A DNA stretch of 64,000 nucleotides from Flectobacillus major DSM 103 (lineage in GTDB: Bacteria > Bacteroidota > Bacteroidia > Cytophagales > Spirosomataceae), in NCBI RefSeq assembly GCF_000427405.1, contig NZ_ATXY01000004.1:62001-126000 (forward strand), read 5' to 3'. The notes under the pieces are model-generated. The model saw only the letters and a list, made by a program, of their open reading frames with translations. It was not told the DNA's origin and ran no database searches. Both the position numbers and the translations under genes were made by a program. Below, piece by piece: positions 1 to 64,000 of the stretch (its first letter is position 1; the number at the start of each line of letters is the position of its first letter).

Positions 1-1437
1 CCAAATTTTGAGCGGATTATCATTTTTTAGTTCATCTGGTAGCATCCAGTCTCTAAAACCTTGTAGACAAATCGGTTTTACCCAACGTTTAATAGCACTT
101 GTACCTACAGAAGTATATTTGGCATCGAAAGTAGAAGGATATGCTCCTCCATGAACCATACTTGCGGTTACCTCGACACCTGTAGGAGGAGCATTCAATA
201 TGACACGTCCAGCCAATGAGGTTTGTAAGGCTACTATTTCTTGATAATTTTTAATATCATCGTCGGTTGCCATTAAAGTTGCTGTGAGTTGTCCTTTTAG
301 ATTTTTTAGGGTATTCGCCAAATCGTTTTTATCTTCACAAACAACAATCAAAGCATAAGGGCCAAAAGCCTCTTCGTGTAAAGTTGGGTTTGCAATAAAA
401 GCTTTTGAACTCACCTTGGCAATAGTAGGGAAAGGCGTTTGTTCGTCGTCCGATGTACGAGTATTGGTAACAACCCCCACACCAGCCTGCTGTACCATTG
501 TTTCTACTGCTGTATTATAGGCTTTTGCAATACCCAAATGCAACATTTTGTGCAATGGAGCTTGGCTGATTTCGGTCTGTAAATAAGCCATAAAAGAGCT
601 AAGCCCTTCGCTTTCAATAGCAAATAACAACCCTGGTTTTGTACAAAACTGTCCCATACCCAAGGTAATAGAACCTGCAAAGGTTTTGGCCAAACTGGCA
701 GCGTTAAGAGTCAAAGTTTCGGGAAATAGTACCACAGGATTAATGCTACTCATTTCGGCATATATAGGAATCGGTATTTCACGTTGTTGTGCATAGCTTT
801 GTAAAGCCTTGCCACCCGCTTGCGAACCTGTAAAACCTACAGCTGTAGTATTGGGATGCAGGATTAATGCACGCCCCACTTCAGCACCTGCACCCAAAAG
901 ATGTTGTACCGTTTGAGGATGTAATCCACAACGCTTTATGGCTTTTTGAATAGCCGAAAATACCAATTCAGAAGTACGAGCATGAGCCGAATGGCCTTTG
1001 ATAACCACCGACGACCCCGAAGCCAAAGCACTGGCGGTATCGCCACCAGCAGTTGAAAAAGCAAATGGAAAATTACTAGCTCCAAATACTACTACTGGCC
1101 CAATCGGAACAAGCATTTTGCGTGTATCGGGTTTTGGGGGAACACGTTCGGCATTGGGCGAATCAATAGTAGCTTCTACCCAAGAGCCTTCAGCTACTAG
1201 CTGAGCAAACATTTTTAGTTGGCCAGTTGTACGTCCTATCTCACCATTGAGGCGAGGAAAAGGCAAATTAGTTTCTTGATGAGCAGTAGCTACTAAAGCG
1301 TCACGCAAGGATTCTATTTCCTCGGCAATGGCTACCAAAAATTCAGCTCGCTTTTTACCCGAAACCTTTTGATATATCTCAAAAGCCTCTTGTGCTAGCG
1401 TCATTGCCTCCGATACTATTGATTGATATGATGACAT
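1..1437 (-). CDS. Alpha-ketoglutarate semialdehyde (2,5-dioxovalerate) dehydrogenase, partial
   Basis: The gene runs off the left edge; 479 codons are visible and the C-terminus is missing. It is an NAD(P)-dependent aldehyde dehydrogenase expected to oxidise 2,5-dioxopentanoate to alpha-ketoglutarate in the cytoplasm, the last step of hydroxyproline or pentose-acid catabolism. Visible features are the Rossmann-side stretch GPVVVFGASNFPFAFS, the general-base Glu at about residue 228 (AEMSS) and the catalytic Cys at about residue 265 (GMGQFCTKPG), in the style of the dedicated KGSA dehydrogenases. The start is ATG at 1437, beginning MSSYQSIVSEAMTLAQ. It lies 52 bp downstream of the DapA-family gene on the same strand, so the two are probably one operon. 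The pathway assignment rests on these neighbours and on the DadA-like gene at 6710. Confidence 0.88.
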   Translation of the reverse strand, partial: MSSYQSIVSEAMTLAQEAFEIYQKVSGKKRAEFLVAIAEEIESLRDALVATAHQETNLPFPRLNGEIGRTTGQLKMFAQLVAEGSWVEATIDSPNAERVPPKPDTRKMLVPIGPVVVFGASNFPFAFSTAGGDTASALASGSSVVIKGHSAHARTSELVFSAIQKAIKRCGLHPQTVQHLLGAGAEVGRALILHPNTTAVGFTGSQAGGKALQSYAQQREIPIPIYAEMSSINPVVLFPETLTLNAASLAKTFAGSITLGMGQFCTKPGLLFAIESEGLSSFMAYLQTEISQAPLHKMLHLGIAKAYNTAVETMVQQAGVGVVTNTRTSDDEQTPFPTIAKVSSKAFIANPTLHEEAFGPYALIVVCEDKNDLANTLKNLKGQLTATLMATDDDIKNYQEIVALQTSLAGRVILNAPPTGVEVTASMVHGGAYPSTFDAKYTSVGTSAIKRWVKPICLQGFRDWMLPDELKNDNPLKIW

Positions 1438-1489
1438 GTAATTATCTATAAATTAATGAGTTGTTGAGAAATAGCCTCCCAATAACACC

Positions 1490-2410
1490 TTATATTTCGA
1501 TTGAATGATAATCTGGCAAAGTTGGACGAACAGCAATTGCTCCATCAATAAGGGTCAATAATCTTTCTCTTTCTTCACCAACCAAAGTAAGTCTTGGGGC
1601 ACGTACTGCCTCGCTACCAATACCAGCACGAGCTTCGGCAAGTTTAATATATTGTACTAATTTTGGATGAATATCTAACTCTAATAAAGGCATAAACCAA
1701 CGGTATATTTTGATGGCTTCTTCATAACGCCCAGCCTTTACAAGTTTATAAATTGCTACTGTTTCGGCTGGAAAAGCACAAACCAAACCCGCAACCCAAC
1801 CGTCGGCACCCATTACCAACTGCTCCATCGCAATAGTATCTACTCCACAAAGAATCTTGAACCTATCACCAAATAGATTTCTCATGCGTGTAACGTTGGT
1901 CAAATCACGAGTGGATTCTTTTACAGCTTGAATGTTTTCGCAAGCTGCCAATTCTTTGAACATATCTAGGGTAACCTCGATTTTATAATCAACAGGGTTG
2001 TTATAAATCATGATAGGCAAAGAAGTAGAATTGGCTACCGCCTTAAAATACTCAACGGTTTCACGGTGGTCAGATTTATAACGCATTGGCGGTAGCATCA
2101 TCAAGCCCTTTGCTCCCCATTCTTCGGCCAAACGAGCTAATTCGATAGCATCGCGAGTAGCACCTTCTGCAATATTCAAGATTACAGGAACTCGGCCTGC
2201 TACTTTCTCTACGGTGAATTTTACTAAATCGCCTTTTTCTTCTAAACTTAGAACACTCGACTCACCTAAAGTACCACCAAGGATGATTCCATCTACACCT
2301 GCAGCTATTTGAAATTGTAAATTTTTGTCGAATAAGTCATAATCGAGTTGGTCGTCTTCACCAAACTTTGTCGTAACCGCGGGAAATACCCCTTTCCAAT
2401 TGATTGCCAT
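1490..2410 (-). CDS. DapA-family lyase, probable 1-pyrroline-4-hydroxy-2-carboxylate deaminase
   Basis: This 306-residue class I pyruvate-type aldolase/lyase has the DHDPS fold. It shows the GGTLGES loop near residues 45-52, the catalytic Tyr136 (IMIYNNP) and the Schiff-base Lys164 (QAVKEST). Family members include dihydrodipicolinate synthase, N-acetylneuraminate lyase, L-KDA dehydratase and pyrroline-hydroxycarboxylate deaminase. The deaminase role, which gives 2,5-dioxovalerate plus ammonia, is inferred from the KGSA dehydrogenase directly downstream and the D-amino-acid dehydrogenase in the same cluster. An L-2-keto-3-deoxyarabonate dehydratase is the main alternative, since that product would also feed the same dehydrogenase. 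The start ATG at 2410 faces the AraC-type regulator across a 537-bp divergent region. Confidence 0.85.
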   Translation of the reverse strand: MAINWKGVFPAVTTKFGEDDQLDYDLFDKNLQFQIAAGVDGIILGGTLGESSVLSLEEKGDLVKFTVEKVAGRVPVILNIAEGATRDAIELARLAEEWGAKGLMMLPPMRYKSDHRETVEYFKAVANSTSLPIMIYNNPVDYKIEVTLDMFKELAACENIQAVKESTRDLTNVTRMRNLFGDRFKILCGVDTIAMEQLVMGADGWVAGLVCAFPAETVAIYKLVKAGRYEEAIKIYRWFMPLLELDIHPKLVQYIKLAEARAGIGSEAVRAPRLTLVGEERERLLTLIDGAIAVRPTLPDYHSIEI

Positions 2411-2947
2411 ATTTTATTATTGTTTTTTTTCAAAATTACCTAAAACAAATGCCTATAAAATCTTAATTTTTAATCAATTATAGTCTAATATTAACCTATT
2501 TAAAAAATATTTAGGGGAATTTAGTGCCAAAACAAGCAAGTAAAAACACATATTGAGCATCTTAATCGTATATTCTATAGACTTACCAATATTATATTAT
2601 CGTTATTTGACTGAAGTATAGCTTGATATTAGCAATATGCACAAGTACTAATCATAATTTGCTATACAATGTGCAGATATTAACCACTTTTTAAATTATC
2701 CTCTTATAAAGTTGTTTATATTATACTAACCCTATATTTTCATGTCATTAAAACACAGGCAAAAGCAAATAAGTAAGTGAGCGATTGATGGCGTTGATGT
2801 GTTCAAATACAGGTGCTTGGGTTTTGATGTTATTACTACTAAGTTGTCATTATTTACTACCGTTTTTGGTGGTCAGAAAGTAAGTAATTGTTTGATTAAT
2901 AGCAACTTATTTTCTGGTTTTTAATCATCCAATTTGCTCTTTTACTT
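2411..2947. promoter_or_regulatory. Divergent promoter region between dapA-like gene and AraC regulator
   Basis: This 537-bp AT-rich stretch has no convincing ORF and separates two divergent starts (2410 minus, 2948 plus). It must carry both promoters. One imperfect inverted pair is visible, AATATGCACA near 2634 and TGTGCAGATATT near 2671, which could be a regulator site, but one base is inserted in the second arm. I see no clear riboswitch or RNA gene. Confidence 0.4.
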
Positions 2948-3841
2948 ATGAAAGTATTACCATTTACCATTCCAGTACCTCATGATAAGACTATCATTGT
3001 TCAAAAAGATGTATTGCCGTATTTTTACCCGCATTTACACAGACATGAGGAAATACAACTAACATGGATTCAGCAAGGTGAAGGTACGCTGATTGCTGAC
3101 AACAATATGCACGCTTTCAAATCCAATGAAATATTTTGGTTAGGAGCTAATCAGCCTCATATTTTTAAAAGTGACCCTGTTTATTTTTTGCCCAAAAGCA
3201 AGAAAAAAATTACAGCAACGGTTCTGTTTTTTAATCCCAATGGCCCATTAAGTTCGTTGTTGAATTTACCCGAAATCAATAATATCAAACGGTTTTTACA
3301 ACAAAATGCCAATGGCTTTAAGATACCGTCTGACAAGGTGATGGAAATTGCTAACAAAATGATACTCATCAAAAAAAGTACTTCTATCGAGCAAATGATA
3401 CATTTTATGGATTTGCTCAAGCTGGTAAGTAGCCTTTCTGGCCTTGAACCTCTTTCGGCGGGTTCTCGTCCAAAGCTCTACAGCGAAAACGAAGGACTTA
3501 GAATGAGTAATATTTATAATTTTATTATTCAAGAATACGAAAAGCCTATTACCTTGGAAGATGCCGCCAATAAGGCTCATATGACTCCTCATGCTTTTTG
3601 TCGGTATTTCAAAAAACATACACGACATACTTTTTTGTCATTTTTGAATGAGGTAAGAATCAATGAAGCTTGTAAAAAACTGACCAATGAGTCGCACGTG
3701 GGAATTGCCAATGTGGCTTACAGTTGTGGTTTTAATAGTATTACTAACTTCAATAGGATTTTTAAACGGGTAAAAGGAAAATCACCAAGCGAATATGTAG
3801 AAAGTTATTTTAGAAGTACCGAAGAATATCATTTTTCGTAG
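2948..3841 (+). CDS. AraC-family transcriptional regulator of the hydroxyproline cluster
   Basis: This 297-residue regulator has an N-terminal cupin-like sensor part. The region around residues 25-70 holds an H-rich stretch, YFYPHLHRHEEIQLTWI, typical of the AraC cupin. The C-terminal AraC double helix-turn-helix spans about residues 190-290 and includes the hallmark GFNSITNFNRIFKRVKGKSPSEY. It is transcribed away from the DapA/KGSA dehydrogenase pair, and AraC genes are often found beside hydroxyproline catabolic genes in Bacteroidota. Control of the flanking minus-strand genes is an inference from position. A strong stem-loop follows the gene at 4011-4054. Confidence 0.88.
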   Translation: MKVLPFTIPVPHDKTIIVQKDVLPYFYPHLHRHEEIQLTWIQQGEGTLIADNNMHAFKSNEIFWLGANQPHIFKSDPVYFLPKSKKKITATVLFFNPNGPLSSLLNLPEINNIKRFLQQNANGFKIPSDKVMEIANKMILIKKSTSIEQMIHFMDLLKLVSSLSGLEPLSAGSRPKLYSENEGLRMSNIYNFIIQEYEKPITLEDAANKAHMTPHAFCRYFKKHTRHTFLSFLNEVRINEACKKLTNESHVGIANVAYSCGFNSITNFNRIFKRVKGKSPSEYVESYFRSTEEYHFS

Positions 3842-4010
3842 AAAGCTAAATGACTTTTGGTATTCATATCTTGCCGAATATCAGAAGTATATTCTCAAAG
3901 CCAACAACATCTGTTATCCCAAATTTAGTAACGAGTGTTTATTTTTGAATATGATTTTCACCAGTAAAGACGCAATGCTTTGGGGCTAAAGATGTGTCAT
4001 GATATTTAAT

Positions 4011-4054
4011 ATAACAAAGGCGTTCGAACAACTAATTTCGAACGCCTTTGTTAT
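4011..4054 (+). terminator. Stem-loop after the AraC gene
   Basis: A perfect 18-bp inverted repeat (arms 4011-4028 and 4037-4054, 8-nt loop) lies 170 bp past the AraC stop and 142 bp past the GH127/146 gene that ends at 4196 on the other strand. It fits a bidirectional transcript end between convergent genes, though neither side has a long T tract. The rest of 3842-4195 holds nothing I recognise. Confidence 0.6.
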
Positions 4055-4195
4055 GAATACTCACTCATTTTTTGTCATTTGAGCAATTGATAAGCTTCAC
4101 CAATGTTCACTTGACGACCTTATCAACCACAACGAACACAAATAGGGGTCTCTTTTAATATTACCTAAAATTCGGGATGATTCATGTTTGTTGGT

Positions 4196-6556
4196 TTATT
4201 TTTTGATAATTCTTGCTCCAAAAACACGTCCAGCGGTTTTGCCTGTATGAGCCTTGATAGTTACATTGAGTTTCTCTTTGTCGGTTTGTAAATCGGAGGG
4301 TATACTATATTCAATATCAAAAAATTTCCCTGTTGTACCGCCCAGTAATTCTTGGGTAGCAATAGTTTTTCCGTCAACAATAATATCGAACCAACGCCCT
4401 TTGTCATCGCCTAAGTAGCTTAATAATAATGTATTATTGGTATTTTTGGCAATTTTCATATCAAAAGAAAAAGAACCCCCTTTACGTACTTCTCGGCCTG
4501 TTCTACCTAGGGCATCGCTTACATACGATTCGCCGTCTACAGTTAAATTGTGGTCGCGTTCGGGTTGCATTTCGCCAATTCTAAAATTATCTACAGTCAT
4601 AGCTTCTATTTCCTGCTGGCGTTTTTTGTCGGCTTCATACTCAGCCTTGCGTTTTTCCCATTCGTCTTTGGTAAAGTAGTCCCAGTAAACGCTATAATGT
4701 TGTTGATTTGACTGATAGAAAGGAATCAAGGTAACATCGAAAGGTGTTCCTACCTTTTGCATCTGGAAAGTTAGTGGTTGATTAACTACAGGTTTTAGCC
4801 AATTACCAGCCTTTTTGTCGTCGGTCAACAATACAGGAATACCATAAACAGGGTCGGGATTTTGTGTGCCAAGCTGACCCGCCAATACCAATGGGCCATA
4901 CAAAAGAGCAATACGATTGGCGTTGTCGGGCATACTTTCGGTGTATACCGACATCGGCATATCGATTTGTACTTTATCGTTATTTTGCCAAGTTCTATCA
5001 ATTACCCAATAGCCTGCTTCGTCGGTTTGGGCAGCTATTTTTTGGCCATTTACGGTTATTTCAAAGCCATTGGTAGCCCACCAAGGTTTTCTGATACGCA
5101 AAGCCAAACGTTGAGCCTTGTGAGTTTGGAAAGTAAATTGGGTATTTCCTTGTGTTGGGTACTGGGTTGTTTGGGTAAAAGTAATCCCTTTTTCTTGCCA
5201 AGTCAGTTTTGAAGGAATAAATAAATTAACATAAAGGCTACCATCTGCCCCTTCAAAGTAAATGCTTTCGGTATATTTTGCATGGTTTTCCATACCACTA
5301 CCAACACAGCAAGTAAAGGTATTGAAAGGGTCGCTAAACTCTTTTTTGGTACCCATTCTTAAAGGGACAAAATAGCACATCATGCCATCGGCGGGGTTTT
5401 GCGACGCTAAAATATGGTTGTACAAAGCCCTTTCGTAATAGTCGCCAAGTTCTTTGCTAGGTTGCCAGCAAAACAAGTGACGAGTTAATTTGAGCATATT
5501 GTAGGTATTACAAGTTTCGCAAGTATTGTCGCTGAGGTGGTCGTTTAGTTTATGAGGCTCGGTACAGTATTCATAATTGCTATTACCACCAATTACATAA
5601 CTGTGGTTGTGTACCATAATATCCCAGAAAAAAGAAGCAATGGTTTTGTCTGATTCTTTTGCTGTAAGTTCATATTGTCGGGCACTAGCTATGGCTTTTG
5701 GTACATTGGTATTGGCGTGTTTACCTGCCATTGGGTCAATTTTTTGAGACAAAGGCACCATAACGAAGTCATCATAAAATTTGTATGACAAATCTAGGTA
5801 TTTAGGGTTTCCAGTAATGGCATAAATATTGGCCAAAGCGTCGGCCATACCGCCATATTCACATTTTAGCATTTTTTGTAATAATTCAGGCGAAAGGTGA
5901 TTGATAGTATTGCCTGTCCAGTCGGCCATTGCTGTTACTACTTTTAAAGCTGTTTTGTTGTTGCAATACAAATAGGCATCAATCAGCCCTCCCATTACTT
6001 TATGTACGGTGTACCACGGACTCCAGCCGCCGTTGAGGTCAAACCCACCCGACTTAATATCGCCACGGGCAACACGAGCAAACAGAGTATCTTCTTTTGG
6101 AATAGCCCCAACATAGCCAGTTTTGCGTGCTTTTTGACATTTGGCCAATTCTGTAACCATAAAATCTACCCGATTTTTGAATGCTGGATTATGGGTAGAA
6201 ACGTACATCATAGCACAAGCCGAAAGATAATGCCCAAGAGTATGGCCAGACAAGCCCTCGCTTTCCCAACCGCCATATACAGCTCCTTGTGTTGGCAAGC
6301 CCGCATTGGCATAAAAACGGTGTAAAAGGCGTTTTGGCTCGACACTCAGCAAATAGGCCGCATCTTTGTCCATAGCATTTTTGAAAGGCGAATCACCAAG
6401 CAACTCTACCTGACCAAGGTTAAAGGAATATGCTTTAAGACCAACTTTGGGTTGAATTTTAAAACGTTTGTCGGCCTTTTCGGGCGTATAGTTTTGTGCC
6501 AAAGGCTTGAGGCAGCAACAAGTACATATTACTATAGCTAAAATATAATTTTTCAT
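4196..6556 (-). CDS. Secreted beta-L-arabinofuranosidase, GH127/GH146 type (DUF1680)
   Basis: This 786-residue exported glycoside hydrolase has a signal peptide ending near LAQ(21). The (alpha/alpha)6 DUF1680 catalytic domain covers roughly residues 40-560, followed by beta-sandwich C-terminal parts. The zinc-thiolate active site is recognisable: Glu347 and Cys349 in CETCNTYNMLKL, and Cys416-Cys417 in FTCCVGSGMENH. These match Glu338, Cys340, Cys417 (nucleophile) and Cys418 of the Bifidobacterium enzyme HypBA1. Glu329 or Glu333 is the likely acid/base. HypBA1 removes beta-L-arabinofuranose from hydroxyproline-linked arabinosides, as in extensin. The gene sits inside a hydroxyproline catabolic cluster, which supports a plant glycoprotein substrate. 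GH127 and GH146 cannot be told apart here without a search. Confidence 0.9.
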   Translation of the reverse strand: MKNYILAIVICTCCCLKPLAQNYTPEKADKRFKIQPKVGLKAYSFNLGQVELLGDSPFKNAMDKDAAYLLSVEPKRLLHRFYANAGLPTQGAVYGGWESEGLSGHTLGHYLSACAMMYVSTHNPAFKNRVDFMVTELAKCQKARKTGYVGAIPKEDTLFARVARGDIKSGGFDLNGGWSPWYTVHKVMGGLIDAYLYCNNKTALKVVTAMADWTGNTINHLSPELLQKMLKCEYGGMADALANIYAITGNPKYLDLSYKFYDDFVMVPLSQKIDPMAGKHANTNVPKAIASARQYELTAKESDKTIASFFWDIMVHNHSYVIGGNSNYEYCTEPHKLNDHLSDNTCETCNTYNMLKLTRHLFCWQPSKELGDYYERALYNHILASQNPADGMMCYFVPLRMGTKKEFSDPFNTFTCCVGSGMENHAKYTESIYFEGADGSLYVNLFIPSKLTWQEKGITFTQTTQYPTQGNTQFTFQTHKAQRLALRIRKPWWATNGFEITVNGQKIAAQTDEAGYWVIDRTWQNNDKVQIDMPMSVYTESMPDNANRIALLYGPLVLAGQLGTQNPDPVYGIPVLLTDDKKAGNWLKPVVNQPLTFQMQKVGTPFDVTLIPFYQSNQQHYSVYWDYFTKDEWEKRKAEYEADKKRQQEIEAMTVDNFRIGEMQPERDHNLTVDGESYVSDALGRTGREVRKGGSFSFDMKIAKNTNNTLLLSYLGDDKGRWFDIIVDGKTIATQELLGGTTGKFFDIEYSIPSDLQTDKEKLNVTIKAHTGKTAGRVFGARIIKK

Positions 6557-6599
6557 AGAAAATAAACGATTGGTAAAACGGTTGAAGCTGTTTTAAGCA

Positions 6600-6629
6600 A
6601 ATTCACCACCTTTTTTGAGGTGGTGAATT
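6600..6629 (-). other. Stem-loop between dadA-like and GH127/146 genes
   Basis: A perfect 12-bp stem (6600-6611 with 6618-6629, loop of 6) lies in the 153-bp gap between the DadA-like stop (6710) and the arabinofuranosidase start (6556). On the minus strand it is not followed by a T run. It may be a weak terminator or an mRNA-stabilising element separating expression of the two genes. Confidence 0.45.
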
Positions 6630-6709
6630 AATACAAAAATGCAAGAAAATAACACGAATAAATGCCTAGTAATTGACAACATATAGGCAGATATTACCCC
6701 ATATATTGA

Positions 6710-7960
6710 TTAATCAAATCGTTGAGGGTTAAATGCCGATATATCAATACTTAGTTGTTTTTCGCTGATAATTTCCTCTACTAATTGGCCTGTGGCAGGT
6801 CCAAGGCTCAAGCCCATCATAGAGTGTCCTGTAGCAATAATGGCATTTTTATATTGTTTTGTTCTACCAATATACGGAAGCCCATCGGCCGAGCATGGGC
6901 GGTATCCATACCAAATATCCTGCTCTTGTGGCATGGCAATATCAAATGCAGGTAAGAAATCTTTAACCGATTTTAAAATACCTTTTACCCTAGCATAGTT
7001 GGGGGGTGTTGTGGTAGCTACCACTTCCATTGTGCCTCCCATGCGTATTTTGTTACCATCCATAGGTGTTAATGCTACACGTCCTTCGGCCAAAATAATA
7101 GGGTGGTTTATATGGTAAGGGCTATTTTCGAGGGTAATCGAATACCCCCTTCCAGGCATTAAAGGAAGGCTGATGTCAAGTAATTCAGCCAATTCACGAC
7201 TCCAAGAACCCGCCGCAATTACAACGGTATCGGTTGGATATTGCCCTTTTAAGGATTTAATACTTGTGATTTGCCCATCTTTTTTGTCTAAAGCTATAAT
7301 GATTTCATTCGCTTTAAAGACAACCCCTTTGGCTTGAAGGTATTCGTACAAAGCCTTCATCAATTTATTGGGATATACATGCGTATCGCAGTTAAACTGC
7401 AATGCCCCAATGGCATTGATAGGTGTTTGAGGTTCGAGTGCCTGTAACTGTTCTTTGTTTAAATAAGTTACATCAAGCCCCAATTCATGGGCTTTTTCGA
7501 GGGTATGATGAGCATGAGCAGCTACTGGCTCGGTCTTGAAAACCTCCAACATGCCTTTTTGCTCATAACTAAAATCAAATAATTGTTGGTTGTTCCATGT
7601 TTCAAAAGCTTTTTGGCTCAGCAACGAAATGTCTCTTAATGGAATAGCTCCATTTTCTACATTTTGGGTATTAGCACTTTGCATAAACTTCAAGCCCCAG
7701 TTAATCAAGGCTTTATTGACAGACGGCTTTACATAAAATGGACTCATTGGGTTAAACATCCATTTGATACCCTGCCACACAATACCCGGAGCCGCCAATG
7801 GAACAAAGTGGCTAGGACATACATAGCCTGCATTGCCAAAAGAACAGTTATCTGTAAAATCTCCTTTGTCAAAAACCGTTACTTGGTAGCCTGCTTCTTG
7901 TAAATAATAAGCCGAGCTAAGCCCCACAATACCCCCGCCTATTATTGATATATGTTTCAT
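6710..7960 (-). CDS. DadA-like FAD-dependent D-amino-acid (probably D-hydroxyproline) dehydrogenase
   Basis: This 416-residue cytoplasmic flavoprotein of the DAO/glycine oxidase family has an N-terminal dinucleotide-binding motif, IIGGGIVGLSSAYYL (residues 5-19). The second FAD-contact segment, IIATGHSMMGLSLGPATGQL, is near residues 370-390, and GYRPCSADGLPYIG precedes it. In hydroxyproline degradation a DadA-like enzyme oxidises cis-4-hydroxy-D-proline to pyrroline-4-hydroxy-2-carboxylate, the substrate of the DapA-family deaminase. The epimerase expected to make the D-isomer is not in the window and may lie left of it. The start is 6 bp beyond the stop of the DUF885 gene, so the two are almost certainly co-transcribed. 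Confidence 0.85.
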   Translation of the reverse strand: MKHISIIGGGIVGLSSAYYLQEAGYQVTVFDKGDFTDNCSFGNAGYVCPSHFVPLAAPGIVWQGIKWMFNPMSPFYVKPSVNKALINWGLKFMQSANTQNVENGAIPLRDISLLSQKAFETWNNQQLFDFSYEQKGMLEVFKTEPVAAHAHHTLEKAHELGLDVTYLNKEQLQALEPQTPINAIGALQFNCDTHVYPNKLMKALYEYLQAKGVVFKANEIIIALDKKDGQITSIKSLKGQYPTDTVVIAAGSWSRELAELLDISLPLMPGRGYSITLENSPYHINHPIILAEGRVALTPMDGNKIRMGGTMEVVATTTPPNYARVKGILKSVKDFLPAFDIAMPQEQDIWYGYRPCSADGLPYIGRTKQYKNAIIATGHSMMGLSLGPATGQLVEEIISEKQLSIDISAFNPQRFD

Positions 7961-7966
7961 AAGTGA

Positions 7967-9691
7967 TTATTTTAATGAATAAAAACGCCAGTTTGTTTGA
8001 TAATCTTTAGGTAATTGTTGGTTAGTTAATATTGCACGAACCATCTCAATTGGCAACATATTTTCTTGCATAATTTGGTCGTGAAACTGTTTATAAGTCA
8101 TTTTTTTGGTAAGTACCAATTCGTCTTTCAAAGCCCTGATTTGTAGCCCACCTATCATATAGGCGATTTGATAAAGTGGGTCATAACCACCTACAAACGA
8201 GCGCCTTACTTCTCCTTCTGCATTGGCGGGTTCGTGGCCAACACGGTCAATCAAGAAATCAATACATTCTTGTGGCGACCATTTCCCTGTATGATAATTG
8301 AGCGAAAAGATAATTCTTGCACAACGGTGCATTCTCCAAAAGAGCATTCCTACGCGGTCTTCGGCCGAACGAGGAAACTTCAAATCGTATAGTAACATTT
8401 CCCAGTACAAAGCCCAGCCTTCTATCCAAAATGGTGTTTCAAAATGGCGGTATGTTTTGTATCTATTGGTCATAAATTCCTGTAAGCCATGGCCCGGAAT
8501 AAGTTCGTGATGTACCGTAGCCCTCGAAAAATGCGGGTTATTGCCTCGCATACTCATAAGTTTTTGGTCGTGAGTCATGGTATTGGTTGGATAAGATACG
8601 CTGAACTCTTCGCCACCCGTAAAAAAAGGATTAACAAGCTGTCTTTCAGGGGTCATCATTATCATTCTCCATGTTTCGTCGGCCAGAGGCGGTATTGTAA
8701 TAAGGTCTTTTTCTTGTAAAAAAGCAATAGATTGGTCGTATAATTTAACCATTTCGATAGGCTGTTGCGATGGAGCAACGGCTGTATTTTTAAGTTTTTC
8801 TAAAGCCGCTTTCCAGTCATTTCCTAAGCCCATTTCTTTACTCGCCTTTAGCATTTCGGCATCGCACCACGCAAATTCTTTATTGGCTATTTCGATAAGT
8901 TCTTCGGGCGTGTAAGGAATCATTTCTAGGCGCAACCTTCTGTTGAGTTCATCACGGCCTATCGGATTGCCCACAATACCACTTTTGTCTTGTTTTTGTT
9001 GTGAAGTAGCATTGCCACTTTGCTGAAAGGTAGACGCATATTCCTTCAATAAACTGTCGAGCTGTATATAAGGTTTTGGAACCCACCACGTAAAAAGAGG
9101 GTCGTAGCCATTGTAAAAAGTATAAACCGATTTTAGGGCATTTTGAAGGCCACGAGCTATATATCGACCACGATTGGCTAATGGTTTGGTTAAGGTTTGG
9201 TCTTGGCTAAGTTTTTTTTGTAAATCTACTAGCTGTTTGTTACATTGGTTGAGTTGTGCTGCCAAGCGAGGTGCATCAGGAACAAGTCCTCTTCGTCTTT
9301 CTTTTTCAATCGTATAAATTACATCTGCAAAAGGAAACCACGGTTTTAGTTGGTTAAACTCGGTTTCTTCTAATTGTGCCTGATAAATATCTTCGTTCAA
9401 ATCTCGCTTTATCAACAAGTAATCTACTTTTGTACCAGTATTCAAGGCATTATAATCTACTTGTTGTAACTGCTTTAGATACGACTGAGCAAGCGACTTT
9501 AAACGTTCTCTTCTTTCTGGAGAATTATACACGGTATAAAATCGTTCGATATTTCCTTTATCGGCTTGATAAAACTGAATAAGGCTTATAACCGACTCAT
9601 TTACAGGTGTTTTCTGTGCAATAGCTGTATCAAAAAATAGTAAGCATCCAACCAGAAAAGCGATATTTTGGAGTTTTAGAAAATATTTCAT
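7967..9691 (-). CDS. Secreted DUF885 metallopeptidase-like protein
   Basis: This 574-residue exported protein has the signal sequence FLVGCLLFFDTAIAQ (cleavage near 26). The DUF885 fold runs over most of its length and contains the zinc-peptidase-like motif HHELIPGHGLQ, with His395, Glu396 and His401. DUF885 proteins are generally predicted metallopeptidases of the gluzincin type; activity is not shown by sequence alone. It lies 6 bp upstream of the DadA-like gene, so release of proline- or hydroxyproline-containing peptides outside the cytoplasm is a reasonable but unproven role. The upstream gap to the esterase (418 bp) contains that gene's terminator. Confidence 0.85.
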   Translation of the reverse strand: MKYFLKLQNIAFLVGCLLFFDTAIAQKTPVNESVISLIQFYQADKGNIERFYTVYNSPERRERLKSLAQSYLKQLQQVDYNALNTGTKVDYLLIKRDLNEDIYQAQLEETEFNQLKPWFPFADVIYTIEKERRRGLVPDAPRLAAQLNQCNKQLVDLQKKLSQDQTLTKPLANRGRYIARGLQNALKSVYTFYNGYDPLFTWWVPKPYIQLDSLLKEYASTFQQSGNATSQQKQDKSGIVGNPIGRDELNRRLRLEMIPYTPEELIEIANKEFAWCDAEMLKASKEMGLGNDWKAALEKLKNTAVAPSQQPIEMVKLYDQSIAFLQEKDLITIPPLADETWRMIMMTPERQLVNPFFTGGEEFSVSYPTNTMTHDQKLMSMRGNNPHFSRATVHHELIPGHGLQEFMTNRYKTYRHFETPFWIEGWALYWEMLLYDLKFPRSAEDRVGMLFWRMHRCARIIFSLNYHTGKWSPQECIDFLIDRVGHEPANAEGEVRRSFVGGYDPLYQIAYMIGGLQIRALKDELVLTKKMTYKQFHDQIMQENMLPIEMVRAILTNQQLPKDYQTNWRFYSLK

Positions 9692-9916
9692 AAAGTTATT
9701 TGTTATGGTGAATCGGTAAGAAAGCGAAGCGGGAAGAATACATTGTGAGCCAAATCTGCTGGAAACTGTTTTGGGCTATCCTCATGCTTGTTGATATTAT
9801 ATGTAAAATTAGATTTTTATCGGATTGAGGCATGTTTACAAATTATCAAAATGTAGCCGAAAATTAACCATATAGCCCTCAAATTTTATATTCAAGGTCA
9901 AAATATGCTTATTCAT

Positions 9917-9950
9917 AAAAAAAGCTACCTCTTCTGAAAGAGATAGCTTG
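9917..9950 (-). terminator. Intrinsic terminator of the carboxylesterase gene
   Basis: Arms 9923-9934 and 9939-9950 form a 12-bp stem with one G-U pair and a 4-nt loop. On the minus strand it is followed directly by a run of T. It lies about 160 bp past the esterase stop. The remaining parts of 9692-10109 show no gene. Confidence 0.75.
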
Positions 9951-10109
9951 GTAAGTTAATAAAGCTCAATGGATTCGTAGAAGATAAAGCGAGCCTATAT
10001 CGTTCGCGAGTTTATTATTTTGAGCTGACGTTAAATTTTAGTGTGTTAGGTAATAGGATAACTTGTTATATGATTGATTTTTAGCTATTCAATACAAAAA
10101 AAAGAGAAC

Positions 10110-11753
10110 TTATTTTTTCAAATAGTCTTTATCCAAAAACCAATAACGGGCTTCATTTTCAGCTTTTTGGGCTTTAGAATCTACATCAATAATCATAATA
10201 TCTGGTTTTTCTTCATTTTTGGCGGCTGGCCAATTAGGAAGTTTATCGCCATTGGGATTACCTGTTTTGATAAAATTGGCGAAGAAATTCATCATTGTAT
10301 TTGATACTTTGAAGTCGTCTTCTGTCCAAGCATACGCTTTGTTGAGGGCTAAATTACCCATAGCATATTCGATTTCGGCCGAGTGTACTGCACCTTTTGC
10401 TTTGGGGGCTTTAGGAGCATTTTTATCTTTTTTAACAACCCCTCCAGCCAAAGCCGATTCATAGTCGCTATCACGCAAGTCGGGTCTTGGGCGTGAATAA
10501 TAATAGCGATATACGGGCTGAGAGCTATTTTTACGATGTAAATCAAACCATTTCCAAGTACTATAAGCAATAAAACGATCACCAGCCAAATCTGTAGCCG
10601 ATTGTTCGGTTACTTCTGGCGAGCCAGCAGGATATAACTTTAATACTTCTTCTGCTTTTTCGCCATAAATTTCTTTAATTTTTTGGGTATAATTGTCGTT
10701 GGTAAGCTCTTTACCTGCCATAAGGGCACGGTAGTTCATTTCCTCCGAGTTCCAGCCTAACAAAAGTGGTACCATAGCCTGCTGTTTTGCCTCAAAAATT
10801 TCGGGTAATGTTTTAGGAAGAAAATACCCATCAATCGTAGTTTTGAATATTCCTAGGCTTTTTCCTGCCGATTTTTGGTATAATTCGAGGGTTGATAAAG
10901 CTCGTAGTTCCTTCAAAGTTTTGGCTCCGATAGATTGCCCAAACTCTAGACCTATTTTTTCGCCCTCGGCCAAAGGCACAGGCGATAATGTAGGGTAAAT
11001 AGAGCCACCACTTTCGCCAATAGCCCCTGCAATCAAACCCTTCGACAAAGGCGATGCCATTTGGGCACTTACAGCAATCGACCCTGCCGATTCCCCTGCA
11101 ATAGTAACTCGTTTGGGGTCGCCACCAAATTTGGCAATATTGGCCTGTACCCATTTAAGAGCAGCGTGTTGGTCGAGCAAACCATAGTTGCCAGAGGCAC
11201 GGTTAGGGGATTCTTTGGTAAGTTCTGGATGTGAGAAAAAGCCAAAAATATTAAGTCTGTAATTGACAGTAAGGGTTACAATACCTTTTTTGGCCATATT
11301 TTCGCCATCATAACGAGCTTCCGAGCCATCGCCAGCCGCAAAACCACCACCATAGAAATATACTAATACGGGCAGTTTGTCGTTGGCTGATTTGGCGGGT
11401 GTCCACACATTGAGGTATAGACAGTCTTCGCTCATACCGTCACTTCTAAAACCCATATCGCCAAAAATGGCAGGCTGAATGGCTCTTGGGCCAAACTTTT
11501 TGGTTTGTTTTACCCCTGTCCAATTAGCGACAGGCTGTGGAGCTTTCCAACGCAGATCGCCTACAGGTGGTTGTGCAAATGGAATACCTTTGAAGCTTTG
11601 AATGTTGGTTCTAACATCAAATTCTCCTTCGATTGTACCATTAACAGTCTGAACTTGCACAGGAAAAGCGTAAGAGTTTTCGGCATGTTGTGCATTGGCA
11701 AAAAATGAGGTTGACACAAGTAATAATCCAATAAAAGTTGTTCTGAGATTCAT
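10110..11753 (-). CDS. Secreted type-B carboxylesterase
   Basis: This 547-residue alpha/beta-hydrolase of the carboxylesterase type B family has a signal peptide ending FFANA-QHAE. The nucleophile elbow TIAGESAGSIAVSA places the catalytic Ser at residue 222. The family motifs SEDCLYLNVWTP and YFYGGGFAAGD (oxyanion hole) are present, and the catalytic His is probably in the AVHSAEIEYA region. It would cleave ester bonds in the periplasm; in a plant-wall context acetyl or feruloyl esters are possible substrates, which is inference. It is divergent from the Nudix-type regulator at 11864, and the shared 110-bp promoter contains a 15-bp inverted repeat. Confidence 0.9.
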   Translation of the reverse strand: MNLRTTFIGLLLVSTSFFANAQHAENSYAFPVQVQTVNGTIEGEFDVRTNIQSFKGIPFAQPPVGDLRWKAPQPVANWTGVKQTKKFGPRAIQPAIFGDMGFRSDGMSEDCLYLNVWTPAKSANDKLPVLVYFYGGGFAAGDGSEARYDGENMAKKGIVTLTVNYRLNIFGFFSHPELTKESPNRASGNYGLLDQHAALKWVQANIAKFGGDPKRVTIAGESAGSIAVSAQMASPLSKGLIAGAIGESGGSIYPTLSPVPLAEGEKIGLEFGQSIGAKTLKELRALSTLELYQKSAGKSLGIFKTTIDGYFLPKTLPEIFEAKQQAMVPLLLGWNSEEMNYRALMAGKELTNDNYTQKIKEIYGEKAEEVLKLYPAGSPEVTEQSATDLAGDRFIAYSTWKWFDLHRKNSSQPVYRYYYSRPRPDLRDSDYESALAGGVVKKDKNAPKAPKAKGAVHSAEIEYAMGNLALNKAYAWTEDDFKVSNTMMNFFANFIKTGNPNGDKLPNWPAAKNEEKPDIMIIDVDSKAQKAENEARYWFLDKDYLKK

Positions 11754-11776
11754 AATAATTGGAGTTAGTAGTAATG

Positions 11777-11815
11777 AGCTATACTATTGTCTCATTTGTT
11801 GACAATAGTATAGCT
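11777..11815. promoter_or_regulatory. 15-bp perfect inverted repeat, candidate operator for the Nudix regulator
   Basis: Arms AGCTATACTATTGTC (11777-11791) and its exact complement (11801-11815) are separated by 9 nt. They lie in the 110-bp divergent promoter between the esterase and the Nudix-type regulator. The position fits an operator controlling both genes. A hairpin in the esterase or regulator leader is the alternative. Confidence 0.6.
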
Positions 11816-11863
11816 AAAAATTAAAAAATACAATTATTTCACAGTTTTTTTTTATATTCGGGC

Positions 11864-12595
11864 ATGAATACAGCTTCTAATCCACATATTGCTACTGCTA
11901 AAGAGGCCGGTTTTTTGGCACATATTGCATACGATTCAGTTATTTTTGGCTTTGATGGTCAGCAACTTAAAATTCTTATTTCTGAATATCATAATACAAA
12001 ATTATTTGCTTTACCTGGCGGATTTGTCAAGCGGAATGAAAGCCTCGACGATGCTGTAAGGCGTGGTTTATTTGAGCGAACAGGGTTGAATAATATTTAT
12101 TTAGAGCAGTTTCATGTATTTGGAAGTGTCGAGAGGTATGTACCCGAAATCATGGAACAAATTATGGTAGGCAGTGGCAAAGCCCCCACGCCCGAACATT
12201 GGTTGCTAGATAGGTTTATTTCGGTAGGGTATTATGCTTTAATTAATTATAAAGATGTAAAACCACAACCCGACGAACTTTCGGATAGCTGTGAATGGTA
12301 TGCCATTGACAAACTGCCCAGACTAATGCTCGATCATCGGCAAATTGTAACAAAAGCCCTGGAAACTTTGCGAGATAATTTGGACAAAAAATTGATTGGT
12401 GTAAACTTACTACCAGAGCGTTTTACGATGAAAGAACTCCAGATGGTATATGAGGCTATTTTGGGAGAAAAAATTAGAAGAACAACCTTTCAGCGGGCAA
12501 TGTTGGCCAAGGGAATTTTGAAACGCCATGAAAAACAATTTACAGGAAAATCGCATAAAGCTCCTTTCCTGTATAGTTTTGAAACACCCCAATAA
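11864..12595 (+). CDS. Nudix-domain transcriptional regulator (AraR/NrtR-like)
   Basis: This 243-residue protein has an N-terminal Nudix fold (about residues 20-150) and a C-terminal winged-helix region (about 165-240, KLIGVNLLPERFTMKELQ to the end). This is the architecture of NrtR and of the arabinose regulator AraR of Bacteroides. The Nudix box GGFVKRNESLDDAVRRGLFE is degenerate: the RE pair reads RG and the second EE reads ER. It is therefore probably a ligand-sensing domain without hydrolase activity. It is divergent from a carboxylesterase and near an arabinofuranosidase, so a sugar-responsive role is plausible. It is convergent with the recombinase gene, with only 3 bp between the stops. 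Confidence 0.85.
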   Translation: MNTASNPHIATAKEAGFLAHIAYDSVIFGFDGQQLKILISEYHNTKLFALPGGFVKRNESLDDAVRRGLFERTGLNNIYLEQFHVFGSVERYVPEIMEQIMVGSGKAPTPEHWLLDRFISVGYYALINYKDVKPQPDELSDSCEWYAIDKLPRLMLDHRQIVTKALETLRDNLDKKLIGVNLLPERFTMKELQMVYEAILGEKIRRTTFQRAMLAKGILKRHEKQFTGKSHKAPFLYSFETPQ

Positions 12596-12598
12596 AGC

Positions 12599-13213
12599 CT
12601 AGGCTTCTTTTCTACGACCTCTTTTTTTGGTAAAACCTTGTACTTGTACACCCGCAAAGGCCAAGATTTTATAGAAAGTACGTCGGCTACCAATTTTAAA
12701 GAACTTCATAATCTGTGTAGTCGATTGTTTTTCAGAGTCATAAAGTTCTTTTACAGCAGGTGCTATAGCCTGATAAGCAGGTAAAAGCCCTTTGGGGCGA
12801 CCACCCATTCGGCCTCTGGCACGTGCCGAGGCTAATCCAGCTTTGGTACGTTGTACAATAATATTTCGTTCGTGTTCGGCCAAAGCACAGAAAATCTGAA
12901 AAACAAGAATCCCACTTGGCGAAGTTGTATCAATAGGGTCGTTGAGCGACACAAGATTGATTTTTCGTTTTTCTAATTCAGCCACTAGGTCGATTAAATG
13001 TTTGGTAGAACGGCCGAGTCGGTCAAGTTTCCAAATAACGATAGTATCGCCTTCTCGAAGAAATTTCATCATTTCCTCGAATTCTGGTTTATGAGCTTTC
13101 AAGCCAGAAATTTTATCTGTGTAAATAGACTCACAACCATATTTTTTCAGAGCATCTACTTGTAGGTCTAATGTTTGTTCTTGTGTACTTACACGGGCAT
13201 AGCCAATTTTCAT
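12599..13213 (-). CDS. Serine recombinase, resolvase/invertase family
   Basis: This 204-residue small serine recombinase has the N-terminal motif IGYARVSTQEQTLDLQ with nucleophile Ser9. The resolvase core includes WKLDRLGRSTKHLIDL (active-site Arg region) and FQIFCALAEHERNIIVQRT (E helix). A C-terminal helix-turn-helix (about 160-195) ends in a basic tail, KKRGRRKEA. Length and layout match Hin/Tn3-resolvase-type enzymes. No transposase or obvious invertible segment adjoins it, so it looks like an orphan. Its 5' flank contains three copies of TGGTACAA, which may be its binding sites. Confidence 0.92.
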   Translation of the reverse strand: MKIGYARVSTQEQTLDLQVDALKKYGCESIYTDKISGLKAHKPEFEEMMKFLREGDTIVIWKLDRLGRSTKHLIDLVAELEKRKINLVSLNDPIDTTSPSGILVFQIFCALAEHERNIIVQRTKAGLASARARGRMGGRPKGLLPAYQAIAPAVKELYDSEKQSTTQIMKFFKIGSRRTFYKILAFAGVQVQGFTKKRGRRKEA

Positions 13214-13272
13214 AAAAGGATAGTTTTATACCGTTTACTTATGTTATTACAAATATATGGTATTTTGTATTT

Positions 13273-13340
13273 TGGTACAATAAATGGTACAACCAATTAT
13301 TGGGTTTTGGGCAGTTAACCTCCCCATATTTATTGTACCA
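13273..13340. promoter_or_regulatory. Repeated TGGTACAA sites upstream of the serine recombinase
   Basis: A perfect 13-bp inverted repeat, TGGTACAATAAAT at 13273-13285 and its complement at 13328-13340, is separated by 42 bp. A third partial copy, TGGTACAA at 13285-13292, is in direct orientation 12 bp after the first. They lie 60-130 bp upstream of the recombinase start. This arrangement suits a res-like recombination site or an autoregulatory operator. Confidence 0.55.
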
Positions 13341-13394
13341 GAAATAGAGCGTTTATATACATTCGTAATTCTTTTGGCAAGTTGAAGCAGTAGC

Positions 13395-14927
13395 TTAGTC
13401 TTCTGCAACCCGATAAGTGGGGTCGTCAATAATATTTACTTCGATAATCTTATCGGCATTTTGTAATAACTTTCTACAATCGGCACTTAAATGATACAGC
13501 CGAACGGTTTTGTTGAGTTTGGCATAACGTTCAGTAATTTTATTGACAGCATCTATGGCACTCATATCGCTGATTCTACTTTCTTTAAAATCTATAATTA
13601 TTTCGTTGGGGTCGTTCAAAATATCAAACTTTTCGACAAAAGCGGTAGTCGAGCCAAAAAACAGTGGCCCATGTATATCATAATGTTTTATGCCCTTGTC
13701 GTCGATATATTTCTTGGCTCTAATGCGTTTGGCACTTTCCCAAGCAAAAACCAATGCCGAAATAATTACACCCATAAGCACTGCCAAAGCCAGATTGTGC
13801 AACCAAACTGTAATAACAGCTACTAAAATTCCTACAAAAATATCGGATTGAGGCATTTTGTTAATTACCCTAAAACTCATCCATTCAAACGTTCCAATAG
13901 CCACCATCATCATCACTCCTGTTAAAGCAGCCATAGGCAAAGCCTCGATAATTGGTGACGCAAACAATATAATACATAGAATAGTTAAGGCTGCCACAAT
14001 ACCCGAAAGTCGGGCTCTTGCTCCTGCCGATAGGTTGACCAAGGTTTGTGCAATCATGGGGCATCCACCCATTCCAAAGAAAAAACCATTGAGAATATTG
14101 GCTGTTCCTTGTGCCAAGGCTTCACGATTACCATTGCCTTTGGTCTGGGTAATTTCGTCAACTACATTCAAGGTAAGCAAGCCTTCGGTAAGCCCAACGC
14201 CTGCCATAATAAGCCCATAAGGAAAAATGATTTGAAATGTATTCCAAGTAAGGGGTATCTGTGGAATATGAAAAGGCGGAAATCCACCGCTTACCAATGC
14301 TATATCTCGAACAGTTTTGGTATCAATATCAAAACCAAATACAATAAGCCCAACCACAATAATAGCAATTAACGATGCTGGTATGGCCTTGGTAATGCGT
14401 GGTGCAACCAAAATAATGGCTACCGTGAGGGCTACTAATCCCGCCATGATATAAAGGGGTGTTCCTGTAAGCCAGATTGTCTGCCCACCAATAGTTGTTT
14501 TGAACTGTTCTAATTGAGCCATGAAAATAATAATAGCCAAGCCATTCACAAAACCAAACATAACGGGCTGTGGTACAAGTCTGATAAATTTTCCTAGCTT
14601 AAAAAGTCCTACCATGATTTGACATATTCCTGCCAAAACAATAGCCGCAAATACATATTCCAAGCCATGTGTTTGCATCAAGGTAATTAGTACAACGACT
14701 GTTGCCCCTGCACCGCCCGACACCAAACCCGGACGACCACCGAGTATTGCAGTTACCAAACCCATGATAAAGGCTGCATACAAACCCATCAATGGAGGAA
14801 AGTTGGCCAAAATAGCAAACGATAGCGATTCGGGAATCATGGTCATGGCTACGGTGAGTCCTGCCAGTATTTCAATTCGGTAGTTTACTTTTTGCTTGAA
14901 GTCAAATAAATTTAAGACCTGTTTCAT
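13395..14927 (-). CDS. SulP-family inorganic anion transporter with STAS domain
   Basis: This 510-residue inner-membrane protein has about 10-12 hydrophobic segments between residues 25 and 400. It carries the SulP signature region near the start (LAGLTVAMTMIPESLSFAIL) and a cytoplasmic STAS domain at about 410-500 (HGPLFFGSTTAFVEKF, IIDFKESRISDMSAIDAV). SulP proteins carry sulfate, bicarbonate or other anions; the substrate cannot be read from sequence. It appears to be a single-gene unit, with 181 bp to the recombinase downstream. Confidence 0.92.
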   Translation of the reverse strand: MKQVLNLFDFKQKVNYRIEILAGLTVAMTMIPESLSFAILANFPPLMGLYAAFIMGLVTAILGGRPGLVSGGAGATVVVLITLMQTHGLEYVFAAIVLAGICQIMVGLFKLGKFIRLVPQPVMFGFVNGLAIIIFMAQLEQFKTTIGGQTIWLTGTPLYIMAGLVALTVAIILVAPRITKAIPASLIAIIVVGLIVFGFDIDTKTVRDIALVSGGFPPFHIPQIPLTWNTFQIIFPYGLIMAGVGLTEGLLTLNVVDEITQTKGNGNREALAQGTANILNGFFFGMGGCPMIAQTLVNLSAGARARLSGIVAALTILCIILFASPIIEALPMAALTGVMMMVAIGTFEWMSFRVINKMPQSDIFVGILVAVITVWLHNLALAVLMGVIISALVFAWESAKRIRAKKYIDDKGIKHYDIHGPLFFGSTTAFVEKFDILNDPNEIIIDFKESRISDMSAIDAVNKITERYAKLNKTVRLYHLSADCRKLLQNADKIIEVNIIDDPTYRVAED

Positions 14928-15632
14928 AAATATATAATGTATGCTAAATGAATAAGCAAATACGCAATTTAGTAAATAATAGATTGATAATCAGTTGTGT
15001 ACTTCTGTTGCTTGTTTTTTCGATTTTCTGTACATATTCCAAAAGGACACATCACTGCAATATGTGTATGCAGCTTGATTGAAAAATAACAAAAAGTACT
15101 TTCCAAAAATTTGTAAGTAATTATGGGTATAACGCTGTATTGTAAAATGTCTAGCAGTTGGGCATGGTCTAGTTTTTACCAATCCATTAGAAGATTAAGG
15201 TTGGTAAAATAGCAATGTACCAATGCGTTTGAGCTTTCAGCAAATATAAAATAATCAGTTACTTCCTCTCAAAGCTTGGTACTCATACGTATTCCTAATG
15301 TTGTATCTTTCTGTTTTCGACCCCTCAGTATCGAGCCTAGGCAATAGTATACAGCCATAGAAATCTGTAGATAAAATACAGACAAACCAAAACGAATAGT
15401 AGAATAAATGTACTCAGGGTGGAGTAACAGATAAAAGAAAGGGTTTTTTTAATGCAGTCATGATACAAAGATAGGTAAAATTATATTTTACAGATATGCT
15501 ACTTAAAAAGTTATAATTACTTGCCAATATAGTGATAGTGTCATAGTACCGAGAGGAGTCGGTATTAAGCTTTTCTCTATTCTTTTGAAATTGAGAAAAC
15601 TCCTTTTATTTTCGGGTACGTAAACACACTAA
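14928..15632. other. Gene-free stretch between SulP and CHAT genes
   Basis: This 705-bp region holds no ORF I can support. On the minus strand, 15273-15448 reads open for about 58 codons with hydrophobic content but has no start codon. It could be a decayed membrane-protein fragment. The CHAT promoter must lie near the right end. Confidence 0.3.
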
Positions 15633-18401
15633 ATGCTTTTGATGAAAACAATACGATTAATCACTATTTTTAGTATATGTCTTTTCTTCGCTTCAATAGA
15701 TTTATTAGGCAAATCTGCTTTTGGTATGTCCGAAAAAGATTCATTGGCGGTATCCCAAAAAATACTAGAATCGCTCGATAGGTACTATAATATCAGTATA
15801 GATGCTGTTAATACCAAAGCCAAAGAAGCCCTTCGATATATACCCCAAGCCAAACTTTCTAATGTTGCCACTCGGTTAAGGCTGTATCATTATATGGTTT
15901 ATAACTATGAGGTACTCGGTAGGAGCGATTCGTTGCTTTATTTTTTTCAATACGGGAATCAACTTTTAGAAAAATACCCTGTTGTAATAGCCCAAGTACC
16001 CATTACTGCCATTAAATTTCTGAATCACGAACAACTTTTTTATTCGACCATACAATACAACCATACCAAGGCTATGTACTATTTGGAAAAAGCCATGTAT
16101 ATATGCCAAAAATACCAAATTAAAGATATAGAGATTATTCTGAAAAATAATTTGGCCAATATTTATGACAAACAAGGCCAATATCAAAAGGCTTTTGAGC
16201 TGTATCAACAAATAGACCTCCGTAAAATACCTCAACCTCAGTCCATTCAAGGAGTCAATATACTTACTTCTATTACATGGAATGCCATTCGTCGAAAGTC
16301 ATTTAAAGAAGCCCTGCAAGCTAACCAACGCTCGATAGATTGGTATAAAACCTTACCCGAAAACAATCCACAAGTAATAGAAAATGAGGAAGCTATGCTT
16401 TTTTTTGACCGTGGTATTTGCTACTCAAATTTACACGACATTACCCAAAGCGAGGTGTATCTGAATAAGGTGATAGCCTATTTTCAAGAAAATCATATAA
16501 CAAAAGGGAAATATCTAAGTTTGACATATTTACAAAAATCCGAGAACCTTACATGGCAAAATCAACCCTATCGGGCTTTACAACTATTGCAGCAAGGACT
16601 CAATGCTATTGTGTTGAACTTTAATCAAATCGATTTTGCTAAAAACCCTACCCTTTCCGATAAAATTTATGATAAAAAAGTATTATTTGACTTGTTAAGC
16701 CGTAAGGCTCAGCTACTAACCCAGCTATACCAACAACACGACAACAGGGTATCGCTAGAACAAGTGGTAAAAACCTTTGCTTTGGCGATTGCGTTGGCCG
16801 AAAAACACCGAAAATCGTTGGCATATTACACCGACAAAATTGATTTTAGTAGTCAAAATATAGCAGTTTTCAATCAAGCTATAGCCATGGGGTATCTTTG
16901 GTACAAGCAAGCTCCTAGCATAGTACGAGCCAATGTAGTAATTAGGATACTAGAAAGCATAAAGGCAATTGCACTGATCGATAAAATAGGAAATGATAAC
17001 CTCGATATGAGTCCTCAATCGCTCAAAATCAATGATAAATTGATAGTCGAAAATCAAAAAGCAGCTTCTTTTAGACAAAAACTTTCCAACAATATTATTC
17101 AATCCAAAACCCGTGATAGTCTGGAAAACCTCCTGAATGATAGTGAGTTAAAGGCTATTCAACTAACATCGCAACTTTATCAACATATCAAGCCTTATCC
17201 AATGGCCAATAGTGCTGGTATTTCGGTCAGAGAGCTTTCGGCAAACCTTCCCTCCAATATGGCCTTCTTAAACTATACGGTAGTGGCCAATCATGGTATT
17301 TATGTTTGGCTATTGGCCAATGGAAAATTTAGTTTGAAATACCTACCACAAAATAATATTCAGCTTGGCAAAATGGTGTCAGCATTATTAATAGATACCA
17401 GAAAAAACCCAACCATATTTTCTTATAAAAGTTCTTCTCAAGCACAACTGCTATACCAGCTCTTGCTTAAACCTTTTGAAAAAATACTAAATCATACAAC
17501 TCGTATTACTATTAGCCGAGATGGGCTACTCAATTATATTCCTTTTGAGTTATTAGAAACAGGACAAAAAAGCGATGACTATCTGCTAAAACATTATGCC
17601 ATCAGTTATCAATATTCTGTAGCAAGTTATTTGATGGGGTTTCAAAAGAGCCCTCAAACGCCCGAAAAGTCATTACTAAATGTTTCGCCATTTACTCAAA
17701 CAACGATTACTCAACAAGGCGATACCCTACAAGCTTTGGCCAGTTCAGCATTATTGCAATATGCCAAACACGATGACTTATTGGGCAAAAAAGCTACCAA
17801 ATCGGCTTTTTTAGCTCATTATCGTCAATATGCTCTTATTCATTTGCAATGCCATTCAGTAGCTGATACCAACAATTTTGGTAACTCATACTTATATTTT
17901 CACCCTAGCGAAACAGAATACAGACTTGGTTTTCACGAAATTGGCTCAATGCCATTCAATCACTGCCAATTAATGATGATTCCGACTTGTAATAGTGCCA
18001 ACGGAAAAGTACAACGCTTTGAGGGAGTGTTATCTTTAGGATACGCTTTTTATAAAGCGGGTTGTCAATCGGTATTGGCGGCTCAGTGGCAAGCCCAAGA
18101 TGCCTCAAGCGATTTTATCACCTCTCGATTTTTTCAATATTTACAAAAAGGGCAGCCCAAAGACGTGGCCTTACAACAAGCCAAATTAGACTTTTTGTCC
18201 GACAGCAATCTAGGAAATAGACTGAATCATCCTTTTTTTTGGGCCAATGTATGTTTGATTGGTAATACCCAAGCACTTGTTACCAGTCGGTTTTCATCGC
18301 TAGGTTGGTATTTGCTGGTTTTGATATTGCTGGGTTTGCTTGTATATGGTTTTAGAAAATGGAACGCCAAAAAATTTGCCAGCGAATCTTTATTTTATTG
18401 A
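15633..18401 (+). CDS. TPR-CHAT caspase-like protease protein, membrane anchored
   Basis: This 922-residue protein has an N-terminal signal or anchor (LITIFSICLFFASIDLLG). TPR-like helical repeats run from about 40 to 480, a C-terminal CHAT domain from about 590 to 885, and a last transmembrane segment (WYLLVLILLGLLVYGF) lies near 895-911 with a short basic tail. The CHAT catalytic pair is visible as His741 (LIHLQCHSVAD) and Cys786 (MMIPTCNSANG). CHAT domains are caspase-HetF related proteases found in bacterial effector and signalling systems, including the gRAMP-associated TPR-CHAT. The 3' end overlaps by 50 bp the convergent membrane TPR gene. Target and trigger are unknown. An alternative start at 15642 would shorten it by 3 residues. 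Confidence 0.9.
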   Translation: MLLMKTIRLITIFSICLFFASIDLLGKSAFGMSEKDSLAVSQKILESLDRYYNISIDAVNTKAKEALRYIPQAKLSNVATRLRLYHYMVYNYEVLGRSDSLLYFFQYGNQLLEKYPVVIAQVPITAIKFLNHEQLFYSTIQYNHTKAMYYLEKAMYICQKYQIKDIEIILKNNLANIYDKQGQYQKAFELYQQIDLRKIPQPQSIQGVNILTSITWNAIRRKSFKEALQANQRSIDWYKTLPENNPQVIENEEAMLFFDRGICYSNLHDITQSEVYLNKVIAYFQENHITKGKYLSLTYLQKSENLTWQNQPYRALQLLQQGLNAIVLNFNQIDFAKNPTLSDKIYDKKVLFDLLSRKAQLLTQLYQQHDNRVSLEQVVKTFALAIALAEKHRKSLAYYTDKIDFSSQNIAVFNQAIAMGYLWYKQAPSIVRANVVIRILESIKAIALIDKIGNDNLDMSPQSLKINDKLIVENQKAASFRQKLSNNIIQSKTRDSLENLLNDSELKAIQLTSQLYQHIKPYPMANSAGISVRELSANLPSNMAFLNYTVVANHGIYVWLLANGKFSLKYLPQNNIQLGKMVSALLIDTRKNPTIFSYKSSSQAQLLYQLLLKPFEKILNHTTRITISRDGLLNYIPFELLETGQKSDDYLLKHYAISYQYSVASYLMGFQKSPQTPEKSLLNVSPFTQTTITQQGDTLQALASSALLQYAKHDDLLGKKATKSAFLAHYRQYALIHLQCHSVADTNNFGNSYLYFHPSETEYRLGFHEIGSMPFNHCQLMMIPTCNSANGKVQRFEGVLSLGYAFYKAGCQSVLAAQWQAQDASSDFITSRFFQYLQKGQPKDVALQQAKLDFLSDSNLGNRLNHPFFWANVCLIGNTQALVTSRFSSLGWYLLVLILLGLLVYGFRKWNAKKFASESLFY

Positions 18402-19035
18402 CAGTACCAATAGGATAGCTATCGTTTTCGTCGTCTAGTTCGCTTAATAATTTTTGTGCTTTAGTAGGCGAGTTGTCGTGCAAATATGCCAATATAAGAT
18501 GCCACTTGGCCGCTTGACTAAAATAAGGTCGTAATTCTTTATTTTTCAAGAATTCCTGAAAATTGACAATAGCACCCTGAAAGTCCCCCGCTGTTAAGGC
18601 TTTTTTTCCAGTATAAAAATAACCAAATGTCTTTTTTTCGTCTACTGAAAGTGCCGTTATATCTATATCTCTTACAATCGAAAAATCGTTTTTTACATCT
18701 GGTAACTGAATAGAATCGAAGGAAATATACAGTACAAACAACAAGCAGGCTGCCAGAGCTGTTCCAACAACCCTATACCACAGATTTTGCTTTCCGATAG
18801 TTTTTGAAACAGCCGTTTCTTGGCGTTCTAATTGTTGAAGTGTAGACATAACCCGATTTTCAATTTTCAATTTTCGAAACATAGCCACCACTTGAATATA
18901 CTCATCAAAGTCTTTTTGTAAAGTACTATCGCTTTGTAGACGTTGTTCAAATACACCCTTTTCATGTATATCTAGCTGGCCTTCAACGTATCTCTCAATT
19001 GTTTCGAGGCGTTTTGTTGATTCGGAATGGTTCAT
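18352..19035 (-). CDS. Single-pass membrane protein with TPR-like periplasmic part, probable anti-sigma-like partner
   Basis: This is a 227-residue protein starting MNHSESTKRLETIERYVEG. The ATG at 19035 is preferred over the in-frame ATG at 19131 because the latter would overlap the sigma gene, whereas 19035 leaves a 50-bp gap. The N-terminal cytoplasmic part (1-100) is helical and resembles the first part of anti-sigma proteins. One transmembrane helix (VVGTALAACLLFVLYISF) lies near residues 112-130. The C-terminal part holds TPR-like helices (KKALTAGDFQGAIVNFQEFL, KWHLILAYLHDN). With a sigma factor directly upstream it is probably its membrane regulator. Its last 50 bp are antisense to the end of the CHAT gene. 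Confidence 0.75.
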   Translation of the reverse strand: MNHSESTKRLETIERYVEGQLDIHEKGVFEQRLQSDSTLQKDFDEYIQVVAMFRKLKIENRVMSTLQQLERQETAVSKTIGKQNLWYRVVGTALAACLLFVLYISFDSIQLPDVKNDFSIVRDIDITALSVDEKKTFGYFYTGKKALTAGDFQGAIVNFQEFLKNKELRPYFSQAAKWHLILAYLHDNSPTKAQKLLSELDDENDSYPIGTVNKIKIRWQIFWRSIF

Positions 19036-19085
19036 AGTAATAATGATTTTGATAAATGGTTGAATCTTTTTGCAATAATAAAGCC

Positions 19086-19661
19086 TTATAATCTGTACTT
19101 CAGTACAAGCTCTTTCAGCTTTTCTAAGCACCTCAGTTTTCTCACTTTTAGGGTTTCGGGCGATGCAATTTTGAGCTTTTCCGACAACTCTTTTAGGGAT
19201 AATTGTTCAGAATAATAGCCCTCTAAAATACTATTGCAAGGATACCCCAATTGTGTTAAAAGATGCCTAAAGTGTTCGGCAAAGTCTCGTTGTTCAAGCA
19301 AAGCCATGAGGTTTACTTGAAGGTCTTTTGTAGTCAGAGAGTTACTTTCGTGATACGAGCGGCGAATAGCCGCTTTGCGGTAATTCATCCATTTGTTTTT
19401 TGTGATTGAAAGGAAATAGGATTGTAGCTCAGTCATGGATTGTGCTTCAAACTTTAGGACAAGCACTAGGTCTATAAATGTCAAAATTACCTCTTGGAAT
19501 AAGTCGCTAGCATCATCCTTTGAGCCCCCATGTTTAAAAACGTAAGTATTTACAATAGGTTTAAATTTTTTGTACAAAAAAGTTATCACATATTCTACAG
19601 AGTTGGGGTTTCCACTTCTAATAATCGTTACAATTTGTTGAGGAGTAAATGTTAGATTCAT
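19086..19661 (-). CDS. Sigma-70 family (ECF-type) RNA polymerase sigma factor
   Basis: This 191-residue sigma factor has region 2 at about residues 20-95 (DASDLFQEVILTFIDLVLVL and FLSITKNKWMNYRK). A region-4 helix-turn-helix lies near 130-185 (ILEGYYSEQLSLKELSEKLK and ASPETLKVRKLRCLEKLKEL). It lies 50 bp upstream of the membrane TPR gene and 56 bp downstream of a LytTR gene, all on the minus strand. Genes of this sigma subgroup are common next to CHAT-TPR proteins in Cytophagales. That it controls the CHAT gene is inference. Confidence 0.88.
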   Translation of the reverse strand: MNLTFTPQQIVTIIRSGNPNSVEYVITFLYKKFKPIVNTYVFKHGGSKDDASDLFQEVILTFIDLVLVLKFEAQSMTELQSYFLSITKNKWMNYRKAAIRRSYHESNSLTTKDLQVNLMALLEQRDFAEHFRHLLTQLGYPCNSILEGYYSEQLSLKELSEKLKIASPETLKVRKLRCLEKLKELVLKYRL

Positions 19662-19717
19662 ACATCGATAGAATTGGCTCAGAGTTCTATTTTAAAGGTT
19701 GGGCTCTAGCCATCTGG

Positions 19718-20071
19718 CTAGCAAATCGTATTTTGGCGTAACAATAGAAAATAATGTACTTCACTTTTGCGTCGTCGTGAAATATTAGCTTTCAAATTAT
19801 AACTTAATTCCACATAATTATTGGTAGGCGAGTAGCTCAGGAAATAATTTCCATTGATGATAAAAGCCCTGTGGCATCGTAAAAAGCCATATTCAGTACA
19901 TAAGGCATCAAATGTTTTGATAGTCTTGGAGAAAAGTACTTTTTGCCCATTATTAAAATACATATACGTATAGTTTTTCCAAGCTTGTAACATAACGATT
20001 TCGGTAATAGGCAACCAACGATGGTTTACTCGAATGTAACCTTTTTTAGATTTAGTGAAAAATGGTTTCAT
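19718..20071 (-). CDS. Stand-alone LytTR DNA-binding protein
   Basis: This 117-residue protein consists almost entirely of a LytTR domain: RVNHRWLPITEIVMLQAWKN, TKTFDAL-like helix, FLRCHRAFIINGNYF. No receiver domain or membrane segment is present. LytTR proteins bind DNA through a beta-rich fold. It is 56 bp upstream of the sigma gene and probably the first gene of the LytTR-sigma-TPR row. Its partner or signal is not evident. Confidence 0.85.
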   Translation of the reverse strand: MKPFFTKSKKGYIRVNHRWLPITEIVMLQAWKNYTYMYFNNGQKVLFSKTIKTFDALCTEYGFLRCHRAFIINGNYFLSYSPTNNYVELSYNLKANISRRRKSEVHYFLLLRQNTIC

Positions 20072-20491
20072 AATATAGCGTATTAGAGTTATAAATAATA
20101 AACAACCTGTTATTTACACTCACTACCAAAAGGTTACATAAATCTGTGATTTTTATGATATTTTTTTAGGAGAAGGAGAATTGGATGTTGAAGGTGCTGC
20201 AATCAATGGTGATTTATGATATACAAGACAAGTTTGTTTTATAAGTAATTTGCTGATAATCAGGTATTAGGATTGTGTACTCTATTTGTTTATAATCATA
20301 AAAAATAGACACTTTGGTAAACTATGTTCTGGTGTTTTTTGCTTTAGGAGTAAAATTCTTGACCGAATAATAATTTTTTTATTATGGATTGGGCTAAAGA
20401 AGCTAATCTTGGGCTATTGTCTTGATATAAAAGCGTTCCTGATAGTGTAAATTAATAGTTCTTGATAATTTCTATACCTTTATATCAAAAG

Positions 20492-20534
20492 CAAAGGCAA
20501 AGTACTTTTAAAGTGCTTTGCCTTTGTTTTTTTT
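20492..20534 (+). terminator. Strong intrinsic terminator without an upstream gene
   Basis: Arms CAAAGGCAAAGTACTT (20492-20507) and AAGTGCTTTGCCTTTG (20511-20526) form a 16-bp stem with one U-G pair and a 3-nt loop. A run of T follows on the plus strand. No plus-strand gene precedes it for 2 kb, so it may end a small untranslated RNA starting within 20072-20490. Confidence 0.7.
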
Positions 20535-20604
20535 AGGAATGCAGAGGTTTTGAAAGAAAATAAAAATAACTACATCCAAACAGTTTTTTTTTTCGTAGAT
20601 GCTA

Positions 20605-20630
20605 AAACAATTAACTTAAGTTAATTGTTT
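20605..20630. repeat. 26-bp perfect palindrome
   Basis: The half AAACAATTAACTT (20605-20617) is followed without spacer by its exact complement (20618-20630). A loop-less palindrome of this length suits a dimeric DNA-binding protein site better than an RNA hairpin. No gene start is closer than about 530 bp on the left (20071) or 1.07 kb on the right (21697). Confidence 0.7.
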
Positions 20631-21696
20631 GATATAAAAGAGCCTTTAAAATAGCTGAAAAGCTGATCGTCGATAAGTATTTTATGATAAATTTTTTGGA
20701 GGTCTAAATATAGAGGGTTTCTTTTAGTAGTTGGTCATAGTAGTTATCATTACTATTGATGTCCAATAATAGAATAACATGAGCTTTAATAAACCAATAA
20801 TACTAGCTAAACAAATAACCCTCTACTTGATATAGGCATTGTATTCTTCGATACGATATTTCTTCTTGGTAGTTTGGGTTGAGGATGACAATATTTTGCC
20901 ACAATTTATACACCGCCTAAAGTATAAAATTGGGTTAATATGTCGTGAGCAATGTAAACATAGATTAAACTATCCAAGCAAGTAAAAAATTTTCTCAAAG
21001 AGGAAAAAGACATGTACTAGGTGTTTGTACGTATTATGGTAATACAACCGCCAAAATTGTACATATAATAGACGTAAACAGAACACTAAATGCACCTGAA
21101 TTTTTACAACAACCTATACATACATACGTAATATAGTTATTTTTAGTTTTAGGAAAATACTTTTTTTTTGAAAAAACTCAGTAAATACAATTACGTATAT
21201 TGACTTTAGCAGTTTTGGACTCAAAGTTGATATGCGTAATATATTGGTATTCAAAACTATATATTATAGTTATTTTCTATAAAAAAAGATTTTCATCATT
21301 GGTGTAATTATATAGCCCAATCCCCACAAAAATTATTTTTATGATAAAAAATAGAGGAAAAAGGCCCGTACTAGTCAAAATGGATGCTGTTTGATTATAG
21401 CATTGATGATTGACAAACCCTTCCAAACAACCATTTATATCGCTTTAAGTATGATTCTTCAAGATACGATTTTCTGTTCAATCAATTTCTTAATACTCTG
21501 TTCCGAATAATATCAAAACGATAAATTTAGAATATAGATAAAATCATTTTTTTTATACTATATTTGAAAATTTAGTCGTCATCATCTTCTTCTTTTTTGG
21601 CAAAAGCTCCTCTCAAATAAGTATAAAAACCCTTTATGAGGGTTAATAAGAGTAGATATACTAAATTATAATGAACTTTAAATATATAATGGAATA

Positions 21697-22293
21697 ATGG
21701 CCGAACTTAATGAAGTACAACTATGGGGGCGATTTAAGGCAGGTGATAAAGAGGCTTTTAGTAAAATTTACACAACATATTTTAATATTTTGTATCACTA
21801 CGGTTTTCATATCGTTCATGATGAAGGTATGGTGAAAGATGCTATCCAAAATATTTTTGTAGAATTATGGAAAAGTAAGGACAATCTATCGGACACCGAT
21901 TCTATCAAATTTTATTTGCTGAAAGTAATGAGGCGAAAACTCTATAGAAGTATCCAGTTGGAAGGCCAATATGTTAGTTATATGGCAGATTTAGACGATA
22001 AACAAACCCTATTTTCGCCTGAGCTAGAGTTTATTACCCAACAAACTAATCAACAACGAGAAGTAACATTACAAGCGGCAATTAGCCGGTTGTCTAACCG
22101 CCAAAAAGAAGCCATTACCCTTTTATATATCGAAGGGCTGTCGTATAGCGAAGTAGCCGACCTGATGTCGCTCAAAGTACGTACCGTTTATAATCTTATT
22201 CATACCGCTTTAGAATCGCTTCGCAAGCAACTCGACCATGATAATTTTTGGTACGTTTTGGCATTGTATTATTTGAATGGAAAAATATTTTAA
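21697..22293 (+). CDS. ECF sigma factor (FecI type) of the SusC/SusD locus
   Basis: This 198-residue sigma factor has region 2 around residues 15-90 (EAFSKIYTTYFNILYHYG, MVKDAIQNIFVELWKSK). Region 4 lies around 130-180 (ISRLSNRQKEAITLLYIEGL, SYSEVADLMSLKVRTVYNLI). It precedes a FecR gene (147-bp gap) and a SusC with an STN domain, the standard trans-envelope arrangement in which receptor occupancy frees the sigma factor. It probably drives transcription of 23528-32567. Confidence 0.92.
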   Translation: MAELNEVQLWGRFKAGDKEAFSKIYTTYFNILYHYGFHIVHDEGMVKDAIQNIFVELWKSKDNLSDTDSIKFYLLKVMRRKLYRSIQLEGQYVSYMADLDDKQTLFSPELEFITQQTNQQREVTLQAAISRLSNRQKEAITLLYIEGLSYSEVADLMSLKVRTVYNLIHTALESLRKQLDHDNFWYVLALYYLNGKIF

Positions 22294-22440
22294 CTTGTAA
22301 TATATTGTATATTAGTAGTTTATAGGATATTTTAAAAAATATTTCTTTTTCGATAGGTAAAAAATAGAGAATCCTTCCATTGCTCTTTCAAATTTAATAA
22401 ATGGCTTATCGAGCCACTTTATCCCTACAACTGAAACAGC

Positions 22441-23475
22441 ATGAAAGATTATTCATCATATACCGCCATTGAGTTTGCGGCCGACACCTATTTTATTGAA
22501 TGGGTTAAAATTCCCAGTGCCTCAAATACCCTTTTTTGGGAAAAATATCAGCTAGACAACCCTCTCCAAAAAGAAGAAATAGCAATAGCCAAGCAATTGA
22601 TAATAGGCTGGCAGGTAGCTCCTTCGGGCGTTGTTTTATCGGCTATGGACGAAGTTTGGCAGAAAATACAAGACGAAATTACCCCAGTAGAGCAGTCGCC
22701 TGTATGGGCGTTTCGGCCTTGGTACAAAAATGTGGTTGTCAAATATGCCGCTATGCTAGCCATTATAGGGATTTCGGTAGTGGCGTATTTCTTGATAAGC
22801 AAGCAATGGCAAACAACGCAAATAGTTACGGGCGATACCGAAACCAAAAATATTACCTTGCCCGATGGCTCGAAAGTGGTACTCAATGCCAACTCATCTA
22901 TTACATTTTCTCAAGATTGGCAACCCAATACACCTCGTGAAATAATACTTTCGGGAGAAGCATTTTTCTCGATTACTCATCAAAAAAATCACCAACAATT
23001 TATTGTAAATACTCCTAATCACCTTCAAGTAGAAGTATTAGGAACAGAATTTACCGTTTCAGAACAAGCCCAAAAAACACGTATAGTCTTGAACAAAGGC
23101 AAAATCAAACTCCACGTTGATAATGTAGATACCCGCTCACTGGTAATGAAACCAGGCGAATTGGTAGAAGTTTCTAAGAATCCACAAGAAAAAATCATTA
23201 GAAGAACCGTTACGCCTGAAGTGTATAGCACCTGGAAAGATAACCTTTTTATGTTTGAGGATACGTCGCTCGAAGAAGTGGCTTCTATTATAGAAAGAAA
23301 TTTTTCGTACAAGGTAAAATTCAAAGCAGATTCCCTCAAAGAGTTGAGAATTACGATTAGGCTACCCAAACGAGATTTGGATTTGCTGCTTATGGCTATT
23401 AGCGAAATACATGATTTGAAAATAGACAAAGGCAAAAAACAAATCATATTAGCACAAAATACTACTCATAAATAA
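22441..23475 (+). CDS. FecR-family anti-sigma factor
   Basis: This 344-residue inner-membrane protein has a cytoplasmic N-terminal part (1-95), one transmembrane helix near 100-120 (AAMLAIIGISVVAYFLISK) and the periplasmic FecR domain at about 130-235 (TKNITLPDGSKVVLNANSSI, GEAFFSITHQ). A C-terminal DUF4974-type domain (about 265-335, FMFEDTSLEEVASIIERNFS) follows. It would hold the upstream sigma factor and receive the signal from the STN domain of the SusC protein 52 bp downstream. Confidence 0.92.
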   Translation: MKDYSSYTAIEFAADTYFIEWVKIPSASNTLFWEKYQLDNPLQKEEIAIAKQLIIGWQVAPSGVVLSAMDEVWQKIQDEITPVEQSPVWAFRPWYKNVVVKYAAMLAIIGISVVAYFLISKQWQTTQIVTGDTETKNITLPDGSKVVLNANSSITFSQDWQPNTPREIILSGEAFFSITHQKNHQQFIVNTPNHLQVEVLGTEFTVSEQAQKTRIVLNKGKIKLHVDNVDTRSLVMKPGELVEVSKNPQEKIIRRTVTPEVYSTWKDNLFMFEDTSLEEVASIIERNFSYKVKFKADSLKELRITIRLPKRDLDLLLMAISEIHDLKIDKGKKQIILAQNTTHK

Positions 23476-23527
23476 TGACTACCTCAATTTTCTAACCAAG
23501 CACAAACATAAGTAACCCCAAAAGCCG

Positions 23528-26500
23528 ATGAAGAAAACGCTACTCAATCGCTGGGCTTTCAGTCCTATTTGCTTCCTGATTCTATTTTGTCTTATTGCCA
23601 GAAACTCTATTTCTGCACAAATTTTTGCAGCAAATAAAGTAAAACAAGTACAAAAGAGAGAAAGAGCTTTACTCGTAAAAGAAGCCCTACACGAGCTAGA
23701 AGTAAAGCACAAAGTTACATTTGGCTATTCTTCTACTGCTTTAGACAACCTGTATGTTAGTTCATACCAATGGTCACAAATCGAAGACTTGAGCCTTGCT
23801 TTAAAAACACTATTAGCTCCATTCAAACTTACTTTTAGGCAAACTGCTGAGGATGTGTTTATTATAAAACCCGCAAAAGCCAAAGAATTACAGGAATTAT
23901 CGCTAGAGGTAAATGATCCGAAAGATTCGCCATTTGATAATATGGCTTCAAAAATTGCTCATGAAAGTAAGTTGTTGAAAAATGTAGCCTTTACCATAAA
24001 GGGGAAGGTCATCGACGACAAAGGCGAGGCTATTCCTGGGCTAAGTGTTTTGCTAAAAGGTACTAATACGGGTACAGCCACCAATGTCAACGGCGAATAT
24101 ACCCTGAATATCTCTAATGGCAACGGAACGTTGATATTTTCACATATTGGATTTATCAGACAAGAGGTAGCCATTAATGGTCGTACATTAATTGACATAA
24201 CCATGGAAAGCGACATGAAGCTTTTGGGCGAGGTAGTAGTAGTAGGCTATGGTACACAAGAAAAGAAGGATGTTACGGGGGCGGTATCGGCAGTAAAAGG
24301 AAGCGATATTCAAAATTTGCCTTCGGGTGGGGCTCAGCAAGCTTTGCAAGGAAGAATGTCGGGGGTGAATGTGGTACGGAATGGTGGAGCCCCTGGCAAT
24401 GCAGGCTCTATTCGTATCAGAGGGCTTGGTACGGTCAACAACGCCGACCCGCTTATTGTCATAGATGGTGTACCAGCTGGAAGTATGAACGACGTAAACC
24501 CCAACGATATTGAGTCGATGGATGTACTAAAAGATGCTTCTGCTTCAGCAATTTACGGAACAAGAGCCGCCAATGGGGTTATTTTGATTACAACCAAGCG
24601 AGGCAAATTTGACGATAAGCTCAAATTGACCGTTAATAGCTATTATGGTGTTTCGGACCAGCTCAAAACTATTTCGGTACTTGATGCTAGCTCGCTAGCC
24701 AAACTCAAACAAGAAGCCTATGCCAACGATGGGTTAGATATTCCTTCTATTTGGACAGATACCCAATACCAAACGCAAAAAACCAATTGGCAAAACGAAA
24801 TTTTACGACAAGGAACTACCCGTAACCTTGATGTATCGCTAAGAGGTGGTGGCAAATACTCTTCTTTCGTTATTTCGGCAGGAAATTATAAAGAAGAAGG
24901 CGTAATCAAAAAATCGGCCTATGAACGCTATACTTTTAGAATCAACTCTGACCATAAGATTACAGATAAACTAAAGATTGGTCAAAATTTGCAGTTTACC
25001 AATACCCACGACAACGCCCCCAATACCTTATCGGCTCAGGATGGCTTGTTGTGGAGTGCTATTCGTTTTCATCCGGGTTTACCTGTTACCAATGCCGATG
25101 GCTCGTATAGTACTACCAAAGATAAAGGAGCTTTTGGCGATATCAACAACCCTGCCTATACAATTGCTAATCAAGACAAAGACAATACTCGAAATCGCTT
25201 TTTAGGGAGTGTCACGGGCGAATACGAAATTGTATCGGGCTTAAAACTCAGAGCTAATTTGGCACTAGATGCCACTTTTACCAATACATCCAATTTTGAA
25301 GTAAAAATAGAAGACCAATTTAGGTCAACTCAATGGAATCAATTAACCCTTACCAATAGAAAGAACTGGGCTTTTTTACAAGAATATTTTCTTTCTTTCG
25401 ACAAAAAAATCAAAGAACATTCTATTGGTTTTGTAGGAGGCTATACCTCTCAAACCTTCAATGAAGTATATGCTGCTTCGGCTGGGCGAGATTTTTCGAG
25501 CGAAGCCCCCGAATTACGCTATATGCGATATGCCAACACCATAGTTTCGCTGGGCGATGACAACGGCGGGCGTAGCTACGATGCCTTACAATCGTATTTT
25601 GTACGAGGTAATTATTCATTCAAAGACCGTTATTTACTTACGGCCACCTTCCGTGCTGATGGTTCGTCAAAATTTGCTCCAGGTAACAAATGGGGTTATT
25701 TCCCAGCCTTTTCGTTGGGCTGGAGGGTTTCGGAAGAACCTTTCTTCAAAGAGCTAAGCAATGTCATTAGCAATATGAAAGTAACAGGAGGCTGGGGGCA
25801 ATTGGGTAATCAAAACGTAAATTCACTCCAATATTTGGCCTTGATTAATTCTACGTATCGTTATTCTTTTGGCGACCAAAATACATCTGCATCGGCACAA
25901 GGACGTTTGCCAAATCCTAATATTGGTTGGGAAACGGCCGAAATGAGCAATTTTGGCTTGGATTTGGCTTTTCTTCAAAACCGTTTTCAAACAACTATCA
26001 ACTATTTTGTAAAAGATACCAAGAAAATGTTGTTGGCTCCGCCTGCGGTAGGTACTTTAGGCAAAGCCTCTATTCCAGACCAAAACGTTGGACAGCTACG
26101 AAATCAAGGACTTGAAATAGAGCTTGCCTATCAGCAAAAATTAGGCGAATTGTCATTGTCGGTAAGTGGTAATGCTACTTTTATTGAAAACAAAATCGTT
26201 CAATTACAAACCCCTGGTAGTTTCTTGGGTGGGCAAACCTACGGCCGAACCGACCAAGAGGTAACTCGTACCTATGAAGGAAGTGCTTATGGTACATTCT
26301 ATGGCTGGAAAACCAATGGGCTGTATCAAACACAAGCAGAAATTGATGCCGACCCTAACTTGGCCAACGACCCTCGCCGCTCGCAAGGCTTGATTCATCC
26401 TGGTGATGTACGTTTTGTAGATTTGAACAAAGATGGTACGATAGACAACAAAGATAGGACTATCTTGGGAAGCCCTCAACCCAAGGTTACTTATGGCTTC

Positions 26501-26995
26501 AATACAAGTTTAGGGTATAAAGGGTTCGACCTCAACTTGTTCTTTTTGGGTGTAGGTGGTGTCGATATTTATAACGCCGACAGAATGCAGGGTTTAGACG
26601 CAAGTTATTCATTTAATATGTATGCCGAAAACTTGGGTAGATGGCACGGTGAAGGTACAAGTAATACAATTCCAAGAGTAAGTGCTTCTAACCCCAACAA
26701 AAACTATCGTACTTCAGACCTATTTATCGAAAAGGGAGATTTCCTTCGTTTGAAAAATATTACTCTTGGCTATACGTTACCAAAATCGCTTACCGAAAAG
26801 CTTAAAATCTCTACAGTAAGGGTTTATGTAACAGGACAAAACGTATTTACCCTAACGAGTTATTCGGGGCTGAATCCCGAATTGGGTTTTGCAGAAGGTA
26901 ATCGCTCGGCTGGACAATATCCTCAACAAAACGTGGATTATGCCCAGTACCCTCAGGCTCGCACATTTACGGCTGGAGCTACGATTTCTTTCTAA
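23528..26995 (+). CDS. SusC/RagA TonB-dependent outer-membrane transporter with STN signalling domain
   Basis: This 1155-residue protein has a signal peptide (about 1-31). An STN domain lies at about 45-120 (ALHELEVKHKVTFGYSSTAL) and a carboxypeptidase-D-like beta-sandwich at about 155-235 (IKGKVIDDKGEAIPGLSVLL). The segment GEVVVVGYGTQEKKDVTGAV follows, then the plug (IRIRGLGTVNNADPLIVIDG) and a 22-strand-type barrel ending in the aromatic C-terminus TAGATISF. It imports oligosaccharides or peptides with its SusD partner 26 bp downstream. The STN domain, absent from the two SusC proteins at 37894 and 47627, ties it to the FecR/FecI pair directly upstream. Confidence 0.95.
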   Translation: MKKTLLNRWAFSPICFLILFCLIARNSISAQIFAANKVKQVQKRERALLVKEALHELEVKHKVTFGYSSTALDNLYVSSYQWSQIEDLSLALKTLLAPFKLTFRQTAEDVFIIKPAKAKELQELSLEVNDPKDSPFDNMASKIAHESKLLKNVAFTIKGKVIDDKGEAIPGLSVLLKGTNTGTATNVNGEYTLNISNGNGTLIFSHIGFIRQEVAINGRTLIDITMESDMKLLGEVVVVGYGTQEKKDVTGAVSAVKGSDIQNLPSGGAQQALQGRMSGVNVVRNGGAPGNAGSIRIRGLGTVNNADPLIVIDGVPAGSMNDVNPNDIESMDVLKDASASAIYGTRAANGVILITTKRGKFDDKLKLTVNSYYGVSDQLKTISVLDASSLAKLKQEAYANDGLDIPSIWTDTQYQTQKTNWQNEILRQGTTRNLDVSLRGGGKYSSFVISAGNYKEEGVIKKSAYERYTFRINSDHKITDKLKIGQNLQFTNTHDNAPNTLSAQDGLLWSAIRFHPGLPVTNADGSYSTTKDKGAFGDINNPAYTIANQDKDNTRNRFLGSVTGEYEIVSGLKLRANLALDATFTNTSNFEVKIEDQFRSTQWNQLTLTNRKNWAFLQEYFLSFDKKIKEHSIGFVGGYTSQTFNEVYAASAGRDFSSEAPELRYMRYANTIVSLGDDNGGRSYDALQSYFVRGNYSFKDRYLLTATFRADGSSKFAPGNKWGYFPAFSLGWRVSEEPFFKELSNVISNMKVTGGWGQLGNQNVNSLQYLALINSTYRYSFGDQNTSASAQGRLPNPNIGWETAEMSNFGLDLAFLQNRFQTTINYFVKDTKKMLLAPPAVGTLGKASIPDQNVGQLRNQGLEIELAYQQKLGELSLSVSGNATFIENKIVQLQTPGSFLGGQTYGRTDQEVTRTYEGSAYGTFYGWKTNGLYQTQAEIDADPNLANDPRRSQGLIHPGDVRFVDLNKDGTIDNKDRTILGSPQPKVTYGFNTSLGYKGFDLNLFFLGVGGVDIYNADRMQGLDASYSFNMYAENLGRWHGEGTSNTIPRVSASNPNKNYRTSDLFIEKGDFLRLKNITLGYTLPKSLTEKLKISTVRVYVTGQNVFTLTSYSGLNPELGFAEGNRSAGQYPQQNVDYAQYPQARTFTAGATISF

Positions 26996-27021
26996 TTCGT
27001 TTACTAAAAATATAGAGACCA

Positions 27022-28470
27022 ATGAAAAAACATACATGCTTAGTTATACTTACATTATTCGTGTCGGCTACGGCTTGTCAGAATAATTTGCTTGAATCTA
27101 CTCCTTATGGGCAAACTGCTTCCGATAAGTTTTGGCGAAATGCCGATGATGTGGTAGCGGCAACCAATGCCATTTACTCGCCATTATTGGATGAAGATGG
27201 ATTTGCTCATACCGAGTTTACGTTCGATAACTGTTCAGACGACATGAACCGTGCTGGTGACCACCCCGATGAAACGGCTCTCGAAATGTTTACTTTCGAT
27301 GCCAATAATTCGCACATAGGGGCTACTTGGTCAACCAAATACGAGGTGATTTCTCGTGCCAATGCAGTATTAATCAACGCACCTAAAGTAAATATGGACG
27401 AGGCTCTTCGCCGTCGAGTAATGGGTGAAGCGTATTTCTTACGTGCTTATGTATATTGGAGACTGTCGTTGATTTTTGGTGAAGTACCGCTTATTCTGGA
27501 AGCCGATGCCTTAACGGGGGATTTCAACAAAGCCAAATCAGATTTGGCTACAATTCAAAAACAGATTGAATCTGATTTGCTCAATGCTGTAGACAACCGT
27601 CTGCCCGAATCTTATGATGCTGAAAATGCAGGTCGTGTAACCGCAGGGGCGGCTTATGGTCTTTTAACCAAATTGTATGTATATCAGCAAAACTGGGACA
27701 AGGCTATCGCATCGGGCACAAAAATTACAGGTAATAGCAAATATAAATTGGTAAGCGACTTTAGCCAAAATTTCCAATCAGCTTATGAAAATAACTCTGA
27801 AGCTTTATTCGCTTTGCAGTACAAATCTGGCTGGACTACCGACAACTCGCCTGCCTATTATCATACACCTGGGGCATGGGGTGGCTGGGGGTTTCATGAA
27901 CCCATAGAAGATTTGGTGAATGAGTTTGAAAAAAATGACCCAAGAAGGGCATATTCAATCTTTAGCGAAGGCGACAAAGTAGACCGTAGAGGCAACGGTA
28001 TTACCGAATATACTGCCGATTTGAGCCGTATTACAGGCCATGCTTTCCGAAAATATACCGACTTTACTACCAGTGGCGATATGGATCAAGGGCTTAATAC
28101 TCCTTTGTTGAGGTCGTCGGATATATATTTGTTGGTGGCCGAAGCAAAGATTCGTTCAGGGAAAAATGGCGATACCGAACTCAATGCCGTTCGTACACGT
28201 GTAGGTTTAGCTCCAAAAACCAATGCCACCATGAAAGATATTATGCACGAACGTCGTGTAGAATTGGCAGGCGAAAACGAGCGTCATCAAGACTTAATGC
28301 GTTGGGATAAAGCGGGTTTGATAGATATTGTTGCCCATTACAAAATTGACCGTGGGCCTTTTAAACCAAGTAGAACATTTATCAAACCTAAGCATTATTA
28401 TTTCCCATTGCCACAACGTGAAATAGACTTGAGTAACGGCGTATTAAAGCAAAATCCTAATTATAACTAA
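27022..28470 (+). CDS. SusD/RagB outer-membrane lipoprotein
   Basis: This 482-residue lipoprotein has the lipobox VSATAC-QNN (Cys near 19). It has a SusD-like helical N-terminal half with TPR-type helices (RVMGEAYFLRAYVYWRLSLI) and a C-terminal RagB region ending KPKHYYFPLPQREIDLSNGV. It starts 26 bp after the SusC stop and forms the lid of that transporter. No glycoside hydrolase is encoded nearby, so the cargo is not indicated. A 27-bp hairpin follows the gene. Confidence 0.94.
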   Translation: MKKHTCLVILTLFVSATACQNNLLESTPYGQTASDKFWRNADDVVAATNAIYSPLLDEDGFAHTEFTFDNCSDDMNRAGDHPDETALEMFTFDANNSHIGATWSTKYEVISRANAVLINAPKVNMDEALRRRVMGEAYFLRAYVYWRLSLIFGEVPLILEADALTGDFNKAKSDLATIQKQIESDLLNAVDNRLPESYDAENAGRVTAGAAYGLLTKLYVYQQNWDKAIASGTKITGNSKYKLVSDFSQNFQSAYENNSEALFALQYKSGWTTDNSPAYYHTPGAWGGWGFHEPIEDLVNEFEKNDPRRAYSIFSEGDKVDRRGNGITEYTADLSRITGHAFRKYTDFTTSGDMDQGLNTPLLRSSDIYLLVAEAKIRSGKNGDTELNAVRTRVGLAPKTNATMKDIMHERRVELAGENERHQDLMRWDKAGLIDIVAHYKIDRGPFKPSRTFIKPKHYYFPLPQREIDLSNGVLKQNPNYN

Positions 28471-28485
28471 CTATAAAATAGCAGG

Positions 28486-28545
28486 TTATTTATACTACGG
28501 CGTTATATAAAGTGAAAGCTTTATATAACGCCGTAGTATAAATAA
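28486..28545 (+). terminator. 27-bp perfect hairpin after susD
   Basis: Arms 28486-28512 and 28519-28545 are exact complements with a 6-nt loop TGAAAG. It lies 15 bp past the susD stop and 47 bp before the next gene. No T run follows, so it may be a partial terminator or an mRNA-protecting element that lowers expression of the genes behind it. Confidence 0.65.
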
Positions 28546-28591
28546 GAAAACACAGCTTTTATCATTAATCCGCTTAATAGCGTATTTTCTA

Positions 28592-29020
28592 ATGGTTCGT
28601 TCCTTTATAAAAATATTGTTTCCTTTGTGGCTAATATGCTCGTGGGCATGTCAGCCGAAGAAAACCATAAAAAAAGAGTATATCTTGGGGGCATGGAAAG
28701 CCGATTCGGTATATCATTTCACCAATGGATTTGTACAGGCTATCAAAATCGAAGATTCTGAAGAGAATATTGTGTACGATTATGATACCACAGGTACAGT
28801 ATTCATGCGGAAAGATGGTGAACAAAGAAGTATGAAATATCAAATCATAGAAAATGATTCATTGGTTTACTTTGACAATGGCGGGCGTTATTTGGCAGGA
28901 TTTACTATCGTATTGTTAGAGCCTGAAAAGTTGGTTCTGAAAAAAATACAAAAACCTTTGTTTGCGGGCAAAAATCAAGAAATCTACGATATCCGCTGTT
29001 TTTCACATATAAATCGTTAA
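28592..29020 (+). CDS. Small lipoprotein, lipocalin-like
   Basis: This 142-residue predicted lipoprotein has the lipobox LICSWAC (Cys20). The rest is beta-rich (ILGAWKADSVYHFTNGF, VFMRKDGEQRSMKYQIIENDSLVYF), with the pattern of the lipocalin-like families common beside Bacteroidota SusC/SusD genes. It is 10 bp upstream of the VCBS/ASPIC gene, so the two are co-transcribed. Function is unknown and the family call is by pattern only. Confidence 0.7.
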   Translation: MVRSFIKILFPLWLICSWACQPKKTIKKEYILGAWKADSVYHFTNGFVQAIKIEDSEENIVYDYDTTGTVFMRKDGEQRSMKYQIIENDSLVYFDNGGRYLAGFTIVLLEPEKLVLKKIQKPLFAGKNQEIYDIRCFSHINR

Positions 29021-29030
29021 AAAACCTTAT

Positions 29031-32000
29031 ATGATTGCTCGTTTGTTGCTTTTTATGCTTGTCTTTGTAACTGTAATAGCCTGCCAAAATAAGTTCGGAG
29101 AAACGGTTTCTCCCGAAAATACCTTATTTGAGCTATTACCTTCTTCCCAAACTGGAGTTAGTTTTGTGAATCAACTGAAAGAAGATGAAAAATTAAATAT
29201 CGTCAATTACGAATATTTTTACAATGGCGGTGGTGTAGGTATTGGCGACATCAATAACGATGGCTACGAAGACCTTTTTTTGGGAGGAAATATGACCAAT
29301 AGTAGGTTATATCTCAACAAAAGTGCAGAGAACAGCAATACCATTCAATTTGAAGATATAACCCAACAAGCGGGTATTCAAACAGCCGACGGCTGGACAA
29401 CAGGCATTGCCATGGTAGATATTAATACCGACGGGCTACTAGATATTTACGTTTGTCGAGCTGGCCCTAAACCTGCTTCACAGCGTGCCAATCAACTGTA
29501 TATTAATCAAGGCAATACTCGTTTTGTTGAGCAAGCCCAAGTATATGGCCTAGCCGACACAACGCATACCACTCAAGCTGTATTTGTAGATTATGACCTT
29601 GATGGCGACCTCGATGTGTACCTTGTTACCAACGTTATGGAAAAAATAGGCCCCAATATTATCCATGAAAAAATAACGGATGGTTCGGCACAAAGTACCG
29701 ATAGGTTATATCGAAACAATGGCCCCAATGCTCAGAAGCAAATTACCTTCACCAATGTTTCAAAAGAGGCTGGGATTATGCTAGAAGGCTATGGGTTAGG
29801 CGTTTCTGTGGTTGATATAAATCAGGATAATTGGCCTGATATTTATGTGTCAAATGATTATTTATCAAACGACCACCTATATATCAATCAAAAAAATGGG
29901 CGATTTGTAGACGAAATAACGCATTATTTTCGGCATCAAAGCTATTCGGCTATGGGCAACGATGCCGCCGACATTGACAATGATGGTTTAGTAGATTTTA
30001 TAACTTTAGACATGCTCCCCGAAAGTGAGGCTCGTCGCAAAAATATGATTGGACTTATGAACTACGATAGGCATTTGTCCGAACTACGTCATGGCTATTT
30101 TCCACAGTTTATGCGAAATACACTACAGCATAACAACGGGATAAATCCCGAAAATGGGCAGCCTAGTTTTAGTGAAATCGGACGAATGGCGGGTGTGCAT
30201 AGTACCGATTGGAGCTGGAGTGCTTTTTTTGCCGATTATGATAACGACGGTTACAAAGATTTACTTATTACCAATGGTTTTCCAAAAGATATTACCGACC
30301 GTGATTTTGTAGCCTATCGAATGGCCGAATATCAGAAGGGCAATACCAACAACAATGCACTCATGAAAGCCCTAAATAGTATTAAAGGGCCAGAACTAAC
30401 CAATTATCTTTTCAAAAACAATCAAGGAAATCTTACTTTTACGAATCAATCGGCGGCCTGGGGATTTAATAAAGCGTCTTTTTCTAATGGTGCAGCTTAT
30501 GCCGATTTTGATAACGACGGCGATTTGGATTTGGCTATCAACAATATCGACCAAGAGGCTTTTATCTATAAAAATCGAGCCAATAGTCTACACAAAAATC
30601 ATTTTCTCAGAATTAAATTACAAGGTACAGCTCAAAACCGTTTTGGTTTTGGAGCTAAAGTAGATATTTACTACAAAAACCAACATCAAACTACCGAGCA
30701 TTCGCCGTACCGAGGCTACGAGTCGACCGTTGAAAATACACTTCACTTTGGCTTAGGCAATATTACCAAGCTAGATTCTGTCAAAATTACTTGGCCAAAT
30801 CAAAAGGTAGAAATCCGAAAAAACATAGTAAGTAACCAAACTATCACCCTCAATATTGGGGATGCTCATACACCTCACGTTGCTCCACCTATTACGGCAA
30901 AGCCGCTTTTCATAGAAGCCTCCCAGCAACAACATATTCACTATAAGCATATCGATGAGCTTTATATCGACTTTAAAATACAACCATTATTGCCTCATTT
31001 ATTGTCACAGCAAGGCACAGGATTGGCCGTTGGTGATGTCAATGGCGATGGCAAAGACGACTTTTTTGTTGGTGGGGGCTATAACCACTCAGGGGTATTC
31101 TTTATGCAGCAAGTCCATGGCTTTCAGCAACAAAAGCTTTCTGAAGTAACCAAATATGAGGAAGATATGGGTACATTATTATTCGATGCCGATAATGATA
31201 GCGACCTCGACTTGTACATAGCCACTGGCAGCAACGAGTTTGATACCGATTCGCCTTATTATTTCGACAAGCTTTATCTAAACGACGGAAAAGGTCATTT
31301 TACTCATCATCCACAGGCAATACCTCGTATTTCGTCGAGTGGGTCGGGTGTAAAAGCTTGTGATTTTGACCGTGATGGCGACCTCGACTTATTTGTTGGG
31401 GGGTATTTAAGCCCCGCTCGATACCCCTTGCCTACCGCTAGTTTTATCTTGGAAAATCAAGGAGGAAAGTTTGTGATGGTCAATAATAAAGTTGCTCCTA
31501 TTCTCAACCAAATCGGTATGGTTACTGATGCCCTTTGGACAGACTTTGATGCTGATGGCTGGGTAGACTTGATGGTTGTTGGCGAATGGATGCCTATTAC
31601 TTTTTTGAGAAATATACATGGAAAGTTACAAAAAATCGAAACCAATCTTCAACCTACCAATGGCTGGTGGAATAGTATTAATCAAGGGGACTTTGACCAA
31701 GATGGCGATATTGACTATGTATTAGGCAACCTTGGGAATAATCACGAATGGAAAGCTTCGGCCGAAAAACCCTTGACTATTTTGGCAAGTGATTTTGACC
31801 AAAATGGAACAACCGACCCTATTATTTGTCACTATGTCGAAAACCAGCTAGTGCCAGTACATACAAGAGATGAGATGACGAATCAAATGAATTTTCTGCG
31901 AAAAAAATTTCCTCAGTATGCTGATTATGCCCAAGCAACACTAACGTCTATTTTCTCTGAAAAAGAACTTAAAGGAGCATATCAGGCCAAAGCTTCTTTT

Positions 32001-32567
32001 TTTGAAAGTGTTTATCTCGAAAACTTAGGGGCTGGTAAATTCAAAATAAAAGCTTTACCCAAAGTAGCACAAACTGCTCCTATTTTTGGCATACTAGTGA
32101 ATGACTATAATGCTGATGGGTATTTAGATATTCTTCTGTCGGGCAATTCGTGGAGTACAGAGTCTACTACTGGACGCTACGATGCTTTTAGTGGTTTACT
32201 TTTATTGGGTAATGGAAAAGGTGATTTTTGCCCAACAAGTACTGCTACGAGTGGTTATTATGTACAAGGCGATGCTAAAGGGATGGCACAGTTATACTCA
32301 AATACCAACCAACCGATAGTAGTTACCGTTCAAAATAATAATAAACTGGCTGTGCATCAGCTCCAAGGAACTTCAGCCAAGGTTGTACAAGCTCAGGCAC
32401 TAGACAGTTATTGGATAGTTACAACTACATCGGGGCGTACCTATCGTTATGAGTTAAACTATGGAAGCTCATATTTATCGCAGTCGTCTCGCAAAATTAC
32501 ATTACCCAAAACAACACTAAAGGTTGTAGCTTTTGATACCAGGGGCAATCGGAGGATAGTTTTTTAA
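29031..32567 (+). CDS. Large VCBS-repeat / ASPIC-UnbV lipoprotein (CRTAC1-like)
   Basis: This 1178-residue lipoprotein has the lipobox VTVIAC (Cys18). Two blocks of FG-GAP/VCBS beta-propeller repeats carry calcium-type loops, for example GDINNDGYEDLF, VDINTDGLLDIY, VDYDLDGDLDVY and ADFDNDGDLDLA in block one and GDVNGDGKDDFF and CDFDRDGDLDLF in block two. Between them, near residues 520-600, is an ASPIC/UnbV domain (GFGAKVDIYYKNQHQTTEHS, LHFGLGNITKLDSVKITWPN). Such proteins are cell-surface calcium-binding proteins often paired with SusC/SusD. Their biochemical role is mostly unknown; binding or processing of the SusCD cargo is inference. Confidence 0.9.
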   Translation: MIARLLLFMLVFVTVIACQNKFGETVSPENTLFELLPSSQTGVSFVNQLKEDEKLNIVNYEYFYNGGGVGIGDINNDGYEDLFLGGNMTNSRLYLNKSAENSNTIQFEDITQQAGIQTADGWTTGIAMVDINTDGLLDIYVCRAGPKPASQRANQLYINQGNTRFVEQAQVYGLADTTHTTQAVFVDYDLDGDLDVYLVTNVMEKIGPNIIHEKITDGSAQSTDRLYRNNGPNAQKQITFTNVSKEAGIMLEGYGLGVSVVDINQDNWPDIYVSNDYLSNDHLYINQKNGRFVDEITHYFRHQSYSAMGNDAADIDNDGLVDFITLDMLPESEARRKNMIGLMNYDRHLSELRHGYFPQFMRNTLQHNNGINPENGQPSFSEIGRMAGVHSTDWSWSAFFADYDNDGYKDLLITNGFPKDITDRDFVAYRMAEYQKGNTNNNALMKALNSIKGPELTNYLFKNNQGNLTFTNQSAAWGFNKASFSNGAAYADFDNDGDLDLAINNIDQEAFIYKNRANSLHKNHFLRIKLQGTAQNRFGFGAKVDIYYKNQHQTTEHSPYRGYESTVENTLHFGLGNITKLDSVKITWPNQKVEIRKNIVSNQTITLNIGDAHTPHVAPPITAKPLFIEASQQQHIHYKHIDELYIDFKIQPLLPHLLSQQGTGLAVGDVNGDGKDDFFVGGGYNHSGVFFMQQVHGFQQQKLSEVTKYEEDMGTLLFDADNDSDLDLYIATGSNEFDTDSPYYFDKLYLNDGKGHFTHHPQAIPRISSSGSGVKACDFDRDGDLDLFVGGYLSPARYPLPTASFILENQGGKFVMVNNKVAPILNQIGMVTDALWTDFDADGWVDLMVVGEWMPITFLRNIHGKLQKIETNLQPTNGWWNSINQGDFDQDGDIDYVLGNLGNNHEWKASAEKPLTILASDFDQNGTTDPIICHYVENQLVPVHTRDEMTNQMNFLRKKFPQYADYAQATLTSIFSEKELKGAYQAKASFFESVYLENLGAGKFKIKALPKVAQTAPIFGILVNDYNADGYLDILLSGNSWSTESTTGRYDAFSGLLLLGNGKGDFCPTSTATSGYYVQGDAKGMAQLYSNTNQPIVVTVQNNNKLAVHQLQGTSAKVVQAQALDSYWIVTTTSGRTYRYELNYGSSYLSQSSRKITLPKTTLKVVAFDTRGNRRIVF

Positions 32568-32803
32568 TGTATCGTAAAATAGCCTGCAATCACAATTGTC
32601 ACAGTACATCAATGTGTTTGGCTAATAGCCTATTATGTAAAATTAGAAATACTTGTGTAATCATCCTCAATCATATAATTTTGTGGTATTAGACTCTCTT
32701 TATAACATACCGATGACGTTTCAGCAATAGCTGTGTATCCGATTTACTGATTAAAGTAAATACGGATTACTATTTCGTTTTCAAAATTTTATAAAGAAAT
32801 CCA

Positions 32804-33448
32804 ATGCAAAATCATATAAAAGTAGCCGTTATTGGCGGTACAGGTAAATCGGGCAAGTATCTTGTTCAACAGCTCATCAATGAGGGTATTTCTATCAAAA
32901 TGCTCGTCAGAAATCCCAACCATCTTTCTATCAATCACCCTCTTATCGAAATTGTTTACGGCAATGTACAAGACTATCATACTGTTTATCAGCTCCTTGA
33001 AGGCTGTCGGGCGGTAATTAGTACATTAGGGTTGGGTATTCCTGCCAGTGAGCCTACGCTATTTAGTGAGGCAACTCGACATATTTTGCAGGGTATGGAA
33101 GCATGGCATATTCGGCGGTATATTGTAACTACAGGGCTTAATGTAGATACGCCTTTCGACAAAAAAAGCCCCAAAACGATGTTTGGTACTGAATGGATGA
33201 AAAATAATTACCCTGTTTCTACCCAAAACAAACAGGACGAATATCAAATATTGGTCGATAGCCATGTAGATTGGACTTTGGTAAGACTGCCTCTAATTGA
33301 GCAAACAGCCGAAAGGTATTTGGTAAAAATCAGTACAGAAGATTGCCTTGGCGACAAAATTAGTGCAACCGATTTGGCCTATTTTCTTGTAGAACAATTA
33401 TCAACTACCACTTTTATTCAAAAAGCTCCATTTGTTGCTAATAGCTAA
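32804..33448 (+). CDS. NAD(P)-binding SDR/NmrA-like protein
   Basis: This 214-residue protein has an N-terminal Rossmann motif, VAVIGGTGKSGKYLVQQL (residues 8-25), and the atypical-SDR layout AVISTLGLG and RYIVTTGLNVDTP. The later part includes DWTLVRLPLIEQ, as in NmrA or flavin-reductase-like atypical short-chain dehydrogenases. Substrate is unknown. A terminator follows immediately. Confidence 0.85.
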   Translation: MQNHIKVAVIGGTGKSGKYLVQQLINEGISIKMLVRNPNHLSINHPLIEIVYGNVQDYHTVYQLLEGCRAVISTLGLGIPASEPTLFSEATRHILQGMEAWHIRRYIVTTGLNVDTPFDKKSPKTMFGTEWMKNNYPVSTQNKQDEYQILVDSHVDWTLVRLPLIEQTAERYLVKISTEDCLGDKISATDLAYFLVEQLSTTTFIQKAPFVANS

Positions 33449-33492
33449 AAAAACGCCCCTTCATGGATTTAACGCATGAAGGGGTATTTTTT
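33449..33492. terminator. Bidirectional terminator
   Basis: Stem CCCCTTCATG (33456-33465) pairs with 33475-33484 around a 9-nt loop, with an A run on the left and TATTTTTT on the right. It lies between the convergent SDR-like and nitroreductase genes and serves both strands. Confidence 0.85.
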
Positions 33493-33506
33493 GTGATTCG
33501 GGTATC

Positions 33507-34142
33507 TTAGCGATATTCAATAACAAATTCTTCTTGGGGATTTCTTACTTTTTTCATGCCACTCAGCCAATCATTTTCGGCATCACGATAGCCAATCGGT
33601 AATAAAGTTACACTGCGTAGCCCTTTACTTCCTAAGTCCAAAAGCTCGTCCAAAGCACTGTTATTGAAACCCTCAACAGGAGTTGCATCAATCTTCAATT
33701 CGGCTGCTTGTGCAATTGAAAGAGCAAAACCGATATACGATTGTCGGGCGGTATGGGCAAAATTTTCTTCAGCTGTTTGAGTAAGGTAAATAGCCTTTAA
33801 GCGGTCGGTATATGAAGAAAATCGCCCTTTGGGCAAACCACGCTCTTCGGTAGTACGGTCAAAGATGGAATCTATACGCTCTTCGGTGTATTTGTCCCAT
33901 GCTGCAAATACCAATAAATGCGAGCAATCAGCAACGATTTGTTGGTCAAAAGCAATAGGAACAATTTTCTCTTTTAATTCCTGATTGCTGATTACTAATA
34001 CTCTGAATTGTTGAAGCCCCGACGATGTTGGTGCTAAACGTGCTGCTTCAATAATTTTGTTTACATTTTCTTCCGCAACTTTGCGAGTAGAGTCGTACTT
34101 TTTAGTAGCGTATCGCCACTGTAAATCTTCTAATAGTGCCAT
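33507..34142 (-). CDS. Nitroreductase-family FMN oxidoreductase
   Basis: This 211-residue protein has the nitroreductase fold. The FMN-contact start RYATKKYDSTRKV lies at residues 10-22 and RLAPTSSGLQQFRVLVI at about 35-51. The C-terminal VTLLPIGYRDAENDWLSGMKKVRN carries the family GYR motif. It is close to NfsB/YdjA-type NAD(P)H-dependent nitro or quinone reductases. A 10-bp inverted repeat 39-60 bp upstream of the start may be its operator. Confidence 0.88.
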   Translation of the reverse strand: MALLEDLQWRYATKKYDSTRKVAEENVNKIIEAARLAPTSSGLQQFRVLVISNQELKEKIVPIAFDQQIVADCSHLLVFAAWDKYTEERIDSIFDRTTEERGLPKGRFSSYTDRLKAIYLTQTAEENFAHTARQSYIGFALSIAQAAELKIDATPVEGFNNSALDELLDLGSKGLRSVTLLPIGYRDAENDWLSGMKKVRNPQEEFVIEYR

Positions 34143-34180
34143 TTTTTTGTATTGTTAATGGTGTAAAAACACGAGGCTTT

Positions 34181-34202
34181 ATTGAATCGTTCACGATTCA
34201 AT
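34181..34202. promoter_or_regulatory. Inverted repeat upstream of the nitroreductase gene
   Basis: The perfect 10-bp arms ATTGAATCGT (34181-34190) and ACGATTCAAT (34193-34202) have a 2-nt spacer and are centred 50 bp upstream of the nitroreductase ATG. It suits a MarR/HxlR-type dimer site. The rest of 34143-34515 shows a weak bulged stem-loop at 34432-34454 that may end the GH30 transcript. Confidence 0.5.
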
Positions 34203-34515
34203 TGTAAACAATACACTTTCGTGAAAACTTACAATTTTTTCGAGTATAAACATAATTCTATTGTAAATATTTGCTAGAAACTACCAATGGTGAGCTTGTA
34301 AATGGTGAGGTATTAATGGAGGGATTATTGGGTAAATAGATACTTATCAGAGTGTGCCGAATTATAAATGCTTGTTTTTTATTTAATCCGTTTTTGTGGT
34401 AAAAAGAGCTTAAATTGTTCGCTGTATAGTAGGTGCAACCACAACGATTGCACCCTATTATGCTATATTAAGAATAATGGTCTATCTTTATAGAATACTG
34501 CTAGCATCTACAACC

Positions 34516-36066
34516 CTATCCAATTTTACCCACTAATGTTACGATAGAGCGGGCAGGAATATTGATCGACTGATTAATACCAATGGGCGAATTGGGTGCT
34601 AAATCCGAGCTTGACGATGTAATAAATGGTCTGAGTGTTTTGATACGTAGATTTTTTACGGCTATTTTTACTGTTATAGGAGTGTCGCCAGTATTAATCA
34701 TAACGGTCGTAAACTGTTTTTGAGCAAGGTCTTTATAAGCAGAAACCAATAGGCTATTGGTGGTATCAGATGCTTTGATAGACGATGCGATACGTTCGGC
34801 TCCTGGCCTGATAAAACGGCTAAAATTGCCCATTCCCCACAACAACTTACTGGCAGAAAAATTACCATCCGTTTTGGCTTTGTCGATATATACCAAGCCG
34901 TCTTTATAGTCGTAAGCCGAAATAGATGTCCACCAGTGCCATGCCGAGGCATTGCCATTGACCAAATCGTTATGAATGGTTTTTGCAACATATAAAGCCG
35001 AGGTAATACCCAAATCTTTTTTTTCACCAACAATTTCACCAGCATTATCGCCAAGGATACAATATTCCGACATCCAATAGCTGAGTGAAGGTACAGAGGC
35101 GATTTGTTCGGCTAGTTGTTTTCTTTTTGACGACGCTTCGCTGAAAGGCGAGCTTGTAAAATAACTATGTCCCGAAATAGCATTGGTAACATTGGGCAGA
35201 TTGCCAATATAGCTAGGCGAATCGGCTTTGAAAAATGCGTCAATTTGATTGCCCCTAGAAGCCTTTTGATGAGCAGAATATAAAAAATCGAGCTGCCCAG
35301 CTTCAGCAATATTGATTTTGGTAGGAAGTTTTGCTTGTATTAGCTTAGTACTGAGGGTTTTGGTGATTTGGGCAATTTCATGATTATGAAAGGGAGTTCC
35401 TTCTTGTCCGCCATCGCTCCAGTCCCACTGAGGCTCGTTGGCGGGGCTGATATAATCGAAAATAATTCCAGTTTTGTGTTGTATTCCTTTGGTGACATCA
35501 ACCAAAAAAGTAGCAAAATTATCAAATTGGTCTGCTCCAAGGTTTGACTGTCCTGCTGTGGCAAATGCTTTTTTATTGATAGTAAATTGTACAGGAGGCG
35601 AATTGGTGAAAGCCAAAAACTTATCAACGTTTCGTTTTTTGGCAGCTTCCAAAAACCACACTTGCCCTGCTTGCCGCCCCCAGTTGTATGTACCGTCGTT
35701 GGTCAAAAATGACTCAGCTCTTCGCCATTCGTCTTTGATACCACTTTGGTCGCCTTGTTCGGTACTTCCTGCCCCAATATTGAACCGCCATAGCGACAAC
35801 CCTATCCCCTTGGGCTGTCCGTTGGTAAGGGTATCTTGACTAAATAACAAGTCGGCAATGGCATTTTTTTTGGCATCGGGCCAATTGCCCACAAACTGAC
35901 ACGACCAAGCATCAGATGCTCCAAAATGTTCTATTTTCTGGAAAACCTTAGTTGCCTCAATCGTAACTTCAAGGGGCTTTTTGGACGTTTTTGTGTGATT
36001 CTGAGCAATGACACTGCCCACTAAAAAAGTAAAATAAAAAGTTAATAGATATTTATTTTTTAACAT
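34516..36066 (-). CDS. Secreted GH30-type glycosidase, probable endo-beta-1,6-galactanase
   Basis: This 516-residue exported enzyme has a signal peptide ending VGSVIAQ. A (beta/alpha)8 barrel spans about 35-420, followed by a beta-sandwich of about 100 residues (TTVMINTGDTPITVKIAVKN). Clan A catalytic residues are visible: acid/base Glu211 in YISPANEPQWDW and nucleophile Glu334 in YWMSEYCIL. The segment FGASDAWSCQFVGNW near the N-terminus resembles fungal and bacterial beta-1,6-galactanases of GH30, which cut side chains of type II arabinogalactan. It is the last gene of a minus-strand SusC/SusD locus, 127 bp after susD. Other GH30 specificities such as glucosylceramidase-like or beta-1,6-glucanase are not excluded. 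Confidence 0.85.
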   Translation of the reverse strand: MLKNKYLLTFYFTFLVGSVIAQNHTKTSKKPLEVTIEATKVFQKIEHFGASDAWSCQFVGNWPDAKKNAIADLLFSQDTLTNGQPKGIGLSLWRFNIGAGSTEQGDQSGIKDEWRRAESFLTNDGTYNWGRQAGQVWFLEAAKKRNVDKFLAFTNSPPVQFTINKKAFATAGQSNLGADQFDNFATFLVDVTKGIQHKTGIIFDYISPANEPQWDWSDGGQEGTPFHNHEIAQITKTLSTKLIQAKLPTKINIAEAGQLDFLYSAHQKASRGNQIDAFFKADSPSYIGNLPNVTNAISGHSYFTSSPFSEASSKRKQLAEQIASVPSLSYWMSEYCILGDNAGEIVGEKKDLGITSALYVAKTIHNDLVNGNASAWHWWTSISAYDYKDGLVYIDKAKTDGNFSASKLLWGMGNFSRFIRPGAERIASSIKASDTTNSLLVSAYKDLAQKQFTTVMINTGDTPITVKIAVKNLRIKTLRPFITSSSSDLAPNSPIGINQSINIPARSIVTLVGKIG

Positions 36067-36193
36067 AGAGAGTGAATTTATAGAATGTTTACCATTAAAA
36101 ATAGTGAAGTTTTCGTGCTAAAATACTGTTGTTGAGTTGTTTAGCAAAACACCTTCCACTCTGAAGGAATGAAAGGTGCTTTTACTACTCAAC

Positions 36194-37876
36194 TTAATAT
36201 CCGTTTGTTTGGGTTAACTTTCCGTTAGAAGCCTGAATTTCGGCTCTTGGAATAGGAAGAAAATAATGTTTTTCTTCAAAATGGCGGCCAGAAAGAGCCT
36301 CCTTTCGGTTGTACACCAAGGTATTGCCGCTTTTTACTACTTCCATACCATACGCTGGAACGTTTTCGGTAACATTGGCAATTTTCCAACGACGAACATC
36401 ATAAAAACGGTGTTCTTCAAAGGCTAATTCTACCTGACGCTCACGACGAATTGCTTCACGCATTTGTGCCTGAGAAAGGCCGCTTGGCAAAGCTGGCATA
36501 TTTACTCCTGCTCTACTTCTTACAGTATTGATGGCATTGTAAACGGTTTGGTCTGGCCCAACGGCCTCGTTTTGTGCTTCGGCATAATTGAGTAATATTT
36601 CGGCATATCTAAAATAAATCCAAGGTTGTGTCCCTGCTATGTCCCAAGGGTTATCAATAGGTAAGTTATCGTTCATGAATTTCTTCAGATAATACCCTGT
36701 TTTAGATGTGTTCCAGTTAGATGGCCCATCTTTACTATCTTTTCCACCTGGAAGAAAACTTTGTATCGTGTTGGTTCTATAACTAGCATTGTTATAAAGT
36801 ACAGTCATATAAAATCTAGGGTCACGGTTTTTGTAAGGGTCTTGTGGATTATAGCCAGAAGCAGGGTCAGTAATAGGTTTACCATTGGCCATTTCATAAG
36901 AATCTACAAAGTTTTGCAAAGGAACATTACCGCCCCAGCCACCATAACTATTGGGGCCGTTTGAAATTTCTAAACATACATGACGAGCTCCTTGTGTGTA
37001 TAATCTTTCAAAAATAATTTCAGGGTTGTTTTCGGCAGTCAAGAATAGTTTGTCATAACCACTGGTAAAAAGGCTATATTTTCCCATATCGATTACCTCT
37101 TTGGCTGCACTTGCTGCTGCCTGCCAAGTACCTGCACTGTACAATGGACTTGCTGCATACAGAAGCAATCTTGATTTTAGTGCCAAAGCGGCTCCTTTGG
37201 TAGCTCTGCCCAATCGCCAAGTATTGTTATTGTCGGTAGGTAATAGCTTACTAGCTTCGTCGAGCTGAGCAATCGTATAGTCGATACATTCTTTGATACT
37301 CGATTTGGTATAAATAGAGGCATCCGAGAAATCGTCGCCTAGCTCATATACTTTGTCGTTGAGGAGTACCACACCGCCGTAGTTTCTAATCAAATCGTGG
37401 TAACGGAATGCCCGAAGGAATTTTAATTCGCCCGATAACGCATTTTTACGGCCTACACTCATAGGTACTTTCGAGATATTGGCCAATGCGTAATTGATTT
37501 CTCGAATACTGCGGTAGCTTCTTCCCCAAAGTGTACCTGCAATACCTGTATTTTCGGGAGCTAATTGTCCTCTTTGTACAAGCCAAGTATTGTCATCGTT
37601 GTTATAAATAGATTCATCGGTCAACGACGACCACATTGCATACTCAAAGCCTCTACCAAAGCCAGGAGGTGTGCCTTCGGCTTCTTTGTCGGTAAGGCGA
37701 ACGCCCATGTAACGATTGATAATGTAAGATTCAAACAACGTAGAATCGGTAATAATCGAATTATCGGAAACCCTGTCGGTTGGTACAACATCAAGGAAAT
37801 CGGATTTGCAGGCAAAAAGGGAAAGTGCTATGCCAGCAAAAAGCGAAGATATAGTAATAAATTTCTTAGTATTCAT
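36194..37876 (-). CDS. SusD/RagB outer-membrane lipoprotein (first locus pair)
   Basis: This 560-residue lipoprotein has the lipobox ALSLFAC-KSD (Cys23). The SusD-like helical part includes ELKFLRAFRYHDLIRNYGGV, and the C-terminal RagB part includes REAIRRERQVELAFEEHRFY and HYFLPIPRAEIQASNGKLTQ. It starts 17 bp after the SusC stop and pairs with it for glycan capture. GH30 follows downstream, suggesting a galactan or arabinogalactan cargo. Confidence 0.94.
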   Translation of the reverse strand: MNTKKFITISSLFAGIALSLFACKSDFLDVVPTDRVSDNSIITDSTLFESYIINRYMGVRLTDKEAEGTPPGFGRGFEYAMWSSLTDESIYNNDDNTWLVQRGQLAPENTGIAGTLWGRSYRSIREINYALANISKVPMSVGRKNALSGELKFLRAFRYHDLIRNYGGVVLLNDKVYELGDDFSDASIYTKSSIKECIDYTIAQLDEASKLLPTDNNNTWRLGRATKGAALALKSRLLLYAASPLYSAGTWQAAASAAKEVIDMGKYSLFTSGYDKLFLTAENNPEIIFERLYTQGARHVCLEISNGPNSYGGWGGNVPLQNFVDSYEMANGKPITDPASGYNPQDPYKNRDPRFYMTVLYNNASYRTNTIQSFLPGGKDSKDGPSNWNTSKTGYYLKKFMNDNLPIDNPWDIAGTQPWIYFRYAEILLNYAEAQNEAVGPDQTVYNAINTVRSRAGVNMPALPSGLSQAQMREAIRRERQVELAFEEHRFYDVRRWKIANVTENVPAYGMEVVKSGNTLVYNRKEALSGRHFEEKHYFLPIPRAEIQASNGKLTQTNGY

Positions 37877-37893
37877 TTTGATATTTTTTAGTA

Positions 37894-40800
37894 TTAAAAC
37901 TTAACATTTACACCTAAGTTGATGATTCTTTGTTGTGGGTAAAACTGCCCACTGCTGCTGTTACCTTCTGGGTCATAATCTTTTACACCCGTAAAAGTGA
38001 GCAAGTTGAAGGCATTGGCATACACACGAAGTTGTTTTATTTTCAAAGAATTCAATAGGGTATTTGGTAGAGTATAACCTAATTCGAGGTTTTTGAGGCG
38101 AACAAACGACGCGTCATTTAACCAAAAAGTATTGTTATAAAGACCGCCATTGATTGACGAAGACGCTCGGGTGTCTACACGTGGGTATGTACCGTCTGGA
38201 TTGCTTGGACTCCATCTGTTGTCGGCCCAACTGCTATAGAAATTTCCTACCTGCCCCGACTCTGGCAATACATATTGGCTTACGTTGGTTTGTCCTGATA
38301 ATACCATTGATGCGTCGAAGTTTTTGTATCCAGCACTGAATACTAAACCAAACGTAATTTGAGGAATATTGCCATATTGCGTTCTGATTTGGTCATTGGC
38401 TGTGATTTTTCCATCTTTATTATAATCCTCAAGGATTAAATCGCCTAGTCTTGCTCCGTTAACGTGCGGGTATTTATCAAGTTCGTCTTGCGTTCTGAAA
38501 ATACCAATCGCTTTATATAACAAATAGGTATTGAGTGGTCGGCCTGTTTGACGCTGATAATCTAAAGCACCTGCTGCTTCGTCGATAAACTCGATATTGC
38601 TTTTGGCATAAGTAAAGTTGGCCGAAACATTGTACCTGAAAGCCCCTGTATGGCGATAGCTTACACTTGTTTCAATGCCTTGGTTGCTTACTTTACCAAT
38701 GTTTTGGTCTGGTACCAACGATGCCGACCCATAAGGGTTTACAATACCCGATACATTTGGAATAGAAGCATTTCTGGCAGCCAAAATGTTTGAGCGTTGT
38801 TGTTTAAAATAGATAAACTCCCATGAGATATTTTTGAGAACAGTTGTATTAAATCCAATATCTGTTTTCTTGGCTACTTCCCAAGTAATATTGGGGTTGG
38901 CTAATTTGGTTAAATCAATACCGGGGTTGATGGTGTTAGCTCCGATAACATAGGTATTGTTGAACGAGTAGTTGTTATAATACTGAAACTGACCAACATT
39001 ATCGTTCCCTAACGAACCATAAGAAGCTCTTAGCTTGAGGTCGTCGATGAAGGTGACACTGTTTTTAAACCAAGCTTCTTCCGAAACTCTCCATCCTGCC
39101 GAAAACGACGGGAAGAAACCATATTGCTTACCATCTGGAAAAATCGAAGAGCCATCTACACGCATTTGGATTTCGGCCAAATATTTTTCGTCAAAATTAT
39201 AGGCAATTCTACTGATATAACTTTTTCTTGTAAAATTAGAGCTACTTCCGTAGTTGTTTTTATCGGTTGCGGCTGCACCACCTTGCGACAATTCGGGGGT
39301 GGATACCGTTGGATAATTGATTCTTGAAGCACCAAATTTCTCTTGTCTATTTTGGCTTTGTTCGTATGCTACAAACATATTCAAATCGTGCTTTTGAGCT
39401 TTAATAGCATAATTCAATTTGATATTTTGTACCGTAGATGAAATATTGGTTTGTTCTTCCGACAAGGTTGCTGCTCCAGCCGAACCACCTGTAATTACAC
39501 GATTGTACGTTCCTGTATTTTTATCGAACGAGTAAAGGGGATAAGGCGTACTAAAGTTTTTGGTAAAACTATATGATCTGTCGGCCGAATAAAATCCGTC
39601 GAGTGATAAGCCTTTTACGGCAGCAATATTGTAGCTAGCTCTCAAAATTCCATTGAATACCGTAGTTGGGTTTTTGTTGATACCTCCTGCGGCAGTACCC
39701 AAGATAACAGGGTTGTTGTTTTCAACACCTGTAGATGGCAAACCATTGGGATAAATAGATACTACTGTTGGGTATGCTCGGTAAATAGAACGGAAAACAT
39801 TGCCTGCACTTGATGTTGGATATTGGCGGTCTTCTTGGCGACCTGCCAATGAAAGGCTTACTTTAAAGTTTTCGGTAATATTAGCATCTACATTCGACCT
39901 AAAATTGTACTGATTGTACTGCGTAGCTCCGTTGCGATAAAGTCCATCTTGATAAATCGTACCAACAGATAGGTAGTATTTGGTGTTATCAGAACCACCA
40001 CTTACCGTAAGGCTGTGTTGATTTTGTAAAGCAACATTTTTCAAAGCTTCTTTTTGCCAATTGGTATTTGGGTAATTGATAGGGTCAGAACCATTCGCAA
40101 ACTTTGTGATTTCATCGGCCGAATAATATTGATTCATTCCTCCAGCAGGGTTATTATAATAGTCTATTTCATTCAAAATAGTAGCATAAGTAGCAGAATT
40201 GGCCAATTTTGGTAATCTGGTTGGCGAGCTAAATCCTTGATTGAAGCTATACGAAATAGTAGGTTTGCCTTTGTCGCCTCTTTTGGTAGTTACCAAAATA
40301 ACACCGTTGGCTGCTCTACTACCATATACTGCGGCCGAGGCATCTTTCAAAATAGAAATACTTTCGATATCGTTGGGGTCGAGGCGTTCTAATCCACCCA
40401 CTTGCCCAGGCACGCCATCTACAACAATCAGAACGTCGTTGTTGCCAGTAGAAGCAAATCCACGAATCGTATAACTTGAACCGTCATAACCAGGCTCGCC
40501 ACCTCTGTTGTTGGCCACAAATCCAGAAAAACGACCTGCCAGTGAATTGGATAGGTTGGGCTGTGGACTTTTTACAATTTCGCTACCTTTTACATCCGAC
40601 ACCGAACCCGTCAATGTAGTTTTTTTCTGTGTACCATACCCCACTACCACTACTTCGCCTAAAGCCATATTTTCTAATACCAACTTGACATCTATAGTAG
40701 ATTTATTGGCAATAGGCACTTCTTGCGAAGCATATCCAATAAAAGAAAAAATCAATGAGCTTGCTGTATTGGGCACACTCAGCGAATACTTTCCGTTTGC

Positions 40801-41037
40801 ATCTGCCGAAACGCCGATACTCGAACCTTTTAGCTGAACATTAGCTCCAGCAAGTGGTTGGCCTTGTTCGTCTAATACTGTCCCAGCAATCTTTTTGTCA
40901 GATTGCGAAAATGCAGCCACCGTTGTAAAAAGTACTACGCTAAGGCAAAAAAGAACATAAAATCCTAGTTGAATAAGACTTACTTTCCCCATTTCATTAC
41001 AGCGTAAACTCTGTTGATATGATAGATTTTTTTTCAT
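37894..41037 (-). CDS. SusC/RagA TonB-dependent transporter (first locus pair)
   Basis: The chosen start is ATG at 41037 (MKKNLSYQQSLRCNEMGKVS), giving 1047 residues. The frame is open up to an ATG at 41163 but the extra 42 residues are not signal-like. A signal peptide ends near TTVAAFSQS. The carboxypeptidase-D-like domain is IAGTVLDEQGQPLAGANVQL, and LGEVVVVGYGTQKKTTLTGS precedes the plug (YTIRGFASTGNNDVLIVVDG). The C-terminus is INLGVNVKF. No STN domain is present, in keeping with control by the hybrid two-component protein upstream at 41219 rather than by a sigma/anti-sigma pair. Confidence 0.94.
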   Translation of the reverse strand: MKKNLSYQQSLRCNEMGKVSLIQLGFYVLFCLSVVLFTTVAAFSQSDKKIAGTVLDEQGQPLAGANVQLKGSSIGVSADANGKYSLSVPNTASSLIFSFIGYASQEVPIANKSTIDVKLVLENMALGEVVVVGYGTQKKTTLTGSVSDVKGSEIVKSPQPNLSNSLAGRFSGFVANNRGGEPGYDGSSYTIRGFASTGNNDVLIVVDGVPGQVGGLERLDPNDIESISILKDASAAVYGSRAANGVILVTTKRGDKGKPTISYSFNQGFSSPTRLPKLANSATYATILNEIDYYNNPAGGMNQYYSADEITKFANGSDPINYPNTNWQKEALKNVALQNQHSLTVSGGSDNTKYYLSVGTIYQDGLYRNGATQYNQYNFRSNVDANITENFKVSLSLAGRQEDRQYPTSSAGNVFRSIYRAYPTVVSIYPNGLPSTGVENNNPVILGTAAGGINKNPTTVFNGILRASYNIAAVKGLSLDGFYSADRSYSFTKNFSTPYPLYSFDKNTGTYNRVITGGSAGAATLSEEQTNISSTVQNIKLNYAIKAQKHDLNMFVAYEQSQNRQEKFGASRINYPTVSTPELSQGGAAATDKNNYGSSSNFTRKSYISRIAYNFDEKYLAEIQMRVDGSSIFPDGKQYGFFPSFSAGWRVSEEAWFKNSVTFIDDLKLRASYGSLGNDNVGQFQYYNNYSFNNTYVIGANTINPGIDLTKLANPNITWEVAKKTDIGFNTTVLKNISWEFIYFKQQRSNILAARNASIPNVSGIVNPYGSASLVPDQNIGKVSNQGIETSVSYRHTGAFRYNVSANFTYAKSNIEFIDEAAGALDYQRQTGRPLNTYLLYKAIGIFRTQDELDKYPHVNGARLGDLILEDYNKDGKITANDQIRTQYGNIPQITFGLVFSAGYKNFDASMVLSGQTNVSQYVLPESGQVGNFYSSWADNRWSPSNPDGTYPRVDTRASSSINGGLYNNTFWLNDASFVRLKNLELGYTLPNTLLNSLKIKQLRVYANAFNLLTFTGVKDYDPEGNSSSGQFYPQQRIINLGVNVKF

Positions 41038-41165
41038 CTTTGAATGAAACTGTTTTAGTGAATAGAAATGATGATTCTTAGAAATAGAAATTTCTGAAGC
41101 AAAACTAGGATTTTGCAAATATTTAGAAGAGGGGGAAATCCTTATAAAAGAGGGGGTAATCAATT

Positions 41166-41200
41166 AAAAAGCCCTAAATAGCGGTTATTTAGGGCTTTTT
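41166..41200 (-). terminator. Terminator after the hybrid two-component gene
   Basis: A perfect 15-bp stem (41166-41180 with 41186-41200, loop of 5) has an AAAAAGCCC-type base and U-rich end on the minus strand. It lies 19 bp past the regulator stop and upstream of SusC, so the regulator and susCD are separate transcripts. Confidence 0.85.
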
Positions 41201-41218
41201 TTACACAAAATTGAATTT

Positions 41219-44200
41219 TTAGGAGGTTTTCTTTCCGAGTATATCTTTATCAATCTGATGGTTGTTGTGGAATGTTTTTCGGTATTTTTTGATATATGCC
41301 GATGGGTTCATCCCAAATAATTTGAAGAATTGTTCCCTAAAATATTTGGGGTCGTTTACTCCAACTTGAAAGGCTGTTTCCGACACGGTATTGTCGGTAC
41401 TAATAAGCATTTCGGCAGCTTTTCGGAGGCGTATAAATCGGATAAAATTGTTTGGCGATTGCCCACAAATTGATTTAATACGGTTGTATAGCCCCGATGG
41501 GCTCATGCCTATTTCGGTAGCTAGTACCCCAACTCCAAAGTCAGGATCGGTGAGGTGCTTTTCAACAATAGCAATACACTGATGTAAAAAATCTTTGTAC
41601 TCCGACGAAATTTTGAGATTGTTAGATTGCAGTGTTATTTCATTGAAAAAGTATTTCTGTAAATCATTTCTTGATTTTAGTATCCCTGTAACCCTTGCCA
41701 ACAAAATGTCTTTTTCAAAAGGCTTACTGATATAGTCGTCGGCACCTACTTCTATACCCTTTAGTTTGATTTCGGACGAAGTACTTGCTGTCAATAATAT
41801 AACAGGAATATGGTTGAGGCTTGTATTCTTTTTCATTAAGGTACACAGTTCAATACCACTCATACCCTGCATCATTACATCGCTGATGACAATATCGGGC
41901 AACAATTCTTCTATAAGCTTTAGGCCATCTGTGCCGTTGTCAGATTCATGTAATTTAAAGTAGGGTTTAAATATTTGTTTAAGGTATTGTCTAATCTGCG
42001 GGTTATCGTCGATCATCACCATGGTTTTTATTTCGGCATAAATTTCATCTGTCAATTCGCTATCTTCATTATCAGACAATTCAGCTTGTTGACTGATTGA
42101 TAAATCGTGGTCGTCGGCCAATTCTTCCAAAATAACCGAATTGAGTTCATCATCATTTAGAATTGTATCGGGGTTTAGGTGTTCGTAGCCCCTTAAAAGC
42201 CGAATCGTAAATATAGTACCCTGCCCAAGGGTACTATGATAGGTAATATCGCCTTTGTGGTTATTGATAAATGTTTTGGTTAGGTACAAACCAATGCCAA
42301 AGCCACCCGCCGATTTGGTTTGGGTGTTTTTGACCTGATAAAACATTTTGAATAGCTTATCGCCTGTTTCGGGGGCAATACCCGCTCCGCTGTCTTCTAC
42401 TTTAATAATAATGCTGTCGGCTATTTCTGTGATAGATAAAGCCACTTTGCCCTCTTTTGGGGTAAATTTTAGGGCATTTGAAATCAAATTAAAGAGGGCT
42501 ATTTCTAGTTTTTCTCGGTCGCCATATACTTCTATATGGTCTTGTTGGCAGATAAAATCGTATTGAATCTGTTTTTCTTTGGCCTGATGAGTGAAACATA
42601 AAAAAACTTCTTCACAAAGATTTTTCAGGTTTAGTCTAGCTACCTTTAGGGAATCCCGTTCGGTATCGGCTTTTCTAAAAAGCAATAGCTGGTCTACCAA
42701 GCTCAACAAACGACGGGCATTGCGGTATACAATATGTAAGCTACTAATATCTTTTTCTTGCGAGTCGGTATAAAGTAACTCTTTAATTGGGTTGATTATG
42801 AGGGTTAGAGGTGTACGGAATTCATGGGAAATATGGGTAAAAAATGAAATTTTCTTTTCATTGAGTTCTTTTTCTTTTTCGGCTTCAATTTTAGCAATTT
42901 GTATTTGATATTTTAGTTCGTTTTGGCGGTCTTTGTAGAGTTGATAATAAAAAATCAATAGGCCAATCAGTGCCGAATAAAACAGGTATGCCCACCAAGT
43001 TTTGTACCAAGGCGGTAGCACTATTACCTTAATACTTGCGTAGTTGTCATACCAGATGTGGTCTTTGTTGGCGGCTTTTACCTTAAAAGTATATTCGCCA
43101 GGTTCTAAATACCGATATGTGGCCGACTTTTGTTTGTTAACAAAGTTCCATTCTTTGTCTAAACCTTCGAGTTTGTAGGCAAATTGATTTTCGTCGGGAT
43201 ATGAATAATTAATAGCTCCGTATTGAATAGAAAATACCGATTGGTTAGGTTGCAAAATAATTTGTTGTGATGGCAAAGCGGTATTTTTCTCGCTTTCGGT
43301 ATCGGGCATCAATGATTTTCCGAAAAGCAGCACGCCAGTAATTAGTACTTTGGGCTGATAAGTGAGGGGCTTTATTTGGTCGGGGTAAAACAAATTCCAG
43401 CCTTCTGTACCCCCAAAACACATAAATCCACCAGCTCGATGATAAACCGCCGCACCACCATTGAATTGCCCACTTTGTAGGCCGTCGGTATGGTCAAAAT
43501 TATAGATTTTATGAGTCAATAAGTCGACTTTAGCAATACCCTTGTTGGTACTTACCCATATTTGGTGTCCATTGTCTTCTTGAATGGCAAGAATAGTATT
43601 ATTGGCAAGACCATTTTTTTCACTAAACTTTTTGGCTATTTTTTGTTGAGTATCGTACAAAATAAGGCCGTTTTCTTGTGTGCCAATCCACAGTTTATTG
43701 TTGGAGGAGTCAAAATGCAGTGCAAAAACTACACCTGAAGATAAATCTTGAATATCGCCTTTTTGGGCATTGTAGGCCGTATAAATACCATTTTGAGGAT
43801 TGAACAAATACAGGCCTGCACCATAAGTACCTATCCACAAATGCCCATTATGGTCTTTTTCAATAGCTCGGACATCGCTAGACGGAAAGTTTTTAGCGGC
43901 TGTATTATAGTTGGTAAAATTTTGTTTGTCGGGATTAAATACACTTAGTCCACCGCCATTTGTACCAATCCAAATACGCTGTTGGTTATCTTCATAAATT
44001 ACCCTTACGTCGTTGGCTCCAAGGCTATTTTTATCGTTAGAATTATGCTTGAAATTAATAAACGAATCATTTTTTCGGTTATACAAAAATAGCCCTCCCG
44101 AATATGAACCAAACCAAAGGTTGTTGTGGCTATCTTTGAAGGCCGACAAAATAGCATTATCGGTTAGGCTACCCTTTTTCCCGTCGGCTTTATAATGTTT

Positions 44201-45394
44201 TTTTACTTCACCATTACTGGTTGTTTGAAAAATACCATCTCCGTCTGTTCCGAGCCACAACAATCCAGTGTTATCGATGGTCATACCATAATATCGAACA
44301 TCGCTTTCGGTGTTATAGGCCATGATTTTTTGTTGAAACTTAAAAAAACGCTCTTGGCTGTTGTCGAGCATATATACCCCTTCGCCATAAGTACCTACCC
44401 ATACATTTTTGTCTTTGTCGGCATACAATGCCTGTACCGACCTTTGGGTAAAAGATTGGCCATTATTCCCTTTTACAGCACGAAAAGGTACTTTTGGTGT
44501 ATCGTTGTAACGAGACTGAATATCTATCTGATAGAGGCCTCCGTCTTGAATACCTACCAAAAGCTGCTGGTTTTTATTTTCGAGCAACGACAGAAATACA
44601 CGGCTTTTGAGCTGAGTTGTAGCCGAAGGATGAATCAGGATAAGTTTGTTTTCGGTTCTTTGATAAAAATATAGGCCGTTTGATGTAGCGAGCCAAATAT
44701 TATGAAAATGGTCTTCGTAAATACAGTTAATACGATTATTGGACAACTTTTCAGCACCAATGGGTTGAGTCAAAACCAGCTTATTATTTTTTGTGCTAAA
44801 TACATTAATCCCTTTGCTGTGTGTGCCTACCCAAAGTAAACCTGACGAATCTTCGTAGGTAGTCAAAAGGGTATTACTTGATAGTCCTTGGAGGCTAGAC
44901 TGCCGATAATTGACGACAGCATTTGTTTTTTTATGATATTTAAACAAACCTTTTGTAGAAGACGTAAGCCACAAGTAGCCATTTTTACCTTCGTAGATAC
45001 CACTAATATCGTTGTCCGATTGTTCTTCTTTACTCAGTTTTGACGTAATAAAACGTTCATGGCTGGCATCGAAGCGGACTAATCCTTTTCGGGAAGTAAT
45101 CCACAAAATACCATCGGTGTCTTTGTAGATACTCTGAATATAATTGCCTTGAATACTAAATGGGTTTTCGGAGTCGAACTTAAAGATTTTGAATGTAATA
45201 CCATCAAAACGATTGAGGCCGTCGTCGGTAGCAAACCACATAAAGCCCTGATTATCTTGTACAATACTGTTGACAACACCAAACGATAAGCCTTCTTTGA
45301 GATTGTAGTGCAGTACACGGTGGCTCTCGGAGAGTTGAGCTATCGTGCTATATGAAACTAATAATATTATTACTAAAAAAATTCTCATAGCCAA
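41219..45394 (-). CDS. Hybrid two-component system regulator (HTCS)
   Basis: This 1391-residue one-protein sensor and regulator has a signal peptide (1-19), then about 14 two-component-regulator propeller repeats (20-690) with motifs such as GFMWFATDDGLNRFDG and LWVGTHSKGINVFS. Next are a Y_Y_Y domain (about 705-785), a transmembrane helix (about 793-813), a histidine kinase with phospho-accepting His857 (FTHISHEFRTPLTL) and HATPase (SGAGIAPETGDKLFKMFYQV), a receiver with Asp1172 (PDIVISDVMMQGMSG) and a C-terminal AraC helix-turn-helix (about 1280-1380). HTCS proteins sense oligosaccharides in the periplasm and activate adjacent susCD and hydrolase genes. It lies between the two SusC/SusD pairs and could control either or both. 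Confidence 0.95.
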   Translation of the reverse strand: MAMRIFLVIILLVSYSTIAQLSESHRVLHYNLKEGLSFGVVNSIVQDNQGFMWFATDDGLNRFDGITFKIFKFDSENPFSIQGNYIQSIYKDTDGILWITSRKGLVRFDASHERFITSKLSKEEQSDNDISGIYEGKNGYLWLTSSTKGLFKYHKKTNAVVNYRQSSLQGLSSNTLLTTYEDSSGLLWVGTHSKGINVFSTKNNKLVLTQPIGAEKLSNNRINCIYEDHFHNIWLATSNGLYFYQRTENKLILIHPSATTQLKSRVFLSLLENKNQQLLVGIQDGGLYQIDIQSRYNDTPKVPFRAVKGNNGQSFTQRSVQALYADKDKNVWVGTYGEGVYMLDNSQERFFKFQQKIMAYNTESDVRYYGMTIDNTGLLWLGTDGDGIFQTTSNGEVKKHYKADGKKGSLTDNAILSAFKDSHNNLWFGSYSGGLFLYNRKNDSFINFKHNSNDKNSLGANDVRVIYEDNQQRIWIGTNGGGLSVFNPDKQNFTNYNTAAKNFPSSDVRAIEKDHNGHLWIGTYGAGLYLFNPQNGIYTAYNAQKGDIQDLSSGVVFALHFDSSNNKLWIGTQENGLILYDTQQKIAKKFSEKNGLANNTILAIQEDNGHQIWVSTNKGIAKVDLLTHKIYNFDHTDGLQSGQFNGGAAVYHRAGGFMCFGGTEGWNLFYPDQIKPLTYQPKVLITGVLLFGKSLMPDTESEKNTALPSQQIILQPNQSVFSIQYGAINYSYPDENQFAYKLEGLDKEWNFVNKQKSATYRYLEPGEYTFKVKAANKDHIWYDNYASIKVIVLPPWYKTWWAYLFYSALIGLLIFYYQLYKDRQNELKYQIQIAKIEAEKEKELNEKKISFFTHISHEFRTPLTLIINPIKELLYTDSQEKDISSLHIVYRNARRLLSLVDQLLLFRKADTERDSLKVARLNLKNLCEEVFLCFTHQAKEKQIQYDFICQQDHIEVYGDREKLEIALFNLISNALKFTPKEGKVALSITEIADSIIIKVEDSGAGIAPETGDKLFKMFYQVKNTQTKSAGGFGIGLYLTKTFINNHKGDITYHSTLGQGTIFTIRLLRGYEHLNPDTILNDDELNSVILEELADDHDLSISQQAELSDNEDSELTDEIYAEIKTMVMIDDNPQIRQYLKQIFKPYFKLHESDNGTDGLKLIEELLPDIVISDVMMQGMSGIELCTLMKKNTSLNHIPVILLTASTSSEIKLKGIEVGADDYISKPFEKDILLARVTGILKSRNDLQKYFFNEITLQSNNLKISSEYKDFLHQCIAIVEKHLTDPDFGVGVLATEIGMSPSGLYNRIKSICGQSPNNFIRFIRLRKAAEMLISTDNTVSETAFQVGVNDPKYFREQFFKLFGMNPSAYIKKYRKTFHNNHQIDKDILGKKTS

Positions 45395-45589
45395 AAGTAC
45401 ACATAAATGAGCTTTTTCTTAGCTATCAGCTATAGTGAACAGGTATAAAAAATAAATAGGAGAACACTAAAAAGATGAAAATAGAACGTAAATACTCAAT
45501 GGGGGGGCGATGAGTATTTATATGTATTGTTATATTTAAGTGTCTTATAATCAATGGTATATTGTGGTTTGGTGTATAATTGAAACGAC

Positions 45590-45622
45590 AAAACGAGGCT
45601 ACCTAGAAAGATAACCTCGTTT
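45590..45622 (-). terminator. Terminator after the second susD
   Basis: Stem AAAACGAGGCTA pairs with TAACCTCGTTTT (one G-U pair) around a loop of about 9 nt, 37 bp past the susD stop at 45659 on the minus strand, with a U-rich 3' side. Confidence 0.7.
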
Positions 45623-45658
45623 TATGGTTGTGATAGCTTATGCTAAACTATAACCTAA

Positions 45659-47620
45659 TTAATAACCAGGGTTTTGTATGGCTGTTTTTTGTTCTATTGT
45701 CAAAGGTTTTCCTCCGTTATAAATACCATCCAAGAACGTTTGTGGGATAGGTCTCAATAAATGGAAATCTTTGATATAGTTAGCAGCACCAGGATTATAG
45801 GCTTTGGCTCTTGTAATCAAAGTTTTGGTTCTACTCAAATCTTCCCAACGGTGAAATTCTCCGCAAAGTTCTCTTGTTCTTTCATTCAGTACCAAGCACA
45901 ACATTTTGTCGTAGGTAGAAGTATAGCCCAGTTTGTTAATTACCGCTACATCTTGAGCTGGCAAGTTAGTAATACTAGGTATTTCAAGAACCGTTGTAGT
46001 AGTTGTAGCAGGAATATTGTTTGACTCATAGTAAGAGTTTTCGGTCATAAATGAGTTAATATTCACGTTTTGTCCTGATTGAGACACCACATAAGCGGCA
46101 GCACCGTCGGTATAAGCCGCTCTGTCTTCGCCAGCTTTATAAGCCGCTCTTTTTCTGACAGCATTGATATACGATAGTGCTGCATCGTACGAACCTTGAC
46201 CAAGGTTGGCCAAACGGATTTTTGCTTCGGCGGCCATCAAATACGTTTCTGCCGACCTAGCAAGAATAACATCTCGGTATCCTCTAACTTCGTTAATAGC
46301 CAAACGAGCTCCATCATAATGTTTGCTAAGAGATGGGAATCGAACGTCGGTCAACAAGCTTTTTCCATCAGAAGCATGTGCTACATAAACAGAAGGGATT
46401 GTTTTATTGGTTTTGGCATAGACGATCTCATCAACATATTTAGTTTTGGTAAAGCGGGTGTCTGATGGACTATTGATAATAAACATCAATCCAAGGTCGC
46501 CATTAGAATATTTGCCACTGCCATTATTGCATCTACTTTTTGTTCTAAAGCTTTTCCAGAACCTTGAGTCGTTTATTTGGTCAAATACATCGTATGCAAA
46601 ATACGTAGGAGCTAAGCGGCTAAAAGGTCTCATTCCTGTCAAATCACGTTGCATATATGGAAGGTCGTCGTAACGAGCTGTAAAATACAAGTGGCTGTTG
46701 TTGAAGGTTGTAGCCAACAAATTGTCTGAAAACTGAGCCGACAGAATTAGTTCAGGCAAAGTTTCGTTTGTTCCATTGGGTTTGCTATAAGCCCAAATAT
46801 CGCCAAAATTATTGGCTAATGGGTGTCGAGCAATCACCTCGTCAGAAAGCGAAACTACCTTTGCCAAGTCAGCCGCTTTGGTAGACGTATTCCACGAGTC
46901 ATTGATTTCACTGGCTCTTGACAGATACGCTTTGGCCAAATAATGAGCTGCTGCATCTTTGGTAATTTTGGCAGGAGCTGAGGTATTGTCTAATAAATCG
47001 TAGGCTTTAGACAGATCGTCGATGATTTGCGTATAAATTTTTTCTGGAGCTTCACGGGTAAACTCTAGCTCGACGGTAGTACTCACATTCAATTTGAGCG
47101 GTACAGCACCATATTGGCGAACCAGTCGGAGGTAGTTATATGCACGCAAAAAGTACCCTTCGCCCAATGCTGTTTTCTTGATTGCATTGTTGGTAGAAGT
47201 AATTTCACTGGCCGATTTAATCACTTGGTTTGCCATTCCAATAGCAATATAGTACATATCCCAAGCCCGTTCGGCGGCTACGGTGTTGGAGTTTACGGTA
47301 GTTACAATAGATTTGAAACCCCCATCGTAGTTGTTCCAAGAACTGTTTGAGCCATCGCCACCAACATGAAATTCGTCGGTACCATAGTTAGTTGTAGCAA
47401 ATTGAACTTCACCACTCAATGGTACGTCAAATGTTTGGTTGTAAGCACCTGTTACAGCAGCCTGAATACCTTCTTCAGTACTGTAGTAAGCATTACTTCT
47501 TTGTGTGGTCAACTCCTCTTTTAGGAAGTCCGATTGGCAAGACACACTGGCAAAAAGAGCAAAAGCACAAATACCTGTTTTTATATATTTCAACTGTATT
47601 TTATTCATCGTAAAAATCAT
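45659..47620 (-). CDS. SusD/RagB outer-membrane lipoprotein (second locus pair)
   Basis: This 653-residue lipoprotein is long for the family. The lipobox is LFASVSC-QSD, SusD helices include LGEGYFLRAYNYLRLVRQYG, and the C-terminal region is CGEFHRWEDLSRTKTLITRA with FHLLRPIPQTFLDGIYNGGK. It begins 6 bp after the SusC stop, a tightly coupled pair. The cargo is unknown; a GH5 enzyme lies upstream of the SusC. Confidence 0.93.
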   Translation of the reverse strand: MIFTMNKIQLKYIKTGICAFALFASVSCQSDFLKEELTTQRSNAYYSTEEGIQAAVTGAYNQTFDVPLSGEVQFATTNYGTDEFHVGGDGSNSSWNNYDGGFKSIVTTVNSNTVAAERAWDMYYIAIGMANQVIKSASEITSTNNAIKKTALGEGYFLRAYNYLRLVRQYGAVPLKLNVSTTVELEFTREAPEKIYTQIIDDLSKAYDLLDNTSAPAKITKDAAAHYLAKAYLSRASEINDSWNTSTKAADLAKVVSLSDEVIARHPLANNFGDIWAYSKPNGTNETLPELILSAQFSDNLLATTFNNSHLYFTARYDDLPYMQRDLTGMRPFSRLAPTYFAYDVFDQINDSRFWKSFRTKSRCNNGSGKYSNGDLGLMFIINSPSDTRFTKTKYVDEIVYAKTNKTIPSVYVAHASDGKSLLTDVRFPSLSKHYDGARLAINEVRGYRDVILARSAETYLMAAEAKIRLANLGQGSYDAALSYINAVRKRAAYKAGEDRAAYTDGAAAYVVSQSGQNVNINSFMTENSYYESNNIPATTTTTVLEIPSITNLPAQDVAVINKLGYTSTYDKMLCLVLNERTRELCGEFHRWEDLSRTKTLITRAKAYNPGAANYIKDFHLLRPIPQTFLDGIYNGGKPLTIEQKTAIQNPGY

Positions 47621-47626
47621 TAGAAG

Positions 47627-50600
47627 TTAAAAATCAACATTGATACCCATTGTGAAGCCTCTATTCCAAGCTGAACTTTGCAAATCCATATCAATCCAGT
47701 TGATATTGTTGTAAATCATACCTAAATTTTGTGCTTGGAAATAAATTCTTGAACTGCTTACACCAATACTTTTCGAGAATTTTTCGGGTAAGTTGTAGCC
47801 CAATGAAATATTTCTAATTTTAATAAATGAACCATCTTTATAGCCCAATGCCGTGTAGTATGGGTCACCAGCTGCTGCTGTGTAATATGGGTGTTGATAA
47901 TCTGCATTGGTGTTGTTTGGTGTATAGTAGCTCAACTGGCGCTGGTTAAAACGCCCGCCTAGCACCTCGCCACCAGTGTTATACAAGTATTTCAAACGAC
48001 CATACAACATGATAGACAGCGAGAAGCCTTTGTAGTCGAAGGTGTTGGTGAAGCCCACAATAAATTTGGGAATGGTACTTCCCAATACTTTACGGTCGTT
48101 AGAGGCATCTATCTTATAATCGCCATTCAAATCGGCTGGACGTACAGAACCCAATGTAAATGCTTGTCCGTTAGCATTGAATTTTGCCATTTCGGCTGCA
48201 TCGGCCTCTTTCCACAAACCAACGGCCTGATAATCGTAAATTACACCTTGGCTTTGTCCGATAAACCATTTGTTGTTAATATCATCAATTTTGCCATTGG
48301 CCAATGAAATAATATGGTTGTCTTGCCACGAGCCATTGAATGTGGTACTCCATTCAAAACCACCTCTACTGAGGTTGACTGTTGTTACTGTCAAATCAAT
48401 CCCTTGGCTGCCTGTTTCACCGATATTGGCATACGTATTCACAAAACCTGTTACCGATGGAATCGTTTTTAACATCAACAAGTCGGTGGTATGTGACGTA
48501 TAATAATCGAGAGTACCTGTAACTTTTCTTTTGAAAAACGAGAAATCAATACCATAGTTAAATTGTGTTGTTTTTTCCCAAGTTAAATCTTGGTTTGCCA
48601 AAGTCGAGTTGTTGGCTTGGCCTGTAGTAAGTGTACCGCCAAAAGGATAATAGATTTGAGAAAGCCCTCCTTGTGTAGCATAAGGGTCGATAGCCGAGTT
48701 ACCTGTAACACCTACGCCTGCTCGTACTTTTAGGTCATCGATCCAAGGCTGATTAGCCAAGAATGGTTCGTTGGTTAGCCTCCAACCTATAGCAGTACTT
48801 GGAAAAAACGCCCATTTATTGCCTTCTGCCAATTGTGAAGCACCATCGTAACGTCCTGAAACAGTTACTAAAATTTTGTTATTGAAGTCATAATTGATAC
48901 GTCCAAGGTATGAACGAAGTTGTCTTTCTGATAACGAAGAACTCCAAGCAGACAATGGAATATTGAGGGCATTCCATTTTTGGCTCGACATTGGTACGTT
49001 ATCGGCGGCCATACTGTTTTTATCATAACTCCATTCTGTTTGGGTTTGGAGTGCCATCACACTAATTTGGTGCTTATTGATGGTTTTGGTATAAGTAAGT
49101 ATATTATCAAGAGTATATGAAGTGGCTTGGTCTTTGGTTAAAGAAGCATAGCTCGACCCTGTTCTGATAACAGAGTTAGCATTTAAGAATACCCCCGCTT
49201 TATTGAATGATACATCTGGCCCAAAGTTCATACGGAACTTTAGCCCATCTAAAGCTTTTGAAAAACCAGCGAAATTAATTTCAGAATAAAGACTACCAAA
49301 AACACGTAAATTGGTGCGTTGGTCTTGTGAATATTCTTCTTCTTTTATTACTGTCTTGATAGCGTCATCGCCTCCTGGGTACAAAGACCTCACTCCGTTG
49401 GCATCGTAAGGCATAGCATAAGCAAACAGGTTTCTAGCACTTTCATACAAGCCCGATGCTCCTACGTTGGTGTTTTTACCAGCGTCCGACTGCCCATATT
49501 CGTTGACAGCGTAAGCGGTGTTCAATACTCCACCCATAGAAAACCAGCTATTAGGTTTAATATCAACACTTAATTTTGCCGAATAGCGTTTGTAGCTTTG
49601 CCCCTTTACTGTACCTTGGTTGTCGATAAAACCAAATGAAGCATAAGCTTTCATTTTTTCTGTACCACCGCTTACACTAAGGGTATGTTGACCCGTCAAT
49701 GACGGACGAGTTACCATACTAATCCAATCGGTATTGGCTACCTGCGAGCCATCCCAATTACCGTTTGACCACCCCTTCAGAATATTATTCCATGTTGGTA
49801 AATCTCCAGAGCCTTTAAAAATCAAAAAGTCGTTGGCTTGAGTAGGTTTATCGCCACGAGGGTACAAATTTGGATTCAGATAATAATAGGCCCATCTTCG
49901 ATAGTCGATATACTCGGCAGCGTCCATCAGTGGAGAGCTATTTTGCAAGGTTTCAGACGTAAAAGTTGAGTTTAGGCTCAGGGTATATTTACCATTTTTC
50001 CCTCTCTTAGTTGTAATAATAACTACACCATTGGCACCACGAGAGCCATAAATAGCAGTTGCTGAGGCATCTTTCAAAATATCAACCGACTCAATATCGT
50101 TAGGGTTGATGTTGTCGATACCTCCAGAGGTTAAAGGAATATTGTCGACAACATACAAAGGTGAGTTAGAAGCTTTTAAAGAACGAACCCCACGAATCGT
50201 AATATTTCCTACTTGGCCGGGTCTTTCGTTCGATGTAATGTCAACCCCTGCTGCTCTTCCTTGCATACCTTGTAAAGCATTGGCTACGGGTCTTTGAGTA
50301 AGGTCTTTTGCACTTACACTTATTACCGACCCCGTAACGTCCGACTTCCTGCGTTCGCCATACCCAATTACAACAACTTCTTCCAAAGATTTTGTATCGG
50401 TTTGTAAAACTACATCAATCACGGTTTGATTGCCAACTACTACTTCTTTGGTTTCGTAGCCAGTTGAAGAAATTACTAACACCGCATTTCCATCGGGTAC
50501 GTTGAGCTTAAAAGAACCATCTACTCCTGTAGTAGTACCTTGGTTTGTACCTTTGATTTTGATACTTGCCCCTGGAAGAATTTCTCCGTCACTTCCAGTA

Positions 50601-50752
50601 ACCTTTCCAGTTATCGATAAAGCCAAACTTGCTCTTACAGAATGTAGCAAACTAGCCTCTTTTGCAAGTACCAAATTGCCTTTACCTTCAACTTGAGTAT
50701 AACTTCCAGCTAAGGCTACAAGCATACCCACATTTAGTAATTTTTTTAGCAT
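47627..50752 (-). CDS. SusC/RagA TonB-dependent transporter (second locus pair)
   Basis: This 1041-residue protein has an N-terminal signal (LLNVGMLVALAGSYTQVEG) and a carboxypeptidase-D-like domain at about 48-125 (ITGKVTGSDGEILPGASIKI). LEEVVVIGYGERRKSDVTGS precedes the plug (ITIRGVRSLKASNSPLYVVD), and the barrel ends FTMGINVDF. No STN domain is present. With the 653-residue SusD it makes an import unit distinct from the first pair. The 719-bp region upstream (50753-51471) holds its promoter and the GH5 terminator. Confidence 0.94.
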   Translation of the reverse strand: MLKKLLNVGMLVALAGSYTQVEGKGNLVLAKEASLLHSVRASLALSITGKVTGSDGEILPGASIKIKGTNQGTTTGVDGSFKLNVPDGNAVLVISSTGYETKEVVVGNQTVIDVVLQTDTKSLEEVVVIGYGERRKSDVTGSVISVSAKDLTQRPVANALQGMQGRAAGVDITSNERPGQVGNITIRGVRSLKASNSPLYVVDNIPLTSGGIDNINPNDIESVDILKDASATAIYGSRGANGVVIITTKRGKNGKYTLSLNSTFTSETLQNSSPLMDAAEYIDYRRWAYYYLNPNLYPRGDKPTQANDFLIFKGSGDLPTWNNILKGWSNGNWDGSQVANTDWISMVTRPSLTGQHTLSVSGGTEKMKAYASFGFIDNQGTVKGQSYKRYSAKLSVDIKPNSWFSMGGVLNTAYAVNEYGQSDAGKNTNVGASGLYESARNLFAYAMPYDANGVRSLYPGGDDAIKTVIKEEEYSQDQRTNLRVFGSLYSEINFAGFSKALDGLKFRMNFGPDVSFNKAGVFLNANSVIRTGSSYASLTKDQATSYTLDNILTYTKTINKHQISVMALQTQTEWSYDKNSMAADNVPMSSQKWNALNIPLSAWSSSLSERQLRSYLGRINYDFNNKILVTVSGRYDGASQLAEGNKWAFFPSTAIGWRLTNEPFLANQPWIDDLKVRAGVGVTGNSAIDPYATQGGLSQIYYPFGGTLTTGQANNSTLANQDLTWEKTTQFNYGIDFSFFKRKVTGTLDYYTSHTTDLLMLKTIPSVTGFVNTYANIGETGSQGIDLTVTTVNLSRGGFEWSTTFNGSWQDNHIISLANGKIDDINNKWFIGQSQGVIYDYQAVGLWKEADAAEMAKFNANGQAFTLGSVRPADLNGDYKIDASNDRKVLGSTIPKFIVGFTNTFDYKGFSLSIMLYGRLKYLYNTGGEVLGGRFNQRQLSYYTPNNTNADYQHPYYTAAAGDPYYTALGYKDGSFIKIRNISLGYNLPEKFSKSIGVSSSRIYFQAQNLGMIYNNINWIDMDLQSSAWNRGFTMGINVDF

Positions 50753-51471
50753 TGATATTAGGTTTTTTATGAAATAATTGACAGAAAAGACACTTAGTGA
50801 ATGTGATTAATTTTATATTATTTTGTCTTTTTTATCAAAGGTATTATCATGCCTAGCCTAAACCATCATGCTCCGTCCTGAATACACAGGCTTAAATTTA
50901 TTTAATTGATTCTTTAATTGTTTCTATTTTATAGTATTGAAAATATAATTTTTCCTATAAATACTTTTTTAAGTACTATTTTTTAGAAAAGGCTGAAATG
51001 TTCAATAAAATTGCCAAAACCTCTTTAAATGCTTTATGCAATCGCTTGCGGAATTTACACGTATTTCGATATACGTATTCAAAGAAAAACCTTTTTCCAC
51101 TTAAATCACCTTTTTCAAATAGTACAATTGTAATAGGTTGTAGGGGTATATCTTCAGGTATTTTTCCTGATTTTGGAAGATAAAATAGTTGTTTTTTTTC
51201 GTCAATACAGCGGTTTTTTTTTCAAAAACAGGATAAACTAGGATATTACTCTTGATAAATATTCGTTACCAAGATACAATTGTTTGCTTTTAGATAAGGG
51301 AATTAGGAAGATTAAGGCTCTTTTGGATAGGCTAATTCTGAGAGTATCAAAACCATGATTTAGACAAGGTTGCCAAGTTTTTTTGCAGAGAAAATAAAAA
51401 AATCCCTATTAGTAAACCAATACATCTGCCTGCTAATAGGGAAACCGAGTGTTTTATGGGTAAGCGATTGG
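50753..51471. other. Intergenic region between SusC and GH5 genes
   Basis: This 719-bp AT-rich stretch has no supported gene. It contains the GH5 terminator at its right end and, by position, the promoter for the second susC at its left end. A 61-codon open frame at 50998-51183 has no family resemblance. Confidence 0.4.
51395..51442 (-). terminator. Terminator of the GH5 gene
   Basis: A perfect 10-bp stem TCCCTATTAG/CTAATAGGGA (51403-51412 with 51433-51442) has a 20-nt loop and a T run directly after it on the minus strand, 30 bp past the GH5 stop. Confidence 0.75.
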
Positions 51472-52932
51472 CTATTGTGTAACCTTCCAGAGTTGATTAC
51501 TTTCTCCCGAATATTGCCATTGAATAATGTCAGCACCATTGGCAGTACTAGCTCCGCTAACATCCAATACTTTTCCGCTGTGTTTGGCTATTATGGCAAA
51601 ATTGCCATTGCCAAGATGAGCAAATGCAAATTTTTGGTTTGCTCCGCCATAGTAATCCCACTGGTTGAGGTAAGGCCCGTTTTGTGTGGCTGTTTCTCCA
51701 CCATTTACATCCAACGCTTTGCCACTATGTACAGGTGTAATTCTATAAATACCAGCCTCAACACTTTGGAGTAACCATTTCTGATTGTCGGTGTTTGACC
51801 ACGTCCATTGTTGTAGTTTGGCACCGTTGTTAGTAGCAGAAACACCACCGTTTATATCCAGTACTTTATTGCTATTGGCCGATGTGATTTTGTAGGTAGC
51901 ATTGTTAGCAATAGCAATACTGTTCCAAGCAAACTGAATTTTGGCTAGTGCTGTAACATTATTGATATTCATTGTACTGCCATTGTAGTTATAAAGGCTA
52001 TAGCTATCGCCATTGCGTAATCCAGGCCAGTAAACCCCGCCCATTTGGTTAGCTTGTATTTTGTTGGTAATGCCTTGCAAATAAGCTATCTCAACATCGC
52101 CATTGGGACTTGCCAAGTAGTTTTTTCCATTCGTTAAGCTTGTGCCAAATTCAGTTACTACTGTTCGGCTGGCATAACTCCCAACTCTATTCTGTATATG
52201 TTGTTCTCGATTAGCGGTGGTAGCCACGTTACTCCCAAACCATGAATAGTCATGGAAGGAAAATAAACAACCTGCAAATTGATTATCGCTTGCTATTTCG
52301 GTCACAAATTCGCAGTATCCTCGGCCTCCTAGCAAAATTCTGTCTTTGGGAATAGTAGAATACTGTGTCAAAAAACTGGCATATAATTGTTTTAATTCGG
52401 TAGCAGTATAGCCGTGCGGCTCATTGAATACCTCAAATAAGACCTGTTCGTTTGTGCCATATTTATTAATAACGGTTTGCCACATATTCCAAAACAAAGT
52501 AAGGTTGTCGACCTTACCATCTTTCGATGAATTTCCTTCCCACGGACATAAAATAACTTTCATTCCTTTACTAATTGCCAAGTCTATAGCACCAGTGTAG
52601 CTATTCCACCAAGGGTCGAGTACTGTCGGTGGGTTGAGAGGTATTCTGATGGTATTGACACCAATTTTCAAAAAGGCATCTACAATAGGTGTTCCCTTGG
52701 TTTGTATGGTAGTATAGCTGTCGTTGAGGGCTGTTCCCGAAAGTAATAGCTTATCATCTACAAAGTTATCTCGACTGTCGGCCCAGTTAACTCCCTGAAT
52801 AGATGAGGGTATAATGGCAACTCTTGTACTTTCAGGGCTAATACTAGATTTTTCGTCGGTAACTAAGGTACTTTTGCAAGCCCAATGTAGGCCAACACAC
52901 AGCCCTAATAATAATACAGATTTTTTGTTCAT
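51472..52932 (-). CDS. GH5-type glycoside hydrolase lipoprotein with ricin-B lectin domain
   Basis: This 486-residue predicted lipoprotein has the lipobox LHWAC (Cys19). The (beta/alpha)8 catalytic domain spans about 40-335, with acid/base Glu171 (VLFEVFNEPHG) and nucleophile Glu261 (TVVTEFGTSL), typical of clan A family 5. Residues 347-486 form a ricin-B-type beta-trefoil with three QxW-type repeats (NQKWLL, NQKFAF, NQLWKV), a carbohydrate-binding module of the CBM13 type. It probably acts at the cell surface for the adjacent SusC/SusD. Subfamily and substrate need a search. Confidence 0.9.
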   Translation of the reverse strand: MNKKSVLLLGLCVGLHWACKSTLVTDEKSSISPESTRVAIIPSSIQGVNWADSRDNFVDDKLLLSGTALNDSYTTIQTKGTPIVDAFLKIGVNTIRIPLNPPTVLDPWWNSYTGAIDLAISKGMKVILCPWEGNSSKDGKVDNLTLFWNMWQTVINKYGTNEQVLFEVFNEPHGYTATELKQLYASFLTQYSTIPKDRILLGGRGYCEFVTEIASDNQFAGCLFSFHDYSWFGSNVATTANREQHIQNRVGSYASRTVVTEFGTSLTNGKNYLASPNGDVEIAYLQGITNKIQANQMGGVYWPGLRNGDSYSLYNYNGSTMNINNVTALAKIQFAWNSIAIANNATYKITSANSNKVLDINGGVSATNNGAKLQQWTWSNTDNQKWLLQSVEAGIYRITPVHSGKALDVNGGETATQNGPYLNQWDYYGGANQKFAFAHLGNGNFAIIAKHSGKVLDVSGASTANGADIIQWQYSGESNQLWKVTQ

Positions 52933-53327
52933 AGTTATCGGTTTGTTTAGAATAGTGAAAAGCTCATAAAGAAGAGCGGTTGATCAATGTCAAAATAATA
53001 TTTTTGAAATTTTCTTTGTAAAAATAGGACAAAACTAATAATGTATTGAGGGGTATTTTTACAGAACTTGAGGGGTAATTCCATAAAGACTATAATTGGA
53101 CATAAAAAAGTAATCCAGCCAAAGAAGTTTGAGCTTTTTGTTGCAAAAGGGGTATGATAATGAATTTTTTAAGCTCGGAATCCTACAATTGTTATTCAGC
53201 AGGCTTATTTGATACGACTATTTTGGCAAATTCTAGCCTTTCCAATGGAATGGAAGGATAGAATTTGTTGACTGAAAATAAATTATGTGATATTATTTAT
53301 ATAAATTTGTCTATATCTTATAAACCT

Positions 53328-53873
53328 GTGAAGCAAATCATTAGTATATCGCTCATTGCACTGTTACTATACAATATGTTTAGTACAGGAATTGTGCTGT
53401 TATGTTTTGATAAAGAATATTCACATGTAAGTCCTACCGAATTGAACGACGAATTTTTGGAAGTTCGGATTCCTATTTCATTGCCATATACAGCCGACTT
53501 TGAGAATACCGCTCCTAGCGAAGCCCTCATCGAATACAAAGGTGATTTTTATAATATTGTTGAGCAACGTTATGCCAACGATACTTTAATCACAAAAATT
53601 AAAACTAATCAATCGGCACGAGAAAAATTTGCAGCTTTAGCCAATGAAGTCAATACTGATTTTTCGGATGGCAATACTACCAAACAATCCCCTCAAAAAA
53701 GAGCTCTTAATTTTTGTAAGAACCTTCTTTCACAATACCTTCCCAACAAATTATTGACCTTGTCAAAACAGGATATAAGTGTTGTGCCTGCTAATTTTTG
53801 TATATTCTCTTATCTTGTAGTTTTTCCTAATAGTTCTTTAGAAATAGTATCGCCCCCGCCCAGGCTTATTTAA
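53328..53873 (+). CDS. Small membrane-anchored protein of unknown function with SPPP tail
   Basis: This is a protein of about 181 residues from the preferred GTG start at 53328 (then KQIISISLIALLLYNMF); the frame is open back to a TTG at 53265 but no ATG exists. An N-terminal hydrophobic anchor is followed by a soluble domain with FENTAPSEALIEYKGDFYNI and REKFAALANEVNTDFSDGN. The tail EIVSPPPRLI is proline-rich. The layout (anchor, EYKG-DFYNIVE-like strand, short proline tail) recalls unassigned small Bacteroidota proteins often found before metal or TonB genes. That resemblance is from memory and weak. The start is uncertain. A CRTAC1-like gene follows after 145 bp. Confidence 0.6.
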   Translation: MKQIISISLIALLLYNMFSTGIVLLCFDKEYSHVSPTELNDEFLEVRIPISLPYTADFENTAPSEALIEYKGDFYNIVEQRYANDTLITKIKTNQSAREKFAALANEVNTDFSDGNTTKQSPQKRALNFCKNLLSQYLPNKLLTLSKQDISVVPANFCIFSYLVVFPNSSLEIVSPPPRLI

Positions 53874-54018
53874 CATCTTCTTATCGAGACAATCATTTGT
53901 TCAGCACATTATTGCATTGAACAGCTATGCTATTGTCGACATTTTTTGTTAAATCTATCTATTTCTCTGTTTTTGGGTAAAGGTTTTTCCTACTCCAAAA
54001 GCTTTATATAACTATGTA

Positions 54019-56268
54019 ATGAAAACTACCAACCTGTGTCTTATTGCTTTAGCAATAATGGCTGTACTGGCGTGTAAAAAGCAAGAGCCAGACCAAAAAA
54101 TGCTAGATGTTCTGGACGAAACCAAGCATAAATTTTATCATTATAGGAATAGTTTTTGCCCAGAAGCAAAACTTAGCTTTGTTGATTCTATTTTACAGAT
54201 TACGCCCAAAAGCGACCTTGAAATACATGTTCGTGGGGCATTTGAGCGGTCAAATATATTGTTGCAACTAGGCGATGCCCAAGCTGCCATACAAACGTTA
54301 GTACCTCTTTTAAGTGACGACCGTATACCTTACGGGTTTTTGACAGGTATCAAAGCCAACCTTGGTATGGCTTATTTGCGTGCAGGCGAAATTTCTAACT
54401 GTATCAATAATCATGGAGCTGAAATGTGTATTTTCCCTATTAGTAATGGCGGAGTACACAAAAATATGTCGGGTTCAAAAGCCGCTATTGCTTTATATGA
54501 AAAAATGCTTGCCAAAAATCCTGATGATTTGGAGTCTCGATGGCTGATTAATATTGCTTATATGACCCTTGGCGAATACCCACAAAGCGTACCTAAACAG
54601 TATTTGATTCCTAATTTGGGGCAAAAAGATGAGTACACTATTAAGCCTTTTGAAGATATAGCCATGCAAACGGGGCTTGATACCAAAGACCAAGCTGGAG
54701 GAGTGATTATTGAGGATTTTAATAATGATGGGTATGTCGATGTTGTTACCTCAAGCTGGAATATTACCAAAGGGCATTTACATTATTTCAAAAATAATGG
54801 CGATGGTACTTTTACAGATGCTAGTGATGTATCCAGATTGAGTAAGTTTACGGGAGGGCTCAATATTACCCAAACCGATTATAATAACGATGGTCTGAAA
54901 GATATTTTTGTCGCACGTGGAGCTTGGATGCTTGGTTCGTTTGGCGAACAGCCCAATTCTTTGTTACGCAATAATGGCGATGGTACATTTACCGATGTGA
55001 CTATAGAAGCGGGCTTACTCTCTTTTCATCCTACTCAAGCGATTACTTGGAACGATTTCAACAACGACGGTTGGCTAGACTTGTTTATTGGCAATGAAAC
55101 CAGTGATGATTTGGTAGGACACCCTTGCGAGCTGTATCTCAATAACAAAAATGGTACATTCACCGAAATAGCAGCTAAAGCAAAATGTAATCTTACGGCT
55201 TTTGTGAAAGGGGTTACCTCTGGCGACTATGATAACGATGGTAGAAATGATATTTTTATTTCGGCCATGAATGGACGACAAGTATTGTTGAAAAATACCC
55301 TTTCAAAAGGACAAATCAGCTTTGAAGATGTTACCGCCAAAGCAGGCCTAAACGATGAAAATCATAGTACTTTTCCTACGTGGTTTTGGGACTATGACAA
55401 CGACGGCTGGCTCGATATCTTTATCTGTGACTATACTTTCCAAACTACCTTGGGTGTGTATGCTGCCAAAGAAAGTTTAGGTAAGACCGAGAAGTTTACG
55501 GGACAACCTTTCTTGTACCACAACAATCATGATGGTACTTTTAGCAATGTTACCAAGCAAATAGGCCTAAATAAAACGGCATACGCGATGGGGTCTAATT
55601 TTGGAGATATAGATAATGACGGTTTTTTGGACATATATTTAGGAACAGGTAATCCTAATTATCAATCGTTAGTTCCTAACAAAATGTTTAAAAATATGGC
55701 AGGGAAAAAATTTGCTGATGTAACTACCTCGGGGCGTGTAGGTAGCTTACAAAAAGGCCACGGTGTTGCCTTTGCAGATTTAGATAACGATGGCGACCAA
55801 GATGTATTTATAGAAATGGGTGGAGCTTATGAAGGCGACTCGTATCAAAACTCTCTTTTTAAAAACCCCGGGCAAAACAATAATAGTTGGCTGTCGCTTC
55901 AGCTAGAAGGTGTGCAGGCCAATAAAGCTGCTATTGGTAGTAAAGTCAAAATTACTTTTATAGAAAATGGGAAAAAAAGGAGTGTTTTCCGAGATGTCAA
56001 TTCAGGTGGAAGTTTTGGCTCATCTCCTCTCAAACGAGAAATTGGACTTGGCCAAGCTAACGTTATAGACGAAATCGAGATTAAATGGAATGGAAGTGGC
56101 CGTACTCAGAAATTCACTAATATCAAGGTGAATCAGTGTCTTAAATTGAAAGAAGGGGATAAAACTTTTACGAAAGTGCAGTTAAAATCTTTTTACTTTA
56201 AGAACAAAGCTGATAAAGACTTGAAAATATGTTTAAATACAGCTCAAAATAATGCTGTGACTCCTTAA
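54019..56268 (+). CDS. TPR-containing CRTAC1/VCBS-ASPIC lipoprotein
   Basis: This 749-residue lipoprotein has the lipobox AVLAC (Cys19). TPR-like helices span about 60-190 (ERSNILLQLGDAQAAIQTLV). VCBS/FG-GAP propeller repeats carry calcium loops (EDFNNDGYVDVV, TDYNNDGLKDIF, NDFNNDGWLDLF, GDYDNDGRNDIF, WDYDNDGWLDIF, GDIDNDGFLDIY, ADLDNDGDQDVF). An ASPIC/UnbV domain lies near 625-695 (AIGSKVKITFIENGKKRSVF, REIGLGQANVIDEIEIKWNG). It belongs to the CRTAC1-like group; biochemical function is unknown. It differs from the protein at 29031 by the TPR part and by a single propeller. A stem-loop follows. Confidence 0.88.
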   Translation: MKTTNLCLIALAIMAVLACKKQEPDQKMLDVLDETKHKFYHYRNSFCPEAKLSFVDSILQITPKSDLEIHVRGAFERSNILLQLGDAQAAIQTLVPLLSDDRIPYGFLTGIKANLGMAYLRAGEISNCINNHGAEMCIFPISNGGVHKNMSGSKAAIALYEKMLAKNPDDLESRWLINIAYMTLGEYPQSVPKQYLIPNLGQKDEYTIKPFEDIAMQTGLDTKDQAGGVIIEDFNNDGYVDVVTSSWNITKGHLHYFKNNGDGTFTDASDVSRLSKFTGGLNITQTDYNNDGLKDIFVARGAWMLGSFGEQPNSLLRNNGDGTFTDVTIEAGLLSFHPTQAITWNDFNNDGWLDLFIGNETSDDLVGHPCELYLNNKNGTFTEIAAKAKCNLTAFVKGVTSGDYDNDGRNDIFISAMNGRQVLLKNTLSKGQISFEDVTAKAGLNDENHSTFPTWFWDYDNDGWLDIFICDYTFQTTLGVYAAKESLGKTEKFTGQPFLYHNNHDGTFSNVTKQIGLNKTAYAMGSNFGDIDNDGFLDIYLGTGNPNYQSLVPNKMFKNMAGKKFADVTTSGRVGSLQKGHGVAFADLDNDGDQDVFIEMGGAYEGDSYQNSLFKNPGQNNNSWLSLQLEGVQANKAAIGSKVKITFIENGKKRSVFRDVNSGGSFGSSPLKREIGLGQANVIDEIEIKWNGSGRTQKFTNIKVNQCLKLKEGDKTFTKVQLKSFYFKNKADKDLKICLNTAQNNAVTP

Positions 56269-56277
56269 AATAGCTTT

Positions 56278-56315
56278 TATCCAATCGGAATAAAGTTTTC
56301 TATTCCGATTGGATA
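56278..56315. terminator. 15-bp stem-loop between convergent genes
   Basis: Arms TATCCAATCGGAATA (56278-56292) and its exact complement (56301-56315) enclose an 8-nt loop. It sits 9 bp past the CRTAC1-like stop and 11 bp before the HipT stop. A bidirectional terminator is likely, though T runs are short. Confidence 0.7.
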
Positions 56316-56326
56316 CCCCCCGACTC

Positions 56327-57274
56327 CTAGCCCAATGATAGCTCAATCTGCTTGGCTCGATAAACTAATAGATTTTGATAGGCTTTTTTTTGTGGTTCTT
56401 CCAAAAAGCTTATTTGTATCAAGGCCATCATTTGAGGCAATTTTTGTTGAAATTTGATATATATCCTTTCTCTGGATTTTGCTGGAATTTGTAAGGTATC
56501 GGCAAGTTGATCAAAATCTAACCTTTTCAAGCGATTTTTTTTGCCATTAATGGTCAAGGCCATTTCTTCCAAATCTTCGGGAATTGCTAGTTTAGTCGAG
56601 AGTAAGTCGTAGGCAGGAGCTAGCTGTATTTCACTATTGGAGGTTTTCAATAACGAAAAGTTTTTGAGGTGCATATCGGCATTACCCGTTAAAAAGCAAA
56701 AAATACTTAACTCAAAAAAACTCAGTGTATCCAAACCACTATTGGTACTAAATTTTCGGATATGCTTGCCTACTTTTTCCATCGATGCCCTGTATTTATG
56801 TTCGGTAAGGGTTTCGGTCAACTGGCAAAGGTCTTCTACATGAATTTTTTGCCCATTATGTCTGTCAAACCGCTTGGTCAAATAGGCCAATTCGCCCGAA
56901 ACTAGGCGAATTAATGTATGTTCGGCTGCTTTGATACCACAAAGGGTGGCCAATTTCATAGTCAAATCTTCATTTTCGGGTAATTGCTCATAGGCTTCAG
57001 TTGGTGGTTTCAAGATATAATCACCCCAAAGCCCTACAATGGTAAAGCGACTTTGTTGATTGTTGATTTTCTCCAAATTGAGCGAAAGCTTAGGCTGTAC
57101 ACCCGTAACAGCAATGCTTTTGATAATGATTTGCTGTGCCATCTGGCCAAGGTCGGCTTTTCCAAAAGCCAATGTTGGAGGAATACTTGTTCCGAAAAAT
57201 TTCTTTGAACATTTGGGATGAAAATCTTTTTCGCCCTTATTCAAAGGTTCGTAGCAATACAAACATTTATTCAT
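56327..57274 (-). CDS. hipT: HipT-type serine/threonine kinase toxin
   Basis: This 315-residue HipA-like kinase lacks the HipA N-terminal subdomain, which is encoded separately just upstream. The N-terminus has a zinc-knuckle pattern Cys4-Cys7...His19-Cys22. The Gly-rich loop is AVTGVQPKLS (residues 55-64), the catalytic segment is GNADMHLKNFSLL with Asp200 and Asn205, and the metal-binding Asp223 is in APAYDLLST. Kinases of this family inactivate translation-related targets such as aminoacyl-tRNA synthetases. Its start overlaps the hipS stop by 8 bp (ATGAATAA). In the Gly-rich loop the serine positions known from HipA/HipT appear as Ala55 and Thr57, which could alter autophosphorylation; that alignment is by eye. 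Confidence 0.9.
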   Translation of the reverse strand: MNKCLYCYEPLNKGEKDFHPKCSKKFFGTSIPPTLAFGKADLGQMAQQIIIKSIAVTGVQPKLSLNLEKINNQQSRFTIVGLWGDYILKPPTEAYEQLPENEDLTMKLATLCGIKAAEHTLIRLVSGELAYLTKRFDRHNGQKIHVEDLCQLTETLTEHKYRASMEKVGKHIRKFSTNSGLDTLSFFELSIFCFLTGNADMHLKNFSLLKTSNSEIQLAPAYDLLSTKLAIPEDLEEMALTINGKKNRLKRLDFDQLADTLQIPAKSRERIYIKFQQKLPQMMALIQISFLEEPQKKAYQNLLVYRAKQIELSLG

Positions 57275-57602
57275 CGCTATCGGTTTTTAGTGCTTTGATA
57301 CTTACCGCCCCAATGCAGTCGCTACAAACCGACAATAATAATCCCATACGGTCTTTGGGGTTGAGTTTCCAGTTGTCAATAGCAATATTTAATAACCAAC
57401 CTTCGGGAATAAGGCCATCGAAAAAAGGAAATAAAATTTTGCTAAAATACCTTTCATGGCTCAATGGTAATGTTAGTGAAATATCTTGAGGGTGAGGCTG
57501 TTGTAAGTATAAATCGTCGTACTGGAAAGTATAGCCATCTTCGTTTTCCTGAATAATACCAGCCAATATATCCTGATAAAAAACCTGTCCTGCCCTATTC
57601 AT
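57267..57602 (-). CDS. hipS: HipS, separate HipA N-terminal subdomain protein
   Basis: This is a 111-residue protein from the preferred ATG at 57602 (MNRAGQVFYQDILAGIIQEN). An ATG 24 bp earlier is possible but would overlap hipB by 32 bp rather than 8. It matches the HipA N-subdomain 1 (YTFQYDDLYLQQP, ISLTLPLSHERYFSKILFPF, FDGLIPEGWLLNIAIDNWKL). In the E. coli HipBST system this small protein is the antitoxin that neutralises HipT, while HipB augments it. Both overlaps with neighbours are 8 bp, indicating translational coupling. Confidence 0.88.
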   Translation of the reverse strand: MNRAGQVFYQDILAGIIQENEDGYTFQYDDLYLQQPHPQDISLTLPLSHERYFSKILFPFFDGLIPEGWLLNIAIDNWKLNPKDRMGLLLSVCSDCIGAVSIKALKTDSDE

Positions 57603-57801
57603 CGGATACCTCCTTTTTGATAACACCTACTTCACTGCCAAACAAATCTAATACCTGATTTACTTTGTCGAGCCGAAGGGTTCGTTTTCCTTGTTCTAGA
57701 TCACGAATAAAACGCAAGCCTACACCTGCTTTTTCGGCCAAATCAATTTGTGTTAATCCTAAGCGTTTTCTTTTTTCTTTGATAAATGGAGCTATTTTCA
57801 T
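57595..57801 (-). CDS. hipB: HipB, XRE-family DNA-binding antitoxin component
   Basis: This 68-residue protein is nearly all one Cro/C1 helix-turn-helix (IKEKRKRLGLTQIDLAEKAG, VGLRFIRDLEQGKRTLRLDK). It is the first gene of the hipB-hipS-hipT operon. Three near-identical palindromes lie upstream (57807-57905), the first only 5 bp before its start, so it almost certainly represses its own operon. Confidence 0.92.
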   Translation of the reverse strand: MKIAPFIKEKRKRLGLTQIDLAEKAGVGLRFIRDLEQGKRTLRLDKVNQVLDLFGSEVGVIKKEVSDE

Positions 57802-57806
57802 AAAAC

Positions 57807-57905
57807 TATACCCAATAGGGTATATTTATAAACTTATATTTATTTTTATACCTTTTAGGGTATAAAAATAGTAAAACAACTCATATTTATACCCCCAAGG
57901 GTATA
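57807..57905 (-). promoter_or_regulatory. Three HipB operator palindromes
   Basis: Three 18-bp palindromes of form TATACC-N6-GGTATA are present: TATACCCAATAGGGTATA at 57807-57824, TATACCTTTTAGGGTATA at 57847-57864, and TATACCCCCAAGGGTATA at 57888-57905. Centres are 40 and 41 bp apart, close to four helical turns, so bound dimers would lie on one face of the DNA. A TAAGTTTA element on the minus strand between the first and second could be the -7 promoter box. Confidence 0.85.
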
Positions 57906-57910
57906 AATAT

Positions 57911-57957
57911 TATTAAAAAAGAGGCATAAAATGATTAGACCACTCTACACCTCTTTT
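57911..57957 (-). terminator. Probable terminator of the GTPase operon
   Basis: The arms AAAAGAGG (57917-57924) and CCTCTTTT (57950-57957) with a 25-nt loop are followed on the minus strand by a T run. It lies 11 bp past the stop of the 519-residue protein gene and before the hipB operators, keeping the two operons separate. The large loop makes this moderate. Confidence 0.55.
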
Positions 57958-57967
57958 GTTGTGTGTG

Positions 57968-59527
57968 CTATTGTTTATAAGAAGGAACGTGTTTTAGACT
58001 GTCTTTAACACATGTATTTCCTTCAAAACAGCCTTGATTTTCTTTAATCAATACCTGCCAATATACATCTTTTTGTTCTTTGTAATGCTTTGCAATATCT
58101 GTTGGGTTTTTTTGAAAAATAATATCAATAATCTCCTTGGAAGACTTACCTTTTATTTTTTGTTTGCTAATAATGCCCAAATCGTTTTGATTCAATTCTG
58201 AATTGGGTTTAGGATTCAGATTTGGAACCGTAGGTTGAGGTGTTTCAGGAGGTATCTGAGTAGTTTTTTTTACAGCAATTGGTTGTACTTTGTTATCGGT
58301 ATTAAACCAAGTGAAATACACGACTGTACTTATCCATAATATGGTCAATAACGCTGTCAAACGCTTAAATAAGCCTATTTTGCGTTTAAGATTATAATTG
58401 CTGTTGTCGTAGACCACTTCATGACTTTCTGGTTGAGTAGTTGTTGTGGGTTGTAGCGTTTCAATTCGTAATTGTGAGTTTCCTTTCGTTTTTGGGATTT
58501 TATTAGTAAAGCGTGGCTGTTTTACTTCGTTGATACTACTGATAAAAATCTGTTTATTCTCATTGTACAACTTTTGAACATACTCAAGGTTTTGACCAGA
58601 ATTTAGCTTTTTGATATATTCATCGATTTGCTTGGCAAATAGCGAGTAATATTCCTCAATTTTATGAAGGTTGTTTTTGGATTCGTTTAAATTTTGCTCG
58701 TTCTCCAAATGTATTTTTGTATTATTTTCTATTTGAAGCCTTAAATCGTTAACGAGCCTTTTTTTGTCGTTTTCTAATTGTTGTTTTTCATTGCCAAATT
58801 CGGAAATAGAATGCTGAATTTTCTGTTTTCGTTCTTGTTGCTGGGTTTCAATGGCCAAGTCAAAGTCTTTACTTTTAATCCATTGAAATATGCCTCTTTG
58901 GTGTACAAACTCTATGACCTCACTGTTATCGGTAAAATAAATCGTATCGTAAATATTGAGTAGAGTAAGAGAAGATGCAAACAGATAGGGTAGTCTATCT
59001 GTTTTGACGCTGGTATATACAACCAAGTTTTTCCCCGTGAATGTATCGAAATTAATGTCGTCAATAGGTTTTAAAAGCGAAGATACCTTGTCGAAGTCTT
59101 TAGGCTTTGACACCGAAAGGTTATCTGAATGAGTAACAGTAATCGTGTCCTTTATTGTATTTTTGGCAACTATAGTTTCATTGAAGTCATTAATTAGACT
59201 GGTAGTCAAATTTTCTTCTGCTATATCATTGATATACAAAATACTTGAGCCAATAAAAGTTCCGCTTCTATCAGAGTTGGGTTCTTTTGCGTAGTTATAA
59301 ACAGCGTACGAGATAGCACTGATTCCATTGATATTTTCTTTTCTAATGGCATATATTTTGGCCTTAGGCAATAGTTTTATAGCATTAGTATTCAAGTCAA
59401 ATGTTTTAACTCCTTTGGTAATATCTCTGATATTCGTCGAGTTTTTATTGATGTCATAAAAACTTTGTCGAAATCCATTAGGATTTCCAAATGTTCCAAA
59501 TGCTATTAAATATATATTGTTGTTCAT
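57968..59527 (-). CDS. Membrane-anchored coiled-coil protein of the GTPase operon, GAP1-N-like N-terminus
   Basis: This 519-residue protein is not of a family I can name with certainty. The N-terminal globular domain (about 1-215) begins NNIYLIAFGTFGNPNGFRQS and contains YAKEPNSDRSGTFIGSSILY. This pattern resembles the N-terminal domain of GTPase-associated protein 1 in predicted conflict systems, a by-eye judgement. A charged coiled coil (about 225-330) and a Thr/Pro linker follow, then one transmembrane helix (about 389-408, LTALLTILWISTVVYFTWF), a Pro-rich stretch (420-445) and a C-terminal domain with two Cys (CFEGNTC). There is no signal peptide, so the N-terminal domain and coiled coil should be cytoplasmic. 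Its start overlaps the GTPase stop by 4 bp (ATGA), so the two are translationally coupled. Confidence 0.75.
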   Translation of the reverse strand: MNNNIYLIAFGTFGNPNGFRQSFYDINKNSTNIRDITKGVKTFDLNTNAIKLLPKAKIYAIRKENINGISAISYAVYNYAKEPNSDRSGTFIGSSILYINDIAEENLTTSLINDFNETIVAKNTIKDTITVTHSDNLSVSKPKDFDKVSSLLKPIDDINFDTFTGKNLVVYTSVKTDRLPYLFASSLTLLNIYDTIYFTDNSEVIEFVHQRGIFQWIKSKDFDLAIETQQQERKQKIQHSISEFGNEKQQLENDKKRLVNDLRLQIENNTKIHLENEQNLNESKNNLHKIEEYYSLFAKQIDEYIKKLNSGQNLEYVQKLYNENKQIFISSINEVKQPRFTNKIPKTKGNSQLRIETLQPTTTTQPESHEVVYDNSNYNLKRKIGLFKRLTALLTILWISTVVYFTWFNTDNKVQPIAVKKTTQIPPETPQPTVPNLNPKPNSELNQNDLGIISKQKIKGKSSKEIIDIIFQKNPTDIAKHYKEQKDVYWQVLIKENQGCFEGNTCVKDSLKHVPSYKQ

Positions 59528-60459
59528 GAATTTTTTATGCTGAATTTAATTCGTTCCCAAAATGTTCCTTCATAATCTAAATCATAACCTACAATACTTC
59601 TATAGAGCCATTTAGACAATACCTCGGCAGTAGCTAGGCTCAAAATTTTGATTCTTTCTTCGCCATTGATACTTGTCAATTCTCCAATAGTATAAAACGA
59701 TTTACTAAATTCGTAGGTATCTATAGCTTTATTGGTAATTGGTAAGTTATCAGCTATAAATTCATCTAGTTCGTTGGTATGAGCCACCTCCAATTTACCC
59801 GATTTATCCCATTTAGAAATCACTAAAATAATGTTGATAGATTGTAGTGTTTTTTCTTTTTTGTGAAGTTCATTCAAAAACTCATAGATAAAAGTGTCCT
59901 CTTTGTGGGCATTGTCACGGCTTGTCACAATAATAATAGTCAAAGGGATTTTGGCACTTAAATAAGTATCTATACTGCTATGGAATTTGCCACCTCTTCT
60001 GATTTCATAATTATTATCGCCAGCCGTTTCAAGAAATGTCAAATTGATTGGCGGAACTTTTTTAGATTTATTATTAGGTTCAAAAATAAAATCTAACCTT
60101 GTTACTTGGTCTTTGGTGGTTCTATTAGGAAAAATCCCTTTTCTAATATTATCAAAAAAATCTGATAACAATATCATGGCATCTCTTGAATTGGGGGTAC
60201 TTAGGTTGGGTCGTAAAACACCTGCCTGAGAGTTCAAGAAATATAACATTGAAGACAATATGACAGACTTGCCAGAGGATGCACTCCCAAAAAATAAAAC
60301 AAAGTTGCTGTCTTTATTTTTTAATTCATTAGAATTAGGTTTTGCTAAGGGTACAAAATCGGTGTTGTCTTGTTGTTTAGTATCAAAATTCAATGGTTTT
60401 AATGTATCGTCAGCCTCATCAAATGACAATGGCTTGAGTTCTTCGTTATCGTTGCTCAT
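59524..60459 (-). CDS. Atypical P-loop GTPase of a three-gene system
   Basis: This 311-residue protein has an N-terminal tail carrying a repeated LKPL(S/N)FD motif (residues 8-14 and 20-26). A Walker A motif GSASSGKS is at 58-65 (FVLFFGSASSGKSVILSSML). The switch-II/G3 position reads LETAGDN (143-149), with Glu where Asp is usual. The G4 position reads ISKWDK (214-219), in place of NKxD. The overall layout fits a TRAFAC-type GTPase related to the double-GTPase or GTPase-associated conflict families. No membrane segment is seen. It lies between two membrane proteins, 11 bp after the stop of the 344-residue gene and overlapping the 519-residue gene by 4 bp. Confidence 0.78.
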   Translation of the reverse strand: MSNDNEELKPLSFDEADDTLKPLNFDTKQQDNTDFVPLAKPNSNELKNKDSNFVLFFGSASSGKSVILSSMLYFLNSQAGVLRPNLSTPNSRDAMILLSDFFDNIRKGIFPNRTTKDQVTRLDFIFEPNNKSKKVPPINLTFLETAGDNNYEIRRGGKFHSSIDTYLSAKIPLTIIIVTSRDNAHKEDTFIYEFLNELHKKEKTLQSINIILVISKWDKSGKLEVAHTNELDEFIADNLPITNKAIDTYEFSKSFYTIGELTSINGEERIKILSLATAEVLSKWLYRSIVGYDLDYEGTFWERIKFSIKNS

Positions 60460-60470
60460 ACTCGAAAATA

Positions 60471-61505
60471 TTAATTGTTGGGAATAAATGTTTTACCTTT
60501 TCTTTTGCCAAGCCCTCCTTGATGATGATTACTGTTTTCAGAAGAAGTAATCAAAAGAATAATGATAACGATTACAAAGTCAAGTAAAATACAACCTAAA
60601 AAAACCACAAATTGATACATTCCAAAGTTGGTAATGGCATGATTAAAGGCATAACCGATTTTGCCGACTTCTTGGGTTTTTGATATAACAGGCTCAAACT
60701 TTAGTTTTTCTGCTCCTAAAATAGCATTAGCTCGATTGCCTAATTTATTGTATTCGGTCAAGGATTTATCTATTTGGCCCTGAGCAGTACTATTGATTTC
60801 ATTTTCGGGTAGTAATAAAGTATTTTGAATATCGGTATTCCATTTTACTGAAGCATTGTGAATATCGGTCATGATATTTTTTTCCTCTGGGGTCAAGTTA
60901 TAGACCATTTCTATAATTTGTTGTTCCATACGGTTGGCCAAGTCCTCGTACCCACTTGGGTTATTACTAATGGGCGTTAATGGTGTGATTTTTTTACCCA
61001 GAAGTTGTTCTATTCTGCTAATAATCTGTTTTGCTTCAGCTCCTATTCCTTTATTTTTGGGGTCGGTTATTTGAATCTTCAAAAGATTTATTTCACTGCG
61101 GATAGCCTGTCTGGTTTTGGCATCGGCCACAGAGTAATTTAGGTTAGACTCGACCGCCGTTTCTAGGTTATTGAATTTTTCGTTAATGCTTCTTAACTCC
61201 GTTGTATATATGTCGGTTTTCATAAACCTAGTATATAGGGCATTAAAGTTGGCTATAAAGCAAAAAGAGGCTATAAAAATATAAATACCTATAAGGCTTG
61301 TTGTTGATTTTCCTTCAAGCTTTGCGTTTCTGATAACCCACAACAAGAATAATAACAGAAGAGAAAGCACCAGTGCTATTACAAATGAGGCAGAGCCAAA
61401 AATCTGCTCTAAGCCTAGCCAAGTTTGGTAAAAACTTACACTGATTAAAAGCAAGGCCAATACTGCTAGGAAGAGGTCTGTCGGTGTGATTTGTTTATTC
61501 ATCAA
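60471..61505 (-). CDS. Polytopic membrane protein with large helical domain, GTPase operon
   Basis: This 344-residue protein has three hydrophobic helices near 10-30, 36-58 and 68-88. A long helical, partly coiled-coil region follows (about 95-295, ELRSINEKFNNLETAVESNL, AKQIISRIEQLLGKKI). A fourth transmembrane helix lies near 297-320 (FVVFLGCILLDFVIVIIILL), with a short basic tail (GKRKGKTFIPNN). No family is recognised. It is the first gene of the operon, 11 bp before the GTPase. The topology puts the helical domain on one side of the membrane, so it may sense or scaffold for the GTPase. Confidence 0.75.
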   Translation of the reverse strand: MMNKQITPTDLFLAVLALLLISVSFYQTWLGLEQIFGSASFVIALVLSLLLLFLLWVIRNAKLEGKSTTSLIGIYIFIASFCFIANFNALYTRFMKTDIYTTELRSINEKFNNLETAVESNLNYSVADAKTRQAIRSEINLLKIQITDPKNKGIGAEAKQIISRIEQLLGKKITPLTPISNNPSGYEDLANRMEQQIIEMVYNLTPEEKNIMTDIHNASVKWNTDIQNTLLLPENEINSTAQGQIDKSLTEYNKLGNRANAILGAEKLKFEPVISKTQEVGKIGYAFNHAITNFGMYQFVVFLGCILLDFVIVIIILLITSSENSNHHQGGLGKRKGKTFIPNN

Positions 61506-62202
61506 TTTTTTATTTTAATTTATTAATTCACTTCGGGATTGATTTTTTGTTCTAAATAATTTTAAGGAGTCTTTTTGAATGATATATAGCTGTATTTTTT
61601 ATAAAATACAGCTTTGAGCTTAGGTAAATGTACATGAAAAAGTAGTATAAGAAAAGGGCTTTTCTTAGTTTTTTATAATGTTCAAATACAATCATTTAAT
61701 ATCTAAAACTACTATAGATGCCGAACGTATTAGTTTGGATTATTATTGCTGAAAATGACTATACGCTTCATAAATACTTTTCAGAGATATATTTGGTGAA
61801 TAAAATGGTAGAGAAGCCTTCTTGATAATACATGCTGAATTGCTCTTAGTATGGGTGTAAACCCATGAAATATGTCTAAGAAAACAAGGTGATGATATCC
61901 TGTAGATTTTATTTATGTTACAATTCCTGTATTTATTGTGTTAATTCCAATAAAATACAATATTGTTTATATTTATTCTAAATAACTTGCGTCAAGTCTC
62001 TAATTTTTAATATACATTTGTGTTATTATTTAAAACAAGTCTAAATAAATATAACGACAGTCAGATAGTTAAACGACTACCTAACTAATCCAAGGAAAAT
62101 ACCCTTATATATTTCTACATCTGGTATCCATTGATACAATCAATGGGGTGGAATCACTTTCACTTTTGAAAAAACAGTTAGTATTTTAAACTAAACAATC
62201 AG
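61506..62202 (+). promoter_or_regulatory. Promoter region of the TonB-dependent receptor with candidate iron box
   Basis: This 697-bp AT-rich region contains no ORF. A -7-like TACATTTG is at 62013-62020, with a TTG-type upstream element at 61987-61989 (23-nt spacing, slightly long). The word TCTAAATAA occurs at 61977-61985 and 62040-62048, 63 bp apart. The second forms a 9-bp near-palindrome with TTATTTAAA (62026-62034) over the expected transcription start. TCTAAAT half-sites are typical of Fur-type boxes in Bacteroidota, so iron control is suggested. The left part holds the GTPase operon promoter on the other strand. Confidence 0.5.
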
Positions 62203-64000
62203 ATGAAATTATTATTTACATGTCTTTTAACAATTTATAGCATTGGCCTTTTTGCTCAAAATGCCACAATCAAGGGCAGAATTAGTACTGCCGATGGCAA
62301 ACCTGCCGAGTTTGTGAATGTACAATTGAACGGTACTAATAAAGGGACTATCTCGGATATAAACGGAACGTACCGTTTGGAACGGGTAAAAGCTGGAAGC
62401 TTTACGATTAAAGTAAGTTTGATTGGTTTGGAAACCAAAGAACAACAGGTAGTAGTAAAAGCTGGGCAGACACTTGTCGTAGATTTCACACTGGTCGAAA
62501 CAGCCAATCAGTTGCAGGAAGTAGTAGTATCAGCTACCAATAAGTTTGCTCAAAAAGAAACAGATTACGTAGCCCGAATGCCTCTGAAAAACCTCGAAAA
62601 TCCACAAGCGTATAATGTGGTAAGTAAAGAACTTCTGAAAGAACAACTGGTAACAAGCTTTGACGATGCCATCAAAAATGCACCAGGGGTAAATCGCCTT
62701 TGGACAGCCACAGGAAGAGGTGGTGACGGGGCTGGCTATTTCTCGATGCGTGGGTTTTCGGTACAGCCAACTATGATTAATGGCGTAGCTGGTCAAACCA
62801 ATGGCGGTATTGACCCTGCCAATATTGAGCGTATCGAAAGTATCAAAGGCCCTTCTGGAACACTCTTTGGCAGTAGTTTGATTTCTTTTGGTGGTTTGTT
62901 GAATATCGTTACCAAAAAGCCCTACGAAACTTTTGGCGGTGATATTAGCTATTCGATTGGTGGTTATGATTTGAGCCGATTGGCTGTTGATGTCAATACG
63001 CCACTTGATAAAGAAAAAACGGCTTTGTTTAGAATCAATGGCTCTACCAATTATCAGGGAAGCTTCCAAGATGCAGGCTTTAAGAAAAGCACTTTTGTAG
63101 CCCCAAGCCTTACTTACAAAGTAAATGAGCGTTTGTCGGTGAATATCACTACCGAATACATGACTCAAACAGGAACAAATCCATTGATGATTTTCTTGAA
63201 CAGGGCTCGCCCGCTTATTGCCAAAACACCTGCCGAGTTACAGTTTAATTATTTCCGCTCATACACAAGTAACGATATTACGATTACCAATAATACCCTT
63301 AATATCTTTGGGCAAGCTAATTATAAAATTTCTGACAAATGGACTTCGCAAACGAATATTTCGAGAAGTGTCCGAAAATCAGATGGTTATTATTCGTACA
63401 TCATGTATTTGCAAACAAGCGATACACTCATTAGCCGCTTGGTAAGCGACCAAACAGCCACAGGAACAACCACCAATATTCAACAAAACTTTATTGGGGA
63501 TTTCAATATCGGTAAAGTACGCAACCGTTTATTGGCGGGCTTTGATTACCTACATCTTCTTACTCACAACAATAGCACAGCTTATATTTTATTTGACCAA
63601 ATCAATACCAGTAAAGACAACGACCCTCGTTATGCCTTATTGACACAGCAAGCTTTGGATGCTAAATTGGCCGCCAATACTTCGCCAAGTAAGACTTTGA
63701 CCGAATCAAAAACTTATAGTGCCTATGTTTCGGATGTATTCAACCTTACAGAGCAGTTGATGGTAATGGCAAGTTTACGTTTTGACCATTTTGAAAACGT
63801 TGGTACAACCAACTTTGCTACAGGTGTTACTTCTGGTAATTATAAACAAGATGCTTTTTCGCCAAAATTGGGCGTAGTGTATCAATTGTTGAAAGATAAA
63901 GTAGCCGTTTTTGGTAATTATATGAATGGTTTCAGAAATGTATCGCCTGTGATTCAGCCTTTTGCTGATATTGACGGAACTTTCAAGCCTCAACAAGCTA
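62203..64000 (+). CDS. TonB-dependent siderophore-type receptor, partial
   Basis: The gene runs off the right edge; 599 codons are visible. It begins MKLLFTCLLTIYSIGLFAQN with a signal peptide. A carboxypeptidase-D-like domain follows (ATIKGRISTADGKPAEFVNV), then a TonB-box-like region (QEVVVSATN), a plug (GYFSMRGFSVQPTMINGVAG, ANIERIESIKGPSGTLFGSS, SFGGLLNIVTKKPY) and barrel strands. The plug wording RIESIKGPSGTLFGS...GGLLNIVTKKP is typical of ferric-siderophore receptors of the FhuA/FpvA type rather than SusC. It has no SusD partner in the window. The candidate iron box upstream agrees with a metal-uptake role. Confidence 0.9.
   Translation, partial: MKLLFTCLLTIYSIGLFAQNATIKGRISTADGKPAEFVNVQLNGTNKGTISDINGTYRLERVKAGSFTIKVSLIGLETKEQQVVVKAGQTLVVDFTLVETANQLQEVVVSATNKFAQKETDYVARMPLKNLENPQAYNVVSKELLKEQLVTSFDDAIKNAPGVNRLWTATGRGGDGAGYFSMRGFSVQPTMINGVAGQTNGGIDPANIERIESIKGPSGTLFGSSLISFGGLLNIVTKKPYETFGGDISYSIGGYDLSRLAVDVNTPLDKEKTALFRINGSTNYQGSFQDAGFKKSTFVAPSLTYKVNERLSVNITTEYMTQTGTNPLMIFLNRARPLIAKTPAELQFNYFRSYTSNDITITNNTLNIFGQANYKISDKWTSQTNISRSVRKSDGYYSYIMYLQTSDTLISRLVSDQTATGTTTNIQQNFIGDFNIGKVRNRLLAGFDYLHLLTHNNSTAYILFDQINTSKDNDPRYALLTQQALDAKLAANTSPSKTLTESKTYSAYVSDVFNLTEQLMVMASLRFDHFENVGTTNFATGVTSGNYKQDAFSPKLGVVYQLLKDKVAVFGNYMNGFRNVSPVIQPFADIDGTFKPQQA

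Follow-up and report, generated by a model that had tools for sequence, protein, structure and literature searches.

A horizontally transferred three-gene cassette with a DO-GTPase-like protein and two membrane proteins in Flectobacillus major and other bacteria

Three adjacent genes of Flectobacillus major DSM 103, encoding a membrane protein, a P-loop GTPase and a coiled-coil protein with a transmembrane (TM) helix, form a real unit, which is accessory and has moved horizontally between lineages. Judged from sequence profiles, the GTPase is distantly related to the DO-GTPases, and the cassette as a whole is related to, yet clearly different from, the predicted DO-GTPase/GAP1 conflict systems; no published description of it was found in the literature searched. 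It may well constitute a membrane-tethered GTPase switch between cytoplasm and periplasm, a reading on which our own confidence is about evenly divided.

Layout, selection and distribution of the cassette

The window, i.e. the whole stretch of 64,000 nucleotides analysed, contains at positions 57968-61505 three minus-strand ORFs coding for 344, 311 and 519 amino acids (Table 1). The tight packing described in the first-pass annotation was reproduced in full, with an 11-bp gap (60460-60470) between genes 1 and 2 and a 4-bp ATGA overlap (59524-59527) between genes 2 and 3, and its view of the products as a four-helix membrane protein, a P-loop GTPase and a coiled-coil/TM protein agrees with hydropathy (a simple Kyte-Doolittle scan), sequence motifs and AlphaFold2 (AF2) models.

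Table 1. Features of the cassette in window coordinates
Feature	Position	Strand	Basis
Gene 1, membrane protein	60471..61502	-	ORF; 344 aa from TTG at 61505, ATG at 61502
TM helices 1-3 of gene 1	61245..61490 (61434-61490, 61332-61388, 61245-61301)	-	Kyte-Doolittle
TM helix 4 of gene 1	60549..60605	-	Kyte-Doolittle
Gene 2, DO-GTPase-like / Rag-like P-loop GTPase, 311 aa	59524..60459	-	Pfam, hhalign, Foldseek
Low-confidence N-terminal tail of GTPase, repeats LKPLSFD, LKPLNFD, FVPLA	60343..60438	-	sequence; pLDDT
G1 / P-loop GSASSGKS, residues 58-65	60265..60288	-	sequence
G3 ETAGD, family consensus ETSGE (LETAGD = residues 143-148)	60016..60030	-	sequence
G4 SKWD, DO-GTPase type, residues 215-218	59806..59817	-	sequence
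Gene 3, globular N-terminus + coiled coil + TM + C-terminus, 519 aa	57968..59527	-	ORF, AF2, hydropathy
Longin-like domain of gene 3, order b-b-a-b-b-b-a	59159..59527	-	AF2 secondary structure, conservation
Coiled coil of gene 3, helices 219-309 and 314-334	58526..58873	-	AF2
TM helix of gene 3, residues 390-408	58304..58360	-	hydropathy

A scan over species genomes recovered 73 loci, of which 13 were left out (six same-genome duplicates, two with broken frames, four at contig ends and one with a GTPase-only HMM match), leaving 60 for the analysis of spacing, neighbours and context. The three-gene order anticipated in the first-pass annotation proved to be conserved: TM protein, GTPase and coiled-coil/TM protein share a strand and follow each other in 60 of the 61 loci; the 61st is truncated where its contig stops, and broken frames occur in two of the 60. 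Among the 34 representatives used for the trees (< 88% GTPase identity), the two gaps range from -50 to 144 bp and from -34 to 12 bp, and mostly amount to a few bases. Protein distances of the GTPase are correlated with those of gene 3 (Mantel rho 0.51) and gene 1 (0.39), with 0 of 2000 permutations as high in either case, while for gene 3 and gene 1 rho is 0.19 (45/2000 as high). All three genes are under purifying selection, with dN/dS values, where computable among eight pairs, of 0.01-0.05 for gene 1, 0.02-0.08 for the GTPase and 0.07-0.28 for gene 3, ratios that are rough because dS exceeds 1 in many of the pairs. With order and frames kept in homologues and dN/dS low, the locus is more than a chance arrangement.

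The cassette is present in four of 99 relatives and in nine of 395 genomes from the phylum (both counts include the window's genome). Within the first set none of the 94 relatives outside the genus has it, though it occurs in a few related genera, e.g. Emticicia and Dyadobacter; a search of 391 genomes from the class of a divergent member, G313, returned G313 itself and three marginal matches. The 60 loci fall into 28 context groups defined by two flanking gene clusters in common, an upper figure, because every short contig forms a separate group, and the window copy is not sister to that of its congeners (AU p = 9.7e-5). The accessory character proposed earlier is upheld by these data. No clean empty insertion site was shown in congeners, where relatives of the flanking genes lie on different contigs or beside other neighbours.

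Such patchy spread and transfer would suit an anti-phage or conflict system of the DO-GTPase type, in which the GTPase is switched by infection or by an attack on the envelope, whereupon the membrane proteins, or a periplasmic protease or nuclease, kill or arrest the cell. We regard this as possible but doubtful. The GTPase is related to those of predicted conflict systems, the C-terminus of gene 3 varies and the added genes change; the GTPase, however, has no match in collections of plasmids, phages and viral contigs, the most conserved protein is gene 1 (mean column identity 56% in an alignment of 34 sequences), unlike a fast-evolving effector, and the window copy has no effector enzyme. One added gene, encoding a retropepsin-like lipoprotein, is next in line in 10/60 loci, always overlapping or within 10 bp and sometimes accompanied by an SNase-like nuclease; it was unseen in the other 50, the window's included, some of whose contigs end there, and was not found in the window's genome or four congeners by a search run without a positive control. 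The 25 commonest families listed from 131 of the 244 neighbour clusters include GmrSD_N in five, Fic in three and HSDR_N in two, raw counts without a background rate, and in one locus (L060) two GmrSD genes lie directly upstream of the cassette. The HipBST operon adjoining the window copy, cited earlier as a sign of an accessory island, is real (Pfam HTH_3, Couple_hipA, HipA_C), but a HipA-type kinase occurs near the cassette in only two of the 60 loci, this one included. PADLOC recognised none of the three proteins of the window (the lowest E value, 0.017, fell on the P-loop), and no more than some restriction and Fic genes occur among the 131 neighbours; the conflict function suggested in the first-pass annotation is a possibility that these data do not demonstrate.

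The GTPase and its relatives

Profile-profile comparison by hhalign aligned the GTPase with DO-GTPase1 at 97.1% (E 7.6e-11) and with the second DO-GTPase type at 88.7%, in good agreement with the relationship suspected in the first-pass annotation. The Pfam DO-GTPase1 model matched 32 of 35 homologues at E<=0.1 (best 1.4e-8); the window protein scores 17.6 bits against a cut-off of 27 (DO-GTPase1/2), which is exceeded by homologues in genomes G302, G313 and, with adjoining pieces, G172, and a true DO-GTPase1 or 2 reaches about 30 bits on the model of the other type. A glutamate at position 144 is present in 34/35 homologues, as is SxWD (TKWD in one), and both blocks align with DO-GTPase1; we read the glutamate as the Walker B glutamate of the DO-GTPase paper. 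The G3 and G4 motifs, formerly called non-standard, are of the kind that DO-GTPases normally have (SCWD and DxxGE in the hhalign alignment). No housekeeping GTPase family matched the 311-residue protein over its cut-off, in keeping with the first-pass reading.

Residues 1-44 have pLDDT < 50, and the N-terminal tail is probably disordered according to the model. It is enriched in the motif PL[SNTAL][FILS], whose density per 1000 residues is 23 copies in the tails of the GTPases against 3.4 elsewhere in these proteins; gene 3 has 0.2, gene 1 has 0.1 and neighbouring proteins have 0.4. At two loci the motif is expanded in tandem and in frame, and 14 of 60 GTPases have zero copies.

In the structural comparison, Foldseek places the Rag-like GTPase 8yl2 first (E 1.1e-5), the top of its PDB ranking contains Rag-like and MglA GTPases, and one homologue matches Pfam Gtr1_RagA at 0.0014. 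These similarities, the membrane partners and the lack of matches in mobile-element collections would fit an accessory, MglA/MglB-like regulator of the cell surface or of polarity that serves envelope assembly, gliding or secretion. We find this improbable, as the absence of the cassette from all 94 relatives outside the genus in the set of 99, despite its presence in a few related genera, means that it is not needed for shared motility or secretion, and no motility gene was recognised among the 45 listed of 64 neighbour clusters with at least three loci. The MglA-MglB polarity switch consists of a bacterial small GTPase and a longin/roadblock-class partner. The cassette resembles it in combining a small GTPase with a longin-class partner, the latter predicted only, and differs in that this partner is membrane-anchored with a coiled coil and no roadblock domain was shown.

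The two membrane partners

Gene 1 has membrane segments at about residues 6-24, 40-58, 69-87 and 301-319, counted as four because two of the five hydropathy matches overlap. Judged from hydropathy and the charges of the loops, three N-terminal TM helices are followed by a helical domain of ~200 residues, probably periplasmic, the fourth TM helix and a short basic tail, KRKGKTFIPNN, probably cytoplasmic. Over the 34 representatives the same scan is uneven, with 3 to 7 matches in gene 1 and 0 to 3 in gene 3 (one in 25 proteins); the GTPase has none in the window protein and in 32 representatives. A similarity of gene 1 to DUF4199 in 22/34 members (best 1.4e-5; residues 16-133 of the window protein) lies mainly on the TM helices and is probably compositional.

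The AF2 model of gene 3 (mean pLDDT 84, pTM 0.56) begins with a globular N-terminal part, continues with helices at 219-309, 314-334 and 377-411, and ends in a small, helical C-terminal region, which is variable among homologues; the N-terminus would be cytoplasmic and the C-terminus probably periplasmic. The longin fold has the strand/helix order b-b-a-b-b-b-a, which the N-terminus follows (DSSP of the model), with conserved FGNPNGF and R-x-G-x-F-x-G motifs. This assignment is weak, because no Foldseek match of the full-length model reaches E 0.001 and, while the 15 best PDB matches include TagF (the best, E 0.11, probability 0.18) and chains of the FLCN-FNIP2-Rag-Ragulator (0.14) and SEAC-EGOC (0.56) complexes, most other top matches are unrelated (aminotransferases, fluorescent proteins). 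A sequence search of solved structures returned coiled-coil, P-loop or other marginal matches only, and no Rag-regulator chains.

Gene 3 had been suspected of GAP1-N homology, and as a divergent GAP1 it would make the cassette a reduced DO-GTPase/GAP1 system, which we also think improbable. Hhalign against 14 GAP1-N1 sequences does align the R-x-G hairpin, but with 0.1% probability (E 0.4). An HMM from these sequences ranks gene 3 proteins 3rd, 12th and 13th of 2507 ORFs (E ~1 to 3), with a duplicate copy 4th, and places 60 related proteins above 161 length-matched ORFs (Mann-Whitney p 7e-20); however, real N-termini beat their own shuffles in just 3629 of 6800 comparisons (552 ties), with 27/34 reported at a mean of -1.1 bits versus -1.4 for shuffled ones. 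Pfam GAP1 models gave nothing for the window protein at E up to 1, whereas true GAP1-N1 proteins, the positive control, score 99-120 bits; nine genomes, the window's included, contain no GAP1-M, and a coiled coil and TM helix stand in place of GAP1-M/C. By eye, Y-x12-R-x-G and G-x3-G-[FH] are equally spaced in gene 3 and GAP1-N1, a lead only.

As described by Kaur et al. (2020; PMC7159879), DO-GTPase/GAP1 systems share with the cassette a homologous GTPase with the SxWD G4 and the conserved G3-region glutamate, and a compact operon in which a partner gene follows the GTPase downstream; they are commonly associated with membranes, 38% have a second paralogous GTPase and 60% of DO-GTPases a zinc ribbon. 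The cassette has one GTPase gene (the whole genome gives a single match at E<=0.001) and no zinc ribbon, the N-terminal tail being free of cysteines, weak differences because neither trait is universal in the family. It has two conserved membrane proteins instead, and no recognisable GAP1-N/M, GASH or FNIII; the last two had no Pfam match in window genes 1 and 3 and are absent among the 25 commonest families listed for their homologues. The words 'retropepsin', 'aspartyl', 'SNase' and 'longin' do not occur in the main text of that paper (word search).

A possible transmembrane switch

In the membrane-tethered switch that we propose, gene 1, with its four TM helices, periplasmic helical domain and cytoplasmic tail, would act as a sensor or scaffold, and the GTPase, itself lacking a membrane helix, would be kept at the inner membrane by partner proteins, docking probably via the LKPLSFD-like repeats. 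The cytoplasmic longin-like domain of gene 3 would bind the GTPase as a regulator or effector, and the protein would oligomerise through its coiled coil and relay the state of the GTPase through its one TM segment to the periplasmic end, which evolves fast. One branch could have the retropepsin-like lipoprotein protease, sometimes with the SNase-like nuclease, as its periplasmic output or as the controller of that output; envelope damage or infection is our guess at the stimulus.

More speculatively, and in our judgement rather unlikely in all its parts, a Rag-like GTPase would, together with a longin-DENN-like regulator anchored in the membrane and a receptor of several helices, make up a mobile transmembrane G-protein circuit with a repeat-tunable docking tail and a periplasmic readout via exchangeable effectors (e.g. 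the retropepsin-like protease). Bacteria would then have an equivalent of the Rag / FLCN-FNIP / Npr switch. The likeness to Rag GTPases with FLCN-FNIP and Npr2-Npr3 longin-DENN regulators, as outlined in PMC3521125, consists in the Rag-like best structural match of the GTPase and in the non-significant Foldseek matches of gene 3 to chains of such complexes, whereas sequence comparison with these chains in the PDB gave no match.

The LKPLSFD-like tail repeats, the longin-like fold order in gene 3 and the retropepsin-like lipoprotein gene are newly noted here. Signalling across the inner membrane is known for few bacterial GTPase circuits, and a compact mobile unit in which a single GTPase goes with two conserved membrane proteins lends itself to reconstruction and testing. 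The cassette could show whether DO-GTPase-type proteins act at the membrane without GAP1 and, if the longin-like domain is real, it would bear on the pre-eukaryotic origin of GTPase-longin pairs.

The cassette as a conserved and moving unit

In Flectobacillus major, a member of the Bacteroidota with a genome of 6.2 Mb, the cassette comprises three tightly packed minus-strand genes encoding a GTPase and two membrane or coiled-coil proteins; this description, made in the first-pass annotation, was confirmed with respect to the open reading frames, the 11-bp gap and the 4-bp overlap. Conservation of gene order, raised there as a check, was examined by a species-level scan (one genome per species), which revealed 61 loci with a relative of the GTPase: all three genes are kept in the same order and on one strand in 60 of them, the remaining locus being cut by a contig end. 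Among the 60, two Niabella cassettes (L091 and L096; L-numbers denote loci in other genomes, with local coordinates) exhibit several broken frames, due to decay or sequencing error. In 34 representatives with <88% GTPase identity, the genes in most cases overlap or are separated by a few bases. Purifying selection was found in the computable pairs; it acts most strongly on gene 1 and least on gene 3. Judging from the charges of its short loops, gene 1 is predicted to expose its helical domain outside and its basic tail inside; the tail is conserved, with IPN within its final eight residues in 16 of the 34 representatives.

Features of the cassette and associated loci (window positions, or local positions after a locus handle)
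Feature	Position	Strand	Description
HipBST-type toxin-antitoxin operon	56327-57801	-	HTH_3, Couple_hipA and HipA_C on three genes
Cassette	57968-61505	-	Three compact genes
Gene 1	60471-61505	-	Four predicted TM helices; helical domain of ~200 residues between TM 3 and TM 4
Gene 2	59524-60459	-	P-loop GTPase
Gene 3	57968-59527	-	Globular N-terminus, coiled coil, one TM helix after basic residues, small C-terminal domain
Retropepsin-like, lipoprotein-like gene	L082:10522-11097; L089:4151-4711; L064:10523-11083; 7 more loci		Directly after cassette
Tandem repeats in GTPase tail	L034:9237-9395; L033:4922-5056		In-frame

The GTPase is carried by 4 of the 99 relatives searched, the window's genome included (four of five genomes within the genus, none of 94 outside it), genes 3 and 1 were each found in 4 of 59 relatives, and across the phylum the GTPase occurs in 9 of 395 genomes, again including its own. 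A Chitinophagaceae bacterium has a GTPase with 70% identity to the window's, whereas the copies within the genus show 63%. In the concatenated tree, inferred by a quick method with SH-aLRT, the window and congener copies fall into separate, strongly supported groups, and a tree forcing them together was rejected (AU p = 9.7e-5). Congener cassettes occupy other chromosomal places, and the genes flanking the window's cassette have relatives in the congeners, where they stand without it. Grouped by genomic context, the 60 loci analysed give 28 groups, some of them separate merely through short contigs. As had been supposed, the cassette is accessory and not universal core; it is also a moving unit. 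The GTPase was not found in the plasmids, phages and viral contigs searched. A gene resembling a serine recombinase by sequence is located at 12599-13213 (minus strand), ~45 kb from the cassette.

The GTPase and its N-terminal tail

DO-GTPase/GAP1 systems are predicted conflict systems, according to PMC7159879. The G3 and G4 motifs of the cassette GTPase, earlier taken for non-standard, turned out to be the ones typical of DO-GTPases. Against Pfam DO-GTPase1 the window's protein scores 17.6 bits, under the cut-off of 27; 32 of 35 homologues match the model at E up to 0.1 (best 1.4e-8), and three divergent ones exceed the cut-off, one by summing neighbouring pieces. When profiles were compared, the cassette GTPases matched DO-GTPases taken from a Bradyrhizobium plasmid and two genomes of this phylum at 97.1%; the alignment spans 186 columns and brings the P-loop, the ETSGE block and SKWD/SCWD into register. 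For the second DO-GTPase type the value was 88.7%. True DO-GTPase1 and DO-GTPase2 proteins cross-match each other's model at ~30 bits, so the cassette GTPases may form a third branch that stands about as far from these two as they do from each other, or somewhat farther. For comparison with the true family, GAP1-N1-type DO-GTPase operons of the same phylum are found at L110:5497-11685 and L111:244-6464, both with GAP1-N1 and DO-GTPase1, while GASH and DO-GTPase2 are shown in L110. The nearest match of the predicted fold is a Rag-like GTPase from Lokiarchaeota (TM-scores <0.4, E 1.1e-5), besides many Ras-type and further GTPases, including MglA.

Ahead of the P-loop, residues 1-44 have no confident predicted structure and contain repeated LKPLSFD-like motifs. 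Of the 60 homologues, 46 carry the motif PL[SNTAL][FILS] in the tail, with between one and four copies each. Per 1000 residues, the 34 representatives have 23 such motifs in their tails, compared with 3.4 elsewhere in the GTPase and 0.4 in the proteins of neighbouring genes. Two loci, L034 and L033, encode the repeats (PLSFD motifs) as in-frame tandem arrays with units of 45 and 48 bp in 3.5 and 2.8 copies, respectively. We infer from these sequences that the tail may be a docking array of varying copy number.

Gene 3 and the add-on genes

No fitting Pfam family was found for the window's gene 3 protein, and among the matches listed for its homologues the families are scattered and mostly coiled-coil. 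Homology of the 519-residue protein to GAP1-N, earlier raised as a point to check, could not be shown by profile comparison. In the predicted model, residues 1-123 exhibit strands and helices in what we take to be the longin order, followed by a small β-α-β-α-β element. Foldseek gave no significant match to this model; the best 15 include TagF (E 0.11) and chains, with subunits not named, of the FLCN-FNIP2-Rag-Ragulator (0.14) and SEAC-EGOC (0.56) complexes, the others being mainly aminotransferases and fluorescent proteins. FNIP1/2, Npr2 and Npr3 are longin/DENN proteins, as stated in PMC3521125. A longin-like gene 3 product beside a Rag-like GTPase would recall the longin/DENN-Rag pairs, a resemblance that is suggestive, not proof. 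Past the TM helix the protein is variable, with a total of ~410 residues in one group and ~520 in another, and a different C-terminal domain in L032/L034.

In 10 of the 60 loci a small retropepsin-type gene follows the cassette, overlapping it or at most 10 bp away, and its products look lipoprotein-like by eye. Pfam gag-asp_proteas matched the one such gene tested (2.7e-15) and that of L036 (4.2e-14), a highly divergent five-gene version of the cassette (L036:662-5293) encoding a multi-TM protein, a GTPase, a gene 3-like protein, a DUF805 protein and, after it, a retropepsin-like protein. Nine loci possess an SNase-like gene (Pfam SNase, two tested) downstream of gene 3, at distances between 129 and 1469 bp; it directly overlaps the protease gene in L064, L074 and L089. 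Every one of the ten protease genes, but just two of the nine SNase genes, has C-x-HPE after a lipobox-like stretch, and in L064 and L089 both genes share the leader motif C-x-HPES. The window's cassette lacks the protease, though it belongs to a branch of 13 representatives, 8 of which possess it; the presence label requires six changes on the tree, therefore the protease add-on comes and goes.

Neighbours and the question of defence

The HipBST operon, earlier taken to strengthen the accessory-island reading, is a genuine neighbour in the window, but a HipA-type gene lies near just one other of the 60 loci, L089. Several imperfect TATACCC...GGGTATA palindromes, seen by eye upstream of HipBST at ~57800-57900, are perhaps operators. 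Elsewhere, two GmrSD_N genes (L060:2521-6843) are located directly upstream of a cassette, and an RHS-repeat protein gene just upstream at L033:169-3792. Among 131 neighbour proteins, Pfam matched GmrSD_N (5), Fic (3) and HSDR_N (2), which are raw counts with no background rate; PADLOC gave some match for 133 families, again with no background rate, mad2, Orf5, HEC-06 and SspE leading among the 25 listed. The window's three proteins had no match in PADLOC, and a literature search on DO-GTPase, GAP1 and related terms, covering few subscription papers, yielded one relevant paper and no description of the cassette. With the DO-GTPase/GAP1 systems it has in common a GTPase and the accessory habit, but the tests made showed no second GTPase in it, no zinc ribbons and none of the components GAP1-N, GAP1-M, GASH and FNIII. 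That the cassette is a defence system would be a fair guess, though somewhat on the unlikely side.
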